64,000 nt of DNA, from the NCBI GenBank assembly GCA_947034885.2, contig OX344749.2, positions 26,303,501 to 26,367,500 on the forward strand, in the 5' to 3' direction. The first letter of the stretch is position 1, and each line of letters opens with the position of its first letter. The notes under the pieces were generated by a model. The model saw only the letters and a program-made list of their open reading frames with translations, was not told the DNA's origin and did no database searches. Made by a program: the position numbers and the translations under genes. This document shows, piece by piece, positions 1 to 64,000 of the stretch. Source of the DNA: Thuidium tamariscinum (Eukaryota; Streptophyta; Bryopsida; Hypnales; Thuidiaceae).

Positions 1-233
1 ATTGGTTTGTAGCTATTATGAGAAAACGAGACGCCATTGCCCTTCACCGGACGGTTCATGAACGAGCCTCTTACTTTTTGTATTCACTAGTCATTTTTTC
101 TTAATATTCACAAGACAATTCAATACGCATGCCTGGTGAGCTGTCCGTTTATTGCAAATTCCGTTTATTTGCATTTCTTACGATACTCGTTTTAAACATT
201 TGAAAAGTTTGAATTGAAGGATTGGAAACATAC

Positions 234-2489
234 CACGAGAGGAGTGAAGGTTCTGGAGTTCGGCAAGCTCTTGGCGAACTTTGTCACAGACGTGCGGATG
301 GGTAGCCAATAGGAAGATCGTCCAGCAAATGGCAGCTGAGGTGGAGTCTTTTCCGGCCAAAATATAGTTGATCATGATGTCACGCAGAGCTCGGTCCCCA
401 AACCGGTTGTCGCCCTGCTTGCTCATCTTCACAAATCTTGACAGAAGATCATCTTTCTCCTGCACAAATACGGACTCACTACGCTCAGAGCCTCAGAGAG
501 AGAGGACCAGTACCAACCAATTCATTTATGCCATAATCAGTATGCAGCGCCGCTCAGTAACTGCCAATTGATTCATTAATGAGCCTGGCAACGTACATCT
601 ATTCATGCTTGAGTTCTCACGGAAGTTCAATTAGCTAGGAATCCTAAACGTCAATTTTGTTAAATTGCTGGAATTCCATTACTTGGGCAATTTTCTGGAG
701 CTAGGCGCCCAGTTTAGTTTAAACAGAATTGACGATCATGTCAGTCGAGTTTCGATCGTTGCAAGCCCAAGTCCCAAGCTAGCTACAGTAGTTCCCAGTT
801 AATTTGTTCCCGACCTCATTGACTTGTTCCATCTGGTGTCCTTCCGGCATCTCCTTTTTTCGCCGCTGAATGAGTTCGTACGAGAACGCGTCGAGAGCGG
901 CCACGGCTTTCTTGAATCTGCGCTCTTGCCCCAGTTGCAAAAACTTCTCCAGCTTCCAGAACGGGTGGGCGAAGCGAAGGAAGGAACACACGCTGGCCGT
1001 GTCGTAGTTCTGGGACACCCGAATCACGGGCAAGTCGGGGGCCAAGCTGCCCAGGTCCACGCCGAAGGCGATTCGCACCGTCGTGTCCAATGTCATGCGG
1101 GTCACAAGTTCCTGCTCAATTGACGTAAATGCATTTCGATCGGTCCAGTCAATCATAATATATAGCTTCAACATATTCAATTTGCATTGAGCTTACCTAC
1201 TAAAGTTCAATCGCCCCCTCTCTCCGAGATCAAGAACTTAAAATCTTAAATTGTGTAGCAAAGATTGGGCGAAACTTGCTGATGAGAAACACTAAGACGC
1301 GATTCCAAAGTTGGCACTCAGCGTGTCTACTAAATCCAGCTTGTCCAAAATGTACAAGGTTTTGGAGTATCCGAGTAAGATTGCTGAAAAAAATGTTTGC
1401 ATGTAAACTTGCTGAAATTGCAAGAATCTGCAAGAATCTGTCAAGAAATGTTTCCTTTACATGCCTGCAATTAATTACAATTTCTAATAAGGCATGCAGA
1501 TTCGAGCAAGTGACAAATCGGTCGGAGTTGGTGTTTAATTATATACCTGCAAATCGAATTGCTTGTTGGATTTTGATTTGTCGAGGATTCTGTGGGCCAG
1601 TCGTGTGGCGTACTCAGCAAAGACATGAGTGCTGAAAGTGCGCAGTCGAATTGCTGCAAACTCAATGGCAGCCACTTTCCGCTGGTGAATCCACAAATTC
1701 CCGTCCGCGTTGAAGATTCCTTGCCCTAAAAAGTCATTGTTGATGCCAATAATTCTAGACCCCTAAATTTTTTCAGGTCGACATTCCACAAACACCAAAC
1801 AACCACCCAGGTTCAGTAATGGGCTGTTTGAATGTCCAAAATTCATTTCGATCGGACGGATATGTAATAAAGTCCTAGCTCATCGAACGTATGAATGGCC
1901 ATAACAGAGGAGCAATCTAGCCAATTTGTTAAAGAGTAGCCAAGCTTCTTGACACTGTAATGCTAACGTCATTAAACGTCGGATGAATCTTTTTAGACAG
2001 TTACAGGTATTAAAAGAAATGTGACGTTGCAGTTAAAAGAACATTCAACTTCCTTTCTGAATTTCAGGCCACCTTGAGCATTGGTACCCCAGCGCAATCC
2101 GAAGACTGTCTGAACATGAAATCGATGCAGCATGGCTAACAAACGAGTACCTTGGGATAGTTGGCGAAGTTGGTTTTCATAATGTGCTCCATATTGGCTG
2201 GATCCACCGAAACCACTGCATAGAAGCCAAACCCCCCGTAAGCTCGAATGGTACGCGCCTTGTACAAATAGTCCGTCATCCAGTCGTGAATTCGGTTCCA
2301 ATTGACAACAGCTTCCAAGAGCACTCCCACGACAGGCCACGCTTTGGGAGTGACGCAATGTCGCTGCGACCAGCGGTACCACCACAACCAAGCGGCAAAG
2401 CACACCAGCAGCGTCGTCGTTACCAGCATCGCGGGACTCCCATCACCAGCATCGCCGGCACTGGCCTGCTCCACCTCCATGTCTTGCAT
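234..2489 (-). CDS. Cytochrome P450, CYP86 clan, CYP704-like; N-terminal four exons, 3' end off the window
   Basis: Probable ER-anchored monooxygenase. CYP704 enzymes are known as fatty-acid omega/in-chain hydroxylases used in sporopollenin or cutin synthesis; the substrate here is inferred from family only. Exons, in transcript order: 2489-2151, 1762-1547, 1111-815, 459-234. All junctions are GT-AG and the joined frame stays open for about 359 residues. Exon 1 carries a hydrophobic N-terminal anchor, then [15 protein letters not shown] and [19 protein letters not shown]. Exon 2 has [19 protein letters not shown] (C-helix WxxxR-type motif). Exon 3 has [20 protein letters not shown]. Exon 4 has the I-helix oxygen-binding motif AGKDST. 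The ExxR and heme-Cys motifs lie beyond position 1. Start: ATG at 2489 (a second in-frame ATG is at 2480); an upstream open stretch begins only at a GTG. Bases 1-233 show no recognisable exon and are probably intron. Confidence 0.85.
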
Positions 2490-2997
2490 TCCACGTGGTT
2501 CAAGTCCACAAATCACAACTGTAGCTAACTTAGCACCTGAGCCACGTGCCTGATCGAGCTAGTGATACATCGATCTCCTGATCGACTCGTAAAGTATGCA
2601 GGCAGGCAGGCAGGCAGGCGTTGGAACTTGGAAGCTGGATCGGAAACCTGAAACTGAAGCTGCACAGAAATGAAGTGTACGTATGGCTAGTTCGTGTCTC
2701 ATGCATGGTTTCGGAAATCGATCATTCACAATCAGGTCGATTCAAATTCACAGGGTTCTCGCACTGGACTAGGGAGCTTATATGTAAGCGGTTGTCACCT
2801 CGGTTGTGGAGCTAGAAGATAGCATCCAGCTCACGCTGGTTCTCATGGTTTTATGAATCACACGAGTCTCGACCTGCCCCGCCTGAGAATTTATGTCTGC
2901 AGGTAGCCAGGGCCGTACAGTCATACTGACTTCAATTCTCAGCTGCGTGCTTCGGACTTAAACTCGATCTGAATGTTTCTTTTCGGGCGTTTTCTTT
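2490..2997. other. P450 upstream region with a (GCAG)n microsatellite
   Basis: No gene is seen. The stretch is the likely promoter and 5' leader of the P450. A tract of about five GCAG units lies at 2599-2619. No clear TATA box could be assigned. Confidence 0.5.
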
Positions 2998-3171
2998 TCA
3001 TAATTCATACCGACTGTCCAATGTTTCTCCGTCTTGACCCTTTATCACCTCAAGGGTCACCTCCATATATAACTTATTGCCAGTTTGGCACCGATTGTCA
3101 AACAGCTTTTCCTCCCAAAGCTCGAAATTGAACTTTCTATCTTCGACATTAACTCCCAAAGGTTCCCGCAT
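2998..3171 (-). CDS. Small unidentified ORF (57 aa)
   Basis: An ATG-started frame of 57 residues, beginning MREPLGVNVEDRKFNF and ending GETLDSRYEL, stands just outside an AT-rich repeat zone. Its composition (charged, mixed, with Trp and Cys) looks more like real protein than the low-complexity frames nearby. It has no recognisable domain and no signal peptide, and no splice partner exon was found. It could be the terminal exon of an old gene whose upstream part was replaced by transposons, or chance. Confidence 0.22.
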   Translation of the reverse strand: MREPLGVNVEDRKFNFELWEEKLFDNRCQTGNKLYMEVTLEVIKGQDGETLDSRYEL

Positions 3172-3365
3172 CCACACAGTAAGTAGATACACTCATACAC
3201 CTGGTTCAAACTTGATTGTAATCTTCATGATATTCATTGTCGATACTTGATTTTAGTCACTCAACCTTCGTTATGGAGCTAAAAGGGTAATGAATAAAAT
3301 ATCAAAGTGCAAAAATACACAAGACAACCGCATGTATAGATAGTTTCTTTAATGCAATATTTTTT

Positions 3366-4085
3366 GTGAATGCACGAAACATTTGTACTATTTTTCATCC
3401 CAAGCTAAGTACTGATCTGTTTTTTGGCCATGACTTTTGCATTTTTGCTCGAAATGACTCGAGATTTCAACAAAAAGTATTCATGTCTATCATACATCTT
3501 ACATAATTTTTTTTTTAATTTTCAAAAATATTTTAATACTAAAATAGTACTAGTGATTAAATATCACAAATGACAATTTGGAGGTTTTTAGTACTAAGGA
3601 GTACCTTTTTAAATGATTTTGAGATGAAATTTGAATGAAATAGTCTTTAAATAGATTTACATCTCTCAATGTGAGGGATTTTGAAAAAAGTTATTTTTAT
3701 GTGGTGTGGAAGTCTACAAAGTGAACTTCTTTCTGCTTGAATTTTGAAACATATAAAATATTATTTTGGTGTTTTTTTTGGTGAATGACCATCTCCATAG
3801 AATTGATGCAAATGGTCACTTTTTTATTTTTTGTATTTACTTATTTTTACTATTTTTACTGAATTAAAACATGAAGGTATGTATTTTCTTGAGGTTTGAC
3901 ACTTTTTAAATCTCCTACTTAGAGAATTTTTCTATCAATTTCCTTTGGTGAAAACCTTCATCTTAGAGGTATATACATTATTCATATTTTTCAAATTTTT
4001 TAAAAATTGATTTTCTAATTTTAAAGTACTCCCAAAAAAATCAGCCAAACGCAACAAATAGGACAAGTGTTTCTTGCAATCACCC
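3366..4085. mobile_element. TIR non-autonomous DNA transposon, family 1, copy A
   Basis: About 720 bp, bounded by imperfect inverted repeats. The left end reads like GTGAATGCACGAAACATTTG; the right end, reverse-complemented, reads GGGTGATTGCAAGAAACAC. The interior aligns by eye along its whole length with the copy at 8788-9521. It has no transposase frame. Size, TIRs and AT-richness are typical of a MITE-like element; the superfamily is not assigned. Confidence 0.7.
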
Positions 4086-4097
4086 AAGTTTATTTTA

Positions 4098-4582
4098 CCA
4101 AAACGGTACCCAAAGAATTTGGAGCTGAAATTTAGAGGAGTTGGTCTTGTAGTATACTTTTAGCTAGTGTTCAAAGAAATTTCAAAAATAGATAATTAAA
4201 TGTCATGTAGAAATCTACAAAGTGAGTCTCTTTCTGTTTGCATTTTGAAACATATAAAAAATATTTTGGTGTTTTTTGGGATAAATGACCATCTTTGTAA
4301 AGTTGTTGCACATAGAAAAAAAATTTAAATTTTTTTCTATTTTTTCTATTTTTCATTAATTAAAACATTGAGGTATCTATTTTTCTTGAGATTTGGTACT
4401 ACTCTAGTTCTCCTACTTAGAGATGTTTTTAACAAATTTCCTTTGGTAGTTACCTTCATCTTAAAGGTGGATACATTGGCCATATTTTAAAATTATTTTT
4501 CTAATTTAAAGGTACTTTAGAAAAAATCATGAGTATTGTTGCAAAACGCAACAAATAGTACAAGTGTTTCTTGCAAATCACC
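4098..4582. mobile_element. 5'-truncated family-1 element, copy A'
   Basis: The sequence right after copy A repeats the inner and right-hand portion of the same element (the fragments GCTGAAATTTAGAGGAG, TGAAACATATAAAAAATATT and CTTGAGATTTGGTACT) and ends in the same terminal repeat, CAAGTGTTTCTTGCAAATCACC read in two pieces. The left third is missing. This is consistent with a nested or tandem insertion, or with unequal exchange. Confidence 0.6.
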
Positions 4583-7483
4583 TTCGAACTGCATCTCAAA
4601 ATACATTGAATCCTATTAGGCCAAAAAAGCCCTTCAAACTTTGACATAGGACAATTGTTTTGAAAGCAAGAAAAATAAAATAAAATTATAGAGGCTTTGT
4701 CAAATCACTCTCATCAACAAAATTTGATCAATTGAACTCCAAATGCACTCCAAATAATATTTAACACCACTCATTGCACTGAATGGACCATTAATATACT
4801 TTAATTCTAGCCAAGACAGGAGTTCATTTTCAAACTTATAAGGGAATTTTTAGTTCTTATGACCTTTAAGTTTATTAATTACTATTGTAATGGCTACATG
4901 CTAGGTGCAAGAATTGATACTTCTATAGTGGCTAAAGTAGGATGCTCTAAAAGTGACCACTGACATACAAGCACATAGTGCATTCATTATTGCACAATCA
5001 ATGTACATTAAATGGAGTTAATTTTAGGATGCATAAATTTATAGCTTTTAGTTATTTCTCCATTCCTACTTCAATTTTTTAAGCTAATCCTACAAAGGTC
5101 CAAAAAGTATAAAATGACATGGGCTAAATGTCCAAATATCATTTTTCTTTTAATAAAAATTTGTCAAAAAATCTTTCAAGAAGCCAAACTCCTTACAATT
5201 CTAAATCAAGCCTTCAAGTTAACTTTATGAGCAACCCAACTTATATCATAATGAGGTCATGATTAAGGTGTGTTCATAGTTATTCCTTGTGTCCCACTAA
5301 TAACTTCTAGAAATCTTTCTTTTAAGTGATTAATTGTATTTGCAGTCATAGTGTAAGAAATACATGCATTCAAGAACAAGGTACCCATGGTTTAGATCTA
5401 TGCAAGATCTTTATTTTAGGTGCTATTGTTGAAGCACCCAAGATTGATGTAGGAAGTATGATATTTGAATATAATTTGTGAATGTTGCATGCTTTGTCAT
5501 TTTAGATGATTTTAAGGATGGCAGCAACAATAGGTATTCAGAAACTAAGAAACATGTTCTTCAACCTAAATACCTACAATAAAAAAACTTGGTCTATTTT
5601 ATAATGAAATTTTCATAGTGCCAAACTAGACACTAAACACATCATCAATGCTACTGTCTAAAGAAGCAATTAGTACAAAGTGCTTCATATTAGCAAAGCA
5701 AAGCTTGCTAGGCTAAAGGAATGCTTCCAAATTGTTTCGCTTGCCGTAATGAGGTTGTTCAACACAACAAACATTTACTCAACAATTGAAATAAAAAACA
5801 AAGCTTTTTAATGGGACAAAAATTCTACTTGAATTAGAGGCTCTTTGTAGGACATAGTAAATACTTTTCTATTAGCTACATTAAGAAATTTTTACCTTTA
5901 GGACATTCTAAAACTATAATTTTGAATCCATAGTAATGGAATTATACATTAGAATTACATGGATAAGTGTCAAAATGCACAAATATTTTAAGGTTGTAAA
6001 ATTATCAAATTGTATAGTTTTTTCCAGAATTTGCAAATTTTGTCCTATATTTATATTTATCTTTATGAATTTGAATTTAAAATGACATTAGAAGTTTTTG
6101 TACTATTTAGACCTCAAATATAGGAAACCATGCTATTAACCCCTAAAGCCCTAAATTGCATTTTTTTTGGCAACTTAGCAATTTTTAGCAACTCACTACA
6201 AATGGAGTTTTTATTTATTTTTCTTTGAAATTTTCACACATGTGCCCAAAGAGTATCTTTAAGGCCCAACAATTTTTATAACTTTTAACTATACATTTAA
6301 GAAGTTATGGCATGATATGTTAATTCCTTTGATTGGCAGGCAGCTTGGGTAGTAAAAGAAACTTCTTTGAAAAATATTTTTTTAAGAAATAAAATCTTGA
6401 AATTGGTTTATTAGATTTATATCTATATGGAAAGCTTTGAATCATTCCATTTTGATTGATGAGTCAGAAGTTATGAAGAGTTTTAGTTTGGGATACTTTA
6501 TGCGTAGTTATAAAATTTCTACCCTACAAAAAAGTTTGAATCTTTTAATTAATTCAAATTTTAATATTTTTGAAGAAAAATTAAACATAGAGTGAAGATT
6601 TTTTATTACAATATTACAACCATCGGAAGTGGCATTTTTCATTTCCATAAATAAATTGTTCACAATTTAGTAATTTGAATCATTTTCTACTTCTTTCTAC
6701 TTACTATTTTTTTCCTATATGTTGTACAACTCCAAATGATTTGAATTTTTTTGAGCATGTAGCCAACTTGCATTGAAAGATGAATTCAAAGAGTAACCAC
6801 CATTTTGAACATTTTTTCAAACAAATATGACCTTTTCAAGTACAACTGCCCAAGTTTTACAAGGATAAAAAAAGGATTGTTGTCAATTCAAATGTTAATG
6901 TCTTGCAATCTACATGGTGGAAATTTCTGAAATTCTTTCCACATATTTTCAAAACGCCTTACTACAAGATACTATGGTTGTATTTGTCAAAAAAAAAATT
7001 TTAACTTTTGCATTTATATAAAAAAATCATAGTTTTAGAGCATTTTGGTGAAAACATAGTCAAAAACCTTTAGGGGTTAAATGATGAAGGGTATGTAATT
7101 CATTGATGTAAAGAAAGTAGGTTGAGATCCAAAACAAGTTAATATTGAAATTTGATTATTGAAATTAAATTCACTTTGCAAATAAGTAGTGAAGGTAGCA
7201 CTAGAAGAAAAATATGTCTGCCACAAGTGATTGCAATGCAACTACATATTCTATACTTCTATGCAACTACCTTACAATTACAATCTTTTATATTTGCACC
7301 AAATTTGACATTTACATAGTTTTAGTTTCAAAGTAATTGCAAAATGAAGTTTAGGATTAGATAAATGTTAAAGAAGAAGGATTGTAAGGTATTCTACATC
7401 CAAAATTCATCACAATTGTCAATGTCGACAATTTTATGTTTGATAGAATCTAGTGTGTCAAATAGCATTCATAAAATCCTAAA
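4583..7483. other. AT-rich gene-free stretch
   Basis: Roughly 30% GC with frequent A or T runs. Stop codons are dense in all frames and no protein-like frame, RNA gene or clear terminal repeat was seen. Confidence 0.6.
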
Positions 7484-8345
7484 TCAACTATCATGCAACT
7501 AGTTTTCAACTATTGTGTGACTAGCATTCAACTGGTAATTATTCTTCACTTTCCCCTCCCTTGATTGGTCCACAATTTTAGAAGCGCCGCCCTTTTTGGT
7601 GCAAACTCCTATTTTGGGAGTGCATAGCCACTTAGGATTTATGAAATAGGTTTAATTTACTAGCTAGGGATGCCAACAATTGACTCTATTCAAGACGCTC
7701 TACTAAGATAACTTTCTATAGACAATAATTTTAAGTCAAGAAAATTCATTTATTCTTGTCAACCTTGAGACATCATGAGAAGCTTTCTAATCTAGTACAT
7801 CTTGATTGACTGATTGACAAGTATAGGAAGAGATACGCATCTTAAGACATTAGTTCTCAAAAGATATGGCTATTTGGAAACATTTCCACTTTTTCATTAG
7901 AAATCTAAAACCTAAAGCTAGCATTGAAACCTCTTTTGCTTCGGAATGGACACTAGTTTTTGGTAACTTGAGGAATGGAATGTGGTACTTCACTATGCCT
8001 TGTGTTTTTTTTTAGGTCCTCCTTTTTGTCCTTTTAATTGAAGGGGGCTAACATTCGCCTCCCAACCTTTCATAGCATTCAACTAATGAACAACTACAAT
8101 ACAACTAGTTTTCAATTACGATACAACTAGCATTCAACTAGTGAACACCTACACTTCAACTAGATTTCAACTACCGTGCAATTAGCATTCAACTAGTAAA
8201 CAACTATAGAGCAATTAGTTTTCAACTATTGTACAACTAACTTTCAACTAGTTCTTAACTATTGTGCAACTAGCATTCAATTGGTGAGCAACTATAGTGC
8301 AACTACAATTCAACTAGTAAGTAACTACAATACATCTAAGAAGCA
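7484..8345. repeat. Degenerate minisatellite built on CAACTAG / CATTCAACTAG
   Basis: Two clusters, 7484-7535 and 8055-8345, repeat variants of TGCAACTAGCATTCAACTAG and TTTTCAACTATTGTGCAAC. The period is about 20-25 bp and mutations are frequent. Between the clusters is unremarkable AT-rich sequence. A related TTGCAACTAGTTGCAA-rich patch occurs at 9745-9970. Confidence 0.6.
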
Positions 8346-8373
8346 GCTAGGATTAAGTCTTATATCAATTGAT

Positions 8374-8681
8374 GGTGAATTTTGTTAAAATGGCGATATT
8401 CCATTCGTTTGACACTTTTGACAGTTCAAACCACGTGGTTTGAAATCTAAAACCAATTATAGGTTTTTTAAATCTACATGTGCTGTAGATGTCTGAAATC
8501 TATATTTGTCCAAGATGTTTCAAACCGCATGGTCTGAAATCTAAAAGTGTCGTAGATTTTGAAAATCTACATGTGTCTCAGATGTTTGAAATCTATACCA
8601 TTCTTAGATGTCAATTTTCAATTTAGACCATGCAGTTTGAAAAATGGCATAAGGATTACTGCCATTTTAACAAAATTTGCC
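8374..8681. mobile_element. Small TIR/foldback element (~308 bp)
   Basis: Bounded by inverted repeats of about 18 bp: AATTTTGTTAAAATGGC at the left (8377-8394) and its complement at 8661-8681. Inside, short units such as GGTTTGAAATCTAAAA and TAGATGTCTGAAATCTA recur. It has no coding capacity. It is probably a MITE; the superfamily is unknown. Confidence 0.55.
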
Positions 8682-8787
8682 ATATTGTCCCCTATTAACA
8701 GTTGAAAATACCATTAGATTAATTAAATAAAAATCATAAGTTACAATATTTTTATTTAATGAAATTTGATAAGTAAATTTAATATTT

Positions 8788-9521
8788 GGATGATTGCAAG
8801 AAACACTTGTACTATTTTCCATCACACGTCACATGCTAATTTGTTTTTTGGCTATAACTTTTGCGTTTTGGCTCTAAATGTTCAAGATTTGTAGAGAAGG
8901 TACTCATGACTATTATACACTTTACCTAATTTTTTCATAATTTAAAAAAATAATATACAATCCGAAAATAGACCCCAATTGAATATCACAATTACCAATT
9001 TGGAGATTTTTAGTACTAGTCAATACCCCCCAAAACAAATATTGAGTTGAAATTTAGATGAGATGATCTTCTAGTAGACTTGTATCTAATAGCCAAAATA
9101 ATTTTAAAAATAATTAATTTTGTGTGGTGTAGAAGTCTACAAAGTGAGTTTCTTTCTACTTGTATTTTGAAACATATGAAATGTTGTTCTAGTGAGTTTT
9201 TTGGTGAATGACAATCTCTACAGAATAGTTACAAATGGACATCTTTAATTTTTTTTATTCACCTATTTTTATTATTTTAAACTAATTTAAACATCAAAAT
9301 ACCTATTTTCTTGAGGTTTGATACTTTTCAAGCTCTACTACTTAGAGAATTTTTCTATGCATTTCCTTCCATGTGTACCTTCATCTTAAAGGTGTTTACA
9401 TAAGTCATATTTTTTTTTAATTTAAAAAAAATTAGTTTTCTAATATTAAAATACTCCAAAAAAAGTCAAAAGTATTATTGCAAAGCACAACAAATAGTAT
9501 AGGTGTTTCTTGCAATCACCC
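8788..9521. mobile_element. TIR non-autonomous DNA transposon, family 1, copy B (best preserved)
   Basis: 734 bp. The left end GGATGATTGCAAGAAACAC continues into CTTGTACTATTT; the right end, reverse-complemented, reads GGGTGATTGCAAGAAACAC and continues CTATACTATTTGTTG. This gives terminal inverted repeats of 30 bp or more. ATTT flanks both ends (possible 4-bp target duplication). The interior is collinear with copy A. There is no transposase, so an autonomous partner elsewhere must have moved it. Confidence 0.75.
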
Positions 9522-11040
9522 ATTTCTATACTTTGTACATTCTTATAATTTGTAGATTTCTATTGTCTATAGTAATTTGCAAATATTCAAAGTCTAAAAA
9601 TTTTAAAAACTTACAAAATTGTAAAATTTTCTAAAGTAGTCAAAACTATCAATATCAATATTTGGATTGCTAATTTTTAAAAAAAGATAGATCTCAAATT
9701 CTAAAGTCTACAAATCATTGAGATTAAAATTACAAAATCTACAAATAAGCAAGTTGCAAACTAGTTGCCAACAAGTTGCCACAAGCAAGTTCTACATCAA
9801 CAACTATGTCAAAAGAATTCCTCAATGAAGTTCTACAAAGGTTGTTAGATGAGAAACAACCTTGTTGCCTTTTGCAACTATTTGCAACTAATGCAACTTG
9901 TCTACTACAACTACAATCTTTTAGATTGCCACCTAGTTGCAAATGTTCGATGCAACTACAAAACTAGTTGCAAACTCCAATTGCAAAAAAACTTATTTTT
10001 TTTTACTTTAGGTAGCCAATGAGATTCAAGAGGTCTTTATAGAAATTATAGAGAGAGTTTTTCATGAATTTAGATCTCTATCACCAAATTTCCTACATTA
10101 TCTAAAAATTCTGAAAGCTATTTAAATTTATAAAAAATAGAAAAATTAGAAAATGAATTTGCTACTATTGATTCGTTTTCTCTTACTTCAAATGTAGTAA
10201 TTTACAATATTATTTTAGTACAACAACATTTCAATTGAATGTCATATCAACTACTTTGAGAGATTTTAATATTCTACTTGATTCATTCTTTCTTCTTTTG
10301 AAAGGTGGCATAGTAAACATGAATGTAGGCTATAGAAACATTTGTTTGGGGCTTCAATTTGTCATGCAACAAAAATTTGAACCTTCGTGACTTTTGAATG
10401 ATACATTTCTTGTTTGCCTTCTTTCATATATTAAAAATATATATTCAAGGATTTGATTATCCATTTCAAAAGATGAAGTTATCAACTATGGATGATTAGA
10501 ATATTGACTTAATTTTTAATTTGACCAATTTTCAATTTTGATGACTAAAATGCATGTCTCACAATAATTCTTTAGAGGTACTTTAAACCAAGACCATGCA
10601 AAATGACCATAGAATTAAATTTGTTGACTATTATCACATGTATGTTCTATTTAAAAGGTAAATTCTATCACTATAAGACTTAAGACAAGATGGTCTCCAA
10701 AAATTCCCTTAAGCTTTTCAAAGAGGTAGAAAAAAAAAAAACTTTCAAAAATACAAATAGACATTGCCCACTTTGTCTCTTGAAGGGACTTTGGAATCAT
10801 TGAAAATAACATGGACAAGTACTAGGATTTAGTAAAAATTTGACTTGGATATGAGATTAGAAGATTTGAAGTGGTCATTTTCTAAAGTTACTAACCACCC
10901 CTTTCTACCCTTGGGCATACAAAATTGTTACATAGTCTATTAATGTAACAAGTACCGTTCCTCTGTAAATGTTCTAATGCCAAAACCATCTCTACTCTAG
11001 TATAAATCATGGTGAACCTAAGCTGAGATGCCCGATTAGA
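9522..11040. other. AT-rich gene-free stretch with a TTGCAACTAG-rich patch
   Basis: No gene is recognised. Positions 9745-9970 are enriched in TTGCAACTA/CAACTAG words, which makes the frames there repetitive (Leu/Gln/Cys-rich) and not protein-like. The rest is low-GC sequence without structure I can name. Confidence 0.55.
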
Positions 11041-12390
11041 AACCTATATTGCCCAAAGTTTCAGTATTCTAATGCCGCGAACATAAACGATGTGCAGATA
11101 CAACCTGCCACAGATGGTTGAAAATGATCGAAATCCAAAACTCGACTCGCTTGAGATAGCATCTTTGTAGAAAACAAATGTGAAAGCCATGACATAGTAC
11201 ACATCAGAAGCCCAAACAGAAGAAATCAAGGAATAGGTCATCGTGACACCAAATTGCCCTATGTGTAAGAAAGACTTCGAGCAATATGCGTTCTATTAAA
11301 TTCTGTACAAGAAACTCATCCAGTCACAACAACAATGCCAGGCAGGGATTCAAGCCCAAGAGCTCTAGCTGATGCAGTAGATCATTCAAGGAAAGCATAA
11401 CGATGCTTTCACTCAACCCGCAACATCAGAAAAGATCGAAGTTGAAAACTCAACTGACTTAATAAATTTCAGGCCCAAGAGCTCTAGCTAATGCAGTGGG
11501 TAATCCAAGCAATGCCTACGACGCATTCCCTTTACTCGGAAGTTCAAAAACGGACTGACTTGATCAATTTCTAGAAAAGCAGTTGTGAATGCTAAGAAAT
11601 AGCACGGACAATCAAAAGGACCATACAGAAGAAATCAAGGATTTGGTCATCGTGACGCCCATATTGCCGAAGGTGATAGAAAGAATTCTGGCCATCTGCA
11701 TTGAATTAGGTTCTACACTGTACAAGAAACTCATCTAGTCACAACAACAATGTCACGCGTTCAGGCTGTAGAGCTCTAGCTAATGCAGCGGATAATCCAA
11801 TCAATGCCAACGATGCCTTCACTCTACCGCAATATCGGAGATGATCGGAAGCCCGAAACTCGACTGAACTAATAAGTTTCTAGAAAGAAGTTTCGAATGC
11901 CACGACACAGTACACATCAACAGCTCCACACAGAAGAAATCAAGGATTTAGGTCATCGTGACACCCAAATTGTCCAATCTGTAAGAAAGAATTCTGATCA
12001 TCTGCATTCCATTAGATTCTGTGCAAGAAACTCATCTAGTCCCAACAACAATGCCATGCAGGCCCTAGAGCTCCAGCTGATTCAGCGGATCATCCAAGCA
12101 AAGCCTACGATGCTTTCACTTTGCCCGCAACTCGACTGACGAAAAAAATATCTAAAAAGCAATTGTGAATGCCATGACACATCAACAGAAGAAATCAAGG
12201 ATTTAGGTCATTGTGACGCCCCAATAGCCCAAATGTGTGAAAGAATTCCGTCCATCTGCATTCAATTAGATTTTGTACAAGAAACTCATCTAGTCACAAC
12301 AACAATGTCAGCCATTCGGACAAAAAAGCTCTAGCTGATGCAGCGGATAATCCAAGCAATGCCTACGATGCCTTCACTTTACCCGCCACA
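11040..12390. repeat. Tandem array of ~255-415-bp units running into the 3' end of the SIP1 gene
   Basis: At least four diverged copies. Landmark GAAACTCATCTAGTCACAAC recurs at about 11311, 11726, 12027 and 12281 (spacings 415, 301 and 254). Landmark AGAAATCAAGGATTTGGTCA recurs near 11225, 11632, 11935 and 12189. A third landmark, CCTACGATGCTTTCACTTT, recurs near 11400, 11520, 11810 and 12102; the copy at 12363 is the last codons and stop of the aquaporin. The array therefore grew from, or into, the gene's 3' end and 3' flank. GC is higher than the surrounding DNA. Confidence 0.75.
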
Positions 12391-13196
12391 TTGTCCACAC
12401 CTTCCAGTTCCACCTTCTTGCTCTTCGCAATCCCCCCCTTCTTCCCCTTCTTAGCGGCCGACGTCTTCTTCTTCTTCCCCGCTTTCGGTGCCGCAGGGGC
12501 GTGTCCTCCGAACAGCAGCTTAAACGCCCACACCGCAAACACGGTCCCAACCATGGGCCCAACCCAGTACACCAAGAAATGCTCCCATGACGTATGCTTC
12601 TTGGACACAAACGCCCACCCGAACGCATTCGCAGGGTTCATCGCAGGACCAGTATACGCTCCACCAGCAATCACAAGCGTAATAGTCGCCCCGATGATAA
12701 CCAGCGTCTTCAGAATGCGGTTACTTGGCCCCCTCAAAAGCGCCCACATCACAATGAGTGTGATAGTGAAGGTCAGCAGAGTTTCAGCAATCACGCCTGT
12801 TTGGAGCGGAACTTTGAGCTTCGGACCACCCAACATGTGCCTGTACTGCTTAGGCATGACCTCAATGATGGTTAAGGCGCCCCCGACGGCACCAAGCATC
12901 TGCGCAGGGAGGCGGATGGCGAGAGTGAAGAGATCATCCTTGCTCACGCCCGCGTAAGAGAATGCGACTAAAGCAGTCGGGTTCCAGCTAGCGCCACCGA
13001 GGGCTTGCCCTAAAGAGGAGAAGAAGAAGATGAGGAACGACACCAAGGAGAACACAATGTACATCTTGCCCTTCCCAGGCCCGTCTAACCCCAAGGAGGG
13101 CGCCAGTGCGGTGGACACCGCGCCCAAGGAAGCCATGCTGAACACCCATAAGAACGTGATAGACGCATCCGCCACGGCCTTCCTCGCTAACCCCAT
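12363..13196 (-). CDS. SIP1: SIP1-type small basic intrinsic protein (aquaporin), 277 aa
   Basis: Membrane channel of the plant SIP subfamily. SIPs are known ER-located aquaporins passing water or small solutes; the solute here is not known. A single uninterrupted exon encodes six hydrophobic helices and two pore half-helices. The first pore motif is NPT (residues 72-74), the typical SIP1 variant of NPA. The second is canonical NPA (187-189), within YTGPAMNPANAFGWAFV. Family-diagnostic stretches include LAIRLPAQMLGAVGGAL and HMLGGPKL. The C-terminal ~45 residues are Lys-rich and basic, longer than the short basic tail usual for SIP1. Start: ATG at 13196; the open frame upstream has only TTG and then a TGA. 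The leader has a probable 91-bp intron (13330-13240). The last codons form part of the downstream tandem array. Confidence 0.95.
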   Translation of the reverse strand: MGLARKAVADASITFLWVFSMASLGAVSTALAPSLGLDGPGKGKMYIVFSLVSFLIFFFSSLGQALGGASWNPTALVAFSYAGVSKDDLFTLAIRLPAQMLGAVGGALTIIEVMPKQYRHMLGGPKLKVPLQTGVIAETLLTFTITLIVMWALLRGPSNRILKTLVIIGATITLVIAGGAYTGPAMNPANAFGWAFVSKKHTSWEHFLVYWVGPMVGTVFAVWAFKLLFGGHAPAAPKAGKKKKTSAAKKGKKGGIAKSKKVELEGVDNVAGKVKAS

Positions 13197-13239
13197 CGCC
13201 AATCACTCCCGATCCAATTCCGATTGCCAAGCTCACAGC

Positions 13240-13330
13240 CTGCAAAATACAATCCAGAGCCCAATCAACTTCCGCAAACGTCTCAGCGAGTGCACTCGCA
13301 CCCACCATTTGAAACAGGGAGAAGGCTTAC
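13240..13330 (-). other. Probable 5'UTR intron of SIP1
   Basis: On the minus strand GATGTG|GTAAGC at 13331/13330 and TTTTGCAG|GCTG at 13240/13239 make a good donor and acceptor 91 bp apart, just upstream of the SIP1 start codon. Splicing would keep the leader non-coding for SIP1, because an in-frame TGA precedes the ATG. Confidence 0.5.
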
Positions 13331-13439
13331 CACATCCGCTAGTAGCCGTCGGGGAAGACGAAGAAGGCTGGTGATGGGAATGTCCCAGGAAGCACAGAAG
13401 CGTGAGGAGCACACACCACCATCCCACAATGCACACAAG

Positions 13440-16400
13440 AATCGTGATAAATCTGTAACTTAGCCGCCATTCCGATTCGCCATCGTTGACTCTTTCACAG
13501 GCGCGACGATTCTTGGGCGACTTGAGTCCAATGATCTGGCAGTCGTCGGTCGATCAAGGGAATCAAAACATTCTCGCGCGTCTCATTCCGCTACCATGCC
13601 CTTTTCTTTTTGTTGGCTATGTCCTCTATAGCATCGACTCTCTGGTTTTCCAGAGGTCCAGTTTCCAAATGTTATCTACAACTGCATTCACACTGCACAA
13701 TATGGTTAGGGTTTGGTTGACATGATCAGAGTATTCTTGTTAAATTTGGTTTCGTATTAAGGCCATGTTAGGACATCCTCATGGGAGGAACAAAACAAGG
13801 GCCTACACAAGGGGTTGTTGATTTAAGACCCTAGTCACTTAGCCACATGTATTGGATAGGTTGCATAACATTGTACTCAAGAACATGTTATGTGGGATGC
13901 ACTCTATAGCATTAAGAACACTTCCTTACTTTTCCTACATTGTTCTTGTGGCAAAATTTCCCCCCATAGTAGAATTGGCCATTGTTGCTTATTTTGCATT
14001 CTAATCTTCTTTTGAAAATGTTTGAATCAATAGGGACTACTCTTGATGTATACCAATGAGGTAGGATTTACTTTTCCATTCTCAAAAAGAATCCCTTATA
14101 ATGAACAAAATTGTCTTGTATGGCTCTTCATCCACCCTTAATCCTTGAATTAAATTATAAGCCCATTTTGTATATTTTAGTAAAGCATAATACCTTCCCA
14201 GCATGTTAGACAATGACTTGGTTATACAATGTTATAGTGGGTATCTTGTTGAATTGTGGCCTAGTGTCTTGCTTTTTTAGGTAATACTTTCATATCCACT
14301 TAACTTCAAAACATTATTGACAATACAAAGTATGCTTTGGATGACATCATTTAAGTCTAGAGGATGAAAAAAAATTATCCACATATGGTTTTTGGAAGTT
14401 GCTTGAGTATATTTCTAGTAAATAATATTGCAAATTCCTTCATTATCAAACTATTGACTTTTTTAAACAAAAAGATGTTTATTCCATGAATCCCCCCTGT
14501 AGTGCACTATAGATCAATTTTACTTGTCCTTAAAAGAAAATTTACTAAAAAATATTTTAAAATGTTTCACCTCCCCAAAATTTAGTTCCAAACCTAAGAT
14601 GTTCCATTTAAGGACCTCCTTCCTTACTATTTACTCTTCATGTGAATTTTGACTATAAAAATGATATATTTTTAATTTAAATAGAACTAAATGAATGAAG
14701 CTTATTATGTACAGTTTTACTCTAATATTTTATGGCAATATGAACTTTGGACCTAAAAGTCATAGTTTGTTGATTTTCTAATTTTAGAATGATATGATAG
14801 CTTTGGTTTAAATTATGATGTTCTTCATTATAATATACATCTATAGAAATGATTTCAGATTTTTTGAGTGTATTTGATATAGATTTTCTTCATTTTTTTC
14901 ACAAAAAATTCACAACAATTTGATTATTTTATAGCTTACAGTAGATATATGATTGTTTGTGAAAAAATATGTGATATTTTTTTTCATTCAATTCTATATG
15001 CAATGGAGCTTGCCCAATTGTTTAAGAAAAATTAAGAAAATAATGATTGGAAATCTATTGAAAGTAGACATTGTGCCAATCTTTACTAATAAAAGAGGAT
15101 TTTTGGGCTTCTCAAAGATTGTTTTAGGATTGTTCCCTCAAACTATTCCCAATGTTGCAAATCAACTATGCATTGTTGGTCTAAATTTTTAATTTTAAGA
15201 AATACTAAATTTTTTTTTCTAAAATTTTTAGAATGTATTAATAAGTGAAAATGAGATTAAAAACATTATATATATAATTTGATGTGGTCGTCACCCAACC
15301 ATGTCAAATTGCTAATGTGGCAACATTCTCAACATTTCCACATCAATTTCAATATTTAGGAACTTACAGTTTTCCAAAGGGTCCAATCTCTCCTAATGGC
15401 TTATATGAAATAGATGCCATTGGTGCAAATTCATCATAAATAAAATAAAAAAACACAAGAATAAACTTTGTCATGGAATATAAATTGTAGGAGAGGGCTC
15501 AAAAATAGTGTGGGCATTTAGAATTGTCCAATAGGAAGCTGTGAAATGGATACCTAATTGTAGGAAAATGGTCTCTTAATTACATCAAAGCATGATAAGA
15601 TTTGGTTTAAGAACCACAATGGATTTTTTCCTAACTAAGTGGATAGGTGTCTACTAATTTTATTCATAATAAAAATTGGTGGTCCAACTACCTTCTTACA
15701 AATGTTAGAAAATCTAAAATAATGAATGATTCAAGCATTCATTTCAAGTTTAGAAAGAGTTACATTTAGAAACCATCTCTATTACTTTTTATATGTTGCA
15801 ATGCTAGTTTTTGAACAAAACCATTTTTTTAAAAGGAACTAAGCATGTGTGGGTTTCCAAGGCCTATAAATCACAAATAGGGACCTATATATGCCAGATT
15901 TTGTTTGAAAATTCATAAGTAATTCACAAATGCTCTGAAAATTATGAAATGACTTGTGTTAGATTCTTCATTTATTTCTCTTTGACTGAAAAATGAGAAA
16001 AAAATATTACCATCTCAAAAAATACATGATAAAGGCAGACCAACCCCTAAATGAGTGGTTTCTAAGCCTCTTACCTTAGTTGCAACATGATGCTTCAAAA
16101 GTGGTGCAATGCATTGCAAAGTATTTATTGGCATTGCTGCTCTTAAAAAGTGATTCAAATAATAAAAAAAGTAGTTTTGACAAAGAATCTCAAAAGTAGG
16201 AAGTTCTCTTGCAATCTTTCCAAGTTTTTTCAAAGTCCAAACTTAAAAAGAAAACATGATAAGCTTGTAAAGTTGTTGGGTTGCTTCAAGGTTGTATTAG
16301 ATTCTTTTTTTTCATTTTTGATCTACTACATTCTATTATGGCCTATTGTTGTAGCCCATTGAAGGGCCCTTTGAAGATGGCCTTAAGAAATCTAAGGTAT

Positions 16401-17020
16401 TTACATGCATATAAATGAAATATTGATATTCTAAATGAAGGCAAGGACCTAATCACTATGTCCCAAGTTCTGATTTTAAAGTCAACTTCCAACTTGCTTA
16501 GGACGTAAAAGACTAGGAAGTCAATACAAACCATTCTATATAGAATTTTGGAGTTTTATATTATGAAGACTAGAGTCCCAACTCCAAATTTTTGCATGTT
16601 TAATGTTACATGGAAAATTCATGTCTAAAATTGGGTCAAAAAGTCAAAACCTTTTAAACACACTTTTTTTATACAATTTGGAAGAGTTAGATTTTTAGTT
16701 AGAATCAACACATGAAGATATTTTATTTTGTATACTTCTTAAATTATATACAAAATAACATATGGGACTTAGAACTTGAACTGGATTTCTATTTTTGTTA
16801 GACCCAACTTTAGACACCAAATCCTATTTCATTGTGTCATTGTGAAATTCCAAGCCCAAATTTTCAACTCTATTGTTATACAAGCATTTTAAAGTATATA
16901 CTAATCATTGCCTTTGTCTTTAGTGCAAAGTCCCAAGTAGCTAGATTTCCAACTCTCTACCAATTAGATTTTTGAGAATTTAGTGAGGCTTGGGACTTAA
17001 CCCAAGTGTCAAGATGGACA
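13440..17020. other. SIP1 promoter side, then AT-rich repeat-derived DNA
   Basis: 13440-13720 is moderate-GC and is probably the SIP1 promoter/leader. Beyond it the DNA is AT-rich and gene-free. Segments have relatives elsewhere in the window: 15640-15830 matches 27355-27530 in inverted orientation (shared CCTTCTTACAAATGTTA), and 15283-15400 resembles 25968-26075. No intact transposon ends were found. Confidence 0.5.
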
Positions 17021-17245
17021 TTTTGTGTCTAATGATTGATAGAGAATCTTTCTGTAGATAAAAGTGCAACTATTCATCTTCAAATTTGTGTGTCGAAAGA
17101 GAGAAGAGAGATCTTCTATAGTAGTTCAACTTCCAATGAGTGCTTTTGAATTTATTTAACCAATTTAACCAATGATTCTTACAATATCAAAATGCATGAT
17201 TTCTATGAGCACCAATCCGTCATTTAAAGAGAAATGACCTTGATG
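17020..17245. repeat. Dispersed repeat, copy 1 of 3
   Basis: Shares the ordered blocks AAAGTGCAACTATTCAT, GAGAGATCTTCTA, CCAATGAGTGCTTTTGAATT and GATTTCTATGAGCACCAAT with 28530-28720 and, more weakly, with 49370-49560. No coding frame or terminal repeats were seen. Probably a fragment of an old transposon. Confidence 0.55.
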
Positions 17246-17932
17246 CAAGAATTGGTGATTGATAACGCTAAACTTTTGAAAGTGGGTCTTAACCCTCTAA
17301 CGTACTGCAGAACAAAAAGTGTCTACTAAATGACTTTCAAAGTTTATTTGGAAACAATGAATGTACATATTCACCTTGGTAACAAGTCTGTAATGACCCT
17401 CCCTGTGCAAGTAATTGAGTTGAAAAATAAGCTACCAAAGAGACTGATGTTGGATCACCAAATTCCAATAAACAATTAAGTTTGATGGCACCAATGTCAT
17501 TGGCTCATATTTGTTATATCTCGTACAAGATCCAAAAGAACTGAAAATGCCAAATTGAACTTCAAACTGAACTTTAAAATGATGTTTGACTACGTGGTCA
17601 AACTCTTACGAGTTAAAAATCTTTAACTTATTCAACAAAGCTCAAAAAACTCACACGCAAATGGTTACATCTAGCCCACACTTCCTAAGGAAGAAATGGC
17701 TCCAATTATGAAGGTTTTAAGCACATCTACCTCACAGGATCATCGAATTCATCCCCTGTTCATGTCGTTGCTGTGTTCTGAAACTACAAGAAATCTTGCT
17801 ATTGAGAGGCAGTTTGGATGCCATACATGTGTGACCATGTCAAGGACATGGCTGTGAAGATCAAAGTCAGACGAACGCATTAACAAAGTTTTTCCTGCTC
17901 ATCAAATTGAAAGGCTGACCTTGCATTACTTG

Positions 17933-20900
17933 TTATCTAACAGCGGCTCTGAGAGATTGCTGTTGTCGTGCGACACTCCAAGCTGAGCCAAACGGTTCTG
18001 CCTGCCCTTGTTGATCGCATCTTGCCCTTGTTTCGAAACAGCCGTTTGCTGCAAGCCCAGGTAATGCAAAGAATTCATTATGCGGTAGAAGATTGCAAGA
18101 CTGAGGGTCCTCTTCAGGCATGGATGCCAGAAAATTTACACGATCCTGAAAGAAAAGAAAATTATAGAAGAAATTGAGTTGATTTGTGCTTACTGGGTTC
18201 TTAAACGAGTTAATACCACGAACCAACGAAGCACCTCTGTTTATTTGTGCTGCCGCAGCTGCCACTCGTACCCTGCAAGGCCAGGGGTTGCAAACTTTAG
18301 CCAAACTTTCTAGTCAATCCTTGTTAAGTGTGATCTTGCTTGTTGTGGCGATTCAGACTGCCTGAGAAAACATGAACTTTTTTCACACATGGGTCAGAAA
18401 GAAGGACTTAATTGCATACCTATTGGCAACGTCAATGAATTCATCTGTTTCGTCGACAATCTCTTCCTGCATTACACGAGATATTGAAATACATGAGTCA
18501 GCAAAACTTTCTTAGGGCATAAAATAGGATTCTCAGTAAAATTAGTCTTTTTCAGAGACTTTTAGACAAAACCATAGAAGAGAATCTTCTCCGTGATTCA
18601 TGCGAAGTTCTCCTAATGGTCACAATAGTTTTCTCCTCCCCAAGAGGCCTTTGTACGATCATTACAACCACAGCAATCTATGAATCACGGGGAAGATTCT
18701 CCATAGTGTTGTCTAAGAATTCTAGATAACAGTCTAATTTACTGAAAACGCCACAGCTCTAATTTATTCTCTCAGTGGAACAATGAGAACTGAAACAATT
18801 TCTTAGTACTCTGACGCCAAAAGCAATGGCTGAGGAACAAAGTTTAGACTTCACGAGGACTACAACTTTTGATGCTAGCATCAAATTGAGTTGCTTTTCG
18901 ATGATCTATTCCGATGCACTTTTGCATTCAGTCTTAGCTATTTCTGCATCATTTAATCGACCCAAACAACAAATACTGATTCCTTCAACATATTGGCATT
19001 TCCGGTCTCTTGAAATGTAAATCAAAAAAGCTGTGGAAATGTTGTTTTATTCTTCTACTTTCCATGATATTTCTTGAGCAATTAGTGAGATGGTTTAGAT
19101 TGACAGAAGCAATTTTGTAAAAAAAGGGTGAGTCACGTTACTTGGAGAAGCTCTTCCATGACGTCTTCAAGTGTGATGATCCCAATCACTTCTCCAGCAT
19201 CGACGTGACCATATACTTCACCTTCGTCAACCTTCTTGACCTTCTTTAGTACCCGTAAGCTGTCATCCACCTGCACACCCTTCTCTAAATCTGCGTCACT
19301 GTTGGTGTCCATTTCCCGTGACTGTTGGTGGTCTTCCTCTTCCACGCTAAGACTCCTTTCGATCTTGCTCCGAACTTTTGTTACTGCTGCCATATGACTT
19401 CCTTTTTGAAATTCGTTCAGAATATCATAGAGTGGCATATCGCTGGGCACTCTGCAACCCACCCACTCTTTGCCATCAGCGACTTGAATCAACTACAAAA
19501 CAGATTGCATCTCTCGATTAAAATGAAAACCAAAAATCGTCACCGACCATTTACTCTATCATCAAAATATGACACCTGTTATACTAGGTAAATTAATGAG
19601 TCTAGGTCCAGAAACCGCGAAATTATATGTTGGTGAACAAAAAAATGTACCTGGGAATCTTCCTTATGGTGGTTTGCTTGATGGAGACTTCATCCTCAGC
19701 ACGCACTGATAGTAGAGTTTTCACCTGGAAGAAGACATGCATAGTTGAAGATTACAAAACAACTGCATTTTGTACAAAAAAATGGTAGTACGAAGGAAAA
19801 GTTCAGGGACTAGAAAGTAGGATACCAACAATAGACCAACTAGATTTCGTTTATCTCCATCGTAAATAGGAACGCGGCTGTGCCCACGAGCTAATATTCT
19901 CTGAATTGTATCCCTGGAGAATTGAAACATCCCAATTTAGTAAATAGTTCGGCAGCTTTCAAACCACCATTTCAAAAAAACATCCAAGAAAACTGAACCT
20001 GCAGGATCACAACTTCCATAAGTTCGAAATGTGATGAAGAAGCGTACCAGTCTAGCTTTGAGTTAAGATCCAGTGTGAAGGTTGACTCTAAAGGAGTCAT
20101 GGCATCCAGCGCTCTCTGAGATCAGCACAGTACATGCAATAAGTCAGCATGATCACATTCTTAATGGGAAGAAGTGCTGCGAACTCTCGGCCATTTTCAG
20201 TAAATCATTCAAGTTACGCCCGAGAGTCTAAATCAACAACAGTGACTGCTTCAATATCTACAGGAGTTGAAATATACTTATTTAAGAGACAACATGTACC
20301 AATAGAAGGAAGAAACCATGCCCTTAATGATTATACTATAAAATCATGTCTTGAAAGTTACTAAAGCCGACAGATAGAATCCACTTCACACTTTAAGCTC
20401 GAACATTTAGGGGTCAATGCTTGAGGCAGGTCACCTTCGATGTAAGGTCTAAAGCTCCTTGAATAATCGTCGTTTCATCATGCGAAAGGTCTCCTCCTTT
20501 GCCAGCCTACCAGAAAACAATTGGACAAGAACTTCGAAATGAAAATTTGTGCATACTTATTTAAGAAATCCTCCACTAAATGATTAGGTCCGCATTGCGA
20601 TAAGACATACATGCAAAAATTGTTCTTGGAGAAGGATCTATGCTGTGACTAACAATGACCTGCTGGCCTCTACCTCTTGCCCGTGAATGCCCACGAGTGC
20701 CTTGAGTTGCGTCCGCCTGAACATTCCGGAATCATTGTGCCCCAACAAATAGTCCAAAATCTGCGTTCAAAATTATTGCAATCAGAAAACATAAAAACTA
20801 AAATTTATGCACGAATTAGGACCAGGAAGCAGAAAGATCAAGCAAGGCAACACAATGTCAAGCAACGAAGCCAAACTCACCTTGCCAACAGGGTAGGAGA

Positions 20901-22147
20901 CTGGCAAGCAAATGAACATGAGCACCTTGACCAGCCAAACAAGGTTTGCACCAATTGCTAGTCCATATTTAGAACAGACTGCTTGTGGAATTACCTGAGT
21001 AGCAAGCACAGGCACCAAGGTGCATTCAATAGTTAGGGCTACAACATAACATTTTTGAATAGTAATAGCATGCGCCTCCAAAGAGCAGTTCCGACTAAGA
21101 GTAATTTACAGAACCATCATTCCAAATCAGAACTTATATCAAGCAAAATTTAAACCTTAAACATGCTCTCACAATTTAAGAAAACGGCTCATTGATTGAA
21201 GAGCTCTTGTTAATATTGAGCTCAGACAACTTTGCAAAACGTGTCGAGGAATCACTTTAATGCCAACTTACGGTGCTCAACAAGGACTCTCTAGAATGGA
21301 TTGAAAGAACACTATCTGTAAGAATTCAATTCCACAATTCTAATCATTTTGAACCTCTTCCAATAAAAACTAAAGATTCTAAAAGGCAAGGGAAAATTCA
21401 GCCATACCTCTCCAAAAGCAAGTACCAGAGTGACTGACAAAATAACAGCCACAAACTCATTGAACATATCATCTAAAAATATGGGAAGCGCCTGCATGTG
21501 TCCATCCCAAAATTTCAAAATCAGCATGGCATTGAGAACGGTGATAATAAACAAGAGTCTAGGAATAAATTGAGGCACACCTTCAAACTAGATTCCCTTT
21601 GCAAACAACACTACCGAGTGCACATATGCCCTGAATTGAAATTGCTCTCAAGCAAAGACCCTTACCTCCATAGCCGCTGCATTACACAGAAGCAATGTCA
21701 CGAGAAGCTGATGCTGCTCTTGCACTACAGGGAGAATCTTCGCTGCACCAAACAATCACACCACGTACAATGTTAAACAAAACCCGAAATCAACAGTTAA
21801 GCGTCACTCCAACAAACCCTAAAGATCCAAGGATTCACGCTTTCCAAATGATCCATTCCGGTAAACATTACAATTCAGATGGAACCCAAAAGAAAGTCAG
21901 ATACTCCGAAGGGATCTCTTCAAGGTCACTCACTAGCCTGTTTCTTCTCGTCTTCACTTCCACTTTGCTGCAGGACTTCCAAATCAATTAACCCCAGTGA
22001 CATAAGCCCCAACGTAAGCCCAGACATGATGCCCGCAAACAGCACCAGAAAAAGAGAAATCGCAGCCGCTATCCACCACTCCGCATCCCCGATCTCCGTT
22101 TGCACGGGACTCCTCTTTCCCAGCAAGAGCATTGCAACAAACCCCAT
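17933..22147 (-). CDS. CBSDUF: CBS-domain / DUF21 (CNNM-like) membrane protein, 13 exons, ~508 aa
   Basis: Plant homologue of CNNM/CorC-type proteins, proposed metal-ion (Mg) transport regulators; the role here is inferred. Exons: 22147-21934, 21742-21666, 21491-21408, 20994-20881, 20760-20674, 20506-20435, 20115-20048, 19913-19826, 19724-19651, 19451-19142, 18466-18420, 18272-18194, 18145-17933. Every junction is GT-AG, phases match, and the total is 1527 nt. DUF21 spans roughly residues 25-200: LFAGIMSGLTLGLMSLGLIDLEVL, read in two pieces, then LPIFLDDMF, FGEVIPQAVCSKYGLAIGA, and PVSYPVGKILDYLLGH. The CBS pair follows (AMTPLESTFTLD, GHSRVPIYDGDKRNLVGLLL, PLYDILNEFQKGSHMAAV), then an acidic insert and the CBS2 end GIITLEDVMEELLQEEIVDE. 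The C-tail has AAAAAQ and is Gln/Arg-rich. Start: the first ATG upstream of the first membrane segment. Confidence 0.93.
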
Positions 22148-23030
22148 TGAATCAACCCAACCTCTCGATCTCGATCTGTACTTACACTACTAATTCCTCT
22201 TCCTGAATTCAAATCTCAGACCCTCAATTCTCAAGCCAACACTTTTAGGGCACCCACACATGCTCATTTGTTGATCTCAATCAATAGGCATCTGCATTGA
22301 TGGTTTTGGGAATGAGAAAACGGGGGGATTCGACTCATATTCTATCAATGCCCACAATCCAAGCCGTCTTGCTTTCGTTGTCAAATGTTTGTCAGATGTG
22401 CTGGAATGGCTAATTCAGAATAGGTAGGGACTACTGATAAGAATTGTGGGTGAATTTGGTCGGATTGAGCTGATTGAAGGTGAAGAAAAGTGTTGGATCT
22501 TGAGGCGAACTTAGCGGGAATGAGTTCAGGTTGAGACTCTCGCTGGGTTGCGTAACTCGGAGAAGGGTCCTTGGGGGGACGCGTGGCATGAGGCTAGGGT
22601 TTTTAGGGGTTTTCATGGCAGGAACCAAGGAGCGAAGTTGGCTGGGCGTCTGCCACGTGGTTTGGGTGAGTTATTCTGTGGCTGGGTGATTGGCAGATCA
22701 GATCAGTGGATCCTTGCCTGAGCCGATTCGTTTGCTGGGAAATTGAGAAAGGAAGGCTCTTTTGTAAATGCGTCCTGGCTTTGACACTTTCAGAGGCAGG
22801 TTTTTTTCTTTCATTTCTTGTGAAGTGTCAAAGTGGCTATATTTCATTTTATTGTGGAGCACCAAATCTCAACATTCATCCATATATTGAATAGAAAATA
22901 TCAAATTGGCACATAATACATATCTATCATTCTCTTTTCATCCATTATTTGGCGATTTCATCTACTTTTTAAAAAAAAATTGAAGTTTATTGGCTATTTC
23001 ATCCAAAATTTTACTGTTTTTTTCCTATAA
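22148..23030. promoter_or_regulatory. 5' region of the CBS/DUF21 gene
   Basis: Moderate-GC sequence upstream of the start codon, likely leader and promoter, becoming AT-rich after about 22800. An open frame on the minus strand at 22628-22431 is Pro/Ser/Leu-rich and resembles no known protein; I treat it as leader or upstream non-coding. No TATA box stands out. Confidence 0.45.
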
Positions 23031-23111
23031 GCTTGGTGCTAGGCCAAAAAATTTGGTGCAATTTTGCACCAAATCGCCAAAAAAACACATTGTTAGAGGT
23101 GGCTTGCTTGT

Positions 23112-23384
23112 GTGACGTTAAATCAGTCCCATGAAGTCCTTGAGTTTACCACAAGGGTAAACACTGAAATTTTTTATTTTTTGTATACATTTTTTTTTTC
23201 AAATTCTGAGTTCATATTTGGCATCACAGACTCCAAATGAGTCTACAGAGAGTCAAATGCAACCAAAAAAACCAACAAAAATATAAACCCGAGACCTCAA
23301 TCAATCCCTAATAAAATGAATTTTACCTTACTAGAGCCACGTTCTATCCTTTTGTCGGGCCTTCATGGGACTGATTTAACGTCT
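23112..23384. repeat. Inverted repeat pair around a 220-bp spacer
   Basis: GACGTTAAATCAGTCCCATGAAG at 23114-23136 (23 bases; read as GACGTTAAATC plus AGTCCCATGAAG) recurs as its complement at 23360-23384. Outside the arms, GGCTTGCTTG and CAAGCTTGC-like words extend the symmetry loosely. Possibly a small MITE; the ends are not resolved. Confidence 0.5.
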
Positions 23385-23399
23385 TGCAGCTTGCTTCAG

Positions 23400-26300
23400 T
23401 ACAATACTATAGATGTTTGGGGTCATGTAGATAAGGTAGGCAAGCCTATTACCCACCCTGATTTGCAATCTCACTATGAGTTGGTGCCAATTTCAAGAGG
23501 GGCACATCTTATAGAGTCAAATCTAAGTGGAATTATAATTTTCTAGTCAAAATTGTATTGATTTTTTGTGAAAATTTGAAGTGTGGAGCCCAAAAATTGA
23601 ACCTTCATGCACAAGAGAGAACAACAAAAACTTCAAAGAACCACCATAATGAAGAAGTCAAACCAGCCATCCCAAAGATCACCATAGCTACTACATCCAA
23701 ATTGTAGTTGTTATGTCCTTTTTTACACTTAGGGGTGGTTAACATACTTGGATTCTACTTGGCATCTAATTGGGGCAAGTAGTGAATATAAAGAAATATA
23801 TAACCAACTTAATAAAGGTTATCATAGAATCTAAGTCCCCCTTCCATCTCTATTCACCTTGATTTCAAGATTAGCACATTCCACTCTCCTTCCCATCAAC
23901 TTGACTTACTACAACTATTGAAATTTATATTCCACTTGTCTCCCTATCTCACATCATTCATTGGTTGTTGCATACCATTAAACTCTAACATTGGTAGAAA
24001 AGTAAGTGTTTTAGTTGAACAACTAATATACATCAAGAAGTATGATGTAGCATGGAACTCAAATGGAGAAGCCTAGAAGAAAATCTCTTTAAGGCCATAA
24101 TATAGTCTTTCATTAAAAGTGTCCATTTTAGTGAAGGTGTCAAGTTAGATTATGAAATTTTCTTTTCGTAAAAGAAAATAGAACACAACAACATTCTAGT
24201 TTGCACTAATTTCAAATGTTGGGACTTTTGTATATCAGTGTTGCATGCAATAATAAGAAAAATAATTGTAGTTATTTGTTTTATTTTATTTTGGAAAGTT
24301 GAAAAAACAATTTCTTTTAGAAGCTATATACATCTATGAACATGGATCTTACATACAAAATATAGAATGAATGTTCATTTGCTTATCAATGTATATTTTT
24401 CTTAATAAACTAAAAATATTATATCAAGGTTTTATATTGTTGGTTAGCAAAAAGTGTGTATTATATCATTTCATCACTAAAAAGTGTGTATTATATTATG
24501 TTGGGATGCCTCTTCTAAAAATTATACACTATTTATGCAATTTTCTTCTTTGAATATATAGTTCAATTCTTTTTTTGTAAACTATAGGCCACTACTACTT
24601 ATAACCAAGTATATTCCAAAATTGTGGCCAAATAAAACTAGCTAATAATAGATATTTATTATATAATGCGCAATAAATGGACTTACAACATGTGTTTAGA
24701 AAATTTACAAATTGAAGTTTCAATTCATATAATTTTTGCATACATAATTCAAATGCCATGATTCTTGAATTAACCCCTGAAGGCCCAAGGACATTTTTTA
24801 GTCAAAAACCACTTAAAACTATTATTTTTGATATGTTCATTGAAGAATAAAAAAATTTAGAATCTAACTACAGGATCTTATACTTTATTTGTTTGACATA
24901 ATGTGGTAAAAATTTCATGAAGTTTGATCATATATATTGGAAGATATTTGCGTGCAAAGTTGGAAAAAAGAATTTTCTTGAATATTGCTTTGCAATTTTA
25001 GATGACTTTGATTTCCATCTATTGAAATTTTTTGCACTATGTACTTTGAATTAAAATAATTTTGTATTGAAGAATTGAGTCAAAAGTCTAGGAAATTTAA
25101 AAAAAAAAAGAACCCTTGATTTTCATTCCTTAAAAAATTGTTAAGTAGAGGTATATGTGAGATTGAAAGAAAAACTAAATCATTAATAACTATATAATGG
25201 GATCAAAATACAATAATTCCAACATTGAAATTGTTCTAGCAAAAAATTTTAACCTTGTCAAGCAATTTTTTTGAAAAATTGTGATAATTGCATTCAAAAA
25301 TGAATCCTATATGTTATTTTTTCAAGAAGATACTCAAACTGCTCGAAAAACAAGATTGTTCATAACTTTCACATAACTAATCCAAATGGAATGAATCAAG
25401 GCTTCACATGTAGACTAAAATATAATCTACAAGATTAAAAAATTCATAATTTTAATTTCAGTTTTTTGTCGATTTTTTTTTTTGCCGCCAAGTTGAAATT
25501 TTGGCTTTTTGTGGTATAACTTTTGCTCTTGGTAGTGATTGAAATAAAAATTATATTCCCACATAGCTAATCAATTTTCCTATAGTATGAAAATTTTTCA
25601 AAAAATTACACTAAAAATTGAAGTCATTGAAACTTGCTTGAACTTCATATTGTTCTCCAAGGGGATGATGGGTTTTAATTTAGGAGTTAATCTAAGTTTA
25701 GTTACAACTTATCAGAACTAAAAATAGAATACAATAGTAATACAAATGTTAGAAGAGTCTTAACATCCAAGAGATTCTTTCAAGGCCAATCCTTGAAACT
25801 GTTCTGAATACTTTAGGCCAACCCTTGCTAGTTTTAATTTTTGAACTTCAAATTTTTATTTATCTTTTATTTAAAAAAAATATTATTTATTAAAAAAATG
25901 ATTACAAAATTCAACTTTAAAAAATGAATTTAATAATTAATTAAAATAAAAAAATTGATTAATATTATTGGACATGGCAATTGCCCAACTACTTTAGATT
26001 GTTGATATGGAGCATTTCTAGCATTCTTAGTGTTGTCAAGAATTTATAGTCTTCTAAAGGCTCAAATCTCCCCTAATGACTATAGTTGTGAAGAGAAACA
26101 TTTATTGTATTGAGCATTCTAAATTAAATTAACTAACTACATTTAAAATTACTAAATTAAACATCTATGTTTCGTTCCTATGATTAAATTTCCTCTAATT
26201 TTTTAGAATCCTTTTGGCAAATGAAAGATGATTCTACATTCTCTTAATATGAATGAATTGAAAACCATACAACTAAAGTATAAATTTTAATGTGTTTATT

Positions 26301-28480
26301 TATAGTTATATCTAAAATTACTTTTGAAAGTTCAAAAATTGTACATTTAGCTACAAACGTAGATGAATCAATTTCAATATCAAAATCATTTACACTTAAT
26401 TTATTTGATTTATTTCTTCTACTTCCTCTAGCATTCTTCAAAGTAGCTTCCAATACCTTCAATATGTGTACTAAATCAACGAAATTTAATTGGAGTATTC
26501 AAGATTTTGAATCTTTTGAGATGTCAATTTTGTTTTTGACCTAAATCATTTAATATTTTTCATTGTTCTTCAAAGGGAATCCTTCAATTTTTTTTAAAAC
26601 AAAAAAATGATATATAAATTTCCACAAATATCATATATTTAATTTACATGATTTTCATATTAGAAACAATACATATCCTTCTATCAATGTAGAATGTGCA
26701 ACAAGTGTTAGCATTTGAGTGTAAAGACAAGGACCTACAAACTTGAAATACAATCATAAGTACATACGTTGATACGTACAACCATTTGAAGGTGTTTACA
26801 ATATATATAACTAAAAAATATTATAACATGGAAAGAGTTTATAACATAGGTGCCTATAACAAATGCAAATAACTATAGAAGGTGTCAATAGCATAAAGTC
26901 TTAGGCTCGTGCACTCATAGATGTTCATGCTCAAATACTAGTCCTCATAAAAAATTTGTGGACTAAAATTATTTTTTTTGAATTTGTAAAATGTGATAAA
27001 GAGCTACATACATGAAGAAAATATATCTCATTTCATTGAATAACTTACTAAATAATATTCTATCATATGTCAAAATTACATCGAAAGAAATTCAAATATC
27101 ATTCGATCAAAATGTTTAAGGTAAGTGGCTCAAAAATCAATCTTTTTAATGGGTTTCAAATGCTAAAAAATATTTTCACTTATTTTTCACTTGAAAAAGA
27201 ATTGATGCAAAATCTAGTATCAATAGTTTCATATTTTTTGAATCATTTATGAATTAGTTATGAATTTTCAAAGAATTATGTGGTAGGCACCTATTTTTGA
27301 CCACATGCCTTGCAAAATTCACTCTTGTAGTCTAGAAAAAAATATGGCTCAATTAAAAAAAGCATTATTGCATTCAAAAAGTAATACACAAGGTTCTTAA
27401 ATGTCACCCTTACTAAAGCTAAACAGACCCTACATTATTTTAACATTTGTAAGAAGGCAACTAGGCAATCAATTCTAATTTGTAAAAATTAAGTGGACAA
27501 ACCTTAACTTTAAAATGGCCCTTCTTTGGCTCTTATTCCATTCATTGGTGAAGTATAAAGCAATATATCACAAGTCTCAATTATGCTCTCACATTGTTGG
27601 CAATTCATTCTAGAACCATTGAGTGTCCATTTTTGAGCTTCCAACTGGGGTGTTTGAAGAAGAAAGTTGCTTTTTTAACCACCATAGTTAGTATCCATTC
27701 CCTTGTTAAAGTCATAGTTCCATAAATTGTCAAATTGAAGTCAAGTAAATCACAAAAAAGAAGTATAAACGAATATTTTATAATTGCAATCAAGTGCAAA
27801 GCCAAAATTTGAAAAATTTATTGATATGATTCTAAAAAGGTTTATGTCTTATAAAGTGTTTTAAATGATTGTAAACTTCATCAAATTCAAAAATGGATAT
27901 TGACTTGCAACAAAAGGCTTTTCATTATAAAATAATATATTCAATTTGGATAACAACTTTGATTTTGGGATATTGTTTAAGAATCTTCAAGATTACATTA
28001 TGAAAATTAGCACATTCAAATACAAAGCAATCCTATACCTTCAATTTATCCCAAGTCATGAATGACAATGAAATGGCAATTGTTTTGATAAGTAATGTCA
28101 ACAAAATCAAACATAACTTCTTTGACTTTATCAATCATTGACACCTATAACTATCTTTGACCTTTTTTAATTCTTTTAGTATTCATTGATATTAAGTCTC
28201 TACCTTTAGCCTCTACTACCTAAGGGAGATGCTTTTTGTTTGTCGAAAAAGTGAGGGAAGCATGAAGACATCTAAGTTCAAATGTTATGGTTCGAAAATG
28301 TAATCTACAAAAATCTAATTAAAAAATCACTCTTGACATACTTCAAAGGTAACAATCAATATCAAAAGAGTGATTTCAACTTTGATTTTTTTGTAGAAAT
28401 CAATATGATGGGAAATTCATTCTCTACATTGGTTGAGAATTGTCGATTGCACACAATGACTATGGCATGGAAGTGAGGTG
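23400..28480. other. AT-rich gene-free stretch
   Basis: About 5 kb of 25-32% GC DNA. No protein-like frame, splice-consistent exon series or RNA gene is apparent. Parts (25968-26075 and 27355-27530) are related to repeats at 15.3 and 15.7 kb. Confidence 0.55.
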
Positions 28481-28489
28481 ACTTAATCC

Positions 28490-28720
28490 TTAAACATGAA
28501 CACGAATGTTTGCCATCCGATAGATGATAGAAAACCCTTGTATGTAGGACAGAAGTGCAACTATTCATTCTTAGAATTCTAAGTGAAAAAGAGAGATCTT
28601 CTACATTACTTTGACTTCCGATGAGTGCTTTGAATTTTTTTTGGACAAGTAATTCCCATGGTATCAAAATGAATGATTTCCACGGTCACTAATATGTCCT
28701 TTAAAGGTTAATTGAATATA
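28490..28720. repeat. Dispersed repeat, copy 2 of 3
   Basis: Direct-orientation relative of 17020-17245: shared blocks AGAAGTGCAACTATTCATTC, GAGAGATCTTCTACATTAC, GATGAGTGCTTTGAATTT and ATGATTTCCACGGTCAC. No coding frame. Confidence 0.55.
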
Positions 28721-28799
28721 GACAAACTGGTAAAGAAACATTTTGGAACATCCTCCAATTAACTTAGAATGTGATCTTTGTAAATTTTTTTCCTTCATA

Positions 28800-31157
28800 C
28801 AATCGGTCGACACAAGGATGCACGGTTGGTGCATTGGAAGCAGCAGACATGAAGACGCAAAGCGGATTTGACAGATAAACTCCACAGCAAAAGTAGCCTT
28901 CCTCGTCCTTCACGTCCTTCTACGGCACTGGTGGTTGCGCCGCTTCCTGTCCTTGCCTGACGGCCTTTTCACGTGCTGCCCATTTCTCCAAACCGCTTCA
29001 TTCAATACTTGTGGTTAGCTTACTGTAGCATCAATCTCCATCACAGCTTTAGCATACTAATTTTCGGAGGCCAAAATAAAATTTCCCAATCTGCAATTGA
29101 TTGAACACCCTTGGTCAGGGTTTTGGAAGTTTTTGGAGCTGCTGTAAACATTTGCCTCTATAGGCAGTGAGGCACTAGGAGCATTTTGTCTTTCAGATCA
29201 AAGTCTTTCTGTTCATTTCTTCTGATATCACATTCTCACCGGCCACTCTCCTTCAACTCCAAATTTGTAGAGGTTATAATCCTCCTCTTTCAAACATATA
29301 TTGGTCAAGGTCTTGATATTGAAACAAAACTTTAAGTTGGATAAATGTTGATGACAAAACAAGAGCTAGCTACCACAACTAATCCTACACATCCTACAGT
29401 GATATTTACCCCCACTTTGTTCAAGCACTCTAGATTTTTCAGTGGCCAACTCTAAAGCACTATACCCCAACAACAATAGGGATTGTTGTAACACTTCCAA
29501 AGCCCTTCACATTCCTTGAGAATGCCCATGTGGTGTGTGCTAGTGAACTGTGAGTGGAAGGCGAAGGTGACATTCTTAGAGAATTTGGAGTGTTGTTTCT
29601 TCTCCTCCATGGGTGAAGAAACAACACTTCTCAAAAATTTATTGCGGAATTCTTCAAAGTGCTTGGTGCTTGGCCAAGCGGAAGAAGTGAAGCTCCCATT
29701 AAGCTTCACAAGTCACAAATTCCTCAAGAATTGCTCCAAACGGCAGAAAGGGGTGTCACACCTCCTTCACACACAATAGCTCACAATTGGCTCCACTTTT
29801 CTCTCGGTGATTACTCTGACTTCAAAGAAATCCAGTTTTTTCTGGAGTTGTGACTACCCCTAATATATTTCCCCCCAACCTTGTTCAAGCACTTCAAGTC
29901 CCTCAATGCCCTACCTTAAAGCAAATACCCACCTTCAACAATCCAGATATTAACTTTCAAGCACTTGGATTCAAAATGGCAAGTCGCAAGAACCAATGTT
30001 TTGTCCGGTTTTGAATCCTCCATTTCAAACTCCAACCAATTATTTTCCCAAAGCACCGGCTAACAATGCATGACCTAATCGTCCGGCGAGTTTTCCAGAA
30101 CGCTACCCCCGCTGTGAAGAGAATCAGTTGGTTGTATTCCGGTGAAATGATCTCAGTGTTCGGCTGGAGTGAGAACAATGAATCATTCACGCACGAAAAC
30201 TATCTGTCGGCCATGCGACGCTCAAAATCCTATCAGAAGGCTGCACCATGGACATGGCCGGACAACACACAATCTCTCTCTTTCCATCAATTCTAAACTT
30301 TCTGTGCTCTGCAAGTTGCGACTGATGTGTTCAAGCATGGCCTGGGGGGACTGGAGTGCGTGTGCTTTGATAGCTAGCGGCATATCCTCGTTAAGTTGCC
30401 AGAAGCAGTTTAAGCTACGATATCTTGCACTCATAATAGTAATCCAGACAGGGCATGCATGGTGCTTCTTTTCTTCTATCTATTTTCATCAGTGAATTAA
30501 CTGAGTGGTGGTTACGTAATCCTTCTTCAGGACGCGCTGAAATTTAGTTCCAGTGTTGTCCGCGCATTTCGGTGTGGTAAAATGTGTTGTTCAATGCTGA
30601 AAATTCAAGTTTTCACGTGTGGCAGATATACTTCGACTGGACTTCAAAGCTGTACATGTCAAAACTGGTACAGATGAGTGTCTCAAACTGCTCCAGTTTT
30701 AGATGGCCGCTCTAAACCACTTCTCCTTCAGAGCCCGTTTTCAAAGATTCGTGAAATTATGCTAATGTAACAAAAATGACCGAACCGTCCTGGGGTTGCC
30801 ACTGACATGGCACTTCTAGTCTCCATGGCACCATTCATAGGTTTCAAATTCATCATCAAGCAAAATTTCTAGACTTCTTGAAAGCTCAGTTCACACACTT
30901 CGGAAATCAAAAGTATCAGAAAATTAGACGATTTTCTGATTTTATTCCAATCTTACACACTTCATTTCAATTTTTTCCAGTCTTACACCTGCATCCACAA
31001 ACAAAACTTTGCTTCAAGTCCAAGGTGCAGGCTGCTGGACACAATTTCTCACATCTTCTATGTACTTCTATTTCGAGTACATGCACTCAATTTCACTCTA
31101 CAGTGCTCCATGATGTAAAATCGGTGCCATGGAGACTAGCAGTACCCTGCAAGTGAT
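28800..31157. other. Unidentified moderate-GC region, possible decayed LRR-like sequence
   Basis: GC rises relative to the left flank. On the minus strand short frames such as WPLKNLECLNKVGVNI (near 29400) and ALRDLKCLNKVGGKYI (near 29880) repeat a Leu-spaced pattern, and GILKECEGLWKC (near 29500) recalls plant LRR proteins. Stops and frame changes interrupt them, and nothing is long enough to identify. The right end, 30780-31157, includes the 3' flank of the metallothionein-like gene; the words CTAGTCTCCATGGCACC occur twice there. Confidence 0.25.
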
Positions 31158-31506
31158 CTATTCCTTGGCGCAGGTTCCTGCAGCGCAGTCACAGTTTCCG
31201 CACTTGCCTCCGTTCTCCTTGGCGCAGGTTCCTAAACTCACAGGCCACAAAACACACCATCAGTCACTGTGGAAACACGAGACTAAAGCCACCACTGCAC
31301 TGGTAGTGCCATCCATTGTGAAAAAGCTTATCCAGGCTGTGCATGTTGCAGTCACAAGTAAAGATACGAAGGAGAAGATGATGAAGACGAAGCGTCATCT
31401 CACCTGCAGCGCAGTCACAGTTGCCGCACTTGCCGCCATTCTCATTAGCGCAAGTTCCTGCGGCGCAGTTGCAGTTAGCGCCGCACTTGCCGTTATCCTT
31501 CGCCAT
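31158..31506 (-). CDS. Metallothionein-like Cys-repeat protein, copy 1, 58 aa, two exons
   Basis: Probable cytosolic metal chelator (Cu/Zn/Cd thiolate clusters), inferred from composition. Exons: 31506-31404 and 31231-31158 (GT-AG, 172-bp intron, phase 1). The 58-residue product has 12 Cys and no aromatic residue, and is three tandem modules of GGKCGNCDCAAGTCAKE type (C-x2-C-x-C-x4-C). The first module carries an extra residue (KCGANCNCAAGTC). There is no Cys-free linker between two Cys domains, unlike the usual angiosperm type 1-3 metallothioneins. Start: ATG at 31506, in CACAGCAATAGCCATGG-like context. A 5'UTR intron (31865-31560) and a TATA box (31926-31933) lie upstream. Its paralogue lies at 47317-47736 on the other strand. 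Confidence 0.85.
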
Positions 31507-31559
31507 GGCTATTGCTGTGAGGACGAGAGTGAATCGAAGCGTTGAATGATCGAGTAGTA

Positions 31560-31865
31560 CTGTCACAGCAGAGACAACAAGCAGTTGCAATTAGAGCGAT
31601 GCCTACACTTCAAAATTTAAACACCAAAGCAGCTTAATTTCATTATATGAGAATACTAGATAATCAAGCACTATCTTAGCAGAAATCGAAATCCTCTCGG
31701 CCAAAAAGAAACTACAAACTCAGCAATTGGACGATAATTACAAGAATCCTGGTCTGTGCAAGTTGCATCAATTAGTAATTGTTGCAAACTATTCAAAGAG
31801 CTATAGCTTCCCAACAGAGAATCAAGACAAGGAAATCGAAATGCATAAGCTTGCTCGAGCCTCAC
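31560..31865 (-). other. Probable 5'UTR intron of metallothionein-like copy 1
   Basis: Donor CTACGTG|GTGAGG at 31866/31865 and acceptor TGCTGTGACAG|TAC at 31560/31559 on the minus strand. The paralogue has a similarly placed leader intron with acceptor TTGTGACAG, which supports both. Confidence 0.55.
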
Positions 31866-31925
31866 CACGTAGATGCAAGGCAAAGGAGGAAAGGCGAATG
31901 ATGCAGAAACTCTACAAGCACCGAG

Positions 31926-31933
31926 CTTATATA
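31926..31933 (-). promoter_or_regulatory. TATA box of metallothionein-like copy 1
   Basis: TATATAAG on the minus strand, about 60 bases upstream of the proposed leader-intron donor. This leaves room for a short 5' exon. Confidence 0.5.
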
Positions 31934-33517
31934 CGTGTATACGAAGCGACCTCACCAATTGGGCTCCTGCTTCCAGGAATCTTCCGGGTCCCCGCAAATT
32001 ACGGATTTGGAGTGGGGCTTAGGTTTCTAGCTTTGGAATCTTTTTCCTGCGACCGTAGATGCGGCTTTTTCACACAACTACAGTACTGAATTGTCCTTAC
32101 ACGTTACCACCACCGGCCAGCCGTTCAATGTCCACATTCAGTTTGGCTGCAAGTACCACAAGGCCCCAATTCAGATTCCTTTCAATTCATGCTTTGAATT
32201 CATTGCCAGGCTGAACAATTGGGGAGTCTGGCATTGGGACCTGCGTTTGAATCTATCAAACAACCGACGATCCCGATCTCAACTGGTTGCATCGGACAGT
32301 GCGGATTTAATTAGTCATTTCTAGCGGAAATGGAGAGGAGTCTAGACACGTAGCCACTTTGAATTCCGGGCAGAATTGAAGAAGACCAAGTCCTGCAATT
32401 TGCACCTGTACGTACTGCAGGGCAGTGGAGTGCATTGAGTTTCCCGGAGGTTGGGAGGAGAAGCTGGAGCTAGACAGAATGTTACCTTCACCAGTACAGC
32501 AGTAGACAGTCACAGAAATAACCGATCCCGGTTGCAACCGCATTGTTGTTGTGCGGTCTATTTTTAGGTGGCACCGTACGTAACATTGTTGTCTGAATGA
32601 ACCATTTTACTGGGATTCATACATTAGGTGGATAAAACATTCCGTCTGGTAATGATAAAGTATTTTCTTATAGAGCTAGGGCCCTCAGCCTTCTTCGATT
32701 ACATAACCCCACATTGCTCTAACTATATAAACAGTTAAATCACTTAAAATATTATCATATAAATAATAGGAAGCCGTTCCTTTAAACTTCCCGTTCAATG
32801 AATTTCAATTGTATAAACTGAAGTGGAGTTTTTTAAGCATTCTTGTACATATGTTATTCATCTGATGAACGGGAGTGGGAGTTTTTTAAGCATATACGGA
32901 GTGACCGTATTCTATTCACCTGGTGAAAGGTTGAGAATTTAAGTAGAAATAACAATACCTTCGGTTCAAAAAATTATAGGCTTCGAAATTCCAGCATTTC
33001 AGTTGGGAGCTTGACAATTTGACAAGTGGAAGTTGTCCAATCAGAAGAGAAGAAATATGACAGATGTGCAATTGTCGTGTTTGTCGTTAATTGCAGAGGG
33101 TTGAGCGAACTAAGGTAATGGATGATTTGAGCTACAGACATGATTGTGCAATCATGTTCACAAATGGCAGAACCTGCCTGTGACCCTGTGATCGAAGCCT
33201 GAGTGCCCGCTGAGCGCGCAAAATATCACGACTGTAGCAATGGACTTTTTCTCGATTTAGTGCCGATTTGTTCTGTCCTGGCCGGTCCCTCCATGGCCTC
33301 GACCTGTCGACTTTGAAAGGCACCTACCTAGCTAGCTCATGTCGTGCAGCGGTTATGATCCTCGAAGATCAACTGGCTGGGCCCGTCCATCCGATCCATT
33401 GGAGTAATGAGGGACGTGCCTGTCACTCCAGTTGAAAGTACGTCGCCGTGGAGAGGTTGAAGCCGTGCCTGCCAGGGCTAGCTGGGTACAATTTGTACTG
33501 TGGATCGATCGGAGGGT
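31934..33517. other. Gene-free moderate-GC stretch
   Basis: Upstream of copy 1; includes its promoter. Near 32820-32910 a GTGGAGTTTTTTAAGCAT word is repeated about 60 bp apart. No protein-like frame or RNA gene was recognised. Confidence 0.45.
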
Positions 33518-34080
33518 AGCCAGGATCAATTGGCGATGTGAAGATCGATTTGCGATGGCCGGGATGCGATCGCAAATCAATATTTTTGAATTATTAATCA
33601 CGTAAGAGACATTCAGTTGCTTCCGGGGCTGATTCATCAGTGGAGGTAATGTTCACTGTTGCGGTTCAGTTTACAAGAAAACCACTGAAGAGTCACTCAA
33701 GATCGAGCCAAATTAGCTGCAATTTGTCCCTAAGAAACATGCATGAATTAGGCTGAGTTGGTAGATCTGCCCGTGCTGCAGAATTGCAGAAACTTCGCCA
33801 TGTGGCCAGGATCAATTGGCGATATATGTGAGACTCGGGGGAAGAATTTGCGATGGGGATGCGATATCAATATTATTGGCTTAATATAATCACGTAAAGG
33901 CCGGACAGTTGCTTCCGGGGCTGATTCATCAGTGGAGGTAATGCTCACTGTTGCGGGTTACAAAAAAACAACTGAAGAGTCACTCAAGATCGAGATTAAC
34001 TTAGTTGTAATTTATCCCTGAACAACATGAATTAGGCTGAGTTAGTAGTTCTGCCCATGCGGCAGAAACTGCGCCATGTG
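33518..34080. repeat. Tandem duplication, two ~280-bp units
   Basis: Units at about 33518-33800 and 33804-34080 share, in order, CCAGGATCAATTGGCGAT, GTTGCTTCCGGGGCTGATTC, ATCAGTGGAGGTAATG, GAAGAGTCACTCAAGATCGA and ATGAATTAGGCTGAGTT. Differences are scattered indels and substitutions. No coding frame is common to both. Confidence 0.75.
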
Positions 34081-35681
34081 TGTAAAATTAAAGCCTTGTT
34101 CAAAGGAGATTCGTATTGATCCACAAGTAGGAGCCATATCCGGATCCTCACACATCTTGTCTGAGACACAACTTGCCCGAGAGACGTAAACAAATCACGG
34201 AGAAGCTAGGCTTGAAATATGAATTTGTAACTAAGAAAATCTCGCATTATTAATTTACCAAAGCTTATCCAGAATTGCTGTCTTGCACCTACATACAGTA
34301 GTAACTTAGGAACCCTAAATACGAAACTTTGCTGCTAATTAAGTAATCTCTAATTTCAAATCAGGTCGTAGACGGTCCATTTTTAGTTTATTTTAATAGC
34401 TTCAGTTAACACATTCATGAAAACCTGTCTCAACACCCACTCAGGTAAGAAAGAATCGAAGAATTCTTTTTGTTTACACGATCTTGAATTCGTTTTAGGT
34501 AATTAAGAGGTACGAAAAGCTACAAGCACTGTACACCCACGAAGCACTTATTGTTATTGTAATGAATGCTAGACTTTCGAGTCTTCTTTTTTTTATTGCC
34601 TTCTTCACTCAACCCATTTTGATTGCACACCCTCCAGGCCAGGAGACAAATAAGCTTCTAGAATTAATGTAAATGCATTGTAACATGTGAAAGTTGTCCA
34701 ATCCTTCTCCCACGCAACACGAGAAATGCAAGGGATACGTAGAGAATGTGTAATTACAGAGAACTGAGCAACTCTAACGGTTGACGGATCGAGTTTGCAG
34801 TGGACAATACACAACTGGTATAGAATGCTCCCGATCCCACAGGTCTGTAGGGAACTGATCGAGCGGTTCTACACTAAACTGAAAAAGATTGAACAATCAT
34901 TAACTTTATCGCCAAATGGGAGATATATAATTTAACACGCTTCAGGTCATGCCCCGTGGATGAATCGATGAGCCAGCACGACACTTGGTTGCGTGTGGAG
35001 CACACGCCACAATGCAATGATCGATCCCATTTCCTTCGAATCTTGATTCCAACGTTGAATGCAACTGGGCAATGACCAAGGACCACAGGATGATAGGAGT
35101 CTCTCGTCTTCCACTGTCTGATCTTTAATTCGAAATGCAGTTAAATTTTTTATTTAATTTGGAGTGAAATGAGGGCTGGGACTGCACAGACGGTGGATCG
35201 GACGGAGCAAGCGGTGACGTAAGAAAAGGGACTGAGAGCGTGTGTCAGTAGCATGCCATGATCACGTACTATAAGCTTATCTTTTCCACGTAAATTTTTT
35301 ATTTCTAGACGAGTGACCGCAATGACCAACCAGCGATTCAGCTTCCTTGATGCGAATCGTTTACTGTATTTAAGTTTACCTTACCACCAACTGATGAAGG
35401 CCACAAGGAGATAACGTAGATTGAAGAACCTTGGCATCTTTGGAAGATGGGAATATACCGTGGTCAGGAATCACGGGATCACGTTGTGACTCTTCGTTGA
35501 TGCTCCGGGTGCCTGAAGGCGACATGCCGGTCGGTTTGGAATCACTGGCCTCAAGAGTCGAAGCTTTTTTACCTTTTTTTTATTGAAAAAGAAATGGAAT
35601 GTCCTTGCAGATCAAAAAGGGACTCAACAGCCAAGCATTACGTTCCATTGTGTTGACTGATGTGTTTTGCTTAAAATAGTG
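34081..35681. other. Gene-free stretch
   Basis: Moderate GC, no convincing gene. Short frames are not protein-like and no terminal repeats were identified. Confidence 0.45.
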
Positions 35682-35683
35682 TA

Positions 35684-36577
35684 CAGGCGGGTCCAATAAT
35701 TTTACGAATTTATTTCCCCCAGTAGATTCTGCTAGGAAAAAGTTCATGAACTTCTAGATACTTTTACATGTTTGAAATTTTTTGATAGATTTTCAAACCA
35801 CAAATTGCCATGGAATCATAGAAAAGTTAGTGTACTTGAATATTAAACAACTTTTAAGAAAGTGGAGGAAAGCTCATGGTATGAGGAAGGTAGTTTGGCC
35901 TCTTGATTTACCATAGAGAACCTTTGGAAGATAGCCAAAGTTTTGTTTGCAACATTAGAGCAAGTTGAAGAACAAATAAGAAATGATACAAAGTTACAAA
36001 CAATTTAAGTGGTATGGAATCAACTACCTCTAGAGTCTACAACACATGACAGAAAATATGAGGCTAGTAGAGGGCCCTTTTAGCTATAGTGAAAAGTACA
36101 ATTACAGGGAATTAAATTTTTTTAATAATATTATTTTAATCCAAAATCTATCGGGGCACATGAACTAACTGTTCACCTTACAAATTCTTTGACTATTTTT
36201 CAATGGGATGATTTTTCCTATAAATGCACATTTCACTGTAGTTGAAAGGCCCTCTATTGGCCTCAGATTTTCTCTCACAAACTACAAATTAGACTCATTT
36301 CTAATATACCCAATAGAATGCAAATTTAAAAGAGTATCATGCACCTCTAAATGGTAGATAGTATATAGAAAAGGTAAAAAATTTTGTATGATTTTGAAAT
36401 TTCATATGCACATATTTGTTATGATAATCATGTATTCTTCAATACAATTCCAATATGATTGTGGATTGAAAATTTGCCCATTTTAGAGTACATGCAAGGA
36501 CTTCTTAATTAAAGTTTATGAAGTTTTTGTTGAAATTTGCATAGGAACAAAATTTGCAAAATTATTGGACCCCTCTA
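35684..36577. mobile_element. TA-flanked inverted-repeat element (Tc1/mariner-like ends), 894 bp
   Basis: The left end CAGGCGGGTCCAATAATTTT follows TA (35682-35683). The right end, reverse-complemented, TAGAGGGGTCCAATAATTTT, precedes TA (36578-36579). Inner arms also pair: GAGGCTAGTAGAGGGCCC near 36062-36080 against its imperfect complement near 36250-36268, so most of the element is one long imperfect hairpin with its centre near 36150. No transposase. Assignment to Tc1/mariner rests only on the TA flanks and CAG-type ends. Confidence 0.55.
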
Positions 36578-36827
36578 TACAATACCTATCTTTTAAATAG
36601 AAAGGCTTTGATCTCTTATCGAGACTAGAATGAATCAAGAGTAATTGAGTGAGAGGATTCATCACACAAACCCAAGTACGCAACTCTTGCACAAGGAACA
36701 TTTTTTGCTTTCCTTGTAGGGATTTGCAGCTTTAATTCCCTGTTTGGATAGCTTGTTTATACAAAAAAGTGGGAAAAAAATTATTAGAGGGAAAAGTGAG
36801 AGAGGGAAATTTTTGACAAGAAAATTG

Positions 36828-36945
36828 AAAGCAAATCCTCAAAGGTGAATCCAAAACAATTCCACACAGGGGAATCAAAAGGAAATCCTCACAGGTGAAT
36901 GTAATGGAAATCCTCATAGGTGAATCAAAAGGAAATACTCACAAG
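36828..36945. repeat. Minisatellite, ~27-bp unit, about four copies
   Basis: Units vary around GGAAATCCTCACAGGTGAAT followed by CAAAA. Confidence 0.65.
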
Positions 36946-37283
36946 TTAAATGGGAAATGTAAAGTCATTTCTTGAAGGTGTTTTATCTACAATACCTAGA
37001 GGGATTCAACTACAATTTCTCAAAGGGATCCTGGCTCAAAGTAAAAGCTAATAGGGATACCATGCCTTTATACAAGTGTCAATGTGGTATTACCTAAAAA
37101 ATTTCGAATTGACAAAAAAAAAGATGCCTAACTGTGTTCTACGATGTCCTATACAAAAAAGTCTTCAATCTCCAACTACAATCTCTGAAAATCTTGGACA
37201 TCTGCACATTCCAGCAACAATAATTCAATAAAGCAATATGACCAAAAATAGAATAGAAATATACAAGCGTCTATTTTGCTTAC

Positions 37284-38152
37284 CTGACTGTAGCTTCCTT
37301 CGGTAATGCTTGATCTCGATTGCATAACGGACGATGTCTTCAACTTTCCACCGTAAGGAAATTCCTTCCTCGACAAAGAATAAAGTTACCAGCTCAGGTT
37401 CTCAAGTCTTTACAAACTCAATCAATCTCTTCATCATGTGAGGGTCATGCCGAATGGAAGGGTGTTCAAAAAAATCTCTTACAAATTCGTTGTCTAGGTT
37501 TGAAAACCAATGTCCCCTATGATTGAGATTTAGCTTTTCACACTGTCTCTCTGATGGAATTTTTTTAAGAAACCCTTTCCCCACAATATGCATGACTTAG
37601 ATAACCTTCCAGGTCTAGGGTGGAAAACTCTCTCATAAGTCAAGAGCGTGTCAGGAATTCCAATCGCTTCCTCAATTTCTTCACAATCCACTGGTTCGAC
37701 CTCGCTCTCAAACTTGCGTTGGACATAGCATCTTAAGGGCACCATTTGTTGATCATTCCACACAATTACAAAGTCAAACAATATTTCTCAATTCATAAGG
37801 AAACTTATATTCAAAATACAAGACTAACAAATTAATCAGCACTATAATTAATTGTACATTGGAGTATTGTACACATTAATTGGATACCTACCTGTACTTC
37901 CGAGCCTCCCTACTGCATTCCGCAGTGTCCGCAAAAGAAAGAACTTGGACTCCCTAATTTCATCTTGCAACTCCAACAAAGGTCCTTTGTAGTGCTTCGA
38001 GCTGCCTCCTCCTCAACTGCCGCTTCAATGATGTCTGTAGTTTTTTCCTTGACTAAAGGCTCATGACCTTTCACCGTCTGCAACCTTGTCATCTTGTTTC
38101 CCTTCCCCGCCAACTCCTTCCCCTTCTCTCCCTCTTTCACCTTTGTTTTCAC
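37284..38152 (-). pseudogene. Decayed unidentified gene, left member of a divergent pair
   Basis: Reading leftwards, protein-like segments succeed one another but not in one frame. A Lys/Glu-rich N-terminal part ends in a two-CxxC zinc-ribbon-like motif (CWSCKMKLGSPSSFFCGHCG, 37910-37975), followed by an in-frame stop. Then VPLRCYVQRKFESEVEPV to VFHPRPGRL (37781-37600) runs in one frame. GKGFLKKIPSERQCEKLNL to HHMMKRLIEFVKT-like sequence (37593-37402) runs in a shifted frame, ends at a TGA, and continues in that same frame after it as EPELVTLFFVEEGISLRW to HYRRKLQS, up to a good GTAAGC donor at 37284/37283. One frameshift and two stops imply a pseudogene, or very unusual splicing. Family not recognised. 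Confidence 0.45.
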
Positions 38153-38274
38153 TTTGTTTTCTTGTTTTTTAGCGTGTTGCCAATTTCGGGTATTCTAAGG
38201 GTTGACAGCATCATGGAGTTCCTCTTGATGTTTGTTGCTCGAAATTATAATGTGTTTTTTATCCCTTGTTGTAG

Positions 38275-39703
38275 GAAATGGTGAACTCTTTGATGACATT
38301 TCAAGGCATGGATCACATGATATTTTTTGGTGTTTTCAACATGAGTGGAAGGTTTCAAGTTATGTAAACATCAAGACAAACAAGAAAGAAAATAAATTGA
38401 CATATGCAGCTTACCATGCGAGAACATCTTATAGTTCTTTGTACAAGCAGAAGGATATAGACCTGGACTTATTGTATCCACCAGAAAGAGCAATTCATTC
38501 GTTGCATTCTAATTTGATGACCTCTACTAGTAGGTAATGCCTTCAAGGTGTGTTTCTTTTTCAAATTTTTTTCATTGTTTGTGTAGATCATATGAATTTA
38601 TAAATAGAATTTTAAACTACTAAGGTATATAATATTAAAAAAAATTACTGAGTTTTTTTTAATTTTTTATTCTTTTAAATTGTTGGCTTGTATTGGTAGG
38701 TTCTTATTTGACAGAATGCCCACCAGATCACCTGAAAGGATGCTTCATAACTTCATCAAAAGATTCAGCCATGGATTTGTGGAAACTACGGGACCTTTTG
38801 CCTAATTATCCATGCAAGGAAATGTTGAAAAGGAACGGTGTGAGTGTAGGGTGGAAACATGGAAACAAAAGAATTATGTTAAAGACTGTGAAAAGCTACT
38901 TGATGGGACACTAGAGGGGGCAAGGGCTTTTGACAGAAGAAACAATGTTTGAGTTTAAAGATGAGGTGGAGAAATTGTCTTTCCTATTACATGAAGGAAC
39001 AAAATATAGGTTGAATGACTTGGTGGTTATGAGGCCTGATGGATTAGAAGAAAGTGATGCAAAGGACTTAGGGTATTGGACTTGGAAAGGTAAAATAGTC
39101 TCTATTTTCATGCATGAATTTCTTGAAGTTCACAAAATTTTCTTTAGAGCTGAATACTTTGAACAGTTGCCAAAAATCGGACTTATCATTTATGAGGGTC
39201 CTTAAATCCAAACCAAAACAACACTTCGGAGATGACACTAGACCAGTGCACATGTTACTTTATAAATTTATGGTACACCCAATATCTAATAGAAAGACGT
39301 ATTCACAGCTTATGAGTTATGCAATTTAAGCATTAGATTCCATTTGTTGTCTCAAGGCCACAGATCTATACTACCACCATGGCCTGAAGTGGGAGAACTT
39401 TACTGGTTTGAAGAAATTGAAGGCTCAGGAAGGTATAAGGTTGGAGTCGTGAAGAAGGTGACATTGCCAAAACATTTGCAGACAATGGAGGAAAATGAAG
39501 AGGTATATGAAGATCCAAATCATCCTTATATTGGGTTGGTTTATTTGATCGCATTGAAGGGAATTGCAAGCAAGCATGGTCAATTTACAGCTTCTGTGAA
39601 GGCTTCACCGTATTCTTGGAGGTGTTTGGAAGAGTACGTGATTTCAAACCACATTGTTACCAGGTTTTCAAAAGGAGTTCCAGTTACATGGGAAGGTGTA
39701 TAG
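38275..39703 (+). pseudogene. Decayed unidentified gene, right member of a divergent pair
   Basis: Segments: 38275-38533 (after a TTGTAG acceptor; GSHDIFWCFQHEWKVSSYVN to ERAIHSLHSNLMT; donor AG|GTAATG); 38700-38801 (acceptor TTGGTAG; RFLFDRMPTRSPERMLHN to ETTGPFA, then TAA); 38930-39175 (EGTKYRLNDLVVMRPDGL, YWTWKGKIVSIFMHEF, a BAH-like flavour only); 39174-39329 in another frame (PKQHFGDDTRPVHMLLYKF); 39344-39703 in another (WPEVGELYWFEEIEGSGRYK to VTRFSKGVPVTWEGV, stop). Frame changes without splice signals imply decay. Possibly a transposon-encoded or lineage-specific gene; I cannot name a family. Confidence 0.45.
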
Positions 39704-41710
39704 ATTAGGTTTAACTGGTATGAAAGGTTAAGGAGGAGCACATCAAGAAATGATCCAACAATCCTTGCTTGATGGAGTATTCCCTTTGATAGATATAAAC
39801 ACTTCTCCAATAATGTGAAAATTTAATTGTTTTCCCTACCAAAAAATCCAATGTTTCCCTTGCAATAGGAATGTTCAATGATTTCTTGAATATTAACAAC
39901 ACAACGCAGGGAACAGTAAATTTATAAAAACCAACAGGGAAAACGTAGAGAACTTCCGGAACCTACACATGGGTGTTAGAAAAAGTTCCTTGTGTTGTAG
40001 TCTTGTGTTATACGCAAGGGTCATCAACATTAAAATGTCTTAGAAGATGGCTTTTGTTAAAATTATATCAAATTGAAGGGACAAACAATTTAGGTGAAGG
40101 CGAAATTTTAATTAAATTAATTGTAGAATATGTAGCATAGTATACATTTTTAGAAAGAAACTCACAATATATGTAAAGAATTGAAACACCTATGGGTAGT
40201 TTTTTTAAATCCATACAAGAATTTCCTTCCAACTAAAATTATTTCATTTATTAAAAAGCCCCCAAAATTGGATTGCCCTAGGTACGCAACTCTTGTATTA
40301 TATACAGGGGTCATCGGCATTAAAACAACTTAGAGGATGGATTTTGTTAAAATTATAGCAAATTAAAAAGACCAAAAAGTTAGGTGAAGGTCAAATTAAA
40401 AGAAAATTATATATAGAAAATGTTGCATTATATACATTCTAGAAAAAAATTCACAATATATATGAAGAATTAAAACACCTATGTATAGTTTTTAAAAAGC
40501 CATACAAAAAGTTTTTTCCAATTAAAATTAAATTTTTATTAAAAATCCCCAAAAGTTGGGTAGCTCACCCCATGATACATGTATTAAGAAACTCATATAA
40601 TTAGGTTTTTAATGCTCTTATTGCCCTCAAAAAATATTCATTTTACATATATAATTACATTTTTGGATTCCTTGTTAAAGGGGCTACAAGAATTTCCTAC
40701 ATTAGAATAAATTATATACTTTGAGAATAGATTAAAATGAATTAAAAGTGATTATAATCAAGGCCATTAGGCCATATAATATGGGAGTTGCATTTTTGGA
40801 TGGATAGCTTGGTCCAATAGTCCATGATACATGTAATTACAATTTTGGAATCCTTGTTAAAAAGGCTATAAGAATTTCCTACATTAAAGAAAATTATGTG
40901 CCTTAAAAGTGGATCAAAATGCATTTAAAAATGATCATATTTAAGGTTATATAATATGGGAATTGCATATGGAGGCATACAAACAATCAATTGCAAAAAC
41001 ATATCAAAATGTAACATTTTTAGTAATGAGTTGGAGTATCAACAAAAAAAAATATTAGATATTTAAATGAGTAGGTGCATTCAATTGTCTATAATATACT
41101 TTTCTTAAAAGTCATTGATTCAACTCTTTTGGTTCTAAATGGCTACATTGAATGAAGGCTTGCAATTAATTTTAAGTCTTAATAGCATCCATTTACCAAT
41201 TTTCATTTCATCTAATTTAAAATTTTTGAATTTACATAATTGATGTCTCCAACATTGAAAGTATACATTTTGGATTTTTATTCACTGATTGATGTATAAT
41301 ATTTTGCTTTGGTTCTTTTGATTTTGGAGATTATCACTATGCGGATTTTTAGAGATTCATTTAATCTTTCAAGGATGTGGGGACCAAAATTTGACATATG
41401 AATATATTGTAATTTGACTCACAACTCAATGATGTATCTCACGTATCCAAAATTCTTTTCAAGCCTTGAATTGTAAAGAATTTGAGCATTAGTAGAAAAA
41501 CATGTCCTAAATAATTCTTCACAATGACTAAAAAGTGTCTATAATGACTCATTTACATTCATTGTCAAAAATTTCAAGTCATTTTGAACAATCATTTAGG
41601 ACATGTTTTTTACAATTTTACTAGTCAAGGTCTCATTGTGCAATAGTAAACTTGTGATCATATTCAAGGGAATTTTTTTATTTTTTTATTTTTAAAAAAT
41701 TGAATATGTT
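39704..41710. repeat. AT-rich region with two local tandem duplications
   Basis: Units 39990-40280 and 40281-40566 are duplicates (shared AAGGGTCATC, GATGGCTTTTGTTAAAATTA, TTAGGTGAAGG, CACAATATATATGAAGAATT, AAACACCTATG). Units 40640-40800 and 40826-40980 are a second pair (TTGGATTCCTTGTTAAAGGG, AAGAATTTCCTACATTA, ATATAATATGGGAGTTGCAT). No gene is seen. Confidence 0.6.
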
Positions 41711-41930
41711 CACTATAAAAAAACTTGCATACTAGATAACAAATTCAAATTTTTTTAAATGGATTTTAGGTGATGTCAATGTTTACAACCCAATGTTTCT
41801 ATGTCAACAAAAACATTCAACATAATATCAATGTTGACATAAAAACATTGGGTTGTAAACATTGACATCGCCTAAAGTCCATTTAAAAGAATTTGGGCTT
41901 GTTACCCAAAACATGGGTTTCTTATAGTAG
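41711..41930. mobile_element. 220-bp inverted-repeat element with CACTA-like end
   Basis: The left end starts CACTATAAAAAAACTTG. The right end, reverse-complemented, is CTACTATAAGAAACCCATG. The inner arms pair strongly: GATGTCAATGTTTACAACCC and AATGTTTCTATGTCAAC at 41772-41810 against their complements at 41833-41872. CACTATAAGAAA-type termini resemble CACTA (En/Spm) ends, but the right end lacks a perfect TAGTG. It has no coding capacity. Confidence 0.5.
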
Positions 41931-43055
41931 TTGAAGTATGTTGAAATATGATGATTTGCTTTTATGTATATCACATATCCTTTTTAAGACAATTTTAGAT
42001 CTTGGATACCGAGAAAGTCAATTTTGGTAGGATGATTACAAAATTTTGACACAAGGTGTAAACATTTGTTTTCCTAATAAATGAAAATTTTGATTAGGTA
42101 GTTGGATCAAAAGTTGAACTACCCTAAACTTTTGGATAGCTTTCAAGCTATTGCAAGAAAGACTTATTTACTTTGACCACTTTGATAAAGGGACTTTATT
42201 TATGTAGGTAAGTTCAAAATTCAAGGCCTTTTTGAAACCTCAAATTTCTTCAAATTTCTTAGTTTAAAATTATAAATATTGTATGGATTTTAGGACCTAC
42301 TTAACTCTTTGTCAATTGTTGATAGTTTACTTCACCTCAAAAATTAGCTTTTATAATTTTCTTTCTAACAAATTTCTAAATAATGACCCTTGAGTATATA
42401 TCATTTTCTTAAAGCAAGTCCAAATACTCAAGAGTAGAGTCACTACACTTTAGACAATTATTTATAGGGATTAGTTTAAAAAGGAGTGACAATTAGGTAC
42501 AATTTGTTTACATAGACCTTTTCAAAGGAAGATTCTAAAAAGATAATTTTTTAGAAGTCCATAAAAACAGACTCTACGTTAAGACCTACATGACAATTAA
42601 GACATCAAGAACAATACTACGATTTACATTTCTTAAAAGTGGATTTGATAGAATACTAGGCAATAATGGTAATTCTACCATCTTCAAAAGAAATGTTGGT
42701 ATTTTTAAGACCAATTGCAAATTGATTACAATTTGATTTTATCAAGCATCTTGAAAGTCAAACCTCATTAGATGTTTTTTAGTTGTTTAGAAGACCACGA
42801 GTTTTTGAGTCTTAACTGTAGGAACGCCAGGGAACTCTGCCACATATGTGATCTAACATGACCAAGAGATTGCCACGTCAGATAATAATATTTAAAAAAT
42901 TAATTTTAAAATTTAAAATTTAAAATTATTTTTATTCTAATTGTTCAGAGCATCGGGAACGGGCTTGAAACAACCTTCTAATCCCCCAAAAAACATCTAA
43001 CGTAATTTTTACATAGTATTGATTTTAAATGTTTCAAATCTTAAAATATATATAT
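41931..43055. other. AT-rich gene-free stretch
   Basis: No protein-like frames, RNA genes or terminal repeats were recognised. Confidence 0.5.
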
Positions 43056-43953
43056 GGGTGATTGCAAGAAACACTTGTACTATTTGTTGCGTTTCATCAA
43101 ACTCTAGTTTTTTATTTTTTTTAGCCATAACTTTTGTGCTTTAACTCCAAATGACTCAAAATTTATAGGGAATCTACTCATAGTTATTACGTATCTATAA
43201 TGAATTTTGGATATTTTTCAAAAATAATGTATTATTTTTAAATAGCCCTGAAAATTTCTTAGTGTACTTGATTAGGGGTTTCTAGCACCATTTATCTCCA
43301 AAAAAACAAATTTTGGCCTAAAATTTAGAGAAGATGGTCTCTTAGTAGATTCATAGCTACTATCCCAAAGAATTCTAAAAATACTTATTTTAATGTGTTT
43401 AAATTTTCTATGAGAATTATATGTCCAAAGTTTCGGTGAAGAAAATACAACTTGTGACATTTTAATTTGTAAAAAAATGGATCTAAAAAAGACACATAAA
43501 AATATAATACTTGAAAAAACTTTTTGGTGATGAAATTTGACCAAAAAATTCACCAAAATAATGTTTTATACCTTTAGAAAAAAATGCAAAATGAAGCTCT
43601 CTTTGTGAACTTCTACTACACATAAAAATAAGTATTTTTAGAATTACTTTGGACAGTAGCTATAAGTCTACTAAGACACCATCTTCTCCAAATTTTAGGT
43701 CAAAACTTGGTTTCTTTTAGATAAATGGTGCTAAAAAACCCTAAATCAATGATTGTGAGAAAATTTTGGGGCTATTTAAAAATAATAAATAATTTTTGAA
43801 AAATATCCAAAATTCAATATAGATACATAATAACTATGAGTAGCTTCCCTATACATTTTGAGTCATTTAGAATTAAAATACAAAAGTTATGGCAAAAAAA
43901 AAATCAAAAACTAGGATGTAACAAAAGGCTTTCAGTGTTTCTTATAATCACCC
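43056..43953. mobile_element. Palindromic (foldback) derivative of family 1, copy C
   Basis: 898 bp. Both ends are the family-1 terminus (GGGTGATTGCAAGAAACAC left; right end ends ATAATCACCC). The arms 43056-43405 and about 43600-43953 are reverse complements along their length; for example TAGTTATTACGTATCTATAA on the left pairs with TAGATACATAATAACTA on the right. Each arm corresponds to the left half of copy B, so the element is two left halves head to head around a ~200-bp loop. Flanked by ATATATAT on both sides. Confidence 0.75.
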
Positions 43954-45248
43954 ATATATATACATCTATAATCATCTATTTTAATTTAACTTAAATTTTT
44001 TTGAAAAATCTTATTATTACTATATTATAACACTTTGAAGGTAGTATGATCAACTTCTTGAAAGTTTATAATATACCCAATACTTTTGAATTTTTTCTAT
44101 TGAATTTTTCTTAGTAGAGGTTCAAAGAGTGCACCGTGCTCTTAAACTATGATGTTTATTACTATAATCTCCATTTTTTTCAAAATTTTATACTTCTTAA
44201 GGCATTTTTAAAAATAATTTAAATAATTTTTCAAATAAATTAGTAGGAAAATTCTCATAAAATTTATATTTACTTTTTGAACTATAAAAAAATGGATATA
44301 AATTTCAAATATGAGATTATCAAAATTATATGAATTACATGAAGAAAATAACATTAATTATTTGAAATGTAGGTTTAAAAATGGGAAACTAGCAAAGTTT
44401 GACCAAACCAAAACATGAAATGTCTTTTTAAAAGAATTTGAGGATACATGTAAGAGCTCCTGTAAGGATACATGAACAAAAAATATTCTATTTCATTTGA
44501 TATTTCAATTGCAATGATAAAAAGATCATTTAAACATTCATTATATCATCATTATCTAATTGATTTTAGAATGACTTTCAATTTAGTCCTTTTGAAATTA
44601 TAATAAATTTTATAATATTATATTGAAAATGGGTAACAATTATTTTTAATATTACAAAGTGTTTGAATATTTATTTGTATGACAAAATGAAAATCAATTG
44701 AGTATTAATTGTCATTACGCACAAGCTTCTTTTCCTTCACTTTCAAGATCAATAATATTTTTGAAACTTTCTTGATCTTCTTCAAAGTTTTAATTTATTG
44801 ATGGTTGGATTCTTTTTAGCTTCATCAATCACCATTTGGTATTCAAAAAACAAAACTTTTTCATTAGATGATTTAAAAAAAATCTAAATATCTTACAAAA
44901 AATTCTTTCTTGAATGACGCAAGAGTCTCAAAAAAATATTTTGCATTTTGTATTTGTATTATGTATTTTAGAATGACCAAATGAATGTACAAAGACTTTT
45001 CCATGATGTAGATTTGGATGTGATTTTTTTGTCAATGTAAGCCATCTTCTTCCCTTGGGATCCATATCCAACAATGGATTTAACAAATTCAATTGCACTA
45101 GTTATAGTTTTGTATTTTTAGGCAACAATAGATTTTATTACACTACTTACAAATTTTATTTTAAACATTGGATGGGATGGTGTGAGTTTGTGATTGTTTT
45201 CCTTTGTTTTTCCAACTACTGTAGTGTTCAATAAGTTTAGTTTACTAA
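43954..45248. other. AT-rich gene-free stretch
   Basis: No convincing frame, RNA gene or element end was seen. Confidence 0.5.
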
Positions 45249-46185
45249 GACCATCTCCACTGCAGCTCAGAATTTGGCTCAAACTGGGTATTTGGCCGGG
45301 TCAGCCAACTATCTGTACCCCACCCCACGCAAAATTAGACTCAAAATATGGCCGGGCGCGGCCAAATTTACTGGGCAGATGGGAAAATACTGAGTTTTAT
45401 CCAGGGGTCGGAAGGGAGTTTGACTGCACTTTTGACCCCGAAATCGAGGTCCAGACCCTGCTGACCTTCCAATTTCAATTTTTTTTTAAAAATGAAATGC
45501 TTACAAGCAATTTCATGTATAAAAATGAGAGAATTCTTATCTCAAAAAAAGATGAGTTCATAGTCTCTTTTATTGGGACTCCTCCCTCCACCCCAAGAGG
45601 ATGTATGGAGTTCAACCTTTCATGGAAACTCATATCTCCGTACACTCACAATGAAGTGTATGTAGGAAGAAGTGGGTTTGCAATGGAGCAAGGCTCCTTA
45701 TATCCCCATGGGGTGGAGGGAGGTGCTCCAATCCATGTGGGATATATGAATTCCAACAAGTTGGAACTAAAAATTTGAATTTTGAATTTTGAAAATCCAA
45801 TAAAAATATTGGATTTTCAAAATTCAAAATTCAAATTTTTAGTTCCAACTTATTGGAATTCATATATCCCACATGGATTGGAGCACCTCCCTCCACCCCA
45901 TGGGGATGTAAGGAGCCTTGCTCCATTGCAAATTTGAAATATTTTGAGATCTCCTCACACAAAGAGAATGAGACCTCATAGGAAAAAAAGCCAATGTTTT
46001 TGGGTTTTAATTCAAGGCAAACTAACTGAAAAATTGGATTTAAAAACTTGAAAATGTCATTTAGAGGGTTGCTTGCACTGTTCAGCAGTGGGGCTCTCCA
46101 ACTCTGGCCGGGATGAATCATAATCATCTGCCCTGCAAAGGGGCTGATTTTGAGTCAAATTCTGACCCATGCGGTGGGGATGCTC
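45249..46185. mobile_element. PIF/Harbinger-like (Tourist-type) non-autonomous element, 937 bp, with an internal palindrome
   Basis: Ends GACCATCTCCACTG (left) and, reverse-complemented, GAGCATCCCCACCG (right), each flanked by TAA (45246-45248 and 46186-46188), fit the 3-bp TWA target duplication of Harbinger elements. Inside, 45677-45933 is a near-perfect palindrome with ~125-bp arms (CCCCATGGGGTGGAGGGAGG, GAATTCCAACAAGTTGGAAC and their complements). The symmetric frames this creates on both strands (AMEQGSLYPHGVEGG and AMEQGSLHPHGVEGG) are by-products, not genes. GC is higher than the flanks. Confidence 0.65.
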
Positions 46186-46188
46186 TAA

Positions 46189-46816
46189 CTTTTTATTTTG
46201 TTAACTCACATTCATTTGGATGAGGTGGTGTGTGTTTGTCATTATTGGAGTCCTTCCCACTACAAGACCATAATTCTTGAGTCCACCCAATGGAGTCCTT
46301 GTACACTGGAGTAGGGACCAAACCAACGAGAGTCAATTTTTTGAGCAATCTCATTGGTCGAGGGAGCCCTCTCATAAGTTCAAACCTCTTGACCAATGAG
46401 AGTTGTCCTGCAATTTTTCACTTGGCCCGGAAGTAAGTTACTTGCAATGAGAAAAGGGCCAAACCGAAAGATCCCCAAAGAAAGTTCCGCTGCCCCTGAT
46501 CCAGCAACCAGGGGCTGCCTGCCGGCCAGATCCAAGTTCGGTTTCCTAAACTTCAGTTGTGTCAAAAATGTCAAAAAATCGATTGCCCAAGTTACGGATT
46601 CAATACCACGGGGTTGCGTGCGTCGACAAAGGAAAGGGACTGGTTCAAAAAAGGGTAAAAAACTGACCAATCGGCCGCTGTACTGAACCCCAATTCGGCA
46701 GTACACTCAAGCGTGTGCAAAGCGTGTGCCGTGGGAATCTTCACAGCATCTGGACGGGGGGATTCCTTCGTGAACCTTCTGGTGGATACTGGCCAAGTGT
46801 AAGCCCGACTGGGAGG
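46189..46816. promoter_or_regulatory. Upstream region of metallothionein-like copy 2
   Basis: Moderate-to-high GC and gene-free. One match to the animal/plant MRE core TGCRCNC occurs on the minus strand at 46713-46719 (TGCACAC). A single 7-bp match is expected by chance, so this is only a hint. Confidence 0.35.
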
Positions 46817-46824
46817 AATAAAAG
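46817..46824 (+). promoter_or_regulatory. Possible TATA-like box of metallothionein-like copy 2
   Basis: AATAAAAG lies about 75 bases before the proposed leader-intron donor, in a position like the TATATAAG of copy 1. It is a weak match to the consensus. Confidence 0.3.
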
Positions 46825-46898
46825 CGGAGGAAGGAGAAACCATTTCTGCATCGATCTCATTCAATTCGTCTTCAATCTCTTGCTACACTTCAGTCTTG

Positions 46899-47271
46899 GT
46901 GAGTATCGGGCTTACATTGCATTCCAAGCTTTTGTGTATTGTTTCTAATTTCTGAAAATGTATGTCAAGTTACTTAATTGGGTACTAGCTAGCTTGCACA
47001 ACATTGCTCCTCCTCGTTAGCAGGCTAGGAGTGGCAGAGATAGTACTCTCACATTGCCGACTTTTGAATTTCGATTCTAGTGTGGGGTTTTCACATAATC
47101 AGATTGGCTGTTTTCGATAGACCAAGGGTCACAATAGATGGAGTTTGGTACGTACGTAGTCGCGTAGAGGTTTGGTAGTTTGGAAAGAAATGATCGGTAC
47201 TGGAGTTTTTTTTACTCGTTGTTTGGCGATTGCAAACTATGTCTCTTAATTGTGTCTCTTAATTGTGACAG
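46899..47271 (+). other. Probable 5'UTR intron of metallothionein-like copy 2
   Basis: Donor CAGTCTTG|GTGAGT at 46898/46899 and acceptor AATTGTGACAG|TGC at 47271/47272. The acceptor context and the following leader (TCGATCATTC) are shared with copy 1. Confidence 0.55.
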
Positions 47272-47316
47272 TGCATTCGATCATTCCATTCACACTCGTC
47301 CACTACAGCAGCAGCC

Positions 47317-47736
47317 ATGGCCAAGGATACCGGCAAGTGCGGCAACTGCGACTGCCCCGCAGGAACTTGCGCCAAGGAGGATGGCGGCAAGTGCGGCAAC
47401 TGTGACTGCCCTGCAGGTAAGGGATCGATAACTGATGCTTCATCTTCTCTTCATCACCCGCTTCGATCGATTCTCCTTCGCAGCTCCCTTAATTGTGACG
47501 ACTGCAACGTACACGCACGCATGCATAGCTAGAGTTAATTAATTAAGCACTTCACTGTTGATGAATGGCCGGTGCCCGATCAGTGGTGGTCTCTCGATCT
47601 CTTGTTTCCGTGGTGGCTGACTGGTACGGTGTGTTTGAATTTGTGGCTTGTGATTAATTTAGGAACCTGCGCCAAGGAGAGCGGAGGCAAGTGCGGAAAC
47701 TGTGACTGCGCTGCAGGAACCTGCGCCAAGGAATAG
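47317..47736 (+). CDS. Metallothionein-like Cys-repeat protein, copy 2, 57 aa, two exons
   Basis: Paralogue of the gene at 31158-31506, opposite strand, about 16 kb away. Exons: 47317-47416 and 47663-47736; the 246-bp intron sits at the identical phase-1 site after GCAG. Three modules, GKCGNCDCPAGTCAKE, GKCGNCDCPAGTCAKE and GKCGNCDCAAGTCAKE, carry 12 Cys with identical spacing and a short Glu/Asp/Ser-Gly-Gly joint. Pro replaces Ala in modules 1 and 2. Exon 2 differs from copy 1 at a single base (Ser versus Asn codon), while exon 1 has eight substitutions and a codon indel. Start: the only ATG before the first Cys module, context GCAGCCATGG. Probably a cytosolic metal chelator. Confidence 0.87.
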
Positions 47737-47881
47737 ACTCCTGGCATGGCGCTAGAACTAGTCCTCATGGCACCCAGTATATTCACATGGCACCCTGCGT
47801 TTGAAGCCAGGGTGTGGATGAGTGCAATGCAGGCGTAGAAAAAATTCAAGTGTTTGTAGAGCTCTTTGTAATTAACTATGG

Positions 47882-47887
47882 AATAAA
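47882..47887 (+). terminator. Polyadenylation signal candidate of copy 2
   Basis: AATAAA about 145 bases past the stop codon, in an AT-rich 3' flank. Confidence 0.35.
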
Positions 47888-50369
47888 ACAATCAGTACAG
47901 CGCGTGCCACATCCCTACATGGCACCTCATGCTGTAATCCTGATTCCTTCTATTTCTTACGTTCTGAATTCAAGAGCAATCTCAAACTAGCTAGTTATTT
48001 CTGCTTGCTTGGGTATAGCTAGGGGCCATACATGCTGCATGCTTTCTGCAGGAATTAATTATTCCACAAGCTCGATGCGATTTTCTTCTCACTCAAATAC
48101 ATGTAGAAATCAGTATTAATTGCAGGCAATCGTTGTTGCTATAATTAATATGGCAGCGAGGGAGGGCAGGTTGTTATCCAATAGAAGAATATTTTCGGCC
48201 ACTGTCGCCCTGAAGGGGAATAGGTAGAACTGAAGTTGAATGTTTGTCCTTCTGGCCTCCTTTTCGAGATAGACATTGTTATGACGCCGATGCTTTTACA
48301 AACGAACCTAGATAGCTAGCTAGCAGGAGTCAATAACCGGTTTCGTTATTTCCATATATCTTTAGTAACAGAATTCAAATGAATAGCAATTGTTGCTGAT
48401 GTCATTTAAATTTTTTAGAAAGAGCAGCAGAATACACTTGGTCTCCGTTCCAAAAAGAGGGGAGCGTTCAGTCAGTTTTCTTCTTCTTACTCGCTTCAGT
48501 CGCTTGGTCAGATGGAAGGTAACCAGACCCATTCCATACCCTTTAACCCTGTAAACACACTGAGGCTGAAAAGTGGCCACTGGATGACCCTCAGAAATGA
48601 ACAATGCACCTCTGTCAGTCGGACCCATAATTTTTGAGTGACTACATTGGTCATAGGCCATTGTCCTTCCTGGGTTAGGAAATTTTCACCCTTCTTGTCA
48701 TAACTAACCGTCATTAATTTGTGTTGATTAGCCTTTAGGAGGAAAACCTACTGGAAAAAAGTTATCCTAAAATTGTGTTTTCAAAAATTTTCTATGAATG
48801 GTTGAAGTGAAAGGGTAGCAAGCACCTACTAGGTTCATTGATATTTCAAAATTCAAAACGTGAGTGGACTTTATTAAAATTAGATTATAAACAAGTCGAA
48901 CATAGGTCCAAAAGTATGACTCAAGGTTGGAGAGGAGGGTGAGAATGGATCTAAGGTAGGTACACCAAAAATGGTACCTGACCTTAAAGCACCATCCACA
49001 ATGTGCATACATTTCCGAAATCAGTCATGTCCCCACACTGTAGATAGCCATTTCAAAAACAGACTTTGATTGTTAATAACTTTTGCACACAGTATCCAAA
49101 TCCTATGTTCTCTGGTGCATTGGAAGATGTTTTCACTTGCCAACAAGACTATATAAAAATCTGAATAGCATGATGACAAGAACTAGGCATAGTAAGAATA
49201 AGTGGCCATTTTAGGTGTACCTATCTTAGTTGTACTTTGTTACTAGAAAATTTATAACAAAGTACACAATTCTACACCAATTCAAAAACCAAGATGTTTT
49301 CAAAAATAGGAAAGAATAACTTTTGAAGTGAATAATAATCTTGTAAGGACATTGTGAACCAATATGGTCCAATGGATGACAAAGAATTCTTACATGCAAG
49401 ACAAAAGTGCAATTGTTCATTTGAATTTTTGTACAAAAAGGGTGAAGTCATGAACAATAATGTGGTCTCCCATGAATACATTTGAATTTTTCAAAGGAGA
49501 TGATTCGCACTATTTCAAAAAGGATGATTTCCACAAAGATCACCCTACCCTATACAAGGTTAGGTGTCCATCAAATTTTATTTTCTTAATTTCAACAATA
49601 TTGAAATCAAACTATTGAAGCCTTACTAAATTGAAGTAACCATTGAAATTAGAAGTGTTAGGAATTATTTGCAATTGACTTGATGGGTCGTTGAATAAGT
49701 TACATGACCATATAAAAAAGATTATGAAATCCAAGTTTAGATAACTCTTCCATGACCTCAAATTTTCTTTTTCTGGGTTAGGAGTATACCTTGCACGGTT
49801 CACAAATTCCATCAGTTCTGTTCGTTATCACATCAGTCCAGGAAAGGGATTCACAAAAAAACACTGACAGTCTCCGTTCCGAGCCAGGGTGATAACATTT
49901 AAACTTGTTGTAAGAAAATTCAATAGCAGAATGCCACCATCCGTTTAACTTTCCGCGTGAAGCCTTCCAAATCAATTTCTGTTTCCTTCACTGATAGGTA
50001 TAACATGTATATTCCCGACTTGCCTAAAATGGACTAAGACAAAAACAAGCAACATAATGCGACTTCTTCAAACAGAATTTACAACCATTGAACTTAATTC
50101 CTGCCTTGGGCAAACACAATTACTCAGACCAACCTGAATAGAGAACAGACGAGACAGCTATGTTTGTGCTTGAAGGAGAGACAGCAACCTGATAAATAAA
50201 CCTCCGTCCGGACTTCCAACACTTTCTATCGCCACACCATACCAAAGGAGAGATGAAAAATGTCCGGTACGTAAGCTCATCTAATATGGATGTCAACGAT
50301 CCAAGTTGATTATGTTAAAAGCCATAGACGACAAATGTACAGCAAAGGATACCACCTACAATGGGGTAT
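47888..50369. other. Gene-free region between the metallothionein-like gene and RPT2; holds dispersed repeat copy 3
   Basis: 48440-48720 has a minus-strand frame (MGPTDRGALFISEGHPVATF onward) that looks mildly protein-like but has no recognisable domain. 49370-49560 is a weaker copy of the dispersed repeat seen at 17.0 and 28.5 kb (AAAAGTGCAATTGTTCAT, GATGATTTCCACAAAGATCACC). The right part is the RPT2 3' flank. Confidence 0.4.
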
Positions 50370-53470
<3,101 letters not shown>

Positions 53471-54093
53471 CGCTTTCGCCCTTTTCCTCCAAATCTCCTC
53501 GTCCCTTCAACGCGAGAAAAAACTCTTCCAAATCAAACCCTACACGAATCCATGCCACGAGCACCGACCTCTAACCTAAACCTTACGGCGCACCCGTAGC
53601 GAAAATTAGCAAGAAAAGTATGGATAGAAAAGTATTGCAGAGAGATAGATTCGGGTGCGAGCTCGACAACGAGGCTCGCGGAGTTCAGAATCAAAACCCA
53701 GCAAACAAACGGGGAACAATGGCGTAAGAAATGCCAAAAGCAAAGTTGAACAAGAGCTTGTCACTCAACGGAGACGGAACAAAGACCTCCGAAGAACAGA
53801 GGATGAACGCAAAACATGCACCATCATTTCATCCATTCGTGACCTCGCCTCTCTCTCTTCACCTCTCTATAAGCACAGACACCCAAAAGCGCCGCTTTTT
53901 TTTCCAGATCATGTATTTATTACTTGTATTAGACTCATCAAATTTTTATAATTTCTTGTTGAAAACTGAAAGAAGATTTGAATGACCCTCAAAATGTTTC
54001 ATTCGGATATTCTATATGAAAGTTATTAAGGGTCAAAGTATTTTTGGTAGATTTTTTAGAATTGTGTTTGTAGTAGAGGTAGATATTGATTCA
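53471..54093. promoter_or_regulatory. RPT2 leader and promoter region
   Basis: High GC up to about 53780, then AT-rich. This is the expected location of the RPT2 transcription start. The overlapping frames here are Arg/Ser-rich and not protein-like. No TATA box was identified, as is common for housekeeping genes. Confidence 0.45.
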
Positions 54094-55880
54094 ATAGATG
54101 TACAGTGGGGTACCAATCAAAATGTTGTTTTCGAATTCGCAGTGAGAAAAATTTCAATACTACCAACTTTGGTATTTTACCACAAAATTTTTACTATAGC
54201 ATCATCTTTAAGTTAATTATGTGTATGCCAAATTTCAAGGCCAAAACATTCACCGAAAAAAAGTTATTCAAAATCTACCAACATGGGTAGTGGTGAGAAA
54301 CATTTCACTACTTTCAACTTTGACACCTTCTTAAGGATTGAGCTTTTTTCTGCCATGAAATTTTTGTCATGAAACAATCTTTATGTTTTTAATATGCATA
54401 AAAAATTTCAAGGTAAAAAAATGTTTTTTTAAGAAGATATTTGAAATCTCCCAAGAGGTGTAGTTTTGAGAAAATTTTCACAATTGCCAACTTTGACACC
54501 CTCCCAAGGGCTGAAAATTTGGTTTTTTACCATGAATTTTTTTTTGTGAAGTCATCTCTATATTCATAATATGAGCTACAAATTTCAAGTTCAAATGAAT
54601 TCTCAAAAAAAAAAATATACAAAATCTCCCAACATGTGTAGTTGTGAGAAGGAGTTTTTGAGCCCTTAGTATAGTGTTATTTTGTGGAGCAAAGTTTGAC
54701 ACGAATGTAAGAACTCAACCTCACAACTACACATGTTGAGAGATTTTGAATAACTTTTTTCAGGTAAGTATTTTAAACTTGAAATTTGGAACATATATTA
54801 TCAACATAAATTTGATCTTATTCAAAAAAATTCATGTTAAACAGACAAATTTTCAGCCCTTGGGAGGGTGTCAAAGTTGGCAATTGTGAAAAATTTCTCA
54901 AAACTACACCTCTTGGGAGATTTCAAATATCTTCTTTAAAAAACATTTTTTTACCTTGAAATTTTTTATGCATATTAAAAACATAGAGATTGTTTCATGG
55001 CAAAAATTTCATGGCAAAAAAAAAAAACTCAATCCTTAACCCATTAAGGACCGTGGTTGATTTAGGGGGCAGACGTAGTTTTTGAACACAATTTTCAAAA
55101 AGTGTAGTTTTCTACCTTCTTAAAAGATGTAATTCTAGATCGGATTGAATAAATGAGTTCCATGGGTTAAGTCCTTGAACCACTCAAAAAATAAAAGTGA
55201 TCCAACGGTTCATGTCTTTGTAATTACTCTTCAAACATTGATGTATCATAAATACCCTTTGGCACTGGTTATAATTAGGGTTTGCTACAATTGGATATAG
55301 ATTTGAATATATTGTTGGAAATAGACCAAAACCTTTCAATTTATTATTTCAAACACACACATAATTGTCCTTTCCATAAAATATGCATTTTTCATTGAAA
55401 ATTTCAATATGAAAGGTTGGACCATTTCAAGTTTGGCCAAGCACAACTCACTCATTTTTGCACACATTCTCTTGAAATTGGTTTTGTTAGATGCACATAA
55501 AGACACTCTAAATACGTTCTTCTCTAAGTCTTTTGAGTTCAAATGCTCTACAAATTATAGGAGACAGAAAGTCCTCAAATCAACCCAAAAGTGGTCAACC
55601 GGTCCTTAATGGGTTAAGACGGTGTCAAAGTTGAAAGTAGTGAAATATTTCTCACCACTACCCATGTTGGTAGATTTTGAATAACTTTTTTTCTGTGAAT
55701 GTTTTGGCCTTGAAATTTGGCATATATATAATTAACTTAAATATGATGCTGTAGTAAAAGTTTCCTGATAAAATACCAATTTTTGAGCTCTCGGGAGGCT
55801 TTAAAAGTTGGCAATAGTGAAATTTTTCTCACTGCGAATTCGAAAACAACATTTTGATTGGTACCCCACTGTACATCTAT
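54094..55880. mobile_element. Palindromic TIR element with repeated subunits, interrupted by a later insertion
   Basis: Terminal arms ATAGATGTACAGTGGGGTAC (left) and its complement (right, 55861-55880); CAGTGGGG ends are flanked by TA. Symmetry continues inward for ~600 bp to a centre near 54690. Each arm holds about four ~150-200-bp subunits built on CCAACTTTGACACC / CTACCAACATGGGTAG / CTCCCAAGAGGTGTAG / CTCCCAACATGTGTAG themes. Removing the 574-bp insertion and one TTAA leaves about 1.2 kb. TA flanks and CAG ends hint at Tc1/mariner; no transposase is present. Confidence 0.72.
55040..55613. mobile_element. piggyBac-like non-autonomous element (574 bp) flanked by TTAA
   Basis: Ends CCCATTAAGGACCG (left) and its exact complement at the right give 14-bp perfect TIRs, loosely extended by GGTTGATTT-type sub-terminal repeats. 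Direct TTAA copies flank it (55036-55039 and 55614-55617), the hallmark target of piggyBac. The empty site is visible in the opposite palindrome arm near 54333-54352 (ACACCTTCTTAAGGATTG). No transposase is inside. Confidence 0.75.
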
Positions 55881-57329
55881 GAAGATGATGTTTTTGAGTC
55901 TACTAGTACATTTGGGTATCCCTATTTAATGTGCATAGCTTTATGAAATTATATTTAGTACATTAGCAATTGAAAATCATGGATTTTCATAAATAAAAAA
56001 TAGAAGTTCTTTGAATTTATATAAATACTCTATTACATCTTGAAATTCCACACTATGATGTCCTCCAAACCATTTTTTGCACTCATGAACATATAATATA
56101 AAACATTTTATATTGCTTGCATCTAAATATTTTGAAAACAACTTTATGATTTAAGTTGATTTTAGGGACTTTCACCTTATCCTTTAGTCTTATCAATTGA
56201 CACTCCTTCATATGTCTAATTTATTTACCATTTGCATGTGTGTTCACAACTTGACCTCTAAATGCTTAAGGCCATTTTTTGAATTTCTTCAAGTTTTTTT
56301 CTAATCTAAACAAATATTGAAGTTTGATAAGTCTCATCAATTTTTTATAAAGTACAATTGTACAATCTTAAAGTAGACATGCCATAGAATTAAAAATTTA
56401 TTAATAATCAATTAGGAAAAGAAAGACTTGAAAATTTGAAAGTGATTCTAAATCTTTCAATCTTCTCTTTACAAGTCAAATCTTAAATTGTGGTTTCTAT
56501 GAAAAAAAATTAAAAAAAGTTTATGGGTATAACATATATAATCACAATGAATTTGCAACTTCTCAAAATCTACTCTAGAATTTTTGTAAGTGTGTAACAT
56601 TGATCAATTTTTTATTACTTCACCTAATGATTGAATGAAATTAGAACAAATTGTGTCAAAATTGAGAATTTATTTCTAGGTCTTTCAAAGTCAAAATGAC
56701 CTCACCATGTTTCATGATAGAGAAATTTTACTTTTTTGGAAGAAATTACTTTACACTTAAAAAATTAGCTTTGCCTTGATGCCAAACTCAAAGCGACCCA
56801 AAAATTCAAGTCCAAGATTAGAAAATGGTTTTTCAAAAGTCCTGAAGTTGCCTCCTTGCCTTCACCTTCACCTTCAAATTTTGCCAGCCAGCAATTGCAA
56901 TTCTCCTCTTCGAAATGTTCCACACTTTCATGTCGACTTTCTGTTTTCTTTTCTGCAAAGTTTGCCCGAATTTATCCATGCTAGTCCGCTCTGACTATCT
57001 TATTTCGACGTAGATTCTGTTTTTCAATTCGTTGCCTCCATCTCCTTTCGTGATTCGGTTTCAAAGCTCTCGGGTCACTTGGAGGGATCCCTGAATTAGA
57101 GTTCGTATCGTCTGTCGACCGGAGTGTACAGGTGTAGATTCTCGAATACTGATTCAGAGTCGGAGAAATCGATCGACATGGCGTGATTTACCGCCACATT
57201 GGAGCACATTGGAGCAGATTCCAGGTTTAGGGTTTAGGATTCTATTCGTGAATTGATGGGTATGGTGATCTGCACGACATCGCTGGCGGGTTTCTAACCA
57301 GCTATCTACTCTCTTTCGCTGCCACCACC
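55881..57329. other. AT-rich spacer, then cytochrome b5 promoter/leader
   Basis: 55881-56770 is AT-rich and gene-free. From about 56770 GC rises toward the cytochrome b5 start. A telo-box-like GTTTAGGGTTTAGG at 57224-57237 lies in the leader, an element known from plant 5' regions. Confidence 0.45.
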
Positions 57330-58727
57330 ATGACGACGGTGTTCACATTGGCCGAGGTGGAAAAGCACAAGGGGCGTGGTGATTGTTGGCTCATCATTCA
57401 CGACAAGGTTCGGGACGTCTCCCTCCTCGTCTTGGCAATGGCTGAATCTGACGGATGGAACATTTGCAATGGATTCTTGACCAGCGTGGGGGTTCGGTGT
57501 TGGCATGCAGGTATATGATGTGTCGCGGTATGCAGAGGAGCATCCGGGTGGAGACCAAGTGCTCTTTGCTGCAACAGGTAAAAGCCCAGCACTTCAGGGA
57601 GAGGATATTACAAGTGTCACTTGAATGCATTTTAGAATATTGAATGTGATTTTGGGGAGAGCGGTTTAAACTATCGAGCTCTGGAGAGATCACCTTGGTT
57701 AGGACAACCAAATCTTTTGAGATCAAAAATCTGTTGAGATTGAATATTTATCACTGTCATAAAGTTCTTGCGCAATTGTTCATAGAAAGTGGAATGCATT
57801 ACATCACTATAACTAAGGTATGCATACCCATAATCAACAGTGTCCCAAAATGAAACACCTACATTTGGATCAAACAAAAAATTAAATATTGATTTTACAA
57901 GATGTATAAAACTAGATGTACACAACAAAAAAGATGAATCTATGAGAATCTAATGTTGGTTTTTGGTACGCATAGAGATGTCCAAATATTGCATGCCAAA
58001 GTGTGCTGAAATCTGTTCACTTGTGAATTAGATCCGATGAAAATAATATATGTTTGATAGTAGTAATTATGTTCAATCCCTTCTCATAATTAGTGATGAT
58101 TATAAATGAGTGTACATACGTTGCACATCCAAATCTCATTCAAAGAGAGAAATCCAATATGGACATTTGACCTAACTTTTGTGTCCATTTCATTTCTAGT
58201 GTATCCTATTCTATCATCTTAGGACATTGACAATGAAATTCTTCAAAAATTCCATAGATGGGCATTTTAGATACCTCCTGTGCATAGATATTTAGCCAAC
58301 AGTAAGCTTGCACCTTGCCAACATACACGCGTATGCATATATGAATTGCTATTAGTAACAAGGTTCAGTATCGAGGACCGGATCAGGTCCCTTAGAACGG
58401 CTTAAGTTTCCTTGAATCTCTCCATAGCCATGTCTCTAGAGATGAATGTGAGAATTGGAAGTTGAATGGTTGGCAGGCAAGGATGCAACTTTCGAGTTCG
58501 ATGATCGTGGGCACAGCGATGACGCCCAGGAGTTGATGTCGCAATTTGTGATCGGCGCCATCGACGTGACCACCCTCCCCGTGCAGCCCGGCCCCTGGAA
58601 GGACCCCAGATTTCCATCCCGCAGCCTCTCGGAGATGTTCATTGGATTGTTGCCATTCCTGATTCCGCTCTCGATTCTGGCAATAGCGCTTTGTGTGAAA
58701 TTTCTCAACCACAGCCCAAGGAGCTAG
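57330..58727 (+). CDS. CYTB5: Cytochrome b5, tail-anchored, 131 aa, three exons
   Basis: Small ER electron carrier that donates electrons to desaturases, hydroxylases and some P450s. Exons: 57330-57407, 57511-57577, 58477-58727 (396 nt). Heme-ligand His37 sits in EEHPGGDQVLFAATG and His61 in DRGHSDDA; the 24-residue spacing is standard. The C-terminal anchor is residues 102-122 (FIGLLPFLIPLSILAIALCV), followed by a short lumenal tail KFLNHSPRS. Length is normal for plant microsomal b5. The first donor (AAG|GTTCGG) is non-consensus after GT but gives the family-expected junction. Intron 2 (899 bp) is AT-rich, suggesting repeat-derived sequence inside it. Start: ATG at 57330, before TVFTLAEVEKHK. 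Confidence 0.95.
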
Positions 58728-59185
58728 GGCAATGCCTAATCCTATTCTGATTGTGCTCCAGGTTTACTTTCCTGTATAGTATGTGTGATAACTCCCTGTA
58801 TGTGATTTCCTTGTGATTATCAATTTAAAGAGTTCAATGTATAGTACGAGAGGAGGAAATCTCTCTTGATTTTCGTATTGGATTCTTCAATTGTGAATTC
58901 CTTAGTCGTGCACAAAGAGATAAGTGCCAAACCTTGGCAATTGCCCTATGCGTCGTTCTCGATTTTTAGCTTTCCCTCGCTTTCGAATGTGTTCACAGTG
59001 AACGACGTTGGGGTTTTCTTTCGTAAACTCTCGTACTGGAGGTGATTGATTACCCTTCAAAATGACCCCAATGTGGAACATTATAAAGGAAATAGGGTTC
59101 AATGACTTGATATTTGAAATTGAGATCATTCAAACAAAATAAAGATTGTAGTGAAGGTGTAGTGAATCCTTGGCTTCCTGTTGCT
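58728..59185. other. Cytochrome b5 3' flank
   Basis: Presumed 3'UTR and spacer; no other gene was recognised. Confidence 0.4.
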
Positions 59186-59530
59186 TCAGAAGCCTCTACC
59201 TAGTGAAGCGTGAGAAGACGATTCTAATTTCATGTCGCTGTGAAAGGTGTAGGCGAGGTGAATAGCTGTGTTGAGATGCGCGACTTTGTTTGCAAAGTGG
59301 GACGCAATCTCTGGGTCGTAACGAAGACCCGAAATTAAGGACTTTGGGTACAGCCAAATACATATTTTCATCAGGAGCGAGTCCACGTCGATGGCGTCGC
59401 TTATCTCGTAGGATGCGTCGCTGGTGCTGTCGAGGTTCACATACTGGACCGTGTTTCCATATCCACCAGGCAATCTTAGTCTCTGCGTTGCAACATCGGT
59501 GTTGGTGCCCTTGCGCAGTGTTTACCTCTA
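59186..59530 (-). CDS. Unidentified ORF, possibly the last exon or a fragment of a lost gene
   Basis: A minus-strand frame stays open from just below a TAA near 59525 to its stop at 59186, without an ATG near its upstream end. The product looks protein-like: TQRLRLPGGYGNTVQYVNLD, YEISDAIDVDSLL, FANKVAHLNTAIHLAYTFH. GC is higher than the surroundings. No domain is recognised. It may be a 3' exon whose upstream part has been replaced, or a gene fragment captured by a transposon. Confidence 0.3.
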
Positions 59531-60500
59531 ATGTGGCCTTTGTGCTCCTTCGTTGTTTTCTGTGGCCTTCATACTCTCCTAAGTACGACCCACTTCTACG
59601 GTTTCTTGTTATCTTGTTCCGATTTTTAGTATTAAAGGTATACAGTTGCTACACTTTTGATATTCAAACTGGCAAAGGAGTAAGACAATGTTGTGACCTG
59701 TGGTAGGAGCTTGTGCTGCTAAGGATTTTGAAACTTTCAAATTCAAACTTTGAAACATAATCTATATATATTGCCATTATATTTTTAACACTTTAACATG
59801 AAATTACTTATTTTGATTGCAATTTCAAACCAACGATAAAAATTTTAGAAAATATCATATTAGTTGAATAAAAAGATTTCATCCAAATAAATAAATATTT
59901 TGTCATTATGGTGACAAATCAATTTCAGAATTATAAAGAAAGAATTTGTTAAGTTGGAATAATATAAGGCTAAAAAGATTTTCTACCTTGAAATGTTTAT
60001 TATTGTTACATTAAGGAATCTAATATGTACCTTATATTTCCAAACTATTTTAGGACCTCCTTCATTATTCTATACTATTTAGTACACTAATTATGATAAT
60101 TAGTACTACCTACACTAAATGATTTTAAATGCTATGAATTTTTATCCTTAGTGATTATTTTTACCAACAATATTTGTGAAGATCCTTGGTATCATTCTCT
60201 TTGTCTTCAAAACATACAACTACGGCAGTCGGGTTTTGAATCACAATTTGAACTTATAGTTTTACATTAGAAGGTTTGATAAAAGTTTTGAACAATGACT
60301 TTGAGGTTGTACATGGCCTTAAGGAGGGAACAAGCTCATCATTCATTGGTCATTTGAACAAGCTACATCTCCATATAATGCCCACTTAAATGTCATTTAC
60401 AAGTTAGATCAATTAATCTAGATTACATTAAATATCATCAATAGTGTAATGTGCTACTCCCTATTCAATTGCAATTTTCATTTTTCATCCAAAAGTGTGA
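59531..60500. other. AT-rich gene-free stretch
   Basis: No frames, RNA genes or repeats could be supported. Confidence 0.45.
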
Positions 60501-62830
60501 ATCAACATTCAATAATGTCAATGCACACAAGTTTTACAATCATTGTAGGTTTGATTGGTTAAAGGGAGGAAAATTAAAACTAACAATGCTTGAACCTGTA
60601 AATTCACAAGAAGATAGTATGAAGTGGAAATTTCATTGATTTGCCAATAAAAGAAATCTGGGAGAAATCACTACTACTACTACTAACTTGTATTTACTTA
60701 GTGAGTGCAAATCCATCTAACTTCATGTACTAAGTTCATAAGATTGTTGATCTCATCTAACTTTTTCACCAAACTATGCATCTATTTATGAATTTAATCC
60801 CTATCAAGCTTACATTAGATATATTGTACACTAACAAGACACACAAGTTCACTACTAATCTTCTAACTAATATAGGCTCAACTCATATTTATGACCATGT
60901 ATAGTACTTGTTGTTGGTTACTTGGTTAAGGTTACAACCTTGAACTTGTAATCAATAAAGTCAAATGGTTGAACTTTCATGCATTGAGATCATGTCAAGT
61001 TGGTGATTGCAAAGTAGGCCAAGTTATAATAAAAATAACTTCATGTCCATACCAACCTCACTACCTAGTGTCAACCTTGCTACCTATAGCTTCATAGGTC
61101 CTACCAAGCATTTATTTTTTTATAACTTGGCCTACTTTGCAATTAAGTAGTCCATAATGTCAATGCAAGAGAGTTTTGCTATCATGACATGTTTTGATTC
61201 GTTAAGGAGAAGCAAACTAGGACTAATAATGTTCATTGCTTGCCTAATGCAAATTTTCAATAAGCTGGGTATGAATTAGAAATTTCATTCATATGGTAAT
61301 GCTCAGAAAGATGAGAGAAATCTCTACTACTACTACTAACCCATACTAACATACGGTGAATGCAGATCCACCTTGCATAATCATAATGCAAGAGACTTTT
61401 GCTATTGTGGCATACTTTGATTAGTTAAGTAATCAAAGAAGTCAAATGGCTCAACTCTCAAACATTGCCATTATCTTTAGACAATAAAATTTTGTATTGA
61501 AGTACACAAATAATTCTTCAAAACCAAAAAAACTGCAAGTCAATACCAACTACGCCACCTATTGCTCATTAGGTCCTAACATGTGATTATTTTTATAACT
61601 TGGCCTGCTTTGCAATTATCTAGTCTATAATGCCATCAATGCAAGAAAGTTGATCCATCATTGCATGCTTCAATTGGTCAAGGAAAAAGCTTATTAGGAT
61701 TGATAATGCTCTGCATTACTTGCCTTGTACAAATTTTCCGCAAGGTAGATTAGTGAGTATGAAGAAAAATTTCATTGGTCTAGCACAAAAAGAAATTTAA
61801 AAGAAATCTCTACTACTACCAACCAATATAAACTTAGTGAGTGTAGATCCACCTTACATTATCTAAATGTAGGTGACTTTTGTCGTTAAATCATGTCTTG
61901 ATTGGTTTAACAATCAATGAAGTGGCAAATGGCTCAACTCTCCTAAGGTTGGACCATCCATTAAGGTAGACCAAGCTAATTCCGTCTGCAACCCATTTCT
62001 ATCCCCCTATATTTGCCCCCATTTCCACCCATGTCACCATCCAAATCTATCCAAAAATGAACCACTTTTGTTTAGAAATCTCACAAAATCAGTGCATTTA
62101 TGTCATTTAGGGTAACGTGGCAATATCTGATTGGTGAATACCTAGATGCTTATAGGGACAAAAGAAGGTGGTTATGGGTTGTTATGAGGGTGTTCATGAC
62201 CCTAGTCGTGGGCACTTTTGTAATTTAGGGTTGCACACTTCAAAAATTTAGAGAAATTACAATTTTGATCAGAAAATTATATTTCTACTTGGGTTTGATT
62301 CATGAAACATCATGCACACACCTCTGAAAAACATGTGTCCCTATTGGAATTGGTCCCAAGATAGTCAGGTGGTAATAGGTTACCTTACCAACCAAGGATG
62401 GGTTCCCTACACGGGAAAAAATTCTATTGCACTCAATAGCTCACCAGCTGTTCCACAAAAGCTCAAGTGATTAGCCATATGGGTGCTCCGACCTTACATT
62501 AACATTATGCTGAGGAATTGCAAAGCAAGCCACTCAGTTTATCAAAAGTAATCAGGTTAGTACCAACCTCAACACATAACATTTAGTAGCATTGGTTAGC
62601 ACTGCCTTTGGAGGGTGTGGAATATTCGACATCCAACAGTGTTTCATCGATAACTACTAAAGGAAGTGGACAGGTGGAGGATGGAGAGGTTGTTAGGGTG
62701 TGGAATATGCCACATCCTTCATTGTCATTGTACAAAGAAGGCAGTGCCACAACATGTTATGCACTGTAGGTCCTCAGTACAGCAGTGATATTTTTGATAA
62801 CTTGGCCTGCTTCGCAAATTACTTAGTCCG
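60500..62830. repeat. Degenerate tandem array, ~480-650-bp unit, about three copies plus remnants
   Basis: CTACTACTACTAAC landmarks occur at about 60671, 61325 and 61811, each followed by AGTGAGTGCAAATCCA-type sequence. AACTTGGCCTACTTTGCAAT recurs near 61120, 61595 and 62797. ATCAATGAAGTGGCAAATGG-like words recur near 60955, 61430 and 61915. No coding frame is shared. Around 62600-62720 the phrase GGTGTGGAATAT-CACATCC is repeated. Confidence 0.6.
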
Positions 62831-63666
62831 TAAGGGGTCTCGATTGAAGGTGCCTGTGATCACCTTCCGAGTTCGCTTTTTGGAAGAATCAGTGTTCTGC
62901 ATTAAGATTAGCAAACGTTTATCACGCTCGGCCAGCTGCTCCTGATTTTTAAACACAAGAAGCTACGCTCTAAAAGCACAGTACCCTTCAATGTGGTGAA
63001 GAAGCTCATTTTAAATCCTGTTCCTCGTGTTAATCGTGTGCCTGTACGTCCCATAGCATGTGTTGCGCATGAGGAAAGGACAGATCAAATGGTTGATTAA
63101 TTTGCTAGGTTCCCACACGAGAAATTCAGGTACTAACTCGCAAGTTGCAATGAACAGGAAGCTTCAGCAATTCAGCCCAGTCTCAGATTTTTTTAATAAG
63201 GAAAATTCCACCGACCGCTTTCAGGCAGAAGTATGTGGTGGCTCTCGATCATTCGCAAACAGTCAGTGCCTGGCACAATATTTTATCTCTTTGGCTTGAA
63301 GATGCTCTGCAGTACGTACGTGTGCTGATACTGTATCGATGCCAGTGAGAGTTATCCAACAGTGATATTCCGCTTTCAGTTCTACCTTACACACGGGGAC
63401 CAATCCATGCCTGAGGCCGGTGATTGCGGTGAAGGAGATTATTTGCGTCACTTTCGGCATTTCACGTGTAGCTAGTGCCAATTGGCCAAGCCACGATTTC
63501 ACCCAACTGAGATGACAAGGCTCAGTCCACATCAGGTCCCTGAGAGTTTCCGTAGGTCCAACTGAGAGGATATACTGTACGTTTCCTAATTTAGCAGAAA
63601 AAACAAGATCCTGCTCAACTCATATCTGAAAGGATTAATTAATTAATGATCTGAACCTTAGGGTAC
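62831..63666. other. Moderate-GC stretch without a recognised gene
   Basis: A minus-strand frame at 63532-63263 (PKVTQIISFTAITGLRHGLV, ELKAEYHCWITLTGIDTVS) looks weakly protein-like but has no nameable domain. The right part is probably upstream promoter sequence for the TATA box at 63667. Confidence 0.3.
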
Positions 63667-63674
63667 TATAAATA
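63667..63674 (+). promoter_or_regulatory. TATA box, promoter of a gene beyond the right edge
   Basis: TATAAATA sits in a GC-richer context, followed about 30 bases later by a plausible transcript leader. No coding start is seen before 64000, so the 5'UTR probably continues or is split by an intron. Confidence 0.45.
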
Positions 63675-64000
63675 GACGGACAGAAGAGCCGGGTGTTCAT
63701 CTCCTGTGGCGCCATTGCCAATTGGCATGTCCGATTCCTGCAGTCTACATTTTGGTTCTCCCTGAACAGGCAATGATCGAGGGCGTTTGATGAGCTTCAC
63801 GTGAAGACCGAGGAGAACATACGTTGAGGTACAATTATATGTATTTGGAGTCTGAGCTTGGGGTCCAAATAAGATTGTGGGGGTTCTGTAGCTTTCCTGG
63901 TTTGCAGGTTAGTTGAAATTTCTTGCGAGTGGATGCTTGGTTTCAGCTGACTTTGCATCTTCTTCGAGTTTTTTCTGGTGATCGATGCGCGGTGTTGTTC

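Follow-up and report, generated by a model that had tools for sequence, protein, structure and literature searches.

A 574-bp TTAA-flanked insertion with piggyBac-like ends and its empty sister site within one palindrome of the moss Thuidium tamariscinum

Introduction

Elements of the piggyBac superfamily are DNA transposons that duplicate TTAA and carry terminal inverted repeats (TIRs) of 4–24 bp. Usually, these repeats start with CCC, and CCCAT is among the four recurrent 5′ motifs given in the relevant section of PMC10813416. A study of corals gives CC[C/T]T as the piggyBac terminal hallmark, and the piggyBac-like element AmiPB4, tabulated in the same study, begins with CCCATT (PMC2872659). 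The ends and internal repeats of piggyBac have been described as asymmetric (PMC7351741, PMC2874221). Excision can restore TTAA seamlessly, with no footprint (PMC7351741), and seamless excision has been reported in rice, too, with a piggyBac of animal origin (cited in PMC5505980). For the classification of non-autonomous elements, Repbase applies the rule of an equal length of the target-site duplication (TSD) and at most one mismatch over the first 11 bases to a classified element (PMC4455052).

To date, piggyBac-type elements have been examined in depth in animals, and few accounts of them concern land plants. An earlier note on the DNA analyzed here had called piggyBac-type elements sparse in land plants, which is not to say absent: a fern genome tabulates 1230 PiggyBac-labelled copies, a figure that stems from an automatic repeat table (PMC6890710). 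The other plant mentions of piggyBac in the literature searched are general statements, as far as the sections of PMC2874221 and PMC10813416 concerned go. No paper in that literature was found to treat PiggyBac together with Gypsy, Copia and mosses, and in the searched text of the moss genome paper PMC10619864, the sole match for piggyBac is the word "piggybacking".

Structure of the Inserted Element

The window, i.e., the whole stretch of 64,000 nucleotides that was analyzed, contains a non-coding segment enclosed by two copies of TTAA, with the following features.

55036–55039, no strand: left TTAA copy of the target-site duplication
55040–55613, no strand: inserted element, non-coding, 574 bp; 33.8% G+C; longest stop-free stretch 94 codons
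55040–55053, plus strand: left terminal inverted repeat (14 bp), CCCATTAAGGACCG
55600–55613, minus strand: right terminal inverted repeat (14 bp), CCCATTAAGGACCG
55614–55617, no strand: right TTAA copy of the target-site duplication

The TIR CCCATTAAGGACCG is perfect between the two ends of the element (14/14 bp), and TTAA lies directly outside each of them. The element starts with CCCATTAAGGACCG and closes with its reverse complement, in agreement with the CCC/GGG termini of the piggyBac superfamily; in short form, the termini read CCCATTAAGG. The earlier note had proposed an element of 574 bp with perfect 14-bp TIRs and exact TTAA on both sides, and its coordinates proved exact. We estimate a probability of about 0.75 that this segment is a non-autonomous (MITE-like) element that was moved by a TTAA-specific transposase of the piggyBac type.

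A frame of transposase length is absent from the 574-bp element, where 94 codons is the maximum without a stop; movement, if any, would therefore be in trans. A coding role was also considered and rejected: in a six-frame comparison with Pfam, the element gave a single sub-threshold match in one frame (Castor1_N, E 0.026, 14.8 bits against a cut-off of 26.5). The element contains no RNA family at the gathering threshold and no tRNA. When folded as DNA, it shows a z value of −2.29, with 2 of 100 shuffles equally or more stable, and the TIRs would largely account for this stability.

No second copy of the element is present in the 64-kb window, in which TTAACCCATTAAGGACCG, with up to three mismatches allowed, matches the two element ends only. 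Relatives were likewise absent from plasmids and phages (blastn) and from viral contigs and prokaryote genomes (pattern scans), all of which are collections where plant copies are not expected.

Comparison with Published piggyBac Ends

The fourth base of the element is A, in place of the T of CC[C/T]T. Given the CCCATT of AmiPB4 (PMC2872659) and the CCCAT motif (PMC10813416), however, CC[C/T]T is a loose criterion. The first 11 bases of the element were compared with 15 published ends, all from one coral paper (PMC2872659). The nearest of these was the right end of coral AmiPB2, with 9/11 identical bases, followed by CMITE II and the left end of AmiPB2 (8/11 each). A best value of 9/11, obtained among a small set of 15 published ends, falls short of the agreement laid down in the Repbase rule. 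Random 11-mers matched the set of 15 ends equally well in 15 of 20,000 cases. With the CCC start fixed, 1005 of 20,000 were equally good, and most of the terminal resemblance is therefore CCC; the similarity to these ends beyond CCC is weak.

Inside the TIRs, a 9-bp repeat is spaced unequally at the two ends.

55055–55063, plus strand: subterminal GGTTGATTT of the left end, 1 bp inward from the TIR; suggestive, not significant
55577–55585, minus strand: subterminal GGTTGATTT of the right end, 14 bp inward from the TIR; suggestive, not significant

The asymmetric spacing of GGTTGATTT was scored equally well by 250 of 2000 local controls and by 132 of 2000 window controls. Separately, a third, outward-facing TTAACCCAT lies inside the element on the minus strand (55162–55170), so that 55040–55161 is likewise bounded by TTAA-adjacent CCCAT ends. 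At least three TTAACCCAT occurred in 6 of 100 shuffled windows, and the third one could be due to chance.

The Palindrome and Its Empty Sister Site

The element is located in the right arm of a palindrome, the left arm of which carries a single TTAA at the corresponding position.

about 54094–55880, no strand: host palindrome (fold-back repeat) with the ends ATAGATGTACAGTGGGG...CCCCACTGTACATCTAT; related units of about 173 bp in the arms
54331–54334, no strand: empty site, single TTAA, in the left (sister) arm, within ACACCTTCTTAAGGATTG (54323–54340)

Three ungapped stretches of the two arms show identities of 151/162, 72/75, and 191/201, and a short one beside the insertion site adds 8/9. The alignment of the arms breaks at TTAA, and 574 bp of the right arm have no counterpart in the left arm. 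When the flanks of the insert are joined and compared with the left arm, the match runs unbroken across CTCAATCCTTAAGA; TTAA is present twice in the filled right arm and once in the empty left arm. The empty site claimed in the earlier note is real, uninterrupted, and in the other arm, although the position quoted there (54333–54352) is about 10 bp too high. Generally, two alleles or two species are needed for such a comparison, whereas here a filled and an empty site within one palindrome fix the boundaries of the element at a single locus. The palindrome at 54094–55880 itself resembles a fold-back element, with the ends GATGTACAGTGGGG and TA flanking on both sides.

No other gap between the arms comes close to the 574-bp insert in size; the others include a 26-bp gap (about 55780–55805, in the right arm) and several of 3–13 bp. 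Such differences in length are what a reading without any transposition can draw on, namely that the left arm suffered a deletion or that the assembly is faulty here. A chance deletion, however, would not have its endpoints at the outer borders of perfect TIRs with a single TTAA remaining, and this reading is hardly credible.

The frequency of TTAA-abutting inverted pairs was assessed by simulating 60 first-order Markov windows with the dinucleotide frequencies of the window, considering inverted pairs 100–3000 bp apart. Perfect 14-bp pairs abutting TTAA were found three times in the window and in none of the 60 simulated windows. Pairs with at least 12/14 matches numbered 10 in the window, against a simulated mean of 0.18 and a maximum of 2. 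However, not all of this excess consists of transposons: the arms of the present palindrome account for four of the 10 pairs, and two more fall within palindromes elsewhere in the window. The three perfect pairs are 54389/54978 (the palindrome itself), 23118/23379, and the 574-bp element. The strongest argument for an insertion is the coincidence of the TIR edges with the gap in the alignment of the arms, which is independent of the pair count.

Several other repeats were observed in the window. At 23114–23383, a second element-like structure has perfect 23-bp inverted arms GACGTTAAATCAGTCCCATGAAG about 270 bp apart, with TTAA within the arms and no clear target-site duplication outside them. 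A near-perfect hairpin of 256 bp (45677–45932) has arms that are 98% complementary and a loop of 4 nt, and the arms of a long palindrome at 43108–43909 are 86–87% complementary. Smaller palindromes are found at 41496–41610 and 41737–41904, and a tandem array of an 11-bp unit with a CAACTA core at 8073–8349.

Order of Palindrome Formation and Insertion

According to the earlier note, the date of the insertion relative to palindrome formation could be read from this one locus. This claim is weaker than it was worded, as a footprint-free excision would also give an empty arm (PMC7351741). Both arms may have carried the element at the time of palindrome formation, with a clean excision from the left one later. 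Since piggyBac excises without a trace, the empty arm could be such a product, and the seamless excision on which this order depends has been described (PMC7351741; PMC5505980). Yet one additional event is required, and the left arm bears no mark of a former insert, though none would be expected; we regard a later excision as unlikely. Insertion after palindrome formation is the simpler order, which is not to say that it is proven.

Target-Site Duplication and Other Transposon Classes

The site is equally symmetric under three readings: a TTAA TSD with 14-bp CCC ends, a TA TSD with 15-bp ACCC ends, or no TSD with 16-bp AACCC ends. A duplication longer than TTAA is not possible because the adjoining bases differ in either direction. 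For this single copy, the TTAA duplication of the piggyBac superfamily is found, and a TA duplication yields the identical product; with one copy, TA with ACCC...GGGT ends is indistinguishable from TTAA with CCC...GGG ends.

The single site would therefore also fit a Tc1/mariner-type element that duplicated TA, carries the 15-bp TIRs ACCCATTAAGGACCG, and landed in TTAA by chance. The TIR is perfect over 15 bp under TA (16 bp without a TSD), and TA is a very common target among eukaryotes. However, the window has 4512 TA sites, of which only 481 stand in TTAA, and the TA reading would thus involve a chance event of about 1 in 9. Plant mariner-type elements have ends such as CTCCCTCC, unlike ACCC. 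Overall, a Tc1/mariner origin has a low probability.

The TTAA duplication is also shared by two other superfamilies, Sola3 and Kolobok. For Kolobok, this duplication is published together with records from chlorophytes and rhodophytes (PMC9587614). The published termini of Kolobok are RR/YY (PMC9587614), whereas the element has CC/GG at a boundary that is fixed by the empty site. An inner TTAA (TIR bases 5–8, followed by GGACCG) was considered as an alternative Kolobok boundary, at which GG would fit RR. This candidate was rejected: the empty site lacks CCCA/TGGG, and CCCA therefore belongs to the insert. We assign either of these superfamilies a very low probability.

Neighboring Genes

A minus-strand gene next to the palindrome encodes 26S proteasome subunit 4 (RPT2). 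Relative to its likely start codon, the palindrome begins 624 bp and the insert 1570 bp upstream. The best match of this subunit is chain 8amz_I, from a spinach proteasome. A cytochrome b5-like frame lies on the plus strand at 57252–57515. The window also encodes an aquaporin (MIP, E 1.4e-20), relatives of which were not found in viral contigs. Both the aquaporin and the proteasome match agree with a plant origin, and the gene set gives the impression of a moss or some other non-flowering plant. Two inverted, related cysteine-rich repeat clusters are located at 31177–31513 and 47324–47749; read by eye, these clusters (GKCGNCDC...) are putative metallothionein-like genes.

Proposed Origin and Significance

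Of the piggyBac-like reading in the earlier note, the data support an insertion of transposon type into TTAA, ends resembling those of piggyBac, and a sister site that is empty and intact. The piggyBac assignment is formally unproven; whatever its family filing, the element likely behaves as a TTAA-specific cut-and-paste type. The family of the transposase, its action in trans, and the order from palindrome to insertion are parts that we infer. A transposase of the piggyBac kind would be, or would formerly have been, encoded elsewhere in the genome and would recognize the CCC...GGG ends. Nicking at the CCC ends would produce TTAA hairpins, followed by joining across staggered cuts in a target TTAA, here one in the right arm of a pre-existing palindrome, so that TTAA would be duplicated. 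The steps of nicking, hairpin formation, and joining are those described for piggyBac (PMC7351741).

In itself, the element is a clean single example of an already known kind of element. A further-reaching reading is that the element belongs to an endogenous land-plant piggyBac family, that this family includes, or did until recently, an autonomous copy encoding a functional DDD transposase, and that the family was mobile once the palindrome existed. This is possible, but we hold it only tentatively. If true, it would mean a footprint-free TTAA transposon native to a plant lineage, where such elements have hardly been described, and a native plant family would bear on the spread of the superfamily and on seamless-excision tools for plants.

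Comparison with Known Systems

Among described elements, the piggyBac/TTAA MITEs of corals (CMITEs) share with the present element the TTAA duplication, TIRs of 13–14 bp that start from CCC, and the lack of coding capacity (PMC2872659). Yet, the CMITEs are about 100 bp long, compared with 574 bp here; the fourth base stated for them is T and not A (PMC2872659), and the present host is a plant. Tc1/mariner-type MITEs are compatible in the TA duplication and differ in that the TTAA context must be attributed to chance. Kolobok has the TTAA duplication in common and differs in its RR/YY termini (PMC9587614), as opposed to CC/GG. The piggyBac of Trichoplusia ni shares the TTAA target, a TIR of the 13-bp class, and a subterminal repeat that is spaced unequally at the two ends, whereas the present element lacks a transposase and its subterminal repeat is 9 bp long and not significant.
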